Shown here piece after piece: positions 1 through 40,593 of a DNA stretch of 40,593 nucleotides; positions within the stretch are counted from its first letter, which is position 1, and each line of letters begins with the position of its first letter. The DNA is from an uncultured Burkholderiales bacterium. Lineage in GTDB: Bacteria; Pseudomonadota; Gammaproteobacteria; Burkholderiales; Burkholderiaceae_C. The position numbers and the translations under genes were made by a program. The stretch lies in assembly GCA_903887325.1 (NCBI GenBank), contig CAISPG010000085.1, positions 1-40,593 on the forward strand, in the 5' to 3' direction. The notes under the pieces were generated by a model. That model did not search any database. It was given only the letters and a program-made list of their open reading frames with translations, and was not told the DNA's origin.

Positions 1-564
1 ATGTGCTTACAGGCGCTGTGGCTGTGGTTGCTGGTGGCTGGCGTCATGGGTTTTCTGTTGCTGAAACTGGCCTTGCGTCAGGCCGAATTCCGCGAACAGT
101 TTGACGCCGCCTGGCTGCGCCTGCCGCTCTTGGGCCGCTTAAGCCTGGGCTATAACGCGGCGCGCTTTGCCGGCACGCTGGCGCTGCTGGTCGGTGCCGG
201 TGTGCCCATGTTGAAAGCCTTGCAAACGGCGGCGCAGACCTTGTCCAACACCGCGCTCAGGGCCAACGCCATGCAGGCGATAGAACTGGTGCGCGAGGGT
301 GCACCGCTGGCCAGTGCGCTGTCGCAAAACAAGCGGCTTCCCGGTCTGTTGTCCATGTTCGCGCGGCTGGGCGAGCAAACCGGCCAATTGCCGCAAATGC
401 TGCAACACGCTGCCAAGCATTTGTCCGAAGAAGTGCAACGCCGCGCCATGCAACTGGCCACCATCCTGGAGCCCTTGCTGATTGTTACCATGGGGGCGGT
501 GGTCATGCTGATCGTGCTGGCGGTCATGCTGCCCATCATTCAACTCAATCAGTTCGTGCGATGA
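1..564 (+). CDS. gspF: Type II secretion inner-membrane protein GspF, C-terminal part (cut by window edge)
   Basis: Platform protein of the type II secretion (or related type IV pilus-like) inner-membrane complex, which couples the cytoplasmic ATPase to pseudopilus assembly. Only the last 187 residues are inside the window; GspF proteins are usually about 400 residues, so the ATG at base 1 is probably internal. A hydrophobic segment lies at about residues 5-25. A soluble helical domain follows at about 40-150, with the family pattern GAGVPMLKAL and a GEQTGQLPQML stretch. The last membrane span is at about 155-180, and the protein ends IIQLNQFVR, as GspF proteins do. The next gene starts 9 bases after the stop, but its function is unrelated. 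GspF is preferred to PilC because of this C-terminus; the other gsp genes would lie to the left. Confidence 0.85.
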   Translation: MCLQALWLWLLVAGVMGFLLLKLALRQAEFREQFDAAWLRLPLLGRLSLGYNAARFAGTLALLVGAGVPMLKALQTAAQTLSNTALRANAMQAIELVREGAPLASALSQNKRLPGLLSMFARLGEQTGQLPQMLQHAAKHLSEEVQRRAMQLATILEPLLIVTMGAVVMLIVLAVMLPIIQLNQFVR

Positions 565-573
565 AGGTAAACC

Positions 574-1485
574 ATGGCAAGTACGTTGGACGGCAAATTG
601 GTGGTGGCTATTTCCTCGCGGGCCTTGTTCAATTTTGAGGAAGAAAACCGCGTCTTCGAGCAAAACGACGACCGCGCCTACATGGATTTGCAACTCGCGC
701 GGCTGGAGCAACCGGCCTTGCCGGGCGTGGCGTTTTCGCTGGTGAAAAAACTGCTGGCCTTTAACCAGCCCGGTGACGCGCGGGTGGAAGTGGTGATCTT
801 GTCGCGCAACGACCCGGTCAGTGGTTTGCGCGTGATGAAGTCCGCCGCGCATTACGACCTGCCCATCATCCGCTGCACTTTCACGCGCGGCGAATCGCCT
901 TGGCGTTATTTGCAGCCGCTCAAAGCCAATTTGTTTTTAAGCACCCATTTGAAAGATGTGCGCGCGGCGCTGGACGCCGGTGTGCCGGCCGCGCAGGTGT
1001 ACCCGCATTCGGCGCACGCCTCCGAGGCGCACCCGCACGAAGTGCGCATCGCGTTCGACGGCGACGCCGTGCTGTTCAGCGACGAAGCCGAACGGGTGTT
1101 TCAGTCGCAAGGACTGGACGCATTCCAAAAGCATGAAAAAGACAAAGCGGCGCAACCGCTGTCGGCCGGTCCGTTCAAACCGCTGCTGGCCGCGCTGCAC
1201 CGGTTGCAGCAAGAGGCCACACCGGCGGTGCGCATACGCACGGCGTTGGTGACGGCGCGCAGCGCCCCGGCGCACGAGCGCGCCATCCGCACGCTGATGC
1301 AATGGAATATCCAGGTGGATGAAGCCATGTTTTTGGGCGGTCTGCCCAAAGGCGAATTCCTGCGCGAATTCGAGCCTGACTTCTTTTTTGACGACCAGAC
1401 CGGTCATATCGAATCCGCCGCCCGCCATGTGCCGTCCGGCCACGTGGCCAGCGGAGTGCAAAATACCCCTTTATCAGAAGATTGA
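574..1485 (+). CDS. Cytosolic 5'-nucleotidase (NT5C1-type, PF06189 family)
   Basis: Predicted 303-residue cytosolic 5'-nucleotidase, removing phosphate from nucleoside monophosphates. The assignment rests on similarity to the 5-nucleotidase family that includes animal NT5C1A: an N-terminal VVAISSRALFNFEEENRVFE stretch, a central VILSRNDP segment, and a C-terminal MFLGGLPKGEFL followed by FFFDDQTGHI, the latter resembling the acidic metal-binding loop of HAD-like enzymes. No signal peptide or membrane span is seen. The start is ATG 574 with AAGG about 8 bases upstream. It lies between gspF and an ABC transporter gene that begins 6 bases after its stop, so the latter two are probably co-transcribed. 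Substrate preference cannot be read from the sequence. Confidence 0.85.
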   Translation: MASTLDGKLVVAISSRALFNFEEENRVFEQNDDRAYMDLQLARLEQPALPGVAFSLVKKLLAFNQPGDARVEVVILSRNDPVSGLRVMKSAAHYDLPIIRCTFTRGESPWRYLQPLKANLFLSTHLKDVRAALDAGVPAAQVYPHSAHASEAHPHEVRIAFDGDAVLFSDEAERVFQSQGLDAFQKHEKDKAAQPLSAGPFKPLLAALHRLQQEATPAVRIRTALVTARSAPAHERAIRTLMQWNIQVDEAMFLGGLPKGEFLREFEPDFFFDDQTGHIESAARHVPSGHVASGVQNTPLSED

Positions 1486-1491
1486 TGATTC

Positions 1492-3324
1492 ATGCGATTG
1501 TTTGACCCTTTTATCGGCATGTGGCACAAAACCCGGACGCATTTAAGCCGGGTCTGGGCTTTATCCATCCCTTATTTCCGCTCGGACGAACGCTGGACGG
1601 CGCGCTTTTTACTGTTCATTTGTGTGGCGCTCAATCTTGGCCAGGTGTATGTGCTGGTGCTTCTCAACGACTGGAACCGGGTGTTTTATGACGCCTTGCA
1701 AAACCACGATGAACCGGTGTTCTGGGAACAACTCAAAATGTTCGGCATGCTGGCCGGTGCTTTCATTGTGGTGGCGGTCTACCGTTTTTACCTGACCCAG
1801 TTGCTTGAAATAAGGTGGCGCGCCTGGATGACGCGCGACTTTTTGACACGCTGGACCACGCACCAGATTTTTTACCAAATCGAGTTGCGCCAGGCCTTGG
1901 CCGGTCACGACGGCTTGAGCGGTTCTGACAACCCCGACCAGCGGATTCAAGAAGACATTCAAATGTTCACCGCCAGTACGGTGGAGCTTAGCCTGGGCTT
2001 GCTGGACGCGCTGGTCACGCTGGGCAGCTTTATCGGCATTTTGTGGATGATGTCGGGTGGCTTCAATTTCTTCATTGGTGAGAACGAGTTCACCATCCCC
2101 GGTTTCATGGTGTGGATGGCTTTGCTGTACTCGGTAGGCGGCAGCGTCATCGGCCATTTCCTGGGCCGTCGCATGGCGCCGCTGAATTTCCAGCAGCAAA
2201 GATTGGAAGCCAACTTCCGGCACCATTTGATGCGGGTGCGCGAATACAGCGAAGCGATTGCCATGGACCGTGGCGCGGATTACGAAAGCCACTCGTTGCA
2301 AAACCGCTTCAAGCAAGTGCTGGACAATTTCATGCAATTGCTGAAAGTGCAAAAGCGCTTCACGTGGTTTAGCTCGGGCTACGGCCAGGCGGCAGTGGTG
2401 TTTCCTATTTTGGTGGCTGCACCGCGTTACTTTGCCGGCACGATTCAATTGGGCGAACTGATGCAAATCTCTTCGGCTTTTGGCAGGGTCCAAGATGCCA
2501 TGAGCTGGATCATCAGCAATTACAACAACCTGGCTTCGTGGACCGCCACCACCCAGCGTTTGAGCGTGTTCTCCAACCAGATGGAAACCTTGCGCGCCAT
2601 TTCGTTTGCCGTGCAGCAACCGCTGGACGCTGACAGCCCCTCACCTACGGCGCTGAAAACCTCGGCGCTGACCATCACCTTGCCGGACCGCACCGTGTTG
2701 CTCGACGACGTCGTGCTCAAGGTCAACCCCGGCGACTCGGTGCTGATTCGCGGCCCCTCAGGCAGCGGCAAATCCACGTTGCTGCGTGTGCTGGCCGGTA
2801 TCTGGCCGTATGTGCGCGGCTGGGACGAAAAACGCCAACCGCTGCCGATTTCCGCCGCCGTGGTGTTGCCGGATAACGCGGTGTTCATTCCTCAGCGTCC
2901 CTATTTCCCTGAGGGCAGCTTGCGCAACGCCTTGCTCTACCCGCATGCCAACAGCGATTTCACCGACGAACAAATGAAGCAGGCGCTGGAATTGGCACTG
3001 CTGCCGCAACTGTGTTCGCAACTCGACAGCGTCGGCCATTGGAGCCAGCAACTGTCAGGCGGCGAAGCCCAGCGACTGGCCATGGCAAGGGTATTTTTAA
3101 AGCAGCCCAGCTGGGTGTTTGCCGACGAAGCCACCAGCGCGCTGGACGAGGCATCGGAAAAAATCATTTACGAACGCTTGCTGCTGATGGTGATGCGGCA
3201 AAACGGCGCACTCGTGTCTGTCGCTCACCGCCCCAGCGTGGCGGCTTATCACCAGCGTTTGTGGCAACTGGTGAACGTGAACGAAGGCAGTATCAAGAGC
3301 CACGTGCTACAGGTCAGCCACTGA
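1492..3324 (+). CDS. ABC transporter, fused permease-ATPase, SbmA/BacA/YddA-like
   Basis: A 610-residue half-transporter with an N-terminal membrane domain of the ABC_membrane_2 (SbmA/BacA, YddA, ABCD) type and a C-terminal nucleotide-binding domain. Hydrophobic spans are visible near residues 35-60, 80-105, 160-190 and 205-225. The ATPase part has Walker A GPSGSGKST at about residue 421, signature LSGGEAQR at about 521, and Walker B WVFADEATSALDEA at about 540-553, followed by a switch His in SVAHRPS. Relatives move peptides, cobalamin-like compounds or fatty acyl-CoA; the substrate here is unknown. It starts 6 bases after the nucleotidase stop. E. coli SbmA lacks an ATPase domain, so YddA or BacA-related fused proteins are the closer match. 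Confidence 0.85.
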   Translation: MRLFDPFIGMWHKTRTHLSRVWALSIPYFRSDERWTARFLLFICVALNLGQVYVLVLLNDWNRVFYDALQNHDEPVFWEQLKMFGMLAGAFIVVAVYRFYLTQLLEIRWRAWMTRDFLTRWTTHQIFYQIELRQALAGHDGLSGSDNPDQRIQEDIQMFTASTVELSLGLLDALVTLGSFIGILWMMSGGFNFFIGENEFTIPGFMVWMALLYSVGGSVIGHFLGRRMAPLNFQQQRLEANFRHHLMRVREYSEAIAMDRGADYESHSLQNRFKQVLDNFMQLLKVQKRFTWFSSGYGQAAVVFPILVAAPRYFAGTIQLGELMQISSAFGRVQDAMSWIISNYNNLASWTATTQRLSVFSNQMETLRAISFAVQQPLDADSPSPTALKTSALTITLPDRTVLLDDVVLKVNPGDSVLIRGPSGSGKSTLLRVLAGIWPYVRGWDEKRQPLPISAAVVLPDNAVFIPQRPYFPEGSLRNALLYPHANSDFTDEQMKQALELALLPQLCSQLDSVGHWSQQLSGGEAQRLAMARVFLKQPSWVFADEATSALDEASEKIIYERLLLMVMRQNGALVSVAHRPSVAAYHQRLWQLVNVNEGSIKSHVLQVSH

Positions 3325-3605
3325 TTTTTTAAAAAAGCGCCGAACCGGACTCAAGAAGTTTTGGCACTGGCCGATTCTTGTTGGGCAGGGGAACCAAGTT
3401 TCAGACCGTCCCCGCTCACAGTCCTGGTTTTAAGGGCGCGTCCTTGTGGCGCCGGGGGCGGTCGCCTTTTTTTTCTTGCAACCTATTTGCTGCGCTGACG
3501 ACAGAGATGTCGCCAGCGCTTGCGCTTTTATGCGGCAAGTCCTTGCGTGGGGACGGCTGTCATCTTTGGACATACACTGAGTTTTCTCTACTCTGCGCTG
3601 CGTGC
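3325..3605. other. Intergenic stretch between two ABC transporter genes
   Basis: About 280 bases without a convincing gene. The frame of the downstream ABC gene stays open back to 3378, but that extension is Cys/Arg-rich and unlike transporter N-termini. A GC-rich segment at 3434-3466 could fold on itself. A weak promoter-like pair, TTGGAC at 3566-3571 and TACTCT at 3589-3594 with a 17-base spacer, would start transcription within a few bases of the ATG at 3606. I see no terminator with a clear T-run on either strand. Confidence 0.4.
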
Positions 3606-5372
3606 ATGTCAAGCCCAACTCCCACTGCCTCTCCCCAATCCCTCTCCGGCCTGTTGCCCTTTGTCAAACCCTACAAAGGGCGCATAGCTTTGGCCGGTTT
3701 GTTTTTGCTGCTGGCTGCCGGGGCCACGCTGGCCTTCCCCTGGGCGCTGCGTCAATTGATAGACCAGGGCCTGACCGGGCCTGGCAGCGCCGAGCGTTTG
3801 GCCGGGCAGTTCATGCAATTGTTTGGCGTGGCGGCTTCATTGGCGCTGTTTTCAGCGGCGCGTTTTTACACCGTCACCTGGCTGGGCGAACGCATCACCG
3901 CCGATGTGCGCAACGCGGTCTACGGCCATGTGCTGGAACAAAGCCCGGCGTTTTTTGAAACCACGCAAACCGGCGAAGTGCTGTCGCGTTTGTCGAATGA
4001 CACCACGCTGGTGCAAACCGTGGTCGGCTCATCGCTGTCCATGGGCTTGCGCAATTTGGTGATGGGCACCGGCGCGCTCTTGATGCTGGTGTGGAACCAC
4101 CCGATGTTGATGGTGCAAGTCATTGGCTTGCTGGTGCTGGTGGTCTGGCCCAGCGTGACGTTGGGCAGACGCGTGCGTCGCTTGTCCCGCGCCAGCCAGG
4201 ACCGCGTGGCCGACGCCAGTGCGCTGGCCGCTGAAGTGATGAACGCGATTCCCGTGGTGCAAAGCTATACCGCCGAACAACGCGAAGCCACGCGTTTTGT
4301 GGACTCGACCGAGCAAGCGGTGAAAACTTCGCTGCGTCGCGCACTGGCGCGCTCGGTGCTGGTGGGTTTCATCATTCTGGCCAGCAGCGCGGCTTTACTC
4401 TGGGGCTTGTACCAGGGGACCATGGCAGTGCGCGACGGCAGCATGAGCGCCGGTGAACTCGGCCAGACCGTGGTCTATGTGATTTTGCTGGCCAGTGCGT
4501 TCGCGGTGCTGGGCGAGGTCTACGGCGATTTGCTGCGTGCCGCAGGAGCCACCGAGCGTTTGATGGAGTTACTCAACACACGCTCGGTCGTCAGTTCGCC
4601 CGAGCAGCCCAAACAAGCCGCTTGGCCTGACAGCGGTTCTTCTGTGTCTTTGCAAGCGCTGGATTTTCATTACCCGTCACGACCGCAAACCCTGGCGCTG
4701 GCCGGGCTCAGCGGCGAGATACACCCTGGTCAAACGGTGGCTGTTGTTGGCCCCAGTGGTGCGGGCAAAACCACTTTGTTTGGCTTGCTGCTTCGCTTTT
4801 ACGACCCGCAAGCCGGGCGCATTGTGTTGGACGGTGTGGCGATCAACGACATGAGCTTGCACGACCTGCGTTCGCGCATTGGCATCGTGCCGCAAGAGCC
4901 GGTGATTTTTTCGGGCAGCGCCATGGACAACATCCGCTACGGCAACCCGCAGGCCAGCGACGAAGAAGTGCTGGCTGCGGCTAAAGCCGCGTTCGCCGAT
5001 GAATTCATCGTGCAACTGCCGCAGGGCTACGACACGTTTCTGGGTGAAAAAGGCGTGCGTCTGTCAGGCGGTCAACGCCAGCGCATCGCGATTGCCCGCG
5101 CCATGTTGAAAAACCCGCCGCTGTTGTTGCTGGACGAAGCCACCAGCGCCTTGGACGCGCACAGCGAGCGCATGGTGCAGGCAGCGCTGGAAACCGCCAT
5201 GCAAGGCCGCACCACGCTGGTGATTGCACACAGGCTGGCGACGGTGCAACAAGCCGATGTGATCTGGGTGCTGGATCACGGGGCATTGGTCGAGCAAGGC
5301 ACGCACGCTGAGCTGGTGGCCAAAGGCGGTTTGTATGCCAGCTTGGCGGCTTTGCAATTCAATCAGGCTTGA
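3606..5372 (+). CDS. ABC exporter half-transporter, MsbA/LmrA-like
   Basis: A 588-residue fused type-1 ABC exporter. The membrane domain has about six hydrophobic spans between residues 20 and 310; it contains the typical coupling segment ITADVRNAVYGHVLEQSPAFF and the TGEVLSRLSNDT motif. The ATPase domain carries Walker A GPSGAGKTT at about residue 382, signature LSGGQRQR at about 486, Walker B LLLLDEATSALD at about 506, and the H-loop IAHRLAT. This class exports lipids, drugs or peptides; the cargo cannot be assigned. The frame is open back to 3378, but ATG 3606 (MSSPTPTAS) places the first membrane span where homologues have it. No Shine-Dalgarno sequence precedes that ATG (see findings). 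Orientation matches the upstream ABC gene but a 281-base gap separates them. Confidence 0.9.
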   Translation: MSSPTPTASPQSLSGLLPFVKPYKGRIALAGLFLLLAAGATLAFPWALRQLIDQGLTGPGSAERLAGQFMQLFGVAASLALFSAARFYTVTWLGERITADVRNAVYGHVLEQSPAFFETTQTGEVLSRLSNDTTLVQTVVGSSLSMGLRNLVMGTGALLMLVWNHPMLMVQVIGLLVLVVWPSVTLGRRVRRLSRASQDRVADASALAAEVMNAIPVVQSYTAEQREATRFVDSTEQAVKTSLRRALARSVLVGFIILASSAALLWGLYQGTMAVRDGSMSAGELGQTVVYVILLASAFAVLGEVYGDLLRAAGATERLMELLNTRSVVSSPEQPKQAAWPDSGSSVSLQALDFHYPSRPQTLALAGLSGEIHPGQTVAVVGPSGAGKTTLFGLLLRFYDPQAGRIVLDGVAINDMSLHDLRSRIGIVPQEPVIFSGSAMDNIRYGNPQASDEEVLAAAKAAFADEFIVQLPQGYDTFLGEKGVRLSGGQRQRIAIARAMLKNPPLLLLDEATSALDAHSERMVQAALETAMQGRTTLVIAHRLATVQQADVIWVLDHGALVEQGTHAELVAKGGLYASLAALQFNQA

Positions 5373-5449
5373 AACTTGTGGTCAGTGAGCTTAGATGGCT
5401 CGACATAGCGGAGTTCAAGACAAATCCTGATTTATGCCTTAAAATTGCA

Positions 5450-5473
5450 TAAACGATTAAAAAACATCGTTTA
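5450..5473 (+). promoter_or_regulatory. Inverted repeat with 8-base spacer upstream of hipB-like gene: putative autoregulatory operator
   Basis: TAAACGAT at 5450-5457 and ATCGTTTA at 5466-5473 are exact reverse complements separated by 8 bases. E. coli HipB binds sites of the form TATCC-N8-GGATA, so the same N8 geometry in front of a hipBA-type pair suggests HipB-type autoregulation. The site is about 36 bases upstream of the ATG at 5509, inside AT-rich promoter-like DNA. Confidence 0.6.
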
Positions 5474-5485
5474 AGTATTTTAATA

Positions 5486-5499
5486 AATCAAATTTGATT
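5486..5499 (+). promoter_or_regulatory. Perfect 14-bp palindrome just upstream of hipB-like gene
   Basis: AATCAAATTTGATT is a perfect palindrome without spacer that ends 9 bases before the ATG at 5509. It does not share half-sites with the neighbouring N8 repeat. It may be a second regulatory site or may reflect AT-rich composition. Confidence 0.3.
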
Positions 5500-5508
5500 G
5501 TTTAAAAA

Positions 5509-5838
5509 ATGACCGCACCGCTGCCTTTGCCTGTCACCCGCAGCCTTCAACGGCTGGGAATGGGCGTGTCGCTGGCCCGTCGCCGCCGTCATTTAAGCCA
5601 GCAGGAGTTGGCCGAGCGCATAGGCACTTCGGCCATTACCGTGCGTCGCATGGAAGCCGGCCACCCGGGCACCGGCTTGCAATACTTTGTCAAAGCGCTG
5701 CATGTGTTTGGTGAACTCGACAAGCTCAATCAATTGCTGGACAGCTCGCAAGACAGCATAGGTTTGACATTGATGGATGAAAAGTTGCCGCAACGCATAC
5801 GCAAATCCAAAAGCAATTCTGAAACAGGCGCGTTTTGA
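5509..5838 (+). CDS. hipB: XRE-family HTH protein, HipB-like antitoxin
   Basis: A 109-residue DNA-binding protein with one Cro/C1-type helix-turn-helix at about residues 14-70 (LARRRRHLSQQELAERIG, then TSAITVRRMEAG). A basic, probably flexible tail follows (KLPQRIRKSKSNSET). It is the expected antitoxin and co-repressor of the adjacent HipA-like kinase; the HipA ATG overlaps its stop by one base (TGATG at 5836-5840), which suggests translational coupling. Two palindromic sites upstream (5450-5473 and 5486-5499) are candidate operators. Assignment as HipB comes from partner identity and gene order rather than a family-specific motif. Confidence 0.8.
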   Translation: MTAPLPLPVTRSLQRLGMGVSLARRRRHLSQQELAERIGTSAITVRRMEAGHPGTGLQYFVKALHVFGELDKLNQLLDSSQDSIGLTLMDEKLPQRIRKSKSNSETGAF

Positions 5839-7142
5839 TGTCAGGCGCAACGACATTCAAAGCCAGCGCACTCAGAACCATGCTGGATGTTTGTCTGGGT
5901 AAAGCTGAAATAGCGGTGGGTCGCTTGGTGCATGTCAAACAAGGGCAAAGAGAATTCTCGCAATTTGCCTACCACGAGGCGTGGCTGACAGACCCGTCCA
6001 GCATTGAAATCTCGCCTGACTTGCTTCGCCAAACCGGCTATCAGTTGCACAAGCCTTACAGCCGCAATGACTCCTGTTTTTTTCACGCGCTGGCTGACAC
6101 TGAACCCGATGCCTGGGGGCGTCGCGTGATTGCCAGAGCGCACGCCAAAGCCCGCGCCAAAGATGCTTCATTGGCAGCGCTCACAGAGATTGACTATCTC
6201 ACCGCGGTCGACGACTTCAGCCGCGTGGGCGCGCTGCGCCTCAGAGACGACCAAGGTCACTTTTTACGCAGTGTGGCTGAGGGTGAACCTGCGACACCTG
6301 CTTTGATCGATCTTCAAAAAATATTCAACGCCAGCCGTGCGTTTGAACTCAGCCGGGAAACAGCAGAAGACCTGAGCTACTTGCAAGGCAAGGGAACCTC
6401 GCTGGGCGGTATGCGGCCTAAGTGCACGGTGCTGGACACGGACGGTGCATTGGCTTTGGGCAAGTTTCCCAGTGTCAGTGATGAACGCAGCGTCACCAAG
6501 GGCGAAGTGCTAGCGCTTCAATTGGCCCGACTGGCGCATATCAACAGCGCGCAAGCCAGAATCGTCATGGTGCAAGACACGCCTGTCGCCGTTATTCGAC
6601 GCTTTGACCGCACGCCCCAACAAGCGCGCATACCTTACCTGTCAGGGGCAAGCTTGTTACAAGCGCGTCGGGAAGACGAACATTCCTACACCGAGGTCGT
6701 AGACATCATGAGATCCAAGTGCAAAGACTTTGCAGCGGATGCTAAACAGTTGTGGCGGCGTTTGGTGTTCAACCACTTGATCTGCAATGTCGATGACCAT
6801 TTGCAAAACATAGGTTTTCTGCACACTGGACATAACCAATGGACGCTGTCCCCGGCTTTTGACTTGAATCCTTTTCCGGACAAAGACCGAGAGTCCAAAA
6901 CCTGGTTGAGCGAAGACACCGGACCCGTCAATTCGGTTCGCCAACTTCTGGGACAAGCACCGCGATTTGAACTTTCACCGTCTGAGGCCAAGCTGGTGTT
7001 GACTGAGGTCATCAGGGCTGTCTTGCAATGGAAAGAGGTCGCCTTGTCCACAGAGGTCGGTATGCATGCGGATGAATTGGCGGCGTTCGAGCCGGCTTTT
7101 GAAGGCGCGGCATTGCAAGAAGCCTTGAGCTTTTCAACATAG
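5838..7142 (+). CDS. hipA: HipA-like serine/threonine kinase toxin
   Basis: A 434-residue HipA-family kinase. In E. coli HipA inactivates glutamyl-tRNA synthetase by phosphorylation and induces persistence; the target here is unknown. An N-terminal small domain (residues 1-110) is followed by the kinase core: P-loop GTSLGGMRPK at about residue 185, the LALGKF lysine strand, conserved FDR and YLSGASLL motifs, catalytic CNVDDHLQN at about 316, and metal-binding PAFDLNP at about 340. All expected key residues are present, so it looks active. ATG 5838 is preferred to a TTG three bases upstream because it gives the one-base overlap with the antitoxin gene. An MFS gene follows 9 bases after the stop and could be partly co-transcribed. 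Confidence 0.85.
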   Translation: MSGATTFKASALRTMLDVCLGKAEIAVGRLVHVKQGQREFSQFAYHEAWLTDPSSIEISPDLLRQTGYQLHKPYSRNDSCFFHALADTEPDAWGRRVIARAHAKARAKDASLAALTEIDYLTAVDDFSRVGALRLRDDQGHFLRSVAEGEPATPALIDLQKIFNASRAFELSRETAEDLSYLQGKGTSLGGMRPKCTVLDTDGALALGKFPSVSDERSVTKGEVLALQLARLAHINSAQARIVMVQDTPVAVIRRFDRTPQQARIPYLSGASLLQARREDEHSYTEVVDIMRSKCKDFAADAKQLWRRLVFNHLICNVDDHLQNIGFLHTGHNQWTLSPAFDLNPFPDKDRESKTWLSEDTGPVNSVRQLLGQAPRFELSPSEAKLVLTEVIRAVLQWKEVALSTEVGMHADELAAFEPAFEGAALQEALSFST

Positions 7143-7151
7143 ATAAATGAC

Positions 7152-8378
7152 ATGACCACTGTTTACGCCACCCCTTCCGACATCGATTCACGCAAAGCTG
7201 CTTGGCGCTTGCTGACCACTTTGCTACTCATGCTGTTGGGCAACAGCGGCATGTACGCCGTGTCGGTGGTGCTTCCCACAGTGCAAGCCGAGTTCGGCAT
7301 CAGCCGCGCGGATGCATCCATTCCCTATACCTTGTGCATGCTGGGTTTCGGCTTTGGCGGCATGTGGCTGGGGCGCTGGGCGGACCGCGTCGGCATTGCG
7401 CGCGTTCTGGCCCTGGGCGCGGCCGGTGTCGCCGGTGGGTTTGTGTGGGCCGGGATGTCGGGCGGCATCATCGGTTTTGCATTGGCGCAAGGCCTGCTAG
7501 GTTTGCTCGGTATCGCGTCCACGTTCGCGCCTTTGTTGGCCGACACCGGTCAATGGTGGAACAAGCGCCGGGGTATCGCGGTGGCGGTCTGCGCCAGTGG
7601 CAATTATTTGGCAGGCACCTTGTGGCCGCCGATTGCGCAATGGGGCGTGGTGAATATAGGCTGGCGCAGCACCTATGTGTGCATAGGATTGTTTTGCGGC
7701 ATAGGCATGGGTTTGCTGGCGTTGCGCATGCGCGAACGTCCGCCGCAACTGCAACACGCGCCGGTCAGCCACACCGGCGTGGTGGCCTCAGACCGGCCCT
7801 TCGGTTTGTCGGTGCCGAAAGCGCAATGGCTGCTCAGTCTGGCTGCTGTCGGTTGCTGTGTGGCCATGGCCATGCCGCAAGTGCATATCGTGGCGTATTG
7901 CAGTGATTTAGGTTTCGGCGCGGCGCGCGGCGCTGAAATGCTGTCGCTGATGCTGGCCTGTGGCATCGTCAGCCGTTTGGTGTCGGGCGCGATATGCGAC
8001 CGCATCGGCGGCATCCGCACTTTGCTGCTCGGCTCGGTGTTGCAAGGCATTGCGCTGTTGATGTTCTTACCGTTCGACGGCTTGGTGCCGCTGTACCTGG
8101 TGTCGGCCATGTTCGGTTTGTTTCAAGGCGGCATCGTGCCGTCATACGCCATCATCGTGCGCGAGCATTTCCCGGCGGCAAGTGTGGGGGCCAGCACCGG
8201 CACCATCATCATGGCCTCGTTGGTGGGAATGGCCTTGGGCGGTTGGTTGTCCGGCAAGATTTTTGATATCAGCGGTTCTTACCATGCGGCGTTTATCAAT
8301 GGCGTGGCGTGGAATGCGTTGAACATGGTCATCGTGCTGTGGCTTTACAGGCGGTGGAAAAATCAGGCGAGTGCTTAA
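7152..8378 (+). CDS. Major facilitator superfamily transporter
   Basis: A 408-residue inner-membrane carrier with about 12 hydrophobic helices in two halves of six. The MFS loop 2-3 motif appears as GRWADRVGIARVLALG near residues 75-90, and its second-half counterpart as GAICDRIGGIRTLLLG near 277-292. A cytoplasmic loop lies near residues 195-220. The family covers organic acids, cyanate, drugs and sugars, so a substrate cannot be given from the sequence. It begins 9 bases after hipA and converges on the nitrile hydratase/methyltransferase unit. Uptake or export of a nitrile, amide or acid is therefore possible, but only by proximity. ATG 7152 is the start that includes the full first helix. 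Confidence 0.85.
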   Translation: MTTVYATPSDIDSRKAAWRLLTTLLLMLLGNSGMYAVSVVLPTVQAEFGISRADASIPYTLCMLGFGFGGMWLGRWADRVGIARVLALGAAGVAGGFVWAGMSGGIIGFALAQGLLGLLGIASTFAPLLADTGQWWNKRRGIAVAVCASGNYLAGTLWPPIAQWGVVNIGWRSTYVCIGLFCGIGMGLLALRMRERPPQLQHAPVSHTGVVASDRPFGLSVPKAQWLLSLAAVGCCVAMAMPQVHIVAYCSDLGFGAARGAEMLSLMLACGIVSRLVSGAICDRIGGIRTLLLGSVLQGIALLMFLPFDGLVPLYLVSAMFGLFQGGIVPSYAIIVREHFPAASVGASTGTIIMASLVGMALGGWLSGKIFDISGSYHAAFINGVAWNALNMVIVLWLYRRWKNQASA

Positions 8379-8409
8379 GGCAATCGCTTGACTCAACCAT
8401 AGAGCTGCG

Positions 8410-9213
8410 TCAGGCCAAGGGCTTGTGCGCCACAAACACATAACGGCTGATGCTGAAGAAATAACCGCCTGCGTCTTCCATGCTGCGCACATCGGCTTGC
8501 CAATCGGCTGCCAGTTGCGGGCCGAAGTCCGGCAAGCCGCCAACGAAGGACGCGATAAACCCCATCATGCCGCCGCTGAAGGTGTCGGAGCTGCAAGCCA
8601 TGTTCATCAAAGGAATGGTGTGGGCTTGCACGTCTGCAAAGCCCGCGCGCTGCAAACGCTGTCTCATGGTGCGCGGCAGTTGCGGATGCGGAATATGCTG
8701 GCTCCAGCCTTGCATCATGCGGCGCATACGCACTTCGTCGCGACACGCCCAAACGCAAGACTCCCAATCGGTATCCACCAGCAACACCTGTGCGCCGGGC
8801 TTCATCACCCGTGCGAGTTCGCGCAAAGCGTCATCAATGTCGGCCACGTATTCATACACCTGCGTGGCCAGCGCCACATCAAACGTGGCTTCAGCAAACG
8901 GCATCTGCAAAATATCCGCCTGATGAAATGTCACTTGGCGATGCGCGCTGCAACGGCGCGCGGCCATGGCCAACATGGGCGGAGCAATGTCAATCGCATC
9001 CACACGACCAGCGTTGGCCACGGATTCCGCTAGCGCAAGTGTGGTCAGGCCCGTCCCGCAACCAATGTCTAAGGCGTGCATGCCTGGCTTGACATCCAGC
9101 AGCTGAAAAATTTGTTCCCGCTGTTGCACCACATCGGGTGTCAGGTAAATTTTTTCCAAGCGCTCGGCACCCGCTTGGTCGAATTGCGCCAGCGTGCTGT
9201 CTGTGTCTTTCAT
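8410..9213 (-). CDS. Class I SAM-dependent methyltransferase
   Basis: A 267-residue methyltransferase with a Rossmann-type SAM site: motif I HALDIGCGTG at residues 46-55, the acidic end of strand 2 in VDAIDIAP, and motif II/III FDVALATQVYEYVADIDDALRE, then MKPGAQVLLVDTDW. The pattern is closest to UbiE/MenG-like small-molecule methyltransferases; the C-terminal 80 residues (GGLPDFGPQLAADW) are unfamiliar. Its ATG overlaps the nitrile hydratase beta stop as ATGA (9210-9213), so it is the third gene of that operon and translationally coupled. The substrate is unknown; the context suggests a step acting on the same compound or on enzyme maturation, but nothing in the sequence proves this. Confidence 0.85.
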   Translation of the reverse strand: MKDTDSTLAQFDQAGAERLEKIYLTPDVVQQREQIFQLLDVKPGMHALDIGCGTGLTTLALAESVANAGRVDAIDIAPPMLAMAARRCSAHRQVTFHQADILQMPFAEATFDVALATQVYEYVADIDDALRELARVMKPGAQVLLVDTDWESCVWACRDEVRMRRMMQGWSQHIPHPQLPRTMRQRLQRAGFADVQAHTIPLMNMACSSDTFSGGMMGFIASFVGGLPDFGPQLAADWQADVRSMEDAGGYFFSISRYVFVAHKPLA

Positions 9214-9827
9214 ACGTCCAACTCCAAATAACTTTCAAAAACCGCCACATGCACCAGCGCATCCTCTGCGCCTTGCGGCCACAAGTGCGTGGCTTCAAAA
9301 CGCACGTCGTAAGTGGGCTCGTCATCCGCGTGTATGCCGTGGCCGTGTGCATCCGGAAACGGATAAGCGGGAGATTGACTGATCACCACGCCGCGCTTGC
9401 CGCGTATGTAACCGGGCATACGCACATGGCCTGCCACATGCTCATCGCGCACACGCACAGGGTCGCCCGGCAAAAACGCGGTGCGCTTGGCATGGTTGCC
9501 GCGCCCCACAGCCGAGGGCATGGACAGCGGATAAGCGCCGCCTGCGAGTTGTTCCAATTCCTCGCGCGTGACTAAACCTTTTTCCACGCACAGCGTAGCC
9601 AAGCTGGTCAGCGAGCGTTCGTAGTAGCTGGCGCTGAGGTAATGCTGCGGTGTCATGCGCTCGATGGCGTGGCGGTATTCGTCCATGTTGAACACACCGC
9701 TTTTCACCGCCAGGCTGTACAAGGCATTCGCCCGTACTTCCCAGTCGGCGTGAAACACCGCCGCGTCGCGGCTGTGCATCACCTTGCCGAAACCTTGTTT
9801 GCCGCCCAAGTCGTGCATGCCGTCCAT
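9210..9827 (-). CDS. nthB: Nitrile hydratase beta subunit
   Basis: The 205-residue beta subunit, which packs against the metal-bearing alpha subunit and completes the active site that hydrates nitriles to amides. The diagnostic N-terminus MDGMHDLGGKQGFG is present. The all-helical middle holds ANALYSLAVKSGVFNMDEYRHAIE and YYERSLTSLATLCVEKG, and the C-terminal barrel-like domain starts at about residue 115 (FLPGDPVRVRDEHVAGHVRMPGYIRGKRGVV). The length is slightly below the usual 210-230. It lies 10 bases downstream of the alpha gene with a good AAGGA ribosome-binding site and overlaps the methyltransferase start. Thiocyanate hydrolase splits this protein into two chains; here it is a single chain, which favours nitrile hydratase. 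Confidence 0.92.
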   Translation of the reverse strand: MDGMHDLGGKQGFGKVMHSRDAAVFHADWEVRANALYSLAVKSGVFNMDEYRHAIERMTPQHYLSASYYERSLTSLATLCVEKGLVTREELEQLAGGAYPLSMPSAVGRGNHAKRTAFLPGDPVRVRDEHVAGHVRMPGYIRGKRGVVISQSPAYPFPDAHGHGIHADDEPTYDVRFEATHLWPQGAEDALVHVAVFESYLELDV

Positions 9828-9837
9828 TTGTGTTCCT

Positions 9838-10425
9838 TTAAATGCGGGCCACGCCGATCAACGCGTCCTTGCTGATGAGGGTGGTGAGTTGATCTAACGA
9901 CAAAGCTTCTGTGCCAGCCGGACGCTGCGGCATCACCATGTAGCGCGTGTCTGCGGTCGTGTCCCAGACGCGGATTTGCGTGTGCGCGGGCAAGTCCAAA
10001 CCCATTTCGCGCAACACCGTGCGCGCCTCGCGCACCACGCGCGAGCGGTAAGCCAGTTCTTTGTACCAGTCCGGCGGCAAGCCGATGATGGTGAATGCGG
10101 TGCATGAACACAGCGTGCAGCAAATCACATTGTGCAGGTCGGCGGTGTTTTCCAGCACGACAAAATGTCGGTGGTGCGGCGGCATGCTCAAGCCCGCTTC
10201 GCGGATCGCGGCCATGCCGTTCGACAATAGCAATTGTTTGAACGCCGGGTCGGTCCAGGCGCGTGCAATCAAGCCTGCGCCGTTGGCCGGCACCCAGTGC
10301 TCGTGCGCGAGTTCGTCAAACGTGTCGATGAAATCAGCCGGTTGCATGCCTTGGCGTTGCAGCACAGTTTGTATCGCGTCCAGTCTTTGTTCGATGCTGG
10401 CAATCGGTGTGGTGTCGGTGGTCAT
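9838..10425 (-). CDS. nthA: Nitrile hydratase alpha subunit, cobalt type
   Basis: The 195-residue catalytic subunit. The metal-binding claw is C103-T-L-C106-S-C108, the CTLCSC form typical of non-corrin cobalt enzymes (iron enzymes have CSLCSC). An extra Cys102 precedes it, and TAF follows instead of the commoner YPW; Comamonas-type enzymes carry a similar TAW. Downstream the family patterns GLPPDWYKELAYRSRVVREARTVL in two halves, then IRVWDTTADTRYMVMPQRPAGTE, are intact. In known enzymes Cys106 and Cys108 are oxidised to sulfinic and sulfenic acid. It is the first gene of a minus-strand operon with nthB and a methyltransferase. Only 30-57 bases separate it from the divergent YbaK gene, so its promoter probably overlaps that gene's start. 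No activator gene of the P14K or P47K type is seen nearby. Confidence 0.93.
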   Translation of the reverse strand: MTTDTTPIASIEQRLDAIQTVLQRQGMQPADFIDTFDELAHEHWVPANGAGLIARAWTDPAFKQLLLSNGMAAIREAGLSMPPHHRHFVVLENTADLHNVICCTLCSCTAFTIIGLPPDWYKELAYRSRVVREARTVLREMGLDLPAHTQIRVWDTTADTRYMVMPQRPAGTEALSLDQLTTLISKDALIGVARI

Positions 10426-10482
10426 GGCGGTACCTTGCTTGAATAACTGAGAATCATGTTAACCGCCACACACACTGCCACC

Positions 10483-10953
10483 ATGAGCCTGTCTTCTGTC
10501 CAAGCATTTTTTCAGTCACTGCAACTCGATATTCCGATTTTGGAAACCGAGGCCAACACCGCCACCGTGGCGCTGGCGGCTGCTGCGCACGACGTCGAGC
10601 CCGGGCGCATTGCGAAGACGCTGGCTTTTCGCCTGAGCGATGGCCGCGATGTTTTGGTGGTCGCACGCGGCGACGCACGCATAGATAACGTGAAATTCAA
10701 AACCGCTTTGGGCAAAGGCAAGATGCTGTCGCCCGAGGTGGTGGCCGACATCACCGGCCACCCGGTGGGCGGCGTTTGCCCGTTCGGCTTGGCGCGGCCA
10801 CTGCCTGTTTATTTGGATATGTCGCTGAAAGCTTATGACGAAGTGTTGCCTGCGGCGGGCTCGGTCAATAGCGCGGTGCGGATATCGGTGGCCTTACTTG
10901 AGCAAGTGACGCAGGGGGAGTGGGTGGATGTGTGTCAAGTGATGGCGGGGTAG
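10483..10953 (+). CDS. YbaK/EbsC-family aminoacyl-tRNA deacylase
   Basis: A 156-residue single-domain trans-editing protein of the YbaK/ProX type, which hydrolyses mischarged tRNA such as Cys-tRNA(Pro) or related misacylated species. Family signatures seen are VEPGRIAKTLAFRLSDG with the catalytic-type Lys, VARGDARID, a GKMLSPEVVADITGHPVGGVCPFGL stretch read in two parts, and LPVYLDMSLKAYDEVLPAAG near the end. Subtype (YbaK, ProX or another) cannot be settled by eye. ATG 10483 (MSLSSVQAFF) is chosen because homologues begin at this point; an in-frame ATG at 10456 would add nine residues. It is divergent from nitrile hydratase and otherwise stands alone. Confidence 0.85.
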   Translation: MSLSSVQAFFQSLQLDIPILETEANTATVALAAAAHDVEPGRIAKTLAFRLSDGRDVLVVARGDARIDNVKFKTALGKGKMLSPEVVADITGHPVGGVCPFGLARPLPVYLDMSLKAYDEVLPAAGSVNSAVRISVALLEQVTQGEWVDVCQVMAG

Positions 10954-11003
10954 CGCTACTATCAGAATGTTGTTTATTCAGACAGTGGCAAACAGTCAAT
11001 AAA

Positions 11004-11324
11004 TTACGTCAACTTAACTTTTGTCTGTATCTCCACACCAAGGTGAGCTGAGATGGCAGCCAGCATGGCCGACACATGACTGAGCGTCGGGTTACCGGCG
11101 GCAGACAACATGCGGTGCAGGCTTTTAGGCGGCTTGTCCATGTCGCGGGCGAGTTGCTCAAAACCGATGGACGCATTCACCAAATCACGCAACAACAACT
11201 TGGCTGTGTGCGGCTCGCCTTGCAACAGCAGACTGGTGGCTTGCTGCAACAAAGCGCGGGCGTAGGCCGGCTCGGATTGAACGCGGGCGGTGATGGTTTG
11301 TCTGAATTCACGCGTGAGGGCCAT
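11004..11324 (-). CDS. HTH antitoxin of a RelE-type pair (COG3636-like)
   Basis: A 106-residue probable antitoxin. The C-terminal two thirds contain a Cro/C1-like helix-turn-helix: IGFEQLARDMDKPPKSLHRMLS followed by NPTLSHVSAMLAAISAHLGV, the layout of COG3636 'probable addiction module antidote' proteins. The N-terminal AYARALLQQATSLLLQGE helix is also usual for that family. It lies 17 bases downstream of the toxin gene, so the order is toxin first, as in HigBA and COG3657/COG3636 pairs. It should neutralise the toxin and repress the shared promoter. A neighbour-based assignment, but motif and partner agree. Confidence 0.8.
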   Translation of the reverse strand: MALTREFRQTITARVQSEPAYARALLQQATSLLLQGEPHTAKLLLRDLVNASIGFEQLARDMDKPPKSLHRMLSAAGNPTLSHVSAMLAAISAHLGVEIQTKVKLT

Positions 11325-11341
11325 GTTTAAGTCCTTTCATT

Positions 11342-11680
11342 TCATGAGAATTTGTAGTCATGCCATCGCGAGATGGCTACTTCAATGTCTTTTTGTTGAC
11401 CGCTTTTGTCTCCACCTGCCAATAAAAGAATGATGTTCAAACCGTCTTTGGCAAAGTAGATCCGTATTCCAGGCCCCCAGTTGATTTTGTATTCCCCGAT
11501 CCCCCGGAACCACTTAACGTTTGACAAATTGCCTTGCTCCATTCGAGCCAATGCCACTTGTACTTTCACTGCAGCTTGTGTATCCAAATTTAGGAACCAA
11601 TCACCAAAAGGACTTGAACCATCAACAAGAAGCAGTTCCTTGATAAAGTACACACTGAAAGGTAACATATATGTATCCAT
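11342..11680 (-). CDS. RelE/HigB-type toxin (COG3657 addiction module killer protein)
   Basis: A 112-residue protein of the RelE/ParE superfamily. It matches COG3657 killer proteins in [34 protein letters not shown] (read in two halves), then [20 protein letters not shown] and [21 protein letters not shown]. Members are usually about 95-105 residues, so an internal start (Met5, ATG 11668) is possible. The family cleaves mRNA at ribosomes or blocks translation; the exact activity here is unknown. It heads a toxin-first operon with the HTH antitoxin at 11004-11324. Its promoter side (11681-11839) is short and then runs into an IS3 remnant. Confidence 0.82.
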
Positions 11681-11839
11681 TAGTCAATCCAATCGAATGC
11701 CTGAAACGGCTGAAAAGACTAAGTGGTATAGATGCAGCAGTATGCGAAGTCGTTAACAACTGAAACGTGATCTGTTAACCGCATGCACTGATTAATCTAT
11801 GCAAACCAGCTTGTGTTTCCGAAAAAATTTTCAGCACAT

Positions 11840-12643
<804 letters not shown>

Positions 12644-12644
12644 T

Positions 12645-12941
12645 CTATTTCAACCGAATTTCAACCGTCTTCCCCACCGCCCTGGCCGCTTTAATGAGCG
12701 TATCCAATTGAATTGACAAATTCTCCGGGTCAAGTACTCGGTCTAACTGCGAGCGGCTTGTCACCATGCGCTGCGCCATAGCCACTTTGCTGATATTTCC
12801 GGTTTGCATGGCATCACTCAGTTGCTCAGCCAATGCACGCTTCAAGGCGCGGGCTTGCACTGATTCGTAAATACCTTCTTCAATCAAGAATTCGTCAAAG
12901 CTGCTTCCTGAATGTTTATTGGCTTTAGTTGTTTTGCGCAT
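12645..12941 (-). CDS. HTH antitoxin of a HigB/Gp49-type pair
   Basis: A 98-residue antitoxin candidate. The XRE-like helix-turn-helix is visible in ALAEQLSDAMQTGNISKVAMAQRM, then TSRSQLDRVLDPENLSIQLDTLIKAARAVG. The Lys/Thr-rich N-terminus is likely flexible. Its 5' end overlaps the toxin gene's 3' end by 17 bases (12925-12941), showing a coupled toxin-first operon. It converges with the beheaded fragment whose stop codon ends one base before this gene's stop. The expected job is to bind the toxin and repress the pair's promoter upstream of 13281. Confidence 0.8.
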   Translation of the reverse strand: MRKTTKANKHSGSSFDEFLIEEGIYESVQARALKRALAEQLSDAMQTGNISKVAMAQRMVTSRSQLDRVLDPENLSIQLDTLIKAARAVGKTVEIRLK

Positions 12942-13281
12942 GTTTCCAATCTTTCAAACGTGTGATGGCTAATTCAATCTCAGACTGTGGTGTCTGTTGT
13001 GTTTTTTTGATAAACCCGTTTAACAAGATCATTTGCGCTTCCACCACTGCAAACATCACTCTCGCAATCCTGTTCCCGATTCGACTTCGAACCTCCCACA
13101 CAGAATCCCTCAAATAATCCACGCGAGGTTTACCCATAGGCCACTTGAATTGAACATAGGCAATGTCTTCGCCAATGATTTGTCGATCTGATTTACTCAA
13201 TGTCTTTAACCATTCGCGAACTGGCTCATGCCCTGAAGCAGAACAGTAAAAAATAGCAGGTAACTTTTGGATCGGCTTCAT
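12925..13281 (-). CDS. RelE/HigB-type toxin (phage Gp49-like, PF05973)
   Basis: A 118-residue protein of the Gp49/HigB family, RelE fold. Typical features are YCSASGHEPVREWLKTLSK near residue 12, GEDIAYVQFKWPMGKPRVDYL near 37, and the core WEVRSRIGNRIARVMFAVVEAQMILLNGFIKKTQQTP (read in two parts) at about 62-98, then EIELAITRLKDW. Such toxins are ribosome-dependent mRNA interferases in the cases studied. It starts at ATG 13281 and its end overlaps the antitoxin. This is the second RelE-superfamily pair within 2.3 kb; the two toxins are only distantly alike, so they are separate acquisitions rather than a duplication. Confidence 0.82.
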   Translation of the reverse strand: MKPIQKLPAIFYCSASGHEPVREWLKTLSKSDRQIIGEDIAYVQFKWPMGKPRVDYLRDSVWEVRSRIGNRIARVMFAVVEAQMILLNGFIKKTQQTPQSEIELAITRLKDWKHAQNN

Positions 13282-13345
13282 TTGTAATGTACCCTAAAAA
13301 GTACTTTATGAGTGCCTACTTCATTCAATCGAATAAATATCAGCA

Positions 13346-13366
13346 ACCAAAGATTAATCCTTTGGT
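13346..13366 (-). terminator. Weak hairpin downstream of boxA
   Basis: ACCAAAG at 13346-13352 and CTTTGGT at 13360-13366 are exact reverse complements around a 7-base loop, about 65 bases past the boxA stop on the minus strand. No T-run follows, so termination here is only a possibility. Confidence 0.25.
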
Positions 13367-13429
13367 CACTGTGTATCTATCAAACAACTACCCTATTACT
13401 TGTGCGCCATGCACTCCAGCCGCTAAGCC

Positions 13430-14695
13430 TCAATAAGTCTCCAACTGCAACCTGCCCTCTTGCTTCAATCTCTCGGCGACAGAAGTCCAATCCAAACCCG
13501 CACCCACAGCGATGTCGTGCATGGCCTGCAACACACCTTCTTCCATGCTCTTCAAACCGCAGACATAAAAATGCGTTTGCGGGTCTTGCAGCATGGCGGC
13601 CAATTGTGCGGATGCATCCCGCATCGCGTCTTGCACATAGCGCTTCGGCGCGCCGGGTGTGCGTGAAAAAGCAAAGTGAATGTCAATGAAATCTTTGGGC
13701 AGTTTTTGCAAAGGCCCGAAGTAAGGCAACTCTTGCTGCGTGCGTGCGCCGAAAAACAGCAGCAGCTTGCCGCCTGCAAATTTGCCGCTGGCCTGTATGC
13801 GTCTGCGCCACTCGGTCATGCCGCGCATGGGTGCACTGCCGGTGCCGGTGCAAATCATCACGATGTGGCTGCCGGGGTGGTTGGGCATCAAAAAGCTGCT
13901 GCCAAACGGGCCTATCACTTGCACGCTATCACCGGTTTTCAAATTGCACAAATAGTTGGAAGCCACGCCTTTCACGGCCTGGCCTTGGTGGTCTTGCACC
14001 ACGCGTTTCACGGTCAATGACAGGTTGTTGTAACCGGGGCGCTCGCCGTTGCGCGGGCTGGCCACTGAATATTGACGCGCATGATGCGGCTTGCCATTCA
14101 CGTCCACGCCGGGCGGCACGATGCCCACCGATTGGCCTTCGAGCACCGGAAACGGCATGCTGCCAAAGTCCAGCACGATGTGGTGTGTTTCGTTGTCTGT
14201 GCCGGGCTCATTCACTTGCATATTGCCGACCACCGTCGCGGTAATGGGCGACTTGGGGCCATGCAAATTGGTGTACGGATGCGCGGCAGACCAAGGCGGT
14301 ACGGTAGCCCCCAATGATGCTGCGTTGACCACGGGCGCATTGGCAGTGGCAGGCACAGACGTGGCCGCTGTTTCAAACGCTGTGCTACCTGACACTTGCG
14401 AATTGGCTTGCAATGCATCCACCGCTTGCGCGGCAGGCAGTTCGTCCCAAGACAGTTGTTCTGTTAAAGAATACGCTTTGCTGCGCAACACTGGCAACCA
14501 ATGGTCAATCGAACCTGTGGGGCACGGCGGCACGCAAGCCATGCAGTGGTTGCATTTGTCCGGGTCGACCACGTAGTTGCGGCTGTCGTGCGTGACAGCA
14601 CCCACCGGGCAAGTGGCTTCGCAGGTATTGCAGCGTATGCACACCTCGGGGTCGATCACGTGTTGCTGTAGCAGTTCGGCGATTTCTGTACTCAT
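13430..14695 (-). CDS. boxA: Benzoyl-CoA 2,3-epoxidase reductase component BoxA
   Basis: A 421-residue reductase that passes electrons from NADPH to BoxB in the aerobic CoA-dependent benzoate pathway. Two [4Fe-4S] ferredoxin motifs stand at the N-terminus (Cys19, 22, 25, 29 and Cys48, 51, 54, 58). A low-complexity Ala/Pro linker spans about 80-140. A ferredoxin-NADP reductase-like half follows, with the FAD motif [15 protein letters not shown] at about 218 and the nicotinamide motif [11 protein letters not shown] at about 282. Its length and domain order match BoxA of Azoarcus and Burkholderia. It is the last of the minus-strand box genes, 600 bases downstream of boxB; that gap is unusually long and is filled with hairpin repeats. 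Two toxin-antitoxin pairs lie beyond it. Confidence 0.95.
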
Positions 14696-14850
14696 GGCTT
14701 GATTCTGTGTTCGTGTTGTTGCGATTGTGTCTGTAATTGCTGTGGTTTTGTGCTGAGCTTCGTTTTGTACTCAGCAGTGGCTTTTGCTGAGTACAGATTT
14801 TCTGAGTGCAGGTATTCGGAGTGCAGGTTTTATGCTGAGCTCTAGGCCAC

Positions 14851-14911
14851 GCAGGCCGGGGCCAGGCTCCTCATGACGCAAGCTTTAAATCGTCGCCCGA
14901 CCCCGGCCTGC
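14851..14911. repeat. Hairpin repeat unit 1 (inverted orientation)
   Basis: Arms GCAGGCCGGGG (14851-14861) and CCCCGGCCTGC (14901-14911) are perfect reverse complements around a 39-base loop. Loop bases 14869-14894 are the exact reverse complement of 15042-15067 in unit 2, so units 1 and 2 are opposite-facing copies of one element. Confidence 0.8.
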
Positions 14912-15023
14912 ATGTCCTCTGCGAAGAAGCGTCCTGTGTTTACGGTACCTCACAAGCTGAGACGGCAGTGAAAGTGCATTTTCCGATTCAAGCGCACGCC
15001 AATGAAGCAGTTCGCAGCGTGGT

Positions 15024-15086
15024 GGCAGCGGCAGGCGGGGTGACGATTTAAAGCTTGCGTCATGAGGAACCCCGCCTGTCGTTGCC
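15024..15086. repeat. Hairpin repeat unit 2
   Basis: An 18-base left arm (15024-15041, starting GGCAGCGGCAGG) pairs with 15069-15086 with two non-Watson-Crick positions, both of which could be G-U in RNA, around a 27-base loop. The loop matches unit 1 in reverse complement over 26 bases. Confidence 0.8.
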
Positions 15087-15198
15087 GCCAAGCGGGTTCA
15101 GCACCTAAGCAAGTCACAACTCAAACTACACCACCATCGACACGCCGGTTCAGCAAAAGCAAAACCTTGCACACCAGTCACGCGATTCGCAGCACGGT

Positions 15199-15260
15199 GG
15201 CAGCGGCAGGCGGGGTGACGATTTCAGCTCGCTGTATGAGGAACCCCGCCTGTCGCTGCC
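15199..15260. repeat. Hairpin repeat unit 3
   Basis: The left arm 15199-15216 is identical to that of unit 2. The right arm 15243-15260 pairs with a single G-U-type position. The loop has diverged. Homology to unit 2 extends outside the stem on both sides (TTCGCAGC before, GCGGGTTCAG after), giving a direct repeat of about 100 bases with a 175-base period. It ends about 35 bases from the boxB stop. Confidence 0.8.
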
Positions 15261-15295
15261 GACGCGCGGGTTCAGTGCACCAGCAGGTTGAGCAA

Positions 15296-16723
15296 TCAGT
15301 TGAACCGCACATACTCAAAGTCCACCGGCTGACGATTGATACCCATCGCAGGCGGCGCAATCCAGTTAGCGAACTTGCCCGGCTCCACCACCCGGCCCAT
15401 CAGGCTTTGCACAAACGCACGATCTTCCGCTGTGGGCAACCACTCGCCCACCTTGGCACTCCATTCCTGCTCAGACACCACACGGCCATCCGGCGACACC
15501 TTGGCGCCAGACAAAGCGCCGATGTTGCGGTGAAACGCCTTGTGCGGCACGCTCAGGCGGTGCGGCAAACCGGCTTTCTCGATCACACGGTTCCAACGCT
15601 CGACACCGCCCACCGAATCCTTGATGTAGTCATCGCGCAGCACTTCATTCAGCGCATTCAGCATAGGCACTTCTTTTTCTTGCAACTGGCCATTGGCCAC
15701 GTGCAACACCTTGTAAGTCTGACCGCGCAACATGTGATCATCATCACGCTTGCCTTCTTCATAGCGGCCTTTGATACCTGTCGAATAAAAGGTCGCTGCG
15801 TTGCTCGACTCATCCGCACCAAACAAATCAATCGTCACGCTGAAGTGGAAATTCAAATAGCGCTGCAAAGTAGGCAAATCGATCACGCCTGCCGCGCGCA
15901 GTTTGCCCACGTCGTCGGTTTTCATCTCGTTCATCGCCGCGCAGGTACGTTGAATGATGCGGCTGATGCCGGACTCGCCGACAAACATGTGGTGCGCTTC
16001 TTCGGTCAGCATGAATTTGGTGGTGCGCGCCAGCGGATCGAAACTGCTTTCCGCCAAAGCGCACAACTGGAACTTACCGTCGCGGTCGGTGAAATAGGTG
16101 AACATGAAAAAGCTCAACCAATCGGGCGTCTCTTCGTTGAAGGCTTGCAGGATGCGCGGGTTGTCTTCCTGACCGCTGCGCCGCTCAAGCAGCGCCTCGG
16201 CTTCTTCGCGGCCATCGCGGCCGAAATGTTTGTGCAGCAAATACACCATGGCCCATAAATGGCGGCCTTCTTCCACGTTGATTTGAAACAAGTTGCGTAA
16301 GTCGTACATGCTTGGCGCAGTCTTACCTAGGTGGCGTTGCTGCTCGACAGATGCGGGCTCGGTGTCGCCTTGCGTGACGATGATGCGGCGCAAATTGGCA
16401 CGGTGTTCGCCGGGCACGTCTTGCCAGGCCTTCTCGCCTTTGTGGTCACCGAAGTGAATATTGCGGTCGGCCTCTCCGTGGTTCAAGAAAATGCCCCAAC
16501 GGTAGTCGCGCATTTTCACGTGACCGAACTGCGCCCAGCCTTGCGGGTCCACGCTGACAGCGGTGCGCAAATACACCTCGCTGTCGGTCGTGCCTTCAGG
16601 GCCCATGTCGTCCCACCAATTGATGAAGTTGGGCTGCCACTGTTCCAAGGCGCGTTGCAAAGTGCGGTCGCCGCCTAAGTCCACGTTATTGGGAATTTTT
16701 TCGCTGTAGTTGATGGCTGACAT
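15296..16723 (-). CDS. boxB: Benzoyl-CoA 2,3-epoxidase oxygenase component BoxB
   Basis: A 475-residue class I di-iron oxygenase that converts benzoyl-CoA, oxygen and BoxA electrons to 2,3-epoxybenzoyl-CoA. Paired Glu/His iron ligands are visible in NVEEGRHLWAMVYLL (residues 150-164) and MLTEEAHHMFVGESG (about 238-252). The C-terminus GINRQPVDFEYVRFN is characteristic. The length equals that of known BoxB proteins. The start at 16723 is preceded by GGAGTCACTC with a GGAG ribosome-binding site. It lies between boxC, with a 105-base gap filled by a REP-like palindrome pair, and the hairpin-rich gap before boxA. The arrangement C-B-A in one direction suggests a single transcript. Confidence 0.96.
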   Translation of the reverse strand: MSAINYSEKIPNNVDLGGDRTLQRALEQWQPNFINWWDDMGPEGTTDSEVYLRTAVSVDPQGWAQFGHVKMRDYRWGIFLNHGEADRNIHFGDHKGEKAWQDVPGEHRANLRRIIVTQGDTEPASVEQQRHLGKTAPSMYDLRNLFQINVEEGRHLWAMVYLLHKHFGRDGREEAEALLERRSGQEDNPRILQAFNEETPDWLSFFMFTYFTDRDGKFQLCALAESSFDPLARTTKFMLTEEAHHMFVGESGISRIIQRTCAAMNEMKTDDVGKLRAAGVIDLPTLQRYLNFHFSVTIDLFGADESSNAATFYSTGIKGRYEEGKRDDDHMLRGQTYKVLHVANGQLQEKEVPMLNALNEVLRDDYIKDSVGGVERWNRVIEKAGLPHRLSVPHKAFHRNIGALSGAKVSPDGRVVSEQEWSAKVGEWLPTAEDRAFVQSLMGRVVEPGKFANWIAPPAMGINRQPVDFEYVRFN

Positions 16724-16752
16724 GAGTGACTCCAGAGTGTTTTAAAGATTTA

Positions 16753-16829
16753 AATTAATTGGGGTCAGACCCCAATTAATGCTTGATGAAATGTGAAGGG
16801 AATTAATTGGAGTCTGACCCCAATTAATT
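16753..16829. repeat. REP-like palindrome pair between boxC and boxB
   Basis: 16753-16770 (AATTAATTGGGGTCAGAC) and 16812-16829 are perfect 18-base reverse complements. Each half is itself a near-perfect smaller palindrome (16753-16780 and 16801-16829), so the layout is REPIN-like: two palindromes facing each other. The core GGGGTCAGA/TCTGACCCC is shared with the element inside metG at 22366-22429. The right end touches the boxC stop codon. Confidence 0.75.
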
Positions 16830-18493
16830 CAGACGCGGTTCATGTCAAAAGCGGCTTTCTCGCCTTTGCCGTAGACCTTTAATGCGCCTTTGTCGCCAAC
16901 CGCGTTCGGGCGGTTGAATATCCAGTTTTGCCAGGCCGACAAGCGGCCGAAGATGCGCGTTTCCATGGACTCTTTTTGGCTGAAGCGCAAGTTCGCTTCC
17001 AGGCCAGTGAGTGAGTCGGGCGACATGGCCGCGCGTTCTTCGATGGCGATGCGAATTTCATCCGCCCAATCGATGTCGTCCGGCGCGGCTGTGACCAAGC
17101 CCAGTGTCAACGCAGTGTCCGCGTCCAGCATCTGACCGGCAACGGCGCGCACCGCTTCGAGTGGCGCTGTCTCTTCGTAAAACCGACGCTGTAAGCGCGA
17201 CTGGTGATTCACCATGGGTAACAAGCCCATATTCATTTCACTCAAAGCGATATGGGGAGCGGTGTCCGGTGAGTCCGGCAAGGCCAGCATATAAGCGCGG
17301 TCAGCGGCAAACGCCAATTCGGCCAGCGTGCCTGCAAAGCAAGAGCCTTCATCAATCAAGGCAAACATGGAACGCGAGGACACGTCCAGGCGCGCCAGCG
17401 TACGACGCAGCAAGCCTATGGTTTCTTTCACCAGCCAATGGCTTTGGTGTTGCAACAAAATCGCGTCGGATTGCAGCGCCAGATGGGCATCGCCTTGGGT
17501 ACACAGTAACCAGGTGCCTATGTCTAGTTCGTTGGTGCGCAAACTCAAAATCGCGTCATCTAATTCACGCGCCATTTGCAGCGGGTACCAGCTGTCACCG
17601 GCAGCATGAATATCCGCCAGCGTGGCTGGTAATGCAGCCACAGGCGCTGACACGCACAGGGTGGCGGTGCGTTTCTCGCGGTCTATGTCGACTTTCACAT
17701 AGGTGTAGTGCAAGCCATCTGCGGTCACGGTTTTATTCAACGGATTGAGCTTGACGCCCTGGCCTTTGGCGACGCCACCGGCGCGTTGGCCAGTCACGGC
17801 CAGTTGCGCCGCGCGGGCTGCAACCGCTGTGGTGAATTGCGCAGGTTTGGCAATCGCGTCCACCAAGCGCCAATCGACGGCACGCTGGCCGCGCACGCCT
17901 TCGACGCTGGTGCAAAACACATCGGCGTGGTCGTGGCGCACATGGCGCTTGTCGGTGATGCGGGTCAAACCACCGGTGCCGGGCAGCACGCCAAGCAATG
18001 GCACTTCAGGCAGCGACACGCTGCTGGAGCGGTCGTCGACCAGCAATATCTCGTCACACGCCAAAGCCAATTCATAACCGCCACCGGCACACGCGCCATT
18101 GACCGCCGCCAGAAATTTCAAACCGCCGTGGCGACTGCTGTCTTCCAAACCATTGCGTGTTTCATTGGTGAATTTGCAAAAGTTGACTTTCCATGCGTGC
18201 GTGGACAAACCCAACATAAAGATATTCGCACCAGAGCAAAAAATGCGATCCTTCAGGCTGGTGACGACCACGGCTTTCACCTCGGGGTGCTCGAAACGCA
18301 AACGTTGCACCGCGTCGTTCAGCTCTATGTCCACGCCCAGGTCATAAGAATTCAGCTTGAGTTTGTAGCCGGGCAGGATGCCGCCGTCTTCTTGTATGTC
18401 CAGCGACAAGGTGGCGATCTCGCCATCCGCTTTGAAGGACCAATGGCGGTAGTGTTCCGGGCTGGTCTGGTAATTGACAGAGAAATCGGTCAT
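16829..18493 (-). CDS. boxC: 2,3-Epoxybenzoyl-CoA dihydrolase BoxC
   Basis: A 554-residue enzyme of the crotonase superfamily that opens the 2,3-epoxybenzoyl-CoA ring hydrolytically, giving 3,4-dehydroadipyl-CoA semialdehyde and formate. The N-terminal crotonase-like part shows DRIFCSGANIFMLGLSTHAWKVNFCKFTNETRNGLEDSS (read in two parts) at about 112-150, then AAVNGACAGGGYELALACDEILLVDD at about 158-185. A second, degenerate crotonase-like half follows after about 300. Length and motifs fit BoxC. It starts at ATG 18493, 98 bases downstream of boxR, and a palindromic operator candidate sits in that gap. It is the first structural gene of the minus-strand box unit. Confidence 0.95.
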   Translation of the reverse strand: MTDFSVNYQTSPEHYRHWSFKADGEIATLSLDIQEDGGILPGYKLKLNSYDLGVDIELNDAVQRLRFEHPEVKAVVVTSLKDRIFCSGANIFMLGLSTHAWKVNFCKFTNETRNGLEDSSRHGGLKFLAAVNGACAGGGYELALACDEILLVDDRSSSVSLPEVPLLGVLPGTGGLTRITDKRHVRHDHADVFCTSVEGVRGQRAVDWRLVDAIAKPAQFTTAVAARAAQLAVTGQRAGGVAKGQGVKLNPLNKTVTADGLHYTYVKVDIDREKRTATLCVSAPVAALPATLADIHAAGDSWYPLQMARELDDAILSLRTNELDIGTWLLCTQGDAHLALQSDAILLQHQSHWLVKETIGLLRRTLARLDVSSRSMFALIDEGSCFAGTLAELAFAADRAYMLALPDSPDTAPHIALSEMNMGLLPMVNHQSRLQRRFYEETAPLEAVRAVAGQMLDADTALTLGLVTAAPDDIDWADEIRIAIEERAAMSPDSLTGLEANLRFSQKESMETRIFGRLSAWQNWIFNRPNAVGDKGALKVYGKGEKAAFDMNRV

Positions 18494-18570
18494 GGCGCTT
18501 CCTTGGGTTGTCCGGGTCAGTCAAGCTACTCGGCTCTCGAAGCTGAGCATCATCCTGCATTACAGGCATT

Positions 18571-18596
18571 CATTAATGCACAATAATGCATTAATG
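18571..18596 (-). promoter_or_regulatory. TGCA-N6-TGCA operator candidate upstream of boxC
   Basis: CATTAATGCA (18571-18580) and TGCATTAATG (18587-18596) are exact reverse complements with a 6-base spacer. The site overlaps the boxR stop codon and lies 78 bases upstream of the boxC ATG. A promoter-like TTATTG (18584-18589) with an 18-base spacer to TAATGC on the minus strand would overlap it, which suits a repressor. From memory, operators of BoxR and BzdR in Azoarcus are built on TGCA half-sites. Confidence 0.6.
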
Positions 18597-19364
18597 AAGC
18601 GATTCGCAATATTTTTTAAGCGCATGAAAACTGTCTTCCTGCGATTGCGCGCTGGTGTCCAGCTGCCAATCGGCGCGGGCGTAGTACGGGCTGCGGTCTT
18701 GCAAAATGCGGCGCAAATCGCCCATGGCCTCGGGGCTGGCCGCCATCGGGCGGGTGTCGCCCTGGGCCACGACGCGCGCCATGTGGTCTTCGGGCGTGGC
18801 TTGCAGCCAGACGGTGAAGCACTGCGCCAACAGCAACTGGAAACTGGCATCGTCGGACACCAGACCGCCCGGCGTGGCCAGCACGGCCAAAGGGTTTTGC
18901 GCCAGACTGTCCTCCAGCGCGCGCCGCTCGTAGCGCCGGTAAGCCTGCGGTCCGTACAAACCGTGGATTTCGCTGATGCTGCAACCGGCCAGGGTTTCAA
19001 TGACGCGGCTGATTTCGATGAACACAAAGCCGAGTTCGCGCGCCAGACGCTGGCCCAGCGTCGACTTACCGGCGCCGCGCAACCCGATGAGCGCAATATG
19101 CTGATGCCGCGCCGTGCCGCTGGCGGCTTCTTCTTCCAGCAAACTGACCAGCCCGCATTGCAAGGCCTTGGCCACTTGCAACAACACCAGCACCGAGGCG
19201 TTGCCGGTGCCGGACTCCAAATTGGCCCAATGCCGCTCTGACACCTGAGCACGGGCGGCGGCGGCTTTGCGCGTGAGTCCACGCCGCGCCCGCAAGGCGC
19301 GCACACGCTCGCCCAAAGCGGTCAGGTAAGGGTGTCGTTCTTCGGCGGATGAGGGTAAAGCCAT
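18591..19364 (-). CDS. boxR: BoxR: XRE regulator fused to a shikimate-kinase-like domain
   Basis: A 257-residue transcriptional regulator. Residues 16-75 form a Cro/C1-type helix-turn-helix (VRALRARRGLTRKAAAARAQ, then VSERHWANLESG). After a short linker, residues 88-255 resemble shikimate kinase, with Walker A GLRGAGKST at 94-102 and ISRVIETLAG and LYGPQAYRRYE following. This layout is that of BoxR and BzdR, which repress benzoate genes and are released by benzoyl-CoA bound to the kinase-like domain. True shikimate kinase is excluded by the HTH and the box context. Its start codon is only 4 bases from a TGCA-N6-TGCA site, and a second site overlaps its stop, so it probably controls both itself and boxC. 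No clear Shine-Dalgarno precedes the ATG. Confidence 0.92.
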   Translation of the reverse strand: MALPSSAEERHPYLTALGERVRALRARRGLTRKAAAARAQVSERHWANLESGTGNASVLVLLQVAKALQCGLVSLLEEEAASGTARHQHIALIGLRGAGKSTLGQRLARELGFVFIEISRVIETLAGCSISEIHGLYGPQAYRRYERRALEDSLAQNPLAVLATPGGLVSDDASFQLLLAQCFTVWLQATPEDHMARVVAQGDTRPMAASPEAMGDLRRILQDRSPYYARADWQLDTSAQSQEDSFHALKKYCESLH

Positions 19365-19365
19365 G

Positions 19366-19383
19366 AATGCACTTTAATGCATT
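19366..19383 (-). promoter_or_regulatory. TGCA-N6-TGCA operator candidate at the boxR start
   Basis: AATGCA (19366-19371) and TGCATT (19378-19383) are exact reverse complements with a 6-base spacer, matching the inner 18 bases of the site upstream of boxC in arms and spacing. It sits 1-19 bases upstream of the boxR ATG and occupies the place where a ribosome-binding site would be. Confidence 0.6.
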
Positions 19384-19399
19384 ACGACTGGCTTGCCAA

Positions 19400-20491
19400 T
19401 CAGGTGTTGGCCGATACTTTGATGGTCGGGAATTTCGACGAAAAGTCCTTGGCTTTGGCCGCCACCTTCACGGCCAACTGGCGCGCCACGGCTTTGTAAA
19501 TACCGGCGACCTCACCATCCGGCTCGGCCACCACGCTGGGCAGACCGCTGTCGGCTTGCACGCGTATGGCCATGCTCAGTGGCAAGGCGCCCAAATACGC
19601 CATGCCTTCGGCCTGCGCCATTTTTTTACCACCTTCAGCGCCGAAGATGTGTTCGGCATGGCCGCACTGGCTGCACATATGCACCGCCATGTTTTCCACA
19701 ATGCCCAAAATAGGCACGCCGACTTTTTGGAACATGCGTATGCCTTTCATGGCATCGATCAAAGCGATGTCTTGCGGTGTGGTGACGATGACCGCGCCGG
19801 TCAGCGGCACACGCTGGCTCAATGTCAACTGAATGTCGCCGGTGCCGGGTGGCATATCGACGATCAAATAGTCCAGGTCACGCCAATTGGTTTGACGCAG
19901 CAACTGCTCCAGCGCTTGCGTGGCCATGGGGCCGCGCCAGACCATGGCCTGGTCTTGCGCCACCAGAAAACCGATGGACATGACTTGCACGCCGTGGGCT
20001 TCCAGCGGCTGCATGGTTTTGCCATCACTGCTCTCAGGCCTGCCGGACAAGCCCATCATCATCGGCTGGCTGGGGCCGTAAATATCCGCATCCAACAACC
20101 CCACGCTCGCGCCTTCGGCGGCCAGCGCCAAGGCCAAATTGGCAGCGGTGGTGGATTTGCCCACGCCGCCTTTGCCCGAGGCCACGGCGATGATGTTTTT
20201 CACTTGCGGCAACAATGCCACGCCCGGTTGTGCGGCATGCGCCACCACCTGGCTGCTGACCGTCACCTTCACCGATGTCACACCCGGCACTTGCGACACC
20301 ACGTGCTCGAGTTGTTGTTGAAACGAAGCCCACAAACTTTTAGCCGGGTAACCCAGCACCAGATCAAAACTGACAGCGCCGTTATGGATGACGATGTTTT
20401 TAATGGCTTTGGCGGCGACAAAATCCTGGCCGGTCAGCGGGTCCGCCACAGATTGCAAGGCGAGGGTAATGTCTTGTTCGGTCACGGCCAT
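19400..20491 (-). CDS. apbC: Iron-sulfur cluster carrier ATPase ApbC/Mrp
   Basis: A 363-residue P-loop protein of the Mrp/NBP35 family that carries [4Fe-4S] clusters to apo-proteins. The N-terminal MIP18-like domain covers residues 1-85. The deviant Walker A GKGGVGKST is at 106-114, LLDADIYGPSQPMMMGL follows at about 135, and DMPPGTGDIQLTLSQ at about 215. The cluster-binding CxxC is MCSQCGH near residue 263. ATG 20491 is preferred to an upstream in-frame ATG at 20566 because it is preceded by GGAG and gives the usual family length. It is divergent from metG, which is a common arrangement in Burkholderiales. Confidence 0.94.
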   Translation of the reverse strand: MAVTEQDITLALQSVADPLTGQDFVAAKAIKNIVIHNGAVSFDLVLGYPAKSLWASFQQQLEHVVSQVPGVTSVKVTVSSQVVAHAAQPGVALLPQVKNIIAVASGKGGVGKSTTAANLALALAAEGASVGLLDADIYGPSQPMMMGLSGRPESSDGKTMQPLEAHGVQVMSIGFLVAQDQAMVWRGPMATQALEQLLRQTNWRDLDYLIVDMPPGTGDIQLTLSQRVPLTGAVIVTTPQDIALIDAMKGIRMFQKVGVPILGIVENMAVHMCSQCGHAEHIFGAEGGKKMAQAEGMAYLGALPLSMAIRVQADSGLPSVVAEPDGEVAGIYKAVARQLAVKVAAKAKDFSSKFPTIKVSANT

Positions 20492-20668
20492 AAATACTCC
20501 AGCACTTTTGATGCAAAAAGCGGCTAGTCTAGCCAAGCGAGCGAGGCTTTTGCGACCGCGCCGCACAAGACCGCTTTGATCGCAAGGGTCAGTCGCCTTC
20601 TATTTCAAACAAGTGGCTGCACCGCGCCGCATAAAATCGCCGTTTCCCCTGACCGAATACACCAGCTT

Positions 20669-22879
20669 ATGAGCCAGCGACGCCTGTTTGTCACCACCGC
20701 CTTGCCCTATGCCAACGGCCATTTCCACATCGGCCACATGATGGAATACATACAGGCGGACATCTGGGTGCGGTTTCAGCGCATGCAAGGACACGCGGTG
20801 AATTTTGTCTGCGCTGACGACACGCATGGCGCGCCCATCATGATCGCGGCTGAAAAAGCAGGCAAGACGCCGCAGCAATTTGTCGCCGACATCGCCGCCG
20901 GACGCGCTCAGTACCTGGACGGTTTTCACATCAGTTTTGACAACTGGCATTCCACCGACGCACCCGAAAACCACGCCCTTGCGCAACAGATTTACCGCGA
21001 CCTGCGCGATTTGTCTGCCGAGCAAGGCGGCACGCTGATAGAGCGCAAAACCATAGAGCAGTTTTTCGACCCGGAAAAAAACATGTTTTTGCCGGATCGC
21101 TTCATCAAAGGCGAATGCCCGAAATGCGGCGCCAAAGACCAGTACGGCGACAACTGCGAAAACTGCGGCGCGGTGTACGCGCCCACCGATTTGAAAAACC
21201 CATACTCGGGCTTGAGCGGTGCCACACCGGTACTGAAACACGCCGAGCATTTTTTCTTCAAGCTCTCCGACCCGCGTTGTGTGGAGTTTTTGCAAGACTG
21301 GACGCAAAACGGCACACACTTGCAGCCCGAGGTGGCGAACAAGGTGAAGGAATGGTTCAGCGTTCGCAGCAACCCGGACGGTACTACCAGCGAAGGTCTG
21401 GGCGACTGGGACATCAGCCGTGACGCGCCTTACTTCGGCATTGAAATACCGGATGCACCCGGCAAATATTTTTATGTCTGGTTGGATGCGCCCATAGGCT
21501 ATTTGGCTTCTTTGAAAAATCTGCTGGACAAACGCGGAGAAAGTTACGACGACTACATCACGGCGCAAGACGTTGAGCAATACCACTTCATCGGCAAAGA
21601 CATCGTCACGTTTCATACGCTGTTTTGGCCGGCGATATTGAAATTCAGCGGCCGCAAAACGCCGGACAAAGTGTTTGTCCACGGCTTTTTGACGGTGAAC
21701 AACGGCGAGAAGATGAGCAAGAGCCGGGGCACAGGCCTGGACCCGTTGAAATACCTGAAGCTGGGCATGAACCCCGAGTGGCTGCGTTATTACCTGGCGG
21801 CCAAGCTCAACGGGCGCAATGAAGACATTGACTTCAACGCCGAGGACTTCATGGCGCGGGTCAACAGTGATTTGGTGGGTAAATACATCAACATCGCCTC
21901 GCGTGCAGCGGGGTTTATTGCCAAGCGGTTTGAAGGCAAGTTGGGTGCGGTCAGTGATGACGGTCAGGCATTGCTAGCGCAACTGCAAAGCAAATTAACT
22001 GCGGTGGCCGATCTGTATGACCAACGCGATTACGCCAAAGCCTTGCGCGACACCATGGCGCTGGCCGACCGGGTGAATGAATATGTAGACGCGAACAAAC
22101 CTTGGGAACTGGCCAAGAAACCGGACATGGACGCGCGTTTGCAAGATGTGTGCAGCACCTGCATTGAGGCCTTCCGTCTGCTGAGCACGATGCTCAAACC
22201 GGTGCTGCCGCAACTGGCTGCACAAGTGGAAAGCTTTTTGAAGATTGAGCCCATGACCTTCAGCAATGCGTCCAAGCCCTTGGGTGCGGGTCACGTGATT
22301 GGCAACTACGCGCATTTGATGCAACGTGTGGACGAGAAGATGCTGAATGCCTTGTTTGAGGCGCCGGATAAATTGGGGTCAGACACCGATTTTCCGAAGG
22401 AAAACTCGGGCTCTGACCCCAATTTATCCATCCCCGGCGGCGTAAACAAAGCCCCCTCGGTCGGCGCTGACGCGTCCTCCCTGCCCCCCGAGGGGGGCAT
22501 CCTCGCCTTGGGGCGGCCCGGCGGCGAGGACATCGCCCCCATCATCACCATCGACGACTTTGCGAAGATCGATTTGCGCATTGCCTTGATCGTCAACTGT
22601 GAGCCAGTGGAAGGCAGCACCAAGCTGCTACGTTTGACGCTGGATGTGGGTGAAGGCCGCATGCGCAATGTGTTCAGCGGCATCGCCAGCGCATACAAGC
22701 CCGAAGACCTGATCGGCAAACACACGGTCATGGTCGCCAACTTGGCGCCGCGCAAAATGAAATTCGGCGTGTCTGAAGGCATGGTGCTCGCCGCCTCGCA
22801 CGCAGACGAAAAAGCACAGCCCGGCATTTACGTGCTCCATCCCTGGCCGGGCGCAACGCCTGGCATGCGCATCCATTGA
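20669..22879 (+). CDS. metG: Methionyl-tRNA synthetase with translated REP-like linker
   Basis: A 736-residue class I synthetase that charges tRNA(Met). The HIGH motif is HFHIGH at 18-23. The zinc knuckle is [17 protein letters not shown] at about 150-166, and KMSKS is at about 348-352. The anticodon-binding helical domain runs to about 560, and a C-terminal EMAP/Trbp111-like tRNA-binding domain ([19 protein letters not shown], then GMVLAAS) starts at about 625. ATG 20669 ([18 protein letters not shown]) is the start by homology; the frame is open further upstream from a TTG at 20576. Residues 566-621, the linker between the last two domains, are encoded by two different palindromic repeats (22366-22429 and 22482-22529). 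A -10-like TAAAAT lies at 20632-20637, without a good -35. Confidence 0.96.
22366..22429. repeat. REP-like palindrome inside metG, shared core with boxC/boxB element
   Basis: GGATAAATTGGGGTCAGA (22366-22383) and 22412-22429 are perfect 18-base reverse complements around a 28-base centre, whose inner parts (GATTTTCC and GGAAAACTC) also nearly pair. The element is read in frame and gives [10 protein letters not shown] and GSDPNLS in the protein. The GGGGTCAGA core matches 16761-16769. Confidence 0.8.
22482..22529. repeat. GC-rich double palindrome inside metG linker
   Basis: TGCCCCCC (22482-22489) and GGGGGGCA (22492-22499) form a tight stem with a 2-base loop. CCTCGCC (22501-22507) and GGCGAGG (22523-22529) form a second stem. 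I associate the pattern with an intergenic repeat abundant in Comamonadaceae genomes. Here it is translated as part of [18 protein letters not shown]. Confidence 0.7.
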
Positions 22880-22889
22880 AAAGCGCCTC

Positions 22890-23522
22890 ATGACCACAGC
22901 AGCGGTGTTACTGGCCGCCGGTTCGGGTTCGCGCATGGGTCACAAGCCCAAGTCGCTGTTGGAGCTGAATGGCGAGCCGCTGATACGGCGCAGCGCCCGC
23001 CAACTGCTGGACGCCGGTGTGACGCAACTGGTGGTGGTTCTCGGTCATTACGCCGCCGACATAGAAGCACAGCTGGACGACCTGCCGGTGCACAAGATCT
23101 ACAACCCGGACCCCGACATGGGCTTGGTATCGTCGCAGCGTCTGGGTTTGCAAGCCGTGAACGCTGATACCGACACGGTGGTGATGTCACTGGCCGATCA
23201 ACCGCTGGTCAACACCGACGACATACACACCTTGCTGCAAGCGTTTGCTCAACGTGCAACAGATACCGACATGCTGTTCCCATGGGTCAACGGCCAACCC
23301 GGCAACCCGGTGTTGCTCAGCGCACGCGCACGCGCAGACATACTGGCGGGTGAGAGCGACTACGGTTGCAAGGAATGGCGACAAAGCCATGCGTCGCAAG
23401 TTGAAAAATTTCCCAGCGACAACCTGCACTTCATCACCGACCTGGACCGGCCTGAAGACGTAGCCGGGTTTGAAAACACACACGGCATGAAACTCCAATG
23501 GCCGCCCGCCTGGACAGACTGA
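22890..23522 (+). CDS. MocA/MobA-like nucleotidyltransferase
   Basis: A 210-residue NTP_transf_3 protein. The nucleotide-binding N-terminus is VLLAAGSGSRMGHKPKSLLELNGEPLIRR (read in two parts) at residues 6-34. A VVVLGHYAADIEAQL segment follows, then DMGLVSSQRLGL and the metal-binding MSLADQPLVNTDDI near residue 95-108. The relatives add CMP or GMP to molybdopterin (MocA, MobA); a similar protein, PucB, helps xanthine dehydrogenase maturation. No molybdoenzyme gene is near, so the exact cofactor is not decided. It starts 10 bases after metG and is probably co-transcribed with it. Confidence 0.78.
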   Translation: MTTAAVLLAAGSGSRMGHKPKSLLELNGEPLIRRSARQLLDAGVTQLVVVLGHYAADIEAQLDDLPVHKIYNPDPDMGLVSSQRLGLQAVNADTDTVVMSLADQPLVNTDDIHTLLQAFAQRATDTDMLFPWVNGQPGNPVLLSARARADILAGESDYGCKEWRQSHASQVEKFPSDNLHFITDLDRPEDVAGFENTHGMKLQWPPAWTD

Positions 23523-23590
23523 CTCGCTAGATATGAACCACTGTTGATTTTCATCAGCAGTTACCGCCATAAGCGGGCGTATAGTGAAAC

Positions 23591-25237
23591 ATGCTTCAGC
23601 TTTCGGCTTTCCGACCCAAACTGATAGACGCATTGCGCGGCTATGACCGCCAACGATTTTTCAAAGACTTGGGCGCGGGTTTGACGGTCAGCGTGGTGGC
23701 TTTGCCCATCTCCATGGCGTTTGCGATTGCCTGCGGGCTCAAGCCCGAGGCTGGTCTGGTCACCGCCATCGTCGCCGGTTTTCTGACGGCTGCTTTAGGC
23801 GGCAGCCGGGTGCAAATCAGCGGCGCGGCAGGCGGTTTTGTCGTCATGGTGTACGGCATCGTTCACATGCACGGCATCAACGGTTTGATGCTGGCGACCT
23901 TGATGTCGGGCTTTTGGTTGCTGCTCATGGGCGTGCTGCGTCTGGGTGTGCTGATTCGCTTCATACCGGTGGCTGTGATCACCGGCTTCACCAATGGCAT
24001 TGCCGTGTTGATCGGCATGTTGCAGCTCAAAGACTTTCTGGGCCTGCCCATACAAACCATGCCGGCCGATGTGTTTGGCATCGTCAGCGTCATTTCAACG
24101 CATTTAAACCAGACCGATACAGCTACGTTGGCGCTGACGCTATGCAGTTTGCTGGTGTTGGTGTTTTGGCAACTGCTGATGCCGCGCTGGCTAAAGCCTT
24201 CAATGTCGCAACGCCTGTCATTGGTACCTGGCCCCATGCTGGTGATGTTGCTGGCCACGGCGCTCACTTACTCAACAGACTGGCCAGTCGCCACCATTGG
24301 CAGTCGCTTCGGTGGCATTCCCTCAGGTCTGCCAACTGTGAGCTGGCCAGATTTGTCCTGGGCGCAATGGCAAGCGGTGTTGGTGCCGAGTTTCACGCTC
24401 GCGTTGCTCGGGGCCATTTCCTCGCTGCTGTGCGCCCGAACCAGCGACAACATGATCGGCGATCGGCATGACCCGAACCAAGAATTGATGGCGCAAGGTT
24501 TGGCCAATATGGTGATGCCGTTTGTCGGCGGCATGCCTGCCACCGGCGCATTGGCGCGCACCGTCACTAACGTGAAAAACGGTGCCAGCAGTCCGGTGGC
24601 CGGTATGGTGCATGCGCTGGGGCTGTTGTTGATTGTGTGGTTGGCTGCGCCGCTGGTCTCGCATTTTCCCTTAGGTGTGTTGAGCGCTTTGCTGCTCTTT
24701 ATCGCCTGGAACATGGGGGACTGGCGTGCGTTTGTGCGCTTGTCGCAGTTTCGCTGGCCTTACCGGTTTACCTTGTTGGCGGTGTTTATGCTGACCGTAC
24801 TGGTCGACCTCACCGCTGGCATGGCGGTGGGTCTGATCGGTGCATGTCTGACTTTCATCTACCGCATCTCCAACCTGACGCACAGAAAGTTGCTGCACGC
24901 CACCGCGCACACACAAGTGTGGGCTTTGAACGGGGCCTTGTTTTTTTGGGCGGTTGATTTGTTAGAGCAAACAACCCAGAATTTGCCGGAGAAAACACTG
25001 GTGTTGGAGACCAGTGGTCTGATTTACATCGACTCCAGCGGTGCTGATGCCCTGCACAGCTTGCTCAGCCGTTGCGAGCAGCAACAGGTGCAACTTATTC
25101 TTTGCGGGCTCAACCCGCAGCCGTTAGATATCCTTGAGCGAACCGGTTTGCTGGTCAGGCTCACGCCAGAACATGTGGTTATGGATTGGCAGCTGGCCTT
25201 AGACGTGCGCCAGATAGTTTCACATCACAGTGTTTGA
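23591..25237 (+). CDS. SulP-family anion transporter with STAS domain
   Basis: A 548-residue SulP (SLC26-like) membrane carrier for sulfate, bicarbonate or other anions. The opening DLGAGLTVSVVALPISMAFAIACGLKPEAGL stretch (residues 27-57, read in two parts) and GSRVQISGAAGGFVVMVYG contain the conserved substrate-binding region between transmembrane helices 1 and 3. About 12-14 hydrophobic segments reach residue 430, with the late GGMPATGALARTVTN motif at about 312. A cytoplasmic STAS domain fills about 445-545, with VLETSGLIYIDSSGADALHS, including the conserved Asp-Ser-Ser-Gly. Substrate cannot be decided; no carbonic anhydrase or cys gene adjoins it. A -10-like TATAGT (23580-23585) lies very close to the ATG. 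Confidence 0.9.
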   Translation: MLQLSAFRPKLIDALRGYDRQRFFKDLGAGLTVSVVALPISMAFAIACGLKPEAGLVTAIVAGFLTAALGGSRVQISGAAGGFVVMVYGIVHMHGINGLMLATLMSGFWLLLMGVLRLGVLIRFIPVAVITGFTNGIAVLIGMLQLKDFLGLPIQTMPADVFGIVSVISTHLNQTDTATLALTLCSLLVLVFWQLLMPRWLKPSMSQRLSLVPGPMLVMLLATALTYSTDWPVATIGSRFGGIPSGLPTVSWPDLSWAQWQAVLVPSFTLALLGAISSLLCARTSDNMIGDRHDPNQELMAQGLANMVMPFVGGMPATGALARTVTNVKNGASSPVAGMVHALGLLLIVWLAAPLVSHFPLGVLSALLLFIAWNMGDWRAFVRLSQFRWPYRFTLLAVFMLTVLVDLTAGMAVGLIGACLTFIYRISNLTHRKLLHATAHTQVWALNGALFFWAVDLLEQTTQNLPEKTLVLETSGLIYIDSSGADALHSLLSRCEQQQVQLILCGLNPQPLDILERTGLLVRLTPEHVVMDWQLALDVRQIVSHHSV

Positions 25238-25262
25238 CTGTCGCTTTTCGGAGAGTGAATTT

Positions 25263-25682
25263 TCAAAGGACTTGCTCGCAAAAAGCAGTTGGATTCAGTA
25301 TGCGGGTACGGCCAATGACACGGTGTTGCAACAACCCTGCTCGGCGGTCACCTGTCACCAGATAGTCTGCATCGCTGGCCAATGCCATAGCAATCAGAAA
25401 AGCGTCGTCTGCATCGTTCAATGCCATGCTTTGAGGCAATGGGGACAAATCACCCAGAACATGTGCACGTTGCATGTTGTTCACCATGGTGCCAACACGG
25501 TGAGCAGGCAGTAACTGTTTGAGCTTGGGATAGCGACTCACGCGTCGCAGTTCATCTAATTGAGCAGCCGATGTCACCAGCTCGAAGCTGGCTGAACGCC
25601 AGGCACGGTAAATCTTGTCAGGCGGTCCGTGCGGTGATATCAGTGCTGCCAACAGCACATTGGTATACAGAATGACGCGCAT
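25263..25682 (-). CDS. PIN-domain toxin, COG1569 type, first catalytic Asp replaced by Tyr
   Basis: A 139-residue PIN-domain protein of the type annotated 'putative toxin component, PIN family'. It opens MRVILYTNVLLAALIS, where the family normally has D-T-N; codon 6 is TAT (complement of 25665-25667), so the first metal-binding Asp is Tyr. The later acidic residues remain: ELVTSAAQLDELRRV has the Glu, and LNDADDAFLIAMALASDADYLVTGD the C-terminal Asp cluster. Active PIN toxins cut RNA with three to four acidic residues, so this copy may be inactive or weakened. Its ATG overlaps the antitoxin stop by one base (TAATG), giving antitoxin-first order. The gene converges with the SulP gene. Confidence 0.8.
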   Translation of the reverse strand: MRVILYTNVLLAALISPHGPPDKIYRAWRSASFELVTSAAQLDELRRVSRYPKLKQLLPAHRVGTMVNNMQRAHVLGDLSPLPQSMALNDADDAFLIAMALASDADYLVTGDRRAGLLQHRVIGRTRILNPTAFCEQVL

Positions 25683-25921
25683 TATTTTTCACGCGCCCAT
25701 TGCACTGCCTCATCTATCAGGTCGTTCAATGCCTGTTCGCTCATGCCGTTGGCAGCGCTTTTGGCTTGTTCTACAGCCTTCTCCAACAGGTAAGAACGCA
25801 CAGCTTCTTCAATGAAGCGAGATAAATCACCCTTGCGTCCGCCACCTTGGGCGGCGATGAACATGCGCACGGATTGATCCGTGTCCGGCGATACAGCAAT
25901 ATTCCAACGGACAGTTTCCAT
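25682..25921 (-). CDS. Antitoxin of a PIN-type pair, ribbon-helix-helix-like
   Basis: A 79-residue protein with an N-terminal strand VRWNIAVSPDTDQSVRMFIAAQGG, then KGDLSRFIEEAVRSYLLEKAVEQAK, the usual strand-helix-helix order of MetJ/Arc-type DNA-binding antitoxins. A C-terminal acidic helix, ALNDLIDEAVQWAREK, would wrap the toxin. It is translationally coupled to the PIN gene. Because the toxin lacks a catalytic Asp, this may be an antitoxin kept after its toxin was disarmed. A short AT-rich promoter region lies between 25922 and 26059, shared with the divergent DUF3460 gene. Confidence 0.78.
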   Translation of the reverse strand: METVRWNIAVSPDTDQSVRMFIAAQGGGRKGDLSRFIEEAVRSYLLEKAVEQAKSAANGMSEQALNDLIDEAVQWAREK

Positions 25922-26059
25922 GATGGCCTCGGCGCTTGGGTGTTTAGGTGTTTAAGTCACTTATCTTAAAACAGGCTGATGTCGCCGAAAGACGGAATCA
26001 ATTCAGCGCCCACATTGACCACTGAGTAGAATCTTGCTCTTACCTGTAAACTACCGCTT

Positions 26060-26269
26060 ATGTCATTGTTCAGCCGTCCTGCGTATATTTCTGAAACCAC
26101 CGAGTTTTTACAGCAACTCAAAGCCGCCAAGCCCACGCTGGAGGCCGAGCAACGCCAGGGACGGGCGCTGTTGTGGGACAAAAGCCTGAACCGTCAGGAA
26201 CAAACCGGATTCAAAGACGCTCGCGTGGCGCAAAAGCCCTACGTTTATCAGACCAACGCGCCCAAGTGA
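26060..26269 (+). CDS. DUF3460 family protein
   Basis: A 69-residue protein matching the DUF3460 family of betaproteobacteria: YISETTEFLQQLKAAKPTLEAEQRQGRALLWDK, read in two parts, is the conserved body, and the Gln/Lys-rich tail ends YVYQTNAPK. It has no membrane span or signal peptide. The function is not known. In Burkholderiales this gene regularly stands in front of scpA and the pantothenate genes, as here. Its TGA overlaps the probable GTG of scpA (GTGA at 26266-26269), suggesting translational coupling. Confidence 0.85.
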   Translation: MSLFSRPAYISETTEFLQQLKAAKPTLEAEQRQGRALLWDKSLNRQEQTGFKDARVAQKPYVYQTNAPK

Positions 26270-27123
26270 ACACCCCGACTGTGGCGAATTGGCCCGCCGG
26301 GCCGAATGCCGATCTGCCCCACATGCCCACGGTCGTAGACCACGTGGCAGTGGCGCGTTTGTATGGCGAACCGCTGTTCGCCATGCCGCAGGACTTGTAC
26401 ATACCGCCGGACGCGCTGCAAATTTTTCTGGAAGCCTTTGAAGGCCCGCTGGATTTGCTGCTCTACCTGATCCGCAAACAAAACTTCAATATTCTGGACA
26501 TCCCCATGGCGGGCCTGACCCGCCAATACCTGAGCTACGTCGAGGAAATCCGTAAAACCAACCTGGAGCTAGCCGCCGAGTATTTGCTGATGGCAGCTAT
26601 GCTGATTGAAATCAAATCGCGCATGTTGCTGCCGCCCAAGAAAGTGGCCGAAGGCGCAGAACCGGAAGACCCGCGTGCCGAACTGGTGCGCCGTTTGTTG
26701 GAATACGAACAGCTGAAATTGGCAGCTGCTCGTCTGAACGAAGTGCCACAACAAGGCCGGGATTTTTTGCGTGCTCAGGTTTACATTGAGCAGTCCATGC
26801 AACCGCGCTTCCCGCATGTGGCCGTGCCTGATTTGCAGGCAGCCTGGGCCGACATACTGCGCCGCGCCAAACTGATACAACATCACAAAATCAGCCGCCA
26901 GGAACTGTCGGTGCGCGAGCACATGAGCATGGTGCTCAAAAAATTGCAAGGCCAGCGTTTTGTCGAATTTGAAAACCTGTTCGATCCCGCCTTGGGCGCA
27001 CCCGTGATGCTGGTGACTTTCATCGCCTTGCTGGAACTCGCCAAAGAAATGCTGGTCGACATCACCCAAGCCGAAGCCTACGCACCCATCTATGTGCGTC
27101 TGGCTTACTCACCTGCTCAATAA
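26266..27123 (+). CDS. scpA: Segregation and condensation protein ScpA
   Basis: A 285-residue kleisin subunit of the SMC-ScpAB chromosome condensation complex. The N-terminal SMC-neck-binding part has FEAFEGPLDLLLYLIRKQN followed by DIPMAGLTRQYLSYVE, then a helix AAEYLLMAAMLIEIKSRMLLP. A variable acidic middle (EGAEPEDPRAELVRRLLEYEQLK) and a C-terminal winged-helix part (RFVEFENLFDP, ALLELAKEMLVDITQAE) follow. GTG 26266 is chosen because it overlaps the upstream stop; the frame is open further left, and ATG 26323 would shorten it by 19 residues. scpB is not in the window. panB starts 21 bases after the stop. Confidence 0.92.
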   Translation: MNTPTVANWPAGPNADLPHMPTVVDHVAVARLYGEPLFAMPQDLYIPPDALQIFLEAFEGPLDLLLYLIRKQNFNILDIPMAGLTRQYLSYVEEIRKTNLELAAEYLLMAAMLIEIKSRMLLPPKKVAEGAEPEDPRAELVRRLLEYEQLKLAAARLNEVPQQGRDFLRAQVYIEQSMQPRFPHVAVPDLQAAWADILRRAKLIQHHKISRQELSVREHMSMVLKKLQGQRFVEFENLFDPALGAPVMLVTFIALLELAKEMLVDITQAEAYAPIYVRLAYSPAQ

Positions 27124-27144
27124 CCCCACAAAGGAGAAAGCACC

Positions 27145-27990
27145 ATGAGCGTACAACCCTCAGCCGCCGAAACCGGTAAAAGACCGGCCATGACCATGCA
27201 CAGCCTGATGAAAATGCTGGCTGACGGCGAAAAAATCACCATGCTCACCGCCTATGACGCGACCTTTGCCGCCGTGGCCGATTTGGCCGGTGTGGAAATC
27301 ATTCTGGTCGGCGATTCATTGGGCATGGTCTGCCAAGGCCATAACAGCACGCTGCCGGTCACTTTAGAAGCCATGCGCTACCACACCGAATGCGTGGCGC
27401 GCGGTCTGCAAAAACAAAACGGCCGCCCCATTATCTTGGGCGATATGCCTTTTGCCAGCTACGCCACGCCCGAGCAAGCGTTCCAAAGCGCGTCTGTGCT
27501 GATGAAGGCCGGTGCCCACATGATCAAGCTTGAAGGCGGTGCATGGTTAGCCCCGACTGTTGAATTTCTGGTGACGCGCGGCATTCCGGTGTGCGGCCAC
27601 TTGGGGCTGACACCGCAAAGCGTGAAGACCCTGGGCGGCTACCGTGTCCAAGGCCGCACCGATAGCGGCGCGCAGCAACTCATGAACGACGCCTTGCAAT
27701 TGCAAAACGCCGGTGCCCAGGCGCTGGTGCTGGAGATGGTGCCGGCCGTACTGTCGGGTGAAATCACACGTACGCTCACCACCTGCGCCACCATAGGCAT
27801 AGGTGCCGGCGTAGACACCGCTGGCCAGATACTGGTTTTGCACGACATGCTGGGCGTGACCCAGGGCAAGGTACCGAAATTTGCCTATAACTTCATGACC
27901 GAGTCAGGCACGGTGCTCGGTGCCATGCAAGCGTTTGTGCAAGCCGTGAAAACCAAAAAATTCCCTGTGAATGAACTCCACGCCTGGTGA
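27145..27990 (+). CDS. panB: 3-Methyl-2-oxobutanoate hydroxymethyltransferase (ketopantoate synthesis)
   Basis: A 281-residue first enzyme of pantothenate synthesis, which adds a hydroxymethyl group from methylene-tetrahydrofolate to 2-oxoisovalerate. Diagnostic segments are [30 protein letters not shown] (read in two parts) at residues 33-62 with the metal-binding Asp, [18 protein letters not shown], the GDMPFASY loop at about 98, [10 protein letters not shown] at about 152, and the catalytic-type Glu in ALVLEMVPA at about 193. An AAGGAG ribosome-binding site stands 8 bases before ATG 27145. panC follows 6 bases after the stop. Confidence 0.97.
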
Positions 27991-27996
27991 TTGTTC

Positions 27997-28848
27997 ATGT
28001 TGATTGCGCGTACCGTGGCGGAGTTGCGCCAGCATCTGTCAGCTTATAAAAAACCTGCCTTTGTGCCCACCATGGGCAATCTGCACGAAGGACACCTGAG
28101 CCTGATGCGCATGGCCAAAGCGCAAGGCGATATCAGCGTGGCCAGCATTTTTGTCAACCGTTTGCAGTTTTTGCCCGGCGAAGACTTTGCCAGTTACCCA
28201 CGCACGTTTGACAGCGATTGCGACAAGTTGCGCAGCGTCGGCTGCGATCTGCTGTTTGCGCCTGACGAAACCGAGCTGTACCCGCAACCGCAAAGTTTCA
28301 AAGTTCTGCCCGACCCGGCTTTGGCCGATATTCTGGAAGGGCAGTTCAGACCCGGGTTTTTCACCGGCGTGTGCACCGTGGTGTTGAAACTGTTTCATTG
28401 CGTGTTCGCGCACAGCGGCGGCGTGGCCGTGTTCGGGCAAAAGGATTTTCAGCAGTTGCTGATACTGCGGCGCATGATGAGCCAATTGGCCATGCCGATT
28501 GACATCGTCCCCGGTGCCACCACGCGCGCACCTGACGGGCTGGCGCTGAGTTCGCGCAACGGCTACCTGAGCGCCGAAGAACGCGCAGAGGCGGTTCAAC
28601 TGTCCATGGCTTTGAAATCATTGGCTGCATCAGCGCGCGCCGAAGCGGGTTCCGGCCGGTTTGATGTGGCGGCTGCCGAAGCTGCGGCCATGGCCGGCTT
28701 GCGCGAACGGGGCTGGCTACCGGACTACATCACCTTAAGACACCCATCAGATTTATCACCTGTGACTGTTGTGGGCCCAGAACCCTTGGTGGTGTTGGGT
28801 GCGGCCAGGCTGGGCAAAACGCGTTTGATTGATAACCTGGAGATTTGA
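27997..28848 (+). CDS. panC: Pantothenate synthetase
   Basis: A 283-residue ATP-dependent ligase that joins pantoate and beta-alanine. The nucleotidyl-transferase motif is [15 protein letters not shown] (residues 23-37, HEGH in place of HIGH). [18 protein letters not shown] follows at about 50, [14 protein letters not shown] at about 147, and [13 protein letters not shown] at about 178, which plays the KMSKS role. ATG 27997 is preferred to a TTG six bases upstream. It forms a unit with panB; the next gene converges from the right with only 7 bases between the two stops, leaving no room for a classical terminator. Confidence 0.96.
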
Positions 28849-28855
28849 ACTGCGA

Positions 28856-30007
28856 TCAGACCGCCACCGTTTCCAGAAACTCTCTGGGCTGCAGCGAAAA
28901 CCGGGCGAAATTCTCCGGCGTGATGATCACGCGCCGCGCTATGGGTACTTGTTTACAAAACGCATCCAATCCCGCAGCGCTTTTATTTCGGCCTGATTTG
29001 ACCTCGATGGCATAAAGCTTTTCGCGGTGCTGGTACACAAAATCGACTTCGGCATTGCGTTCGCGCCAATAACAAACTTGCCCGGGTTGCTGCAGCAATT
29101 CAGCGCCCACGGCCAACTCAAACGCACGGCCAAACGTTTCTGAATCACGGTTTGGATCACCATCCACCATGGCAAACAAGGCCGGGCAGGCCAGTACGAG
29201 CTTGGGGCTGCTGCTGCGGCTAAGCCACTGTTTAGCGCTGTACTTTTGCAATGCATGCAATAAAAAAGCGCTGCTGTACAAATCGATGTAGTACTTGATC
29301 AAGTCAGTATTGCCCCGGTCTTGCAATTGACCTAACAGCTTGGTGTAACTGATTTCTTGCGCGGGATAATGACACAAAATCTCAAACGCTTGGCGAAACA
29401 ATGCAGGCTTGTCCACGCGCCGGTTTTGCAAGATGTCTTTGCCAATGACGGCCTCAACGATTGACTCTTTCATATATGCATGCCATCGATCGGGCTCATT
29501 CTCCATGGGCACAGACCCCGGGTAACCTCCGTAACGCAAATAGCGCGATAAGTCGTACCCGAATGCCTCATGCAATTCGGCAAATGTCCAATGGTGAATA
29601 CGTGTCAACTCAAAACGCCCTGCCAAACTCTCGGTGATTCCAGATTGAATTTGCAACGCGCTTGACCCCAGCAACACGACGCGCAAGTGGCCAGGTCGGG
29701 CATCCCACAGGGCTTTGATGGTTTCCGGCCAGTTGGGGATTTTTTGAACCTCATCAACCACCAGTAAAGCTCCCTCGCCCAACAGCAAAGCCTGCTGCCA
29801 CTGCGCCAGCAGCCAACTGCGGTCACTGTTGAGCACATCATCGGCATTAGCGTAATAAATGGGATAGTCAGCCTGCCCCATCAGCTGGCGCAAACCGGTC
29901 GTTTTTCCCACCTGACGAGGTCCGACCAAAACTTGCATCAGCACAGGTGTGTTGAACAAGCGTTGGGCCAAAGTCTGAACAAAGGGTCGTTGAAAAGCGT
30001 TGGACAT
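28856..30007 (-). CDS. AAA-type ATPase with DUF4143 domain
   Basis: A 383-residue protein of the COG1373 type. An N-terminal AAA_14 ATPase has Walker A VGPRQVGKTT at about residue 29 and Walker B ALLVVDEVQKIPNWPETIK near 82-100, followed by the sensor-like VVLLGSSALQIQ. The C-terminal DUF4143 domain, from about 190, contains a nuclease-like strand pattern: CYWRERNAEVDFVYQHREKLYAIEVKSG (read in two parts), with Asp and Glu-x-Lys spaced as in PD-(D/E)XK folds. The role is not established for the family; links to mobile islands are common. ATG 30007 (MSNAFQRPFV) is chosen by homology; the frame is open to 30055. It stands alone between panC and gpsA. Confidence 0.85.
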   Translation of the reverse strand: MSNAFQRPFVQTLAQRLFNTPVLMQVLVGPRQVGKTTGLRQLMGQADYPIYYANADDVLNSDRSWLLAQWQQALLLGEGALLVVDEVQKIPNWPETIKALWDARPGHLRVVLLGSSALQIQSGITESLAGRFELTRIHHWTFAELHEAFGYDLSRYLRYGGYPGSVPMENEPDRWHAYMKESIVEAVIGKDILQNRRVDKPALFRQAFEILCHYPAQEISYTKLLGQLQDRGNTDLIKYYIDLYSSAFLLHALQKYSAKQWLSRSSSPKLVLACPALFAMVDGDPNRDSETFGRAFELAVGAELLQQPGQVCYWRERNAEVDFVYQHREKLYAIEVKSGRNKSAAGLDAFCKQVPIARRVIITPENFARFSLQPREFLETVAV

Positions 30008-30116
30008 GGCTGTTTTAACAAAATACCAGGTACGCTTAGTATAAATGATAGACATACCTAGTAAAAATGCGAGTCAAGCCTTCGCCAGGCGGTTGCTGCT
30101 TCGAAGACCACCTCGC

Positions 30117-31118
30117 TTATTCGCCTTTGGCACCCCGCCCCATGAGCATGGCCACAGCTTGCGATGGCGTCATTTCTTCTTTCAACACGGCCACCACCGC
30201 AGAGGCAATTGGCATATCTACACCGGCCAATGCGGCACGGTCAACCACGGTACCTGCACTGTAAACACCCTCGGCCACGTGACCGAGCGACTGCAATGTC
30301 TGGGGCAGCGAACGGCCTTGCGCCAAAGCCATGCCGACTTGCCGGTTGCGCGATAAGTCCCCGGTCGCGGTCAACACCAGGTCGCCCAATCCGCTCAAGC
30401 CCATGAAGGTTTCTGCTTTGGCCCCCAGCGCCACGCCCAGGCGCGTCATCTCAGCCAAGCCACGGGTGATGAGTGCGGCTCGCGCGTTCAAACCGAGTTG
30501 CAGGCCATCGCACAAACCAGTGGCAATGGCCAATACATTTTTCACTGCACCGCCGGTTTCCACGCCAACCACATCTTCGTTGGCATACACGCGCAACTTG
30601 TCGGCATGAAACGCGTTGACCAAAGCTTGTCTGACCGAAGCGTGACGGCTGGCCGCCACCAGCGCCGTGGGCTGACCGGCTGCCACTTCCTGCGCAAAGC
30701 TCGGACCGCTCAACACTCCGGCCAACATGGCCGGGGCGACTTGAGCTTGCACCTCGTGAGCCATAAGGCCATAAACATTGCGGGTGTGCTCGACCGCTTC
30801 AAAGCCTTTGCACAACCAGGCCAGCGGTTTGTCTTGGATAAACGGACTGACTTCCAGCAGCACCTGGCGCAGCGCGGCCATGGGCACCGCCAGCACCACC
30901 AGGTCGGCGTGTTGAATCAGCCCCGGCAATGGCGCATGGCTAGGCGTCAAGCCATCGGGCAAACTGTGGCCGGGTAAATAACTTGAATTCAGGCGTTGCG
31001 ACAGCATGCGATTCGCATGGTCTGCGTCGCGCGCCCATAAGGTGACCGCATGACGCTGGCTGGCCTGTATGGCCAGTGCTGTGCCCCAGGCACCAGCGCC
31101 CAGAATCAGCAGGTTCAC
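30117..31118 (-). CDS. gpsA: Glycerol-3-phosphate dehydrogenase [NAD(P)+]
   Basis: A 333-residue soluble enzyme that makes sn-glycerol 3-phosphate from dihydroxyacetone phosphate for phospholipid synthesis. The dinucleotide motif is [12 protein letters not shown] (residues 5-16). [16 protein letters not shown] at about 140, the catalytic Lys in [18 protein letters not shown] near 193, and [16 protein letters not shown], then [25 protein letters not shown] (read in two parts), follow in order. Its ATG overlaps the secB stop (ATGA, 31115-31118). The secB-gpsA order with grxC upstream is standard in Burkholderiales. Confidence 0.96.
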
Positions 31119-31561
31119 TGCAGTGGCTGCTCGGCTTTCATGCGCTGTTGCTGGTCGTGCATGGCCTGGAAGTTGATTTCAGCCATGTGCACCGGCGGAA
31201 AGCCTGCGCGTTGAATGACATCGGCCACGTTGCTGCGCAAATAGGGGTAAATGATTTGCGGACAGGCGATGCCCGTGATGGGATCCATCTGGCCGTCGGG
31301 CATATGGCGGATTTCAAAAATACCGGCCTGCTTGGCTTCCACCAGAAACATAGTTTGCTCGTTGACCTTGGCAGTGACGGTAGCGGTGACGGTGATTTCA
31401 AACACGCCGTCGCCAACCTGTTCAGCGCCCAGACCGATTTGAATGTCGACCGCAGGCTGTTCCTGAGACAACAAAATAGCAGGCGAATTAGGCTGCTCCA
31501 GCGACAAATCTTTCAGGTACATGCGCTGAATCAGAAAAATGGGATCGGGTGTGTCTGCCAT
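31115..31561 (-). CDS. secB: Protein-export chaperone SecB
   Basis: A 148-residue tetrameric cytosolic chaperone that keeps preproteins unfolded and hands them to SecA. Recognised from [19 protein letters not shown] at the start, [18 protein letters not shown] in the middle, and the C-terminal [21 protein letters not shown]. The length is slightly shorter than the E. coli protein (155). AGGA stands about 9 bases before the ATG at 31561. It is followed directly by gpsA and preceded by grxC 63 bases away, all on the minus strand. Confidence 0.95.
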
Positions 31562-31624
31562 GGGGTGTCCTGAATAAAACCCTCCAAGTATTTAGGGGGG
31601 CGGGGTTAATTTGAAAGGATTATC

Positions 31625-31885
31625 TCAGTTTGCCTCAAGCAAGGGCATGAGGCCGCCGCTGCTGTCAAGCGCAATCAAATCATCGCAACCGCCGACATGA
31701 TGGTCGCCGATGAAAATCTGCGGCACGGTGCGACGTCCGGTCAGGTTCATCATGTGGTCGCGTTGCTCGGGGGACAAGTCGATACGCACCTCTTCAATGT
31801 GCTCGACACCGCGCGCTTTAAGGAATTGCTTGGCCCGCACGCAGTAAGGGCAAACAGCGGTGGTGTACATCTTGACAGGTGTCAT
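31625..31885 (-). CDS. grxC: Glutaredoxin 3
   Basis: An 86-residue dithiol glutaredoxin that reduces disulfides with glutathione. The redox site is VCPYCVRAK with Cys12 and Cys15. The TVPQIFIGDHHVGGCDDLIAL segment carries the cis-Pro and the glutathione-binding GGCDDL motif. The length is the usual one for GrxC. It sits between a rhodanese gene (22 bases upstream) and secB (63 bases downstream), the conserved rhodanese-grxC-secB-gpsA order, which probably forms one transcript starting near 32340. Confidence 0.94.
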   Translation of the reverse strand: MTPVKMYTTAVCPYCVRAKQFLKARGVEHIEEVRIDLSPEQRDHMMNLTGRRTVPQIFIGDHHVGGCDDLIALDSSGGLMPLLEAN

Positions 31886-31907
31886 GGCAATTGTGTTGAA
31901 GTGAGAT

Positions 31908-32315
31908 TCAGGCTTTTTCCAGTGGCAGATTGGCTTCCTGCCAAATTTTCAGGCCGCCGCCCAGGCTGTGCACATTTTCGTAGCCAAGTTGCTGGGCAAT
32001 ACGCTGGGCTTTTTGCGAGCGCATGCCGCTGGCGCACACCAGTATGAGGGGGCGTTTTTTGTCGGTCACGGTTTTGGCCAGATCGGCTGTAATGTTTTCC
32101 ATGGCCACATGCCGTGAACCGATCAGGTGGCCGGTGGCGAATTCATCAGCGCTGCGCACGTCGACCACATTGGCTTTTTCGCGGTTGATCAACAGCACGG
32201 CCTGGGTCGGAGACAGGCCGGGCGCGCCCATGGCTTGCAGGTTGGGGAGCAACAATCCGACACCGGAGGTGACGGCAACCAAGACCAGAATCCAGTTTTC
32301 AATCAAAAAATTCAC
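31908..32315 (-). CDS. Membrane-anchored rhodanese-like protein
   Basis: A 135-residue single-domain rhodanese (sulfurtransferase fold) behind an N-terminal membrane helix ([21 protein letters not shown], residues 3-23). The domain has [18 protein letters not shown] at about 50-67 and the active-site loop [12 protein letters not shown] with Cys94. Homologues (YibN-like) stand before grxC-secB in many proteobacteria; a role in supplying or detoxifying sulfur is inferred, not shown. GTG 32315 is chosen because GAGG lies 8 bases upstream and homologues begin with NFLI; a TTG at 32336 would add seven residues. It is divergent from gpmA. Confidence 0.85.
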
Positions 32316-32395
32316 GCAGTCAACCTCAAGTAGCAATCAGCTCTCATTCTAGAATCCTTTTTTGCCCGCTCATTCCTACAAGGTTTTTTTCATTC

Positions 32396-33082
32396 ATGTA
32401 CAAGCTTGTTCTCATCCGCCACGGCGAATCCCTGTGGAACCTGGAAAACCGCTTCACCGGCTGGGCCGATGTCGAATTGACAGCCACCGGCGTCGAGCAA
32501 GCCAAACAAGCCGGCTTAAAGCTCAAGGCCCACGGTTATGACTTCGACTTAGGCTACACCAGCGTGCTCAAGCGCGCCATACACACCATGTGGCACACCT
32601 TGGACAGCATGGACCGCTCCTGGCTACCCGTGGCTCACCATTGGCGTCTGAACGAGCGCCATTACGGTGCCTTGCAAGGCTTGAACAAGGCTGAAACCGC
32701 GCAAAAATTCGGCGATGCTCAAGTGCTGGCTTGGCGGCGCAGTTATGACGTGCCGCCGCCATCCCTCACGTCCGGGGACGAGCGATGCGAAGACACCGAC
32801 CCACGCTACGCCAAGCTGCAACCCGGCCAGGTTCCGCTGACCGAATGCCTGAAAGACACGGTCGAGCGGGTCATGCCGTTCTGGAACGATTCGCTGGCGC
32901 CGGCCATTCGCAGCGGTAAACGCGTTCTGATCAGCGCCCACGGTAACTCCATCCGCGCCATGGTCAAGTACCTGGACGGCGTCTCCGACCAGGACATCGT
33001 CGGGCTCAACATCCCGAATGGTGAACCTTTGGTTTATGAACTGGACGAGAACCTGCGTCCGGTGCGCCACTACTACCTTTGA
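32396..33082 (+). CDS. gpmA: 2,3-Bisphosphoglycerate-dependent phosphoglycerate mutase
   Basis: A 228-residue glycolytic mutase interconverting 3- and 2-phosphoglycerate. The phospho-histidine is His9 in [39 protein letters not shown] and [23 protein letters not shown] follow, and the second catalytic His is in [16 protein letters not shown] near residue 182. The protein is at the short end of the dPGM range but all active-site motifs are intact. It is divergent from the rhodanese gene with about 80 bases between; ctpA begins 131 bases downstream. Confidence 0.95.
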
Positions 33083-33213
33083 ACACAGGCAAGCGCCGGT
33101 CTTCCGCGCGCTGTTGGGGTTATACGCAAAACGGGTCCGGGTTTTGTGCTTATAAGCAGTAGACTATCTTCCTAAATCGCCACGTCCGCGATAAGCACAG
33201 GGAATCCTTAAAC

Positions 33214-34662
33214 ATGGGCCAGAAACTTAAAATTGCAGGTTGGTTGACCGTCGGCGCACTCACAGGCGCACTCACCACGTTTTCACTCCAAACAGTGGCG
33301 CGCGCCAACATGGCACCCCTTCCTCTGGAAGAGCTACAGCAACTGGCGGCGGTGTTCAGCATGGTCAAGTCTGACTATGTCGAGCCGGTGGACGAGAAAA
33401 AACTCATCAACGACGCCATCTCAGGCATGGTGGCCAGCCTGGACCCGCATTCTCAGTATTTCGACAAAAAATCCTACAAAGAATTCCGTGAAGGCACCAC
33501 CGGCAAGTTTGTCGGTGTCGGTATCGAAATTTCACAAGAAGACGGTCTGGTCAAAGTGGTGTCACCTATTGAGGGCTCGCCGGCCGACCGCGCCGGTTTG
33601 AAGCCGGGTGACCTGATCACCAAGGTTGACGACACCGCCGTCAAAGGCATGTCTTTGAACGAAGCCGTCAAGCGCATGCGCGGCGAGCCCAAAACCAAGG
33701 TCTTGCTGACCATTTACCGCAAAGATGAAAACCGCACTTTCCCGGTGACCATCATTCGCGAAGAAATCAAAACCGTCAGCGTCAAGAGCAAGATGATTGA
33801 AAACGGTTACGGCTGGATCCGCATCAGCCAGTTCCAGGAACGCACCGTTGAAGACATGACTCGCAAACTCGAAGAGTTGTACAAGCAAGACCCGAAAATG
33901 AAAGGTCTGGTACTCGACCTTCGCAATGACCCGGGCGGTCTGCTGGATGCGGCTGTGGCCGTGTCTGCCGTGTTCCTTCCCGATAACGTGACCGTGGTGT
34001 CTACCAACGGACAACTTGAAGACAGCAAGTTCACCTACAAGGCAGCACCTGAATACTATCTGCGTCGCGGCGGCCAAGACATGGTCTCCACCCTTGCCAG
34101 CAAAACCCAGAACCTGTACAAAAAAATCCCGCTGCTGGTGCTGGTCAATGAAGGTTCAGCATCTGCCAGCGAAATCGTCGCCGGTGCTTTGCAAGACCAC
34201 AAACGCGCCACCCTGATGGGCAGCCAGACCTTTGGCAAAGGCTCGGTACAAACCGTGCGCCAACTGGGTGCGGATACCGCTCTGAAGATCACCACTGCGC
34301 GCTACTACACGCCCAGCGGCCGCTCCATCCAAGCCAAGGGCATTCTTCCTGAGTTGCTGGTTGACGACACGGCAGAGGGCAGCCCGTATGCCGCGCTGCG
34401 CACCCGTGAAGCCGATCTGGAAAAACACCTCAACAGCGGCCAGGGTGCCGAGGTGAAAGACCCGGCGCGCGAAAAAGCACGTGAAGAAGCCCTCAAGCGT
34501 TTGGAAGATGAATCCAGAAAACCGGTGGCTGATCGCAAAACTCCCGAGTTCGGCAGCACCGAAGACTTCCAACTGCAACAGGCGCTCAACCACTTGAAAC
34601 GCCAGCCGGTGAAGATCAGCAAAACACTGACTGAGCGGCCGGTGGAAAAAAAGGAACAGTAA
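33214..34662 (+). CDS. ctpA: Carboxy-terminal processing protease CtpA (S41A)
   Basis: A 482-residue periplasmic serine protease. An N-terminal uncleaved anchor or signal peptide (LKIAGWLTVGALTGALTTFSL, then VARAN) spans residues 4-30. A PDZ domain lies at about 95-165 (GKFVGVGIEI, GLKPGDLITKVDDTAVKGMSL). The S41 core contains the catalytic Ser317 in NEGSASASEIVAGALQDH and Lys342 in TFGKGSVQT, 25 residues apart as in Prc. The C-terminal 70 residues are charged and probably flexible. It removes C-terminal tails of envelope proteins. The S41-peptidase gene next to gpmA and in front of a moeB-like gene is a common betaproteobacterial order. A GGGAATCC stretch, a weak ribosome-binding site, lies before ATG 33214. 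Confidence 0.93.
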   Translation: MGQKLKIAGWLTVGALTGALTTFSLQTVARANMAPLPLEELQQLAAVFSMVKSDYVEPVDEKKLINDAISGMVASLDPHSQYFDKKSYKEFREGTTGKFVGVGIEISQEDGLVKVVSPIEGSPADRAGLKPGDLITKVDDTAVKGMSLNEAVKRMRGEPKTKVLLTIYRKDENRTFPVTIIREEIKTVSVKSKMIENGYGWIRISQFQERTVEDMTRKLEELYKQDPKMKGLVLDLRNDPGGLLDAAVAVSAVFLPDNVTVVSTNGQLEDSKFTYKAAPEYYLRRGGQDMVSTLASKTQNLYKKIPLLVLVNEGSASASEIVAGALQDHKRATLMGSQTFGKGSVQTVRQLGADTALKITTARYYTPSGRSIQAKGILPELLVDDTAEGSPYAALRTREADLEKHLNSGQGAEVKDPAREKAREEALKRLEDESRKPVADRKTPEFGSTEDFQLQQALNHLKRQPVKISKTLTERPVEKKEQ

Positions 34663-34665
34663 AGG

Positions 34666-35424
34666 GTGAATGACGCCCAGCTGCTGCGGTACTCGCGCCA
34701 CATACTTCTGAACGAACTGGGCGACACCGGGCAGGACTGTTTGCTGCAAAGCCATGCGCTGGTGCTGGGCGCAGGTGGCCTTGGCAGTGCCGCCGCCCTG
34801 TACCTGGCCGCCTCCGGTGTAGGGCACATCACCTTGATAGACCATGACACGGTCGATCTAACCAATTTACAAAGACAAATCGCTCACACCACGGCGCGCA
34901 TTGGGCAACTCAAAGTGGCGTCAGCCCGTGATGCCATGCTGGCGCTCAACCCCGGCGTCGATGTGCAAATCATTTCTGAGCGCGCCGATGCAGCGCTGCT
35001 GAATCAACTGGTGGCGCAGGCTGACGTGGCGCTGGAATGTACTGATAATTTCCAAACCAGACACGCATTGAACGCCGCCTGTGTGGCGCATGCGGTGCCG
35101 CTGGTCAGCGGCGCGGTCATCCGCTTGGACGGTCAGCTCACCACCTACGATGTGCGCCATACAGCCTCGCCCTGTTATGCCTGCGTGTTTCCGCCCGAGG
35201 ATGCACCCGAGGAAGTCAGTTGCTCCACCATGGGCGTGCTCGCCCCCTTGGTCGGCGTGATCGGCAGTCTGCAAGCCGCCGAGGCGCTGAAACTGCTGGC
35301 TGGGCTGGGTCAATCCCTGGCCGGGCGTTTGCAAATGCTGGACGGGCGCGACCTCAGTTGGACCGAGATGCGCTTACAACGTCAGTCCGACTGTCCGGTA
35401 TGCAGCGCCCGACCCAGCACATGA
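34666..35424 (+). CDS. MoeB/ThiF-like E1 adenylyltransferase
   Basis: A 252-residue HesA/MoeB/ThiF-family enzyme that adenylates the C-terminus of a ubiquitin-like sulfur carrier such as MoaD or ThiS. The ATP site is LVLGAGGLGSAAALYLAASG at 33-52. Asp and Arg of the active site lie in IDHDTVDLTNLQRQI, and DNFQTRHALNAA follows at about 127. The zinc-binding Cys pairs are CYAC near 167 and CPVC near 244, and a candidate catalytic Cys is in EVSCSTMGVLAP near 186. There is no rhodanese extension. Whether it serves molybdopterin or thiamine cannot be told from this sequence. GTG 34666 lies 3 bases after the ctpA stop; the 3' end overlaps the convergent GNAT gene by 43 bases. Confidence 0.9.
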   Translation: MNDAQLLRYSRHILLNELGDTGQDCLLQSHALVLGAGGLGSAAALYLAASGVGHITLIDHDTVDLTNLQRQIAHTTARIGQLKVASARDAMLALNPGVDVQIISERADAALLNQLVAQADVALECTDNFQTRHALNAACVAHAVPLVSGAVIRLDGQLTTYDVRHTASPCYACVFPPEDAPEEVSCSTMGVLAPLVGVIGSLQAAEALKLLAGLGQSLAGRLQMLDGRDLSWTEMRLQRQSDCPVCSARPST

Positions 35425-35960
35425 TGCTGCACCTGATAGCTCAAACCGCTGTCTGACACCAGCGACTCTTCTTTCTCCCTGCGAAAACCGGCCTTTTGCG
35501 CCACGCGCAAGCTGGCAAGATTGCGCGTGTCTATGCGACACAGCATGCGCACCTGCGGCCAGTGCTGCGCCACATAAACAGTCAACACCGACACGGCTTC
35601 TGTGGTACGGCCCTGGCCTTGAAAAGCCAGGCTGCACCAGTAACCCAATTCCCAGGTCTGCGAGTCATGGTCCATCTGGTGAAAGCCGACGCTGCCCGCC
35701 AATTGCTCAGTGTGTTTGTCCCACATGAGCAGCGGCCAGCGCAGGCCCATGACCCAGGCCGCATAGCAGGTTTGGCAATAGTCTTCCGAGATGTCAGGAG
35801 ATTGCGCTTGCTGGGCCCAGGGCAGTGAATCCGGCCAGGTTTGCAATTGCGCCAGCGTTTCTTGCACGCCTTGGTAAACCGCTTCGCCGTCCCCGGGCAT
35901 GGGGCAACGCAACCACATGCGCGGCGTTTCAATCACTTGTGCAAACACTGGTTCGCTCAT
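35382..35960 (-). CDS. GNAT-family N-acetyltransferase (RimJ/RimL-like)
   Basis: A 192-residue acetyltransferase. The RimJ/RimL-like start VIETPRMWLRCPMPGDGEAVY is at residues 9-29. LAGSVGFHQMDHDSQTWELGYWCSLAFQGQGRTTEAVSVL, read in two parts, holds the acetyl-CoA loop pattern Q-G-Q-G-R, and RIDTRNLASLRVAQKAGFRRE carries the conserved Asn and the C-terminal GNAT motif. The acceptor, protein or small molecule, is unknown. ATG 35960 is chosen because it overlaps the DUF429 stop (ATGA, 35957-35960); the frame is open to 36065. Its last 43 bases overlap the convergent MoeB-like gene. Confidence 0.85.
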   Translation of the reverse strand: MSEPVFAQVIETPRMWLRCPMPGDGEAVYQGVQETLAQLQTWPDSLPWAQQAQSPDISEDYCQTCYAAWVMGLRWPLLMWDKHTEQLAGSVGFHQMDHDSQTWELGYWCSLAFQGQGRTTEAVSVLTVYVAQHWPQVRMLCRIDTRNLASLRVAQKAGFRREKEESLVSDSGLSYQVQHHVLGRALHTGQSD

Positions 35961-36778
35961 GCGTTCACTATCCATCCTTCCAACCGGTCCATGCCATGCG
36001 GCAAGCCGTAAAGTGGGTCGCCTTTTAAAAACTGCTGCTGCGCCCAGGCGGCTTGCATCATGCAAATCACCGCGTCCAAGCTGTCGCCACTGGCGTCATC
36101 GACCAGCGTGTCTGCCATGGCCGAACTCAGCTTCAAACGCACCGGCACATCGTCGTGGCCCCAGACCAAAGCATGCAACAGGTTTTTGCGGGCCAGCCAG
36201 CGCTCGGTGGTTTGTTTGGCAGCCGCATCGTTTTTGTAACTTTGTTTTTGCAGCACACGCCGCGCCCACATGCCCGGGTATGCCTCTAACGCTACGCGCT
36301 GCTTGTCGCCCTCATGTAAGCCCGGCAAATGCACACCAGCTTGCCTCAGCAATGGCACACCGGCGTGCATCATGAAAGCCACCGGCGGGTTGACCCATTT
36401 CATCGACGGGCTGGAATTGGCGGGCAAGTCGGTAGCGCGATGCGCAAACTTGCCCCCGACTGGTCTGGCGTTACAAAACTGCGCAAATTGTGAGCGTACG
36501 TCGTCGCGGCTGAGTTGCGCAAAATGCTGCATGCAAGCCAACCAATCGGTGGGCCAAGCCAAGGTTTCAACCAGTTCGCGCGGCAAGCCGAAAGGCAAAT
36601 CAAAACCGCCGACCCAGGGGCCGGGTGTGTGCAAGCATTCGCTGAAATCTTGTAATGAAGAAAAAAACTGTAGCTGTTTCAACAAAACGCGCTCGCCTGC
36701 CGCTTCGCCCCAGGCGATGACAATTTGTTTGCGTTTGGAAGGACTGCTGCTGAAATCGCAACCAAGCAAGCGTGTCAT
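35957..36778 (-). CDS. DUF429 domain protein
   Basis: A 273-residue protein of the DUF429 family, predicted RNase H-like fold. The first acidic strand is LLGCDFSSSPSKRKQIVIAWG (residues 4-24), GGFDLPFGLPRELVETL follows at about 57, VALEAYPGMWARRVL at about 160, and a final Asp-rich DDASGDSLDAVICMMQAAWA at about 228, consistent with an RNase H-type acidic triad. The function has not been shown. It is coupled to the GNAT gene and lies 35 bases downstream of folE on the minus strand. Confidence 0.8.
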   Translation of the reverse strand: MTRLLGCDFSSSPSKRKQIVIAWGEAAGERVLLKQLQFFSSLQDFSECLHTPGPWVGGFDLPFGLPRELVETLAWPTDWLACMQHFAQLSRDDVRSQFAQFCNARPVGGKFAHRATDLPANSSPSMKWVNPPVAFMMHAGVPLLRQAGVHLPGLHEGDKQRVALEAYPGMWARRVLQKQSYKNDAAAKQTTERWLARKNLLHALVWGHDDVPVRLKLSSAMADTLVDDASGDSLDAVICMMQAAWAQQQFLKGDPLYGLPHGMDRLEGWIVNA

Positions 36779-36813
36779 AAGGCGCAGTCCATGGCTGACA
36801 TGGCCTGAAAAGC

Positions 36814-37515
36814 CTAATCCTTACCAGGAATCAGCGCTAAAAACTCGCGCCGCAATATCGGATCTTTGAGGAAGGCACCGCGCATGACCGAATTGATCAT
36901 GCGGCTGTCCATGTCTTTGACGCCGCGCCAGGCCATGCAGAAATGCGTGGCTTCCATCACCAGCGCCAGGCCGTCAGGCCGGGTTTTTTGCTGAATCAGG
37001 TCGGCCAGTTGCACCACGGCTTCTTCCTGGATTTGCGGACGGCCCATGACCCACTCGGCCAGTCTGGCGTATTTGGATAAGCCGATGACATTGGTATTTT
37101 TATTGGGCAGTATGCCTATCCATATTTTTCCTATGACAGGGCAAAAGTGGTGGCTGCACGCGCTGCGCACCGTGATCGGCCCCACGATCATGAGTTCGTT
37201 CAAGCGCTCGGCATTGGGGAATTCGGTGATCTCGGGCGACTTGACGTAACGGCCGTTAAAGACTTCTTTGACATACATCTTGGCCAGGCGTTTGGCCGTG
37301 TCTGTGGTGTTGTGGTCATTGGCCGTGTCAATCACCAGACTTTCGAGCACGCCCTTCATCTTGTCTTCGACTTCCTGCAACAAGGCTTCGAGTTCACCCG
37401 GCTGAATGAACTCGGCAATATTGTCATTGGCGTGAAAACGCTGCTTGGAAGCCAGCACGCGCTCGCGAATCTTCACCGATATGGGCACACCCTGGTCAGC
37501 AACAGATTTAGACAT
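36814..37515 (-). CDS. folE: GTP cyclohydrolase I
   Basis: A 233-residue type IA enzyme that converts GTP to dihydroneopterin triphosphate, the first step of folate synthesis. The zinc ligands are in RSACSHHFCPVIGKIWIG (Cys120 and neighbouring His) and the third Cys in THFCMAWRGVKD near 190. VIGLSKYARLAEWVMGRPQIQE is the conserved central part. ATG 37515 is chosen because the family starts near here and because the frame further upstream runs through aspS. It begins 4 bases after the aspS stop, so the two are co-transcribed. Confidence 0.95.
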   Translation of the reverse strand: MSKSVADQGVPISVKIRERVLASKQRFHANDNIAEFIQPGELEALLQEVEDKMKGVLESLVIDTANDHNTTDTAKRLAKMYVKEVFNGRYVKSPEITEFPNAERLNELMIVGPITVRSACSHHFCPVIGKIWIGILPNKNTNVIGLSKYARLAEWVMGRPQIQEEAVVQLADLIQQKTRPDGLALVMEATHFCMAWRGVKDMDSRMINSVMRGAFLKDPILRREFLALIPGKD

Positions 37516-37519
37516 GGTG

Positions 37520-39319
37520 TCAGGCCGCTTTGGCGTCAAGATTGCGCAAACGGATATGCAGTTCGCGCAACTGCTTTTCGTCCACCAACGAAGGCGCTTG
37601 TGTGAGCAAGCATTGGGCGCGCTGGGTTTTGGGGAAAGCAATCACATCGCGTATGGAATCCGCGCCGGTCATCAAAGTGACGATGCGGTCCAGGCCGAAG
37701 GCCAGACCGCCGTGGGGCGGCGCACCGTATTGCAAAGCGTCGAGCAAAAAGCCGAATTTGACTTGCGCTTCCTCGGGCGTGATCTTGAGCGCGACAAACA
37801 CTTTTTGCTGCACATCGGCGCGGTGTATACGCACCGAGCCGCCGCCGATTTCCCAGCCGTTCAACACCATGTCGTAGCCCTTGGCCACGCATTTTTCAGG
37901 CGCAGTGACCATCCAGTCTTCGTGGCCGTCTTTGGGCGCGGTGAACGGGTGGTGCACCGCGTTGTAACGCTGGGCTTCCTCGTCGTACTCGAACATGGGA
38001 AAGTCGACCACCCACAACGGCGCCCAGCGGTTTTCCAGCAAGCCTTGTTTTTTGCCGAACTCGCTGTGGCCGACTTTCAAACGCAGTGCGCCGATGGCGT
38101 CGTTCACTACTTCGGCTTTGTCTGCGCCGAAGAACAACAGGTCGCCGTTTTGTGCGCCGGTGCGTTTCAATATTTCGGCGATGGCGGCATCGTGTATGTT
38201 TTTCACGATGGGCGACTGCAAGCCTTCGCGACCGGCGGCAACATCATTCACCTTGATCCAGGCCAGGCCCTTTGCACCATAAATTTTCACGAACTCGGTG
38301 TAGCTGTCGATCTCGCCCCGGCTCATCTCGCCGCCATTGGGCACGCGCAATGCGACCACGCGACCGCCGGGTGTGGTGGCCGGTGCGCTGAACACTTTGA
38401 AATCAACATCGGCCATGACGTCGGTCAATTCGGTGAACTCAAGCTTGACGCGCAAGTCGGGTTTGTCGGAACCGAAGCGGTGCATGGCTTCGCTGTAAGC
38501 CATGATGGGGAAGTCGCCGAGTTCTATGCCCAGGGCTTCAACGAAAACGCCTTTGATCATGTTTTGGAACAAAGCGCGGATTTCCTCCTCGTCCATGAAA
38601 GATGTTTCGATATCAATCTGGGTGAATTCAGGCTGGCGGTCGGCGCGCAGGTCTTCGTCGCGGAAACATTTGGTGATTTGGTAGTAACGGTCAAAACCGG
38701 CGACCATCAACAACTGTTTGAACAACTGGGGAGACTGTGGCAGCGCGAAAAAATGCCCGTCGTTGACACGGCTGGGCACCAGGTAATCACGCGCACCTTC
38801 GGGCGTGCTTTTGGTCAGCATCGGGGTTTCGATGTCGACAAAGCCGTTGGCGTCCAGAAACTTGCGCACCGCCATCGCCACCTTGTAGCGCAGCATCAGG
38901 TTTTTCTGCATATAGGGGCGGCGCAAATCCAGCACCCGGTGGGTCAGGCGCGTGGTCTCGGACAGATTGTCGTCATCCAACTGGAACGGCGGTGTGACGG
39001 AAGGATTCAACACCACCAACTCATGGCACAAGACTTCGATTTTTCCGCTCTTCAAACTGTCGTTGCTGGTTCCATCAGGACGCAAACGCACCAAACCTTT
39101 GATCTGAATGCAAAACTCGTTGCGCAGCTCTTCGGCTTGTTTGAACATCTCGGCGCGATCCGGGTCACACACCACTTGCACATAGCCTTCGCGGTCACGC
39201 AAGTCAACAAAAATGACGCCGCCATGGTCGCGCCTGCGATTCACCCAGCCGCACAACGTGACAGTTTGTCCTTGAATGGCTTCGGTCACCAAGCCGCAGT
39301 AATGGGTTCGCATTGCCAT
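37520..39319 (-). CDS. aspS: Aspartyl-tRNA synthetase
   Basis: A 599-residue bacterial class IIb synthetase charging tRNA(Asp). The N-terminal OB anticodon-binding domain has [27 protein letters not shown], read in two parts. Class II motif 2 is [20 protein letters not shown] near residue 217, and motif 3 is [29 protein letters not shown], read in two parts, near 537. The bacterial insertion (GAD domain) lies between about 290 and 420. ATG 39319 and ATG 39313 are both possible starts. A candidate terminator separates it from the DUF502 gene upstream, so it may have its own promoter in 39320-39345. Confidence 0.97.
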
Positions 39320-39348
39320 GGTAAAAATTCTTTCGTTACAGGTTTCTT

Positions 39349-39378
39349 AAAAGAGGGCAAGCCGCCAAAGGCAGGCTT
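39349..39378 (-). terminator. Candidate Rho-independent terminator between DUF502 and aspS
   Basis: On the minus strand AAGCCTGCC (39378-39370), a TTT loop, and GGCGGCTT (39366-39359) form a stem with one bulged base, followed by GCCCTCTTTT (39358-39349). The short T-run starts a few bases beyond the stem, so termination may be partial. It would end the fmdB-DUF502 transcript. Confidence 0.45.
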
Positions 39379-39381
39379 GGT

Positions 39382-40023
39382 TCAGGACGGGTTTTTCAAT
39401 ACAGGCTGGTCCAGGGACACCGCGCCCATGGAAATCACATAGGTCAAAGCCTGATCCACACTCATATTCAACTCGACCACATCGGTGGCAGGCACCACCA
39501 GGAAAAAACCGCTGGTGGGGTTGGGGGTTGTAGGGACATACACATTGATGTAACCCGGGCCCACATGGTCTACCACTTCACCCGTTGGTGTACCGGTTTG
39601 AAAGGCAATCGTCCAGGCACCTTGACGCGGGTATTGAATCAACACGGCTTTGCGAAACGCGTTGCCGTTGCTGGAAAACAAAGTGTCAGATACTTTTTTG
39701 ACGCTGGTGTAAATGGATTTGATGATGGGGATATGCGTGAACAGCTTATCCCATTGCGTGACCAGCCAGCGACCGGCGACATTGGACGCAAAGGCGCCGG
39801 TGATAACCAGCACCAGAAACACCAGCACCACGCCAAGGCCCCGGATTTGCAGCAAATGCTGCAAAGAATCGCTTACAGCTTGCGGCAGCACGCTACTCAG
39901 ACCATACAACACATTGGCAAAAATGCCGTCCATGGCACCGACCAGCCAGCTCAGCACCCACAAGGTAATGGCCAGCGGCAGCCAGACCAGCAGGCCGGCA
40001 AATATGTATTTTTTAATGTTCAT
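39382..40023 (-). CDS. DUF502 family membrane protein
   Basis: A 213-residue protein of the DUF502 family. It has two clear membrane helices, IFAGLLVWLPLAITLWVLSWL at about 7-27 and GVVLVFLVLVITGAFASNVAG at about 63-83. A soluble part follows with DKLFTHIPIIKSIYTSVKKVSDTLFSS, then FRKAVLIQYPRQGAWTIAFQTG, PTTPNPTSGFFLVVPATDVVELNMSVDQALTYVISMG (read in parts), all typical of the family. The function is unknown. It stands between fmdB and aspS, a conserved betaproteobacterial order. AGC-rich bases precede the ATG at 40023; the ribosome-binding site is weak. Confidence 0.9.
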   Translation of the reverse strand: MNIKKYIFAGLLVWLPLAITLWVLSWLVGAMDGIFANVLYGLSSVLPQAVSDSLQHLLQIRGLGVVLVFLVLVITGAFASNVAGRWLVTQWDKLFTHIPIIKSIYTSVKKVSDTLFSSNGNAFRKAVLIQYPRQGAWTIAFQTGTPTGEVVDHVGPGYINVYVPTTPNPTSGFFLVVPATDVVELNMSVDQALTYVISMGAVSLDQPVLKNPS

Positions 40024-40041
40024 AGCTACAGCAACCGGGGT

Positions 40042-40356
40042 TTAATGGCAGGCGCAAGAGGGCGCGCATGCGCTGGCCGAGGCCGCCGGCGTGTCGGTTT
40101 TAGCGGGTGCTGTGGTGGTCGCCGGGGCGTCGCCGCCGACCGGTGTTGCTGCCGGGGCAGCAGCGGGATTGCTGCCGGTTTTGAAATCGGTGGCGTACCA
40201 GCCCGAACCCTTGAGTTGAAAACCAGCCGCTGTCAGTTGTTTGCTGAACGAGGGTTTGTGGCATTCGGGGCACTCGGTCAGAGGCGGATCCGACATTTTT
40301 TGAAGCAGATCTTTTGCGAAGCCGCAAGCTGCGCATTTATAGGCATAAATTGGCAT
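40042..40356 (-). CDS. FmdB-type zinc-ribbon protein
   Basis: A 104-residue protein with an N-terminal zinc ribbon of the FmdB/CxxC_CxxC_SSSS type: MPIYAYKCAACGF and LTECPECHKPSFSKQLTAAGF, with Cys8, Cys11, Cys29 and Cys32. The middle GFQLKGSGWYATDFK is characteristic. The C-terminus is a low-complexity Ala/Thr/Pro tail that ends in a small Cys/His cluster (SACAPSCACH), which could bind metal. The family name comes from a putative regulator of formamidase, but the role is uncertain. A -10-like TACAAT (complement of 40396-40401) lies about 40 bases upstream. Confidence 0.88.
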   Translation of the reverse strand: MPIYAYKCAACGFAKDLLQKMSDPPLTECPECHKPSFSKQLTAAGFQLKGSGWYATDFKTGSNPAAAPAATPVGGDAPATTTAPAKTDTPAASASACAPSCACH

Positions 40357-40593
40357 GGTGTTACCGCTGGTTCAAAGTGCTCGACAAAGCCGCAGATTGT
40401 ATGCTTTTAAGGTTCAATACACTGTTCCCCTCGCCTCTCTGGTGTGAATCAGTATCACTAGTGTCCCAACGTTTGCCGTCAGACTCAGCGTAACCTCATG
40501 ATTTATTTGAATAAATCTGACTTTCCCCTTGTCCACGATTTGAATCGTTTTCCGGACTTAGGGCATGCTCGGCGGATCTCATCTGCTGGGGAC
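40357..40593. other. Right-end region, possible start of a plus-strand gene
   Basis: A 237-base stretch upstream of fmdB. From ATG 40498 a plus-strand frame (MIYLNKSDFPLVHDL) is open for 32 codons to the window end. It lacks a convincing ribosome-binding site, so it may be a gene start or chance. No RNA gene or terminator is seen. Confidence 0.25.

Follow-up and report, generated by a model that had tools for sequence, protein, structure and literature searches.

Rickettsia palindromic elements were reportedly described by Ogata in 2000 and 2002. They are about 150 bp long and are translated in frame inside unrelated housekeeping proteins, as outlined in the available part of PMC10969869. According to the available text of PMC3733652, from 2013 and attributed to Di Nocera et al., other bacteria carry REPs within uvrA, dnaE2, RNA helicases and tRNA synthetases, probably at linkers and loops. 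An earlier note on the present DNA had named Rickettsia as the precedent for in-frame insertion; translated palindromes are indeed known there, but the precedent is wider, given the genes listed in the 2013 report. According to the same text, the intragenic REPs include GTAG and CGTC types, which are often dimers encoding 20-30 amino acids, the GTAG REPs are linked to REP-associated tyrosine transposases (RAYTs), and some Rickettsia palindromic elements end in CGTC. None of six Burkholderiales-related names was found in its main text. The accessible part of PMC3116915 describes how two inverted REPs form hairpins called REPINs and how a RAYT is flanked by repeats, and REPINs and RAYT recognition are treated in that of PMC8266576. 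None of the titles and abstract openings listed by searches of the open-licence literature mentioned a GGGGTCAGA family, a REPIN in a MetRS linker or, for Limnohabitans, translated REPs.

This study examined a 64-base palindrome within the methionyl-tRNA synthetase gene of the window, i.e. the whole stretch of 40,593 nucleotides that was analysed (Table 1). We interpret the palindrome, with good confidence, as a REPIN of the GGGGTCAGA family that is kept together with a RAYT; a stop-free version of it has entered the metG linker in frame and would add a flexible, polar stretch, tolerated by the enzyme, to the protein. Like the intragenic REPs in the available text of PMC3733652, the elements are short and palindromic, would be translated, and lie in uvrA, helicase and tRNA synthetase genes. 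They differ from those REPs in their GGGGTCAGA core, in the lack of GTAG and CGTC, in their stop-free coding form and in their repeated insertion in the same hrpA, uvrA and metG loops. As in the REPIN/RAYT systems of PMC3116915, in the part available, an inverted REP pair forms a hairpin and a RAYT is flanked by repeats. With Rickettsia palindromic elements, as the available sources present them, the family shares palindromic DNA read in frame in unrelated housekeeping proteins, but its elements measure about 64 bp, a RAYT is present in the genome and the hosts are Limnohabitans relatives. In contrast to CGTC-tagged REPs and to the Rickettsia elements RPE-4 and RPE-6, the element has no CGTC end. 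As translated REPs were already described in 2013 (PMC3733652, available text), the apparent novelty lies in a REPIN lineage that is adapted to coding and returns to the same loops.

Table 1. Position of the repeats and of their host gene in the window.
Feature	Coordinates	Strand	Evidence
metG, methionyl-tRNA synthetase, 736 aa, host gene	20669..22879	+	ORF, Pfam, NCBIfam
REPIN-like element, two inverted GGGGTCAGA repeats forming a hairpin, in frame in metG	22366..22429	+	repeat search, folds, relatives without it, copies in other genes
Left GGGGTCAGA core of the metG element	22375..22383	+	pattern search
Right GGGGTCAGA core of the metG element, inverted	22412..22420	-	pattern search
Second in-frame insertion, GC-rich repeat (...TGCCCCCCGAGGGGGGC...GCCTTGGGGCGGCCCGGCGGCGAG), CCCGGCGGCG at both ends	22433..22530 (approximate)	+	presence/absence, family search, alignment
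Intergenic REPIN of the same family (AATTAATTGGGGTCAGACCCCAATTAAT...)	16753..16829	+	repeat and pattern searches; between two minus-strand ORFs

With regard to the host gene, the ORF listing begins at an upstream TTG, and the ATG at 20669 was chosen by us as the start. The product matches PF09334, PF19303 and PF01588 of Pfam, with Anticodon_3 at residues 426-544 and tRNA_bind at residues 636-715, and scores 899 bits against the NCBIfam MetRS model NF001100 (cut-off 587). The earlier note had described an 18-base perfect inverted repeat in the linker between the anticodon-binding and C-terminal tRNA-binding domains, which adds residues without breaking the frame, and this description holds. The outer 18 bp pair perfectly, the centre is paired further, and the element codes for residues 567-587 (21 aa), in frame, between the two domains. 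The repeat search delimited arms of 28 nt each (22366-22393 and 22402-22429), which are 89% complementary and separated by 8 nt. With two REP units in inverted orientation that can form a hairpin, the element has the structure of a REPIN. The computed folding energy of the element is -43 kcal/mol for RNA, with a z of -10.9, and -26.4 for DNA, with a z of -10.8, and in both cases none of 200 shuffles was as good.

In the metG element, the frame in use has a mean hydropathy of -1.42 and is thereby more hydrophilic than the other two frames of its strand (-0.52 and -0.04). In a MetRS structure predicted from 41 sequences, which is modest overall (mean pLDDT 71), residues 551-628 have a pLDDT below 50 and neither helix nor strand is present at 563-627; the linker is predicted to be disordered. 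The protein is presumably made as read from the metG frame. A search of positions 16000-24000 against Rfam returned zero families at gathering cut-offs, and the matches below the cut-offs, to microRNA-type hairpin families and two sRNA families, were so far below the gathering scores that they were dismissed as chance resemblance. No tRNA or tmRNA genes were found across the window. Among plasmid and phage records, no match to the 64-mer was obtained at E 0.001, and a plasmid or phage origin is therefore unsupported.

The GGGGTCAGA core occurs four times in the window, against 0.22 occurrences expected, and none of 100 shuffles reached four. Two of these cores belong to the metG element, and the other two, at 16761-16821, to the intergenic REPIN between the minus-strand ORFs 16829-18493 and 15296-16723, named boxC and boxB in the earlier note, which had already pointed to the core at their junction. 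In the own genome, TTGGGGTCAGA occurs 10 times vs 0 for the reversed control, and each of six relatives has 5 to 34 occurrences, with 0 or 1 for the control. The own genome also holds other copies that are 89-90% identical to the metG element, which answers the question of further copies that had been raised beforehand; together with the repeat in 10 of 66 MetRS linkers, the core count bears out the view of a dispersed element that landed in an essential gene. Both the length and the sequence of the linker vary naturally, as would be expected if an ordinary variable linker had acquired a palindrome by chance or by tandem-repeat expansion. Nevertheless, the fold z of -10.9, the copies elsewhere in the genome, the core count against its reversed control and a 55/56 identity between unrelated genes refute this explanation, to which we attach almost no probability.

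A single unit of the family looks like ATTAATTGG-GGTCAGANN-CCAATTAAT, and inverted pairs of such units form REPINs. Our core survey of seven genomes examined 97 of 98 cores, G079:C136 having been left out: 13 are in metG, 20 in hrpA and 64 elsewhere, the latter being mostly apparently intergenic, with a few isolated cores inside unrelated ORFs. At one place in the own genome (L006, G000:C10:3335-3401), an ORF, which we take to be bioD, ends within a REPIN that provides its last residues (NWGQTPI) and its stop codon. Several GGGGTCAGACCCCGATTTTCC-type units were also seen outside long ORFs in the Rickettsiales-labelled MAG C-132 (L193, L200, L217 and L218, with four units within about 220 nt in L218), which represent either the same core in a different host or contamination. 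The REPs of SBW25 are almost all extragenic, with 14 of 1,067 occurrences overlapping genes in the available text of PMC3116915, whereas 33 of the 97 cores surveyed here lie inside two genes.

The presence of the element in metG was compared across a set of 84 genomes of one genus, probably Limnohabitans, many of which are metagenome assemblies. A MetRS protein search gave a match at E<=0.001 in 83 of the 84, although several matches reach E values only near 1e-6 and may come from other proteins. Linkers were taken from 67 loci, of which 66 were readable (L046, from genome G022, was unreadable). Their length ranges from 66 to 192 nt and is a multiple of 3 in every case; 31 of the 66 have a plain 66-nt linker, the repeat is present in 10 and it is absent from 56. 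Judged from these sequences, the metG palindrome is an insertion. The suggested check for absence of the residues from most related MetRS thus had a positive outcome, and neither finding that had been named as a refutation, i.e. conservation of the residues in distant MetRS with diverged DNA or a lack of further copies, was seen.

When mapped on a 50-row MetRS tree from which the linker had been excluded, the repeat state requires at least 7 changes, gains and losses not being told apart. This tree is a quick build with 14 of 47 inner branches open, and about 8 of its 50 rows were chosen because they bear the element; some of them may share the genus. It was derived from 78 loci, of which 27 were dropped by pattern and L152 was omitted as a duplicate. 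The dropped loci comprise 25 from the genus (24 without the repeat and the unreadable L046) and the repeat-bearing L163 and L173.

Within metG linkers, the repeat has been rearranged: L018 and L019 have additional arms, L017 has lost the centre and L072 retains half an element. The paired arms are lost in three of the ten REP-bearing linkers (L017, L072 and L079). The form in L048 and L079 is diverged, has CAATTG arms and is in our view a separate insertion. By its arms, the element is present in metG in both orientations. The insertion replaces or rewrites some linker residues; its boundaries are not clean, and there is no clean empty/filled pair for the REPIN. MetRS presumably tolerates it as a flexible polar stretch.

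The earlier reading is extended in two respects: the same linker contains a second repeat, and the same element has entered several other proteins. The second, GC-rich repeat was found in 5 of the 66 linkers: L016 and L017 contain both it and the REPIN, whereas L021, L023 and L025 lack the REPIN. L081 is the empty twin of L023 for this insertion. The CCCGGCGGCG found at both of its ends might be read as a target-site duplication, as in a MITE, but the repeat itself also ends in this sequence. Of 150 family genomes, 95 contain its 3' 18-mer, while the control gave a single match overall. Among 12 fetched repeats, 11 align to the metG GC-rich stretch with 79-90% identity over 39-82 nt, and the twelfth aligns over 23 nt; one of the fetched repeats lies in the MetRS linker of a different genus (L386). 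The GC-rich insertion has no unusual fold (z -0.8). Dispersal of this repeat within its own genome was considered, yet that genome has just a single exact copy and another that differs at 2 positions; it is dispersed in the family instead. Since the REPIN and the GC-rich repeat both lie inside the metG linker, one linker took in two unrelated dispersed repeats. The end CCCGGCGGCGAG of the GC-rich repeat equals the PGGE codons of the linker itself, and the insertion may use that homology. Elsewhere in the window, a cluster of GC-rich inverted repeats (e.g. GGTGGCAGCGGCAGGCGGGGT) occupies 14844-15267, between ORFs 13430-14695 and 15296-16723.

The 56-nt core AAATTGGGGTCAGANNCCGATTTTGCGNAGCAAAACTCGGGCTCTGACCCCAATTT or close forms of it were found in hrpA (at two sites), uvrA, icmF and metG, where the frame stays open through the element in intact host genes. 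Host identities were assigned with Pfam and NCBIfam (HrpA, TIGR01967; UvrA, TIGR00630; IcmF, NF045497). Across 27 distinct copies, the best between-gene matches span 52 to 55 of 56 positions, with 55/56 for hrpA-metG and hrpA-uvrA, 54/56 for metG-uvrA and 53/56 for hrpA-icmF. Close copies are also present in gspE of another genus (L375, TIGR02533) and at a third hrpA site in a Rhodoferax MAG (L171), and at least five unrelated proteins (metG, hrpA, uvrA, icmF and gspE) hold close copies in the same reading frame. Diverged arms also occur in two Burkholderiales MAGs, one of which has them in an error-prone DNA polymerase (L159, NF004225) and the other in an ORF that looks similar (L204). L185, with a lipoyl ligase domain, has a single arm in frame and was excluded from the gene list.

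HrpA site A lies between GETGSGKTTQ and TQPRR, where the solved HrpA structure 9ggr has two residues (120 to 123). The length of this site varies from 3 aa (L306, L308) to 64 aa (L340), and all sites above 20 aa are REP-bearing except L311 (22 aa). The UvrA loop was readable by pattern in 28 of 30 loci, 9 of which contain a REP or REP remnant; it measures 11-15 aa when empty and up to 43 aa when filled. In the own genome, hrpA site B (L014, G000:C97:1-200; L003, G000:C32:1-200) combines a REPIN with tandem 36-nt units (AAAKKAGSDPNF) that have a REP core, and the assembly breaks at this site, the two parts being the ends of two contigs. The C-terminal half of UvrA in L258 (uvrA of G065) contains GLMQRHSERSEEAQNSS, which, we assume, resembles the translation of another common bacterial repeat.

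The near-identity of copies between genes is also what the main rival explanation predicts. According to this explanation, the coding copies stem from one or a few old insertions and were spread among metG, hrpA, uvrA and icmF by gene conversion or by template switching at the palindrome, with no transposase involved. Hairpins favour template switching, elements have been rearranged, duplicated and partly deleted in place, and the resemblance of copies in different genes could equally result from gene conversion among them. However, the host genes belong to unrelated families, so that homology outside the element is not expected, and the copies in gspE of another genus and at the additional hrpA site of the Rhodoferax MAG, as well as the two orientations in metG, judged by arms, speak against it. 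We consider spread by gene conversion or template switching possible but rather doubtful.

The copies inside genes also differ from most others in their stop codons, as expected of the RAYT-linked, stop-free REPIN that we favour. LGSD or SDPN is the phase used by all 33 metG and hrpA cores of the seven genomes. Across a span of 38 nt, the LGSD phase is stop-free in 32 of these 33 cores vs 13 of the 64 elsewhere, and the SDPN phase in 32 of 33 vs 11 of 64; the closure of both phases elsewhere is mainly due to TTAATTG and CAATTAA in the intergenic arms. Although 44 of the 64 other cores and 27 of the 33 metG/hrpA cores are open in the NWGQ phase, no metG/hrpA core uses it. Fisher's test for openness of the LGSD phase gives 4e-14, a value that overstates the case, as the copies are related. 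The tails at hrpA site B of G018 and G082 are in another phase (NRDLTPI and NRNLTPI), so the one-frame rule is not absolute.

A peptide query, which is biased towards open copies as it is itself the stop-free form, had matches at E<=0.1 in 21 of the 84 genus genomes. At E<=0.001 it matched 31 places, tallied by hand as hrpA 23, metG 3, uvrA 3 and icmF 2, two of them read antisense; in this genus search, the full stop-free form was found inside genes only. One arm of the form, TTGGGGTCAGANNCCGATTTT, was found in 68 stretches of a bacterial genome collection, several of which come from genomes also in the genus set. By hand, 29 were placed in genes (metG 14, hrpA 12 and uvrA 3), and many of the remainder look noncoding or due to chance, some being labelled Limnohabitans (L167, L205). 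A single arm of the coding form is not coding-specific. Across 399 family genomes, 6 match the coding form, the own genome included, which indicates that it is concentrated in this genus; of the other five matches, three fall within ORFs that are 507, 1417 and 1107 aa long, and those in G169 and G153 in a stop-bearing or 45-aa frame.

The RAYT gene that the earlier note had proposed to look for is present. The own genome has one Y1_Tnp match, which reaches 82.3 bits against the REP-associated tyrosine transposase model NF047646 (cut-off 80), and a RAYT homologue was found in 74 of the 84 genus genomes. A slightly looser core pattern occurs within 1.5 kb of the RAYT in 28 of 30 loci, compared with 10 of 30 uvrA and 12 of 30 metG loci, where only part of the matches are due to insertions in those genes. 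The cores next to the RAYT of the own genome have the sequence GGGGTCAGG or GGGGACAGA instead of GGGGTCAGA, and the bases after the core are unlike those of the coding form. In view of this difference, we regard it as no more than likely that this RAYT is cognate to the coding-form repeats.

A GTAG tag is absent from the metG and box copies with 10 nt on either side and from all 32 coding elements; among the 38-nt contexts, it was found in 1 of 33 and in 2 of 64. Likewise, CGTC is absent from the metG copy with 10 nt on either side and from the 32 coding elements, and occurs in 0 of 33 and 6 of 64 such contexts, with one reverse match near the box copy. As the GTAG tag is typical of RAYT-linked REPs, its absence makes the RAYT link one of position only. 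The lack of both tags places the family outside the two tagged super-families in the available text of PMC3733652, though it works alike.

The very stable hairpin lies at a domain boundary, and in the 27 distinct 56-nt copies pairing is largely kept except at a variable dinucleotide and in the centre. The element might accordingly have been kept because it is useful, as a flexible spacer between MetRS domains or as an mRNA hairpin that pauses translation between them. We regard such a function as distinctly unlikely, because many close relatives are without the element and the paired arms are gone in 3 of the 10 REP-bearing metG linkers; in addition, the same element occurs in HrpA and UvrA loops. 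The variation of the dinucleotide alters the encoded residues (T, P, S; D, E) and is also seen in other copies, and a conserved functional peptide was considered unlikely because of these residue changes and of the loss of paired arms in some orthologues. The inserted peptide probably has no function of its own.

Under the favoured reading, a translatable, RAYT-linked REPIN lineage would land in genes, the RAYT probably moving the element as single-stranded DNA. The insertions that survive would be those in loops and in the polar frame, and they would then decay or multiply in place. Natural selection, rather than the insertion step, is probably what leaves mainly loop insertions in the LGSD frame. 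A more far-reaching proposal, which we put forward only tentatively, is that RAYT-linked REPINs of Limnohabitans-type bacteria have adapted to proteins: they may have lost the stops of their intergenic relatives, settled on one hydrophilic frame and spread between loops of essential enzymes, many of which act on nucleic acids.

Given that unrelated REP families have been reported in the same gene kinds (uvrA, dnaE2, RNA helicases and tRNA synthetases), these proteins may have a tolerance in common, or there may be a common targeting step. The pairs of close relatives with and without the element open three questions to testing: whether the insertions bring a cost, a benefit or neither, whether a RAYT moves them, and why unrelated repeat families strike the same kinds of genes. 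If our reading is correct, mobile DNA repeatedly writes new protein stretches into essential enzymes, in one reading frame and in one genus.
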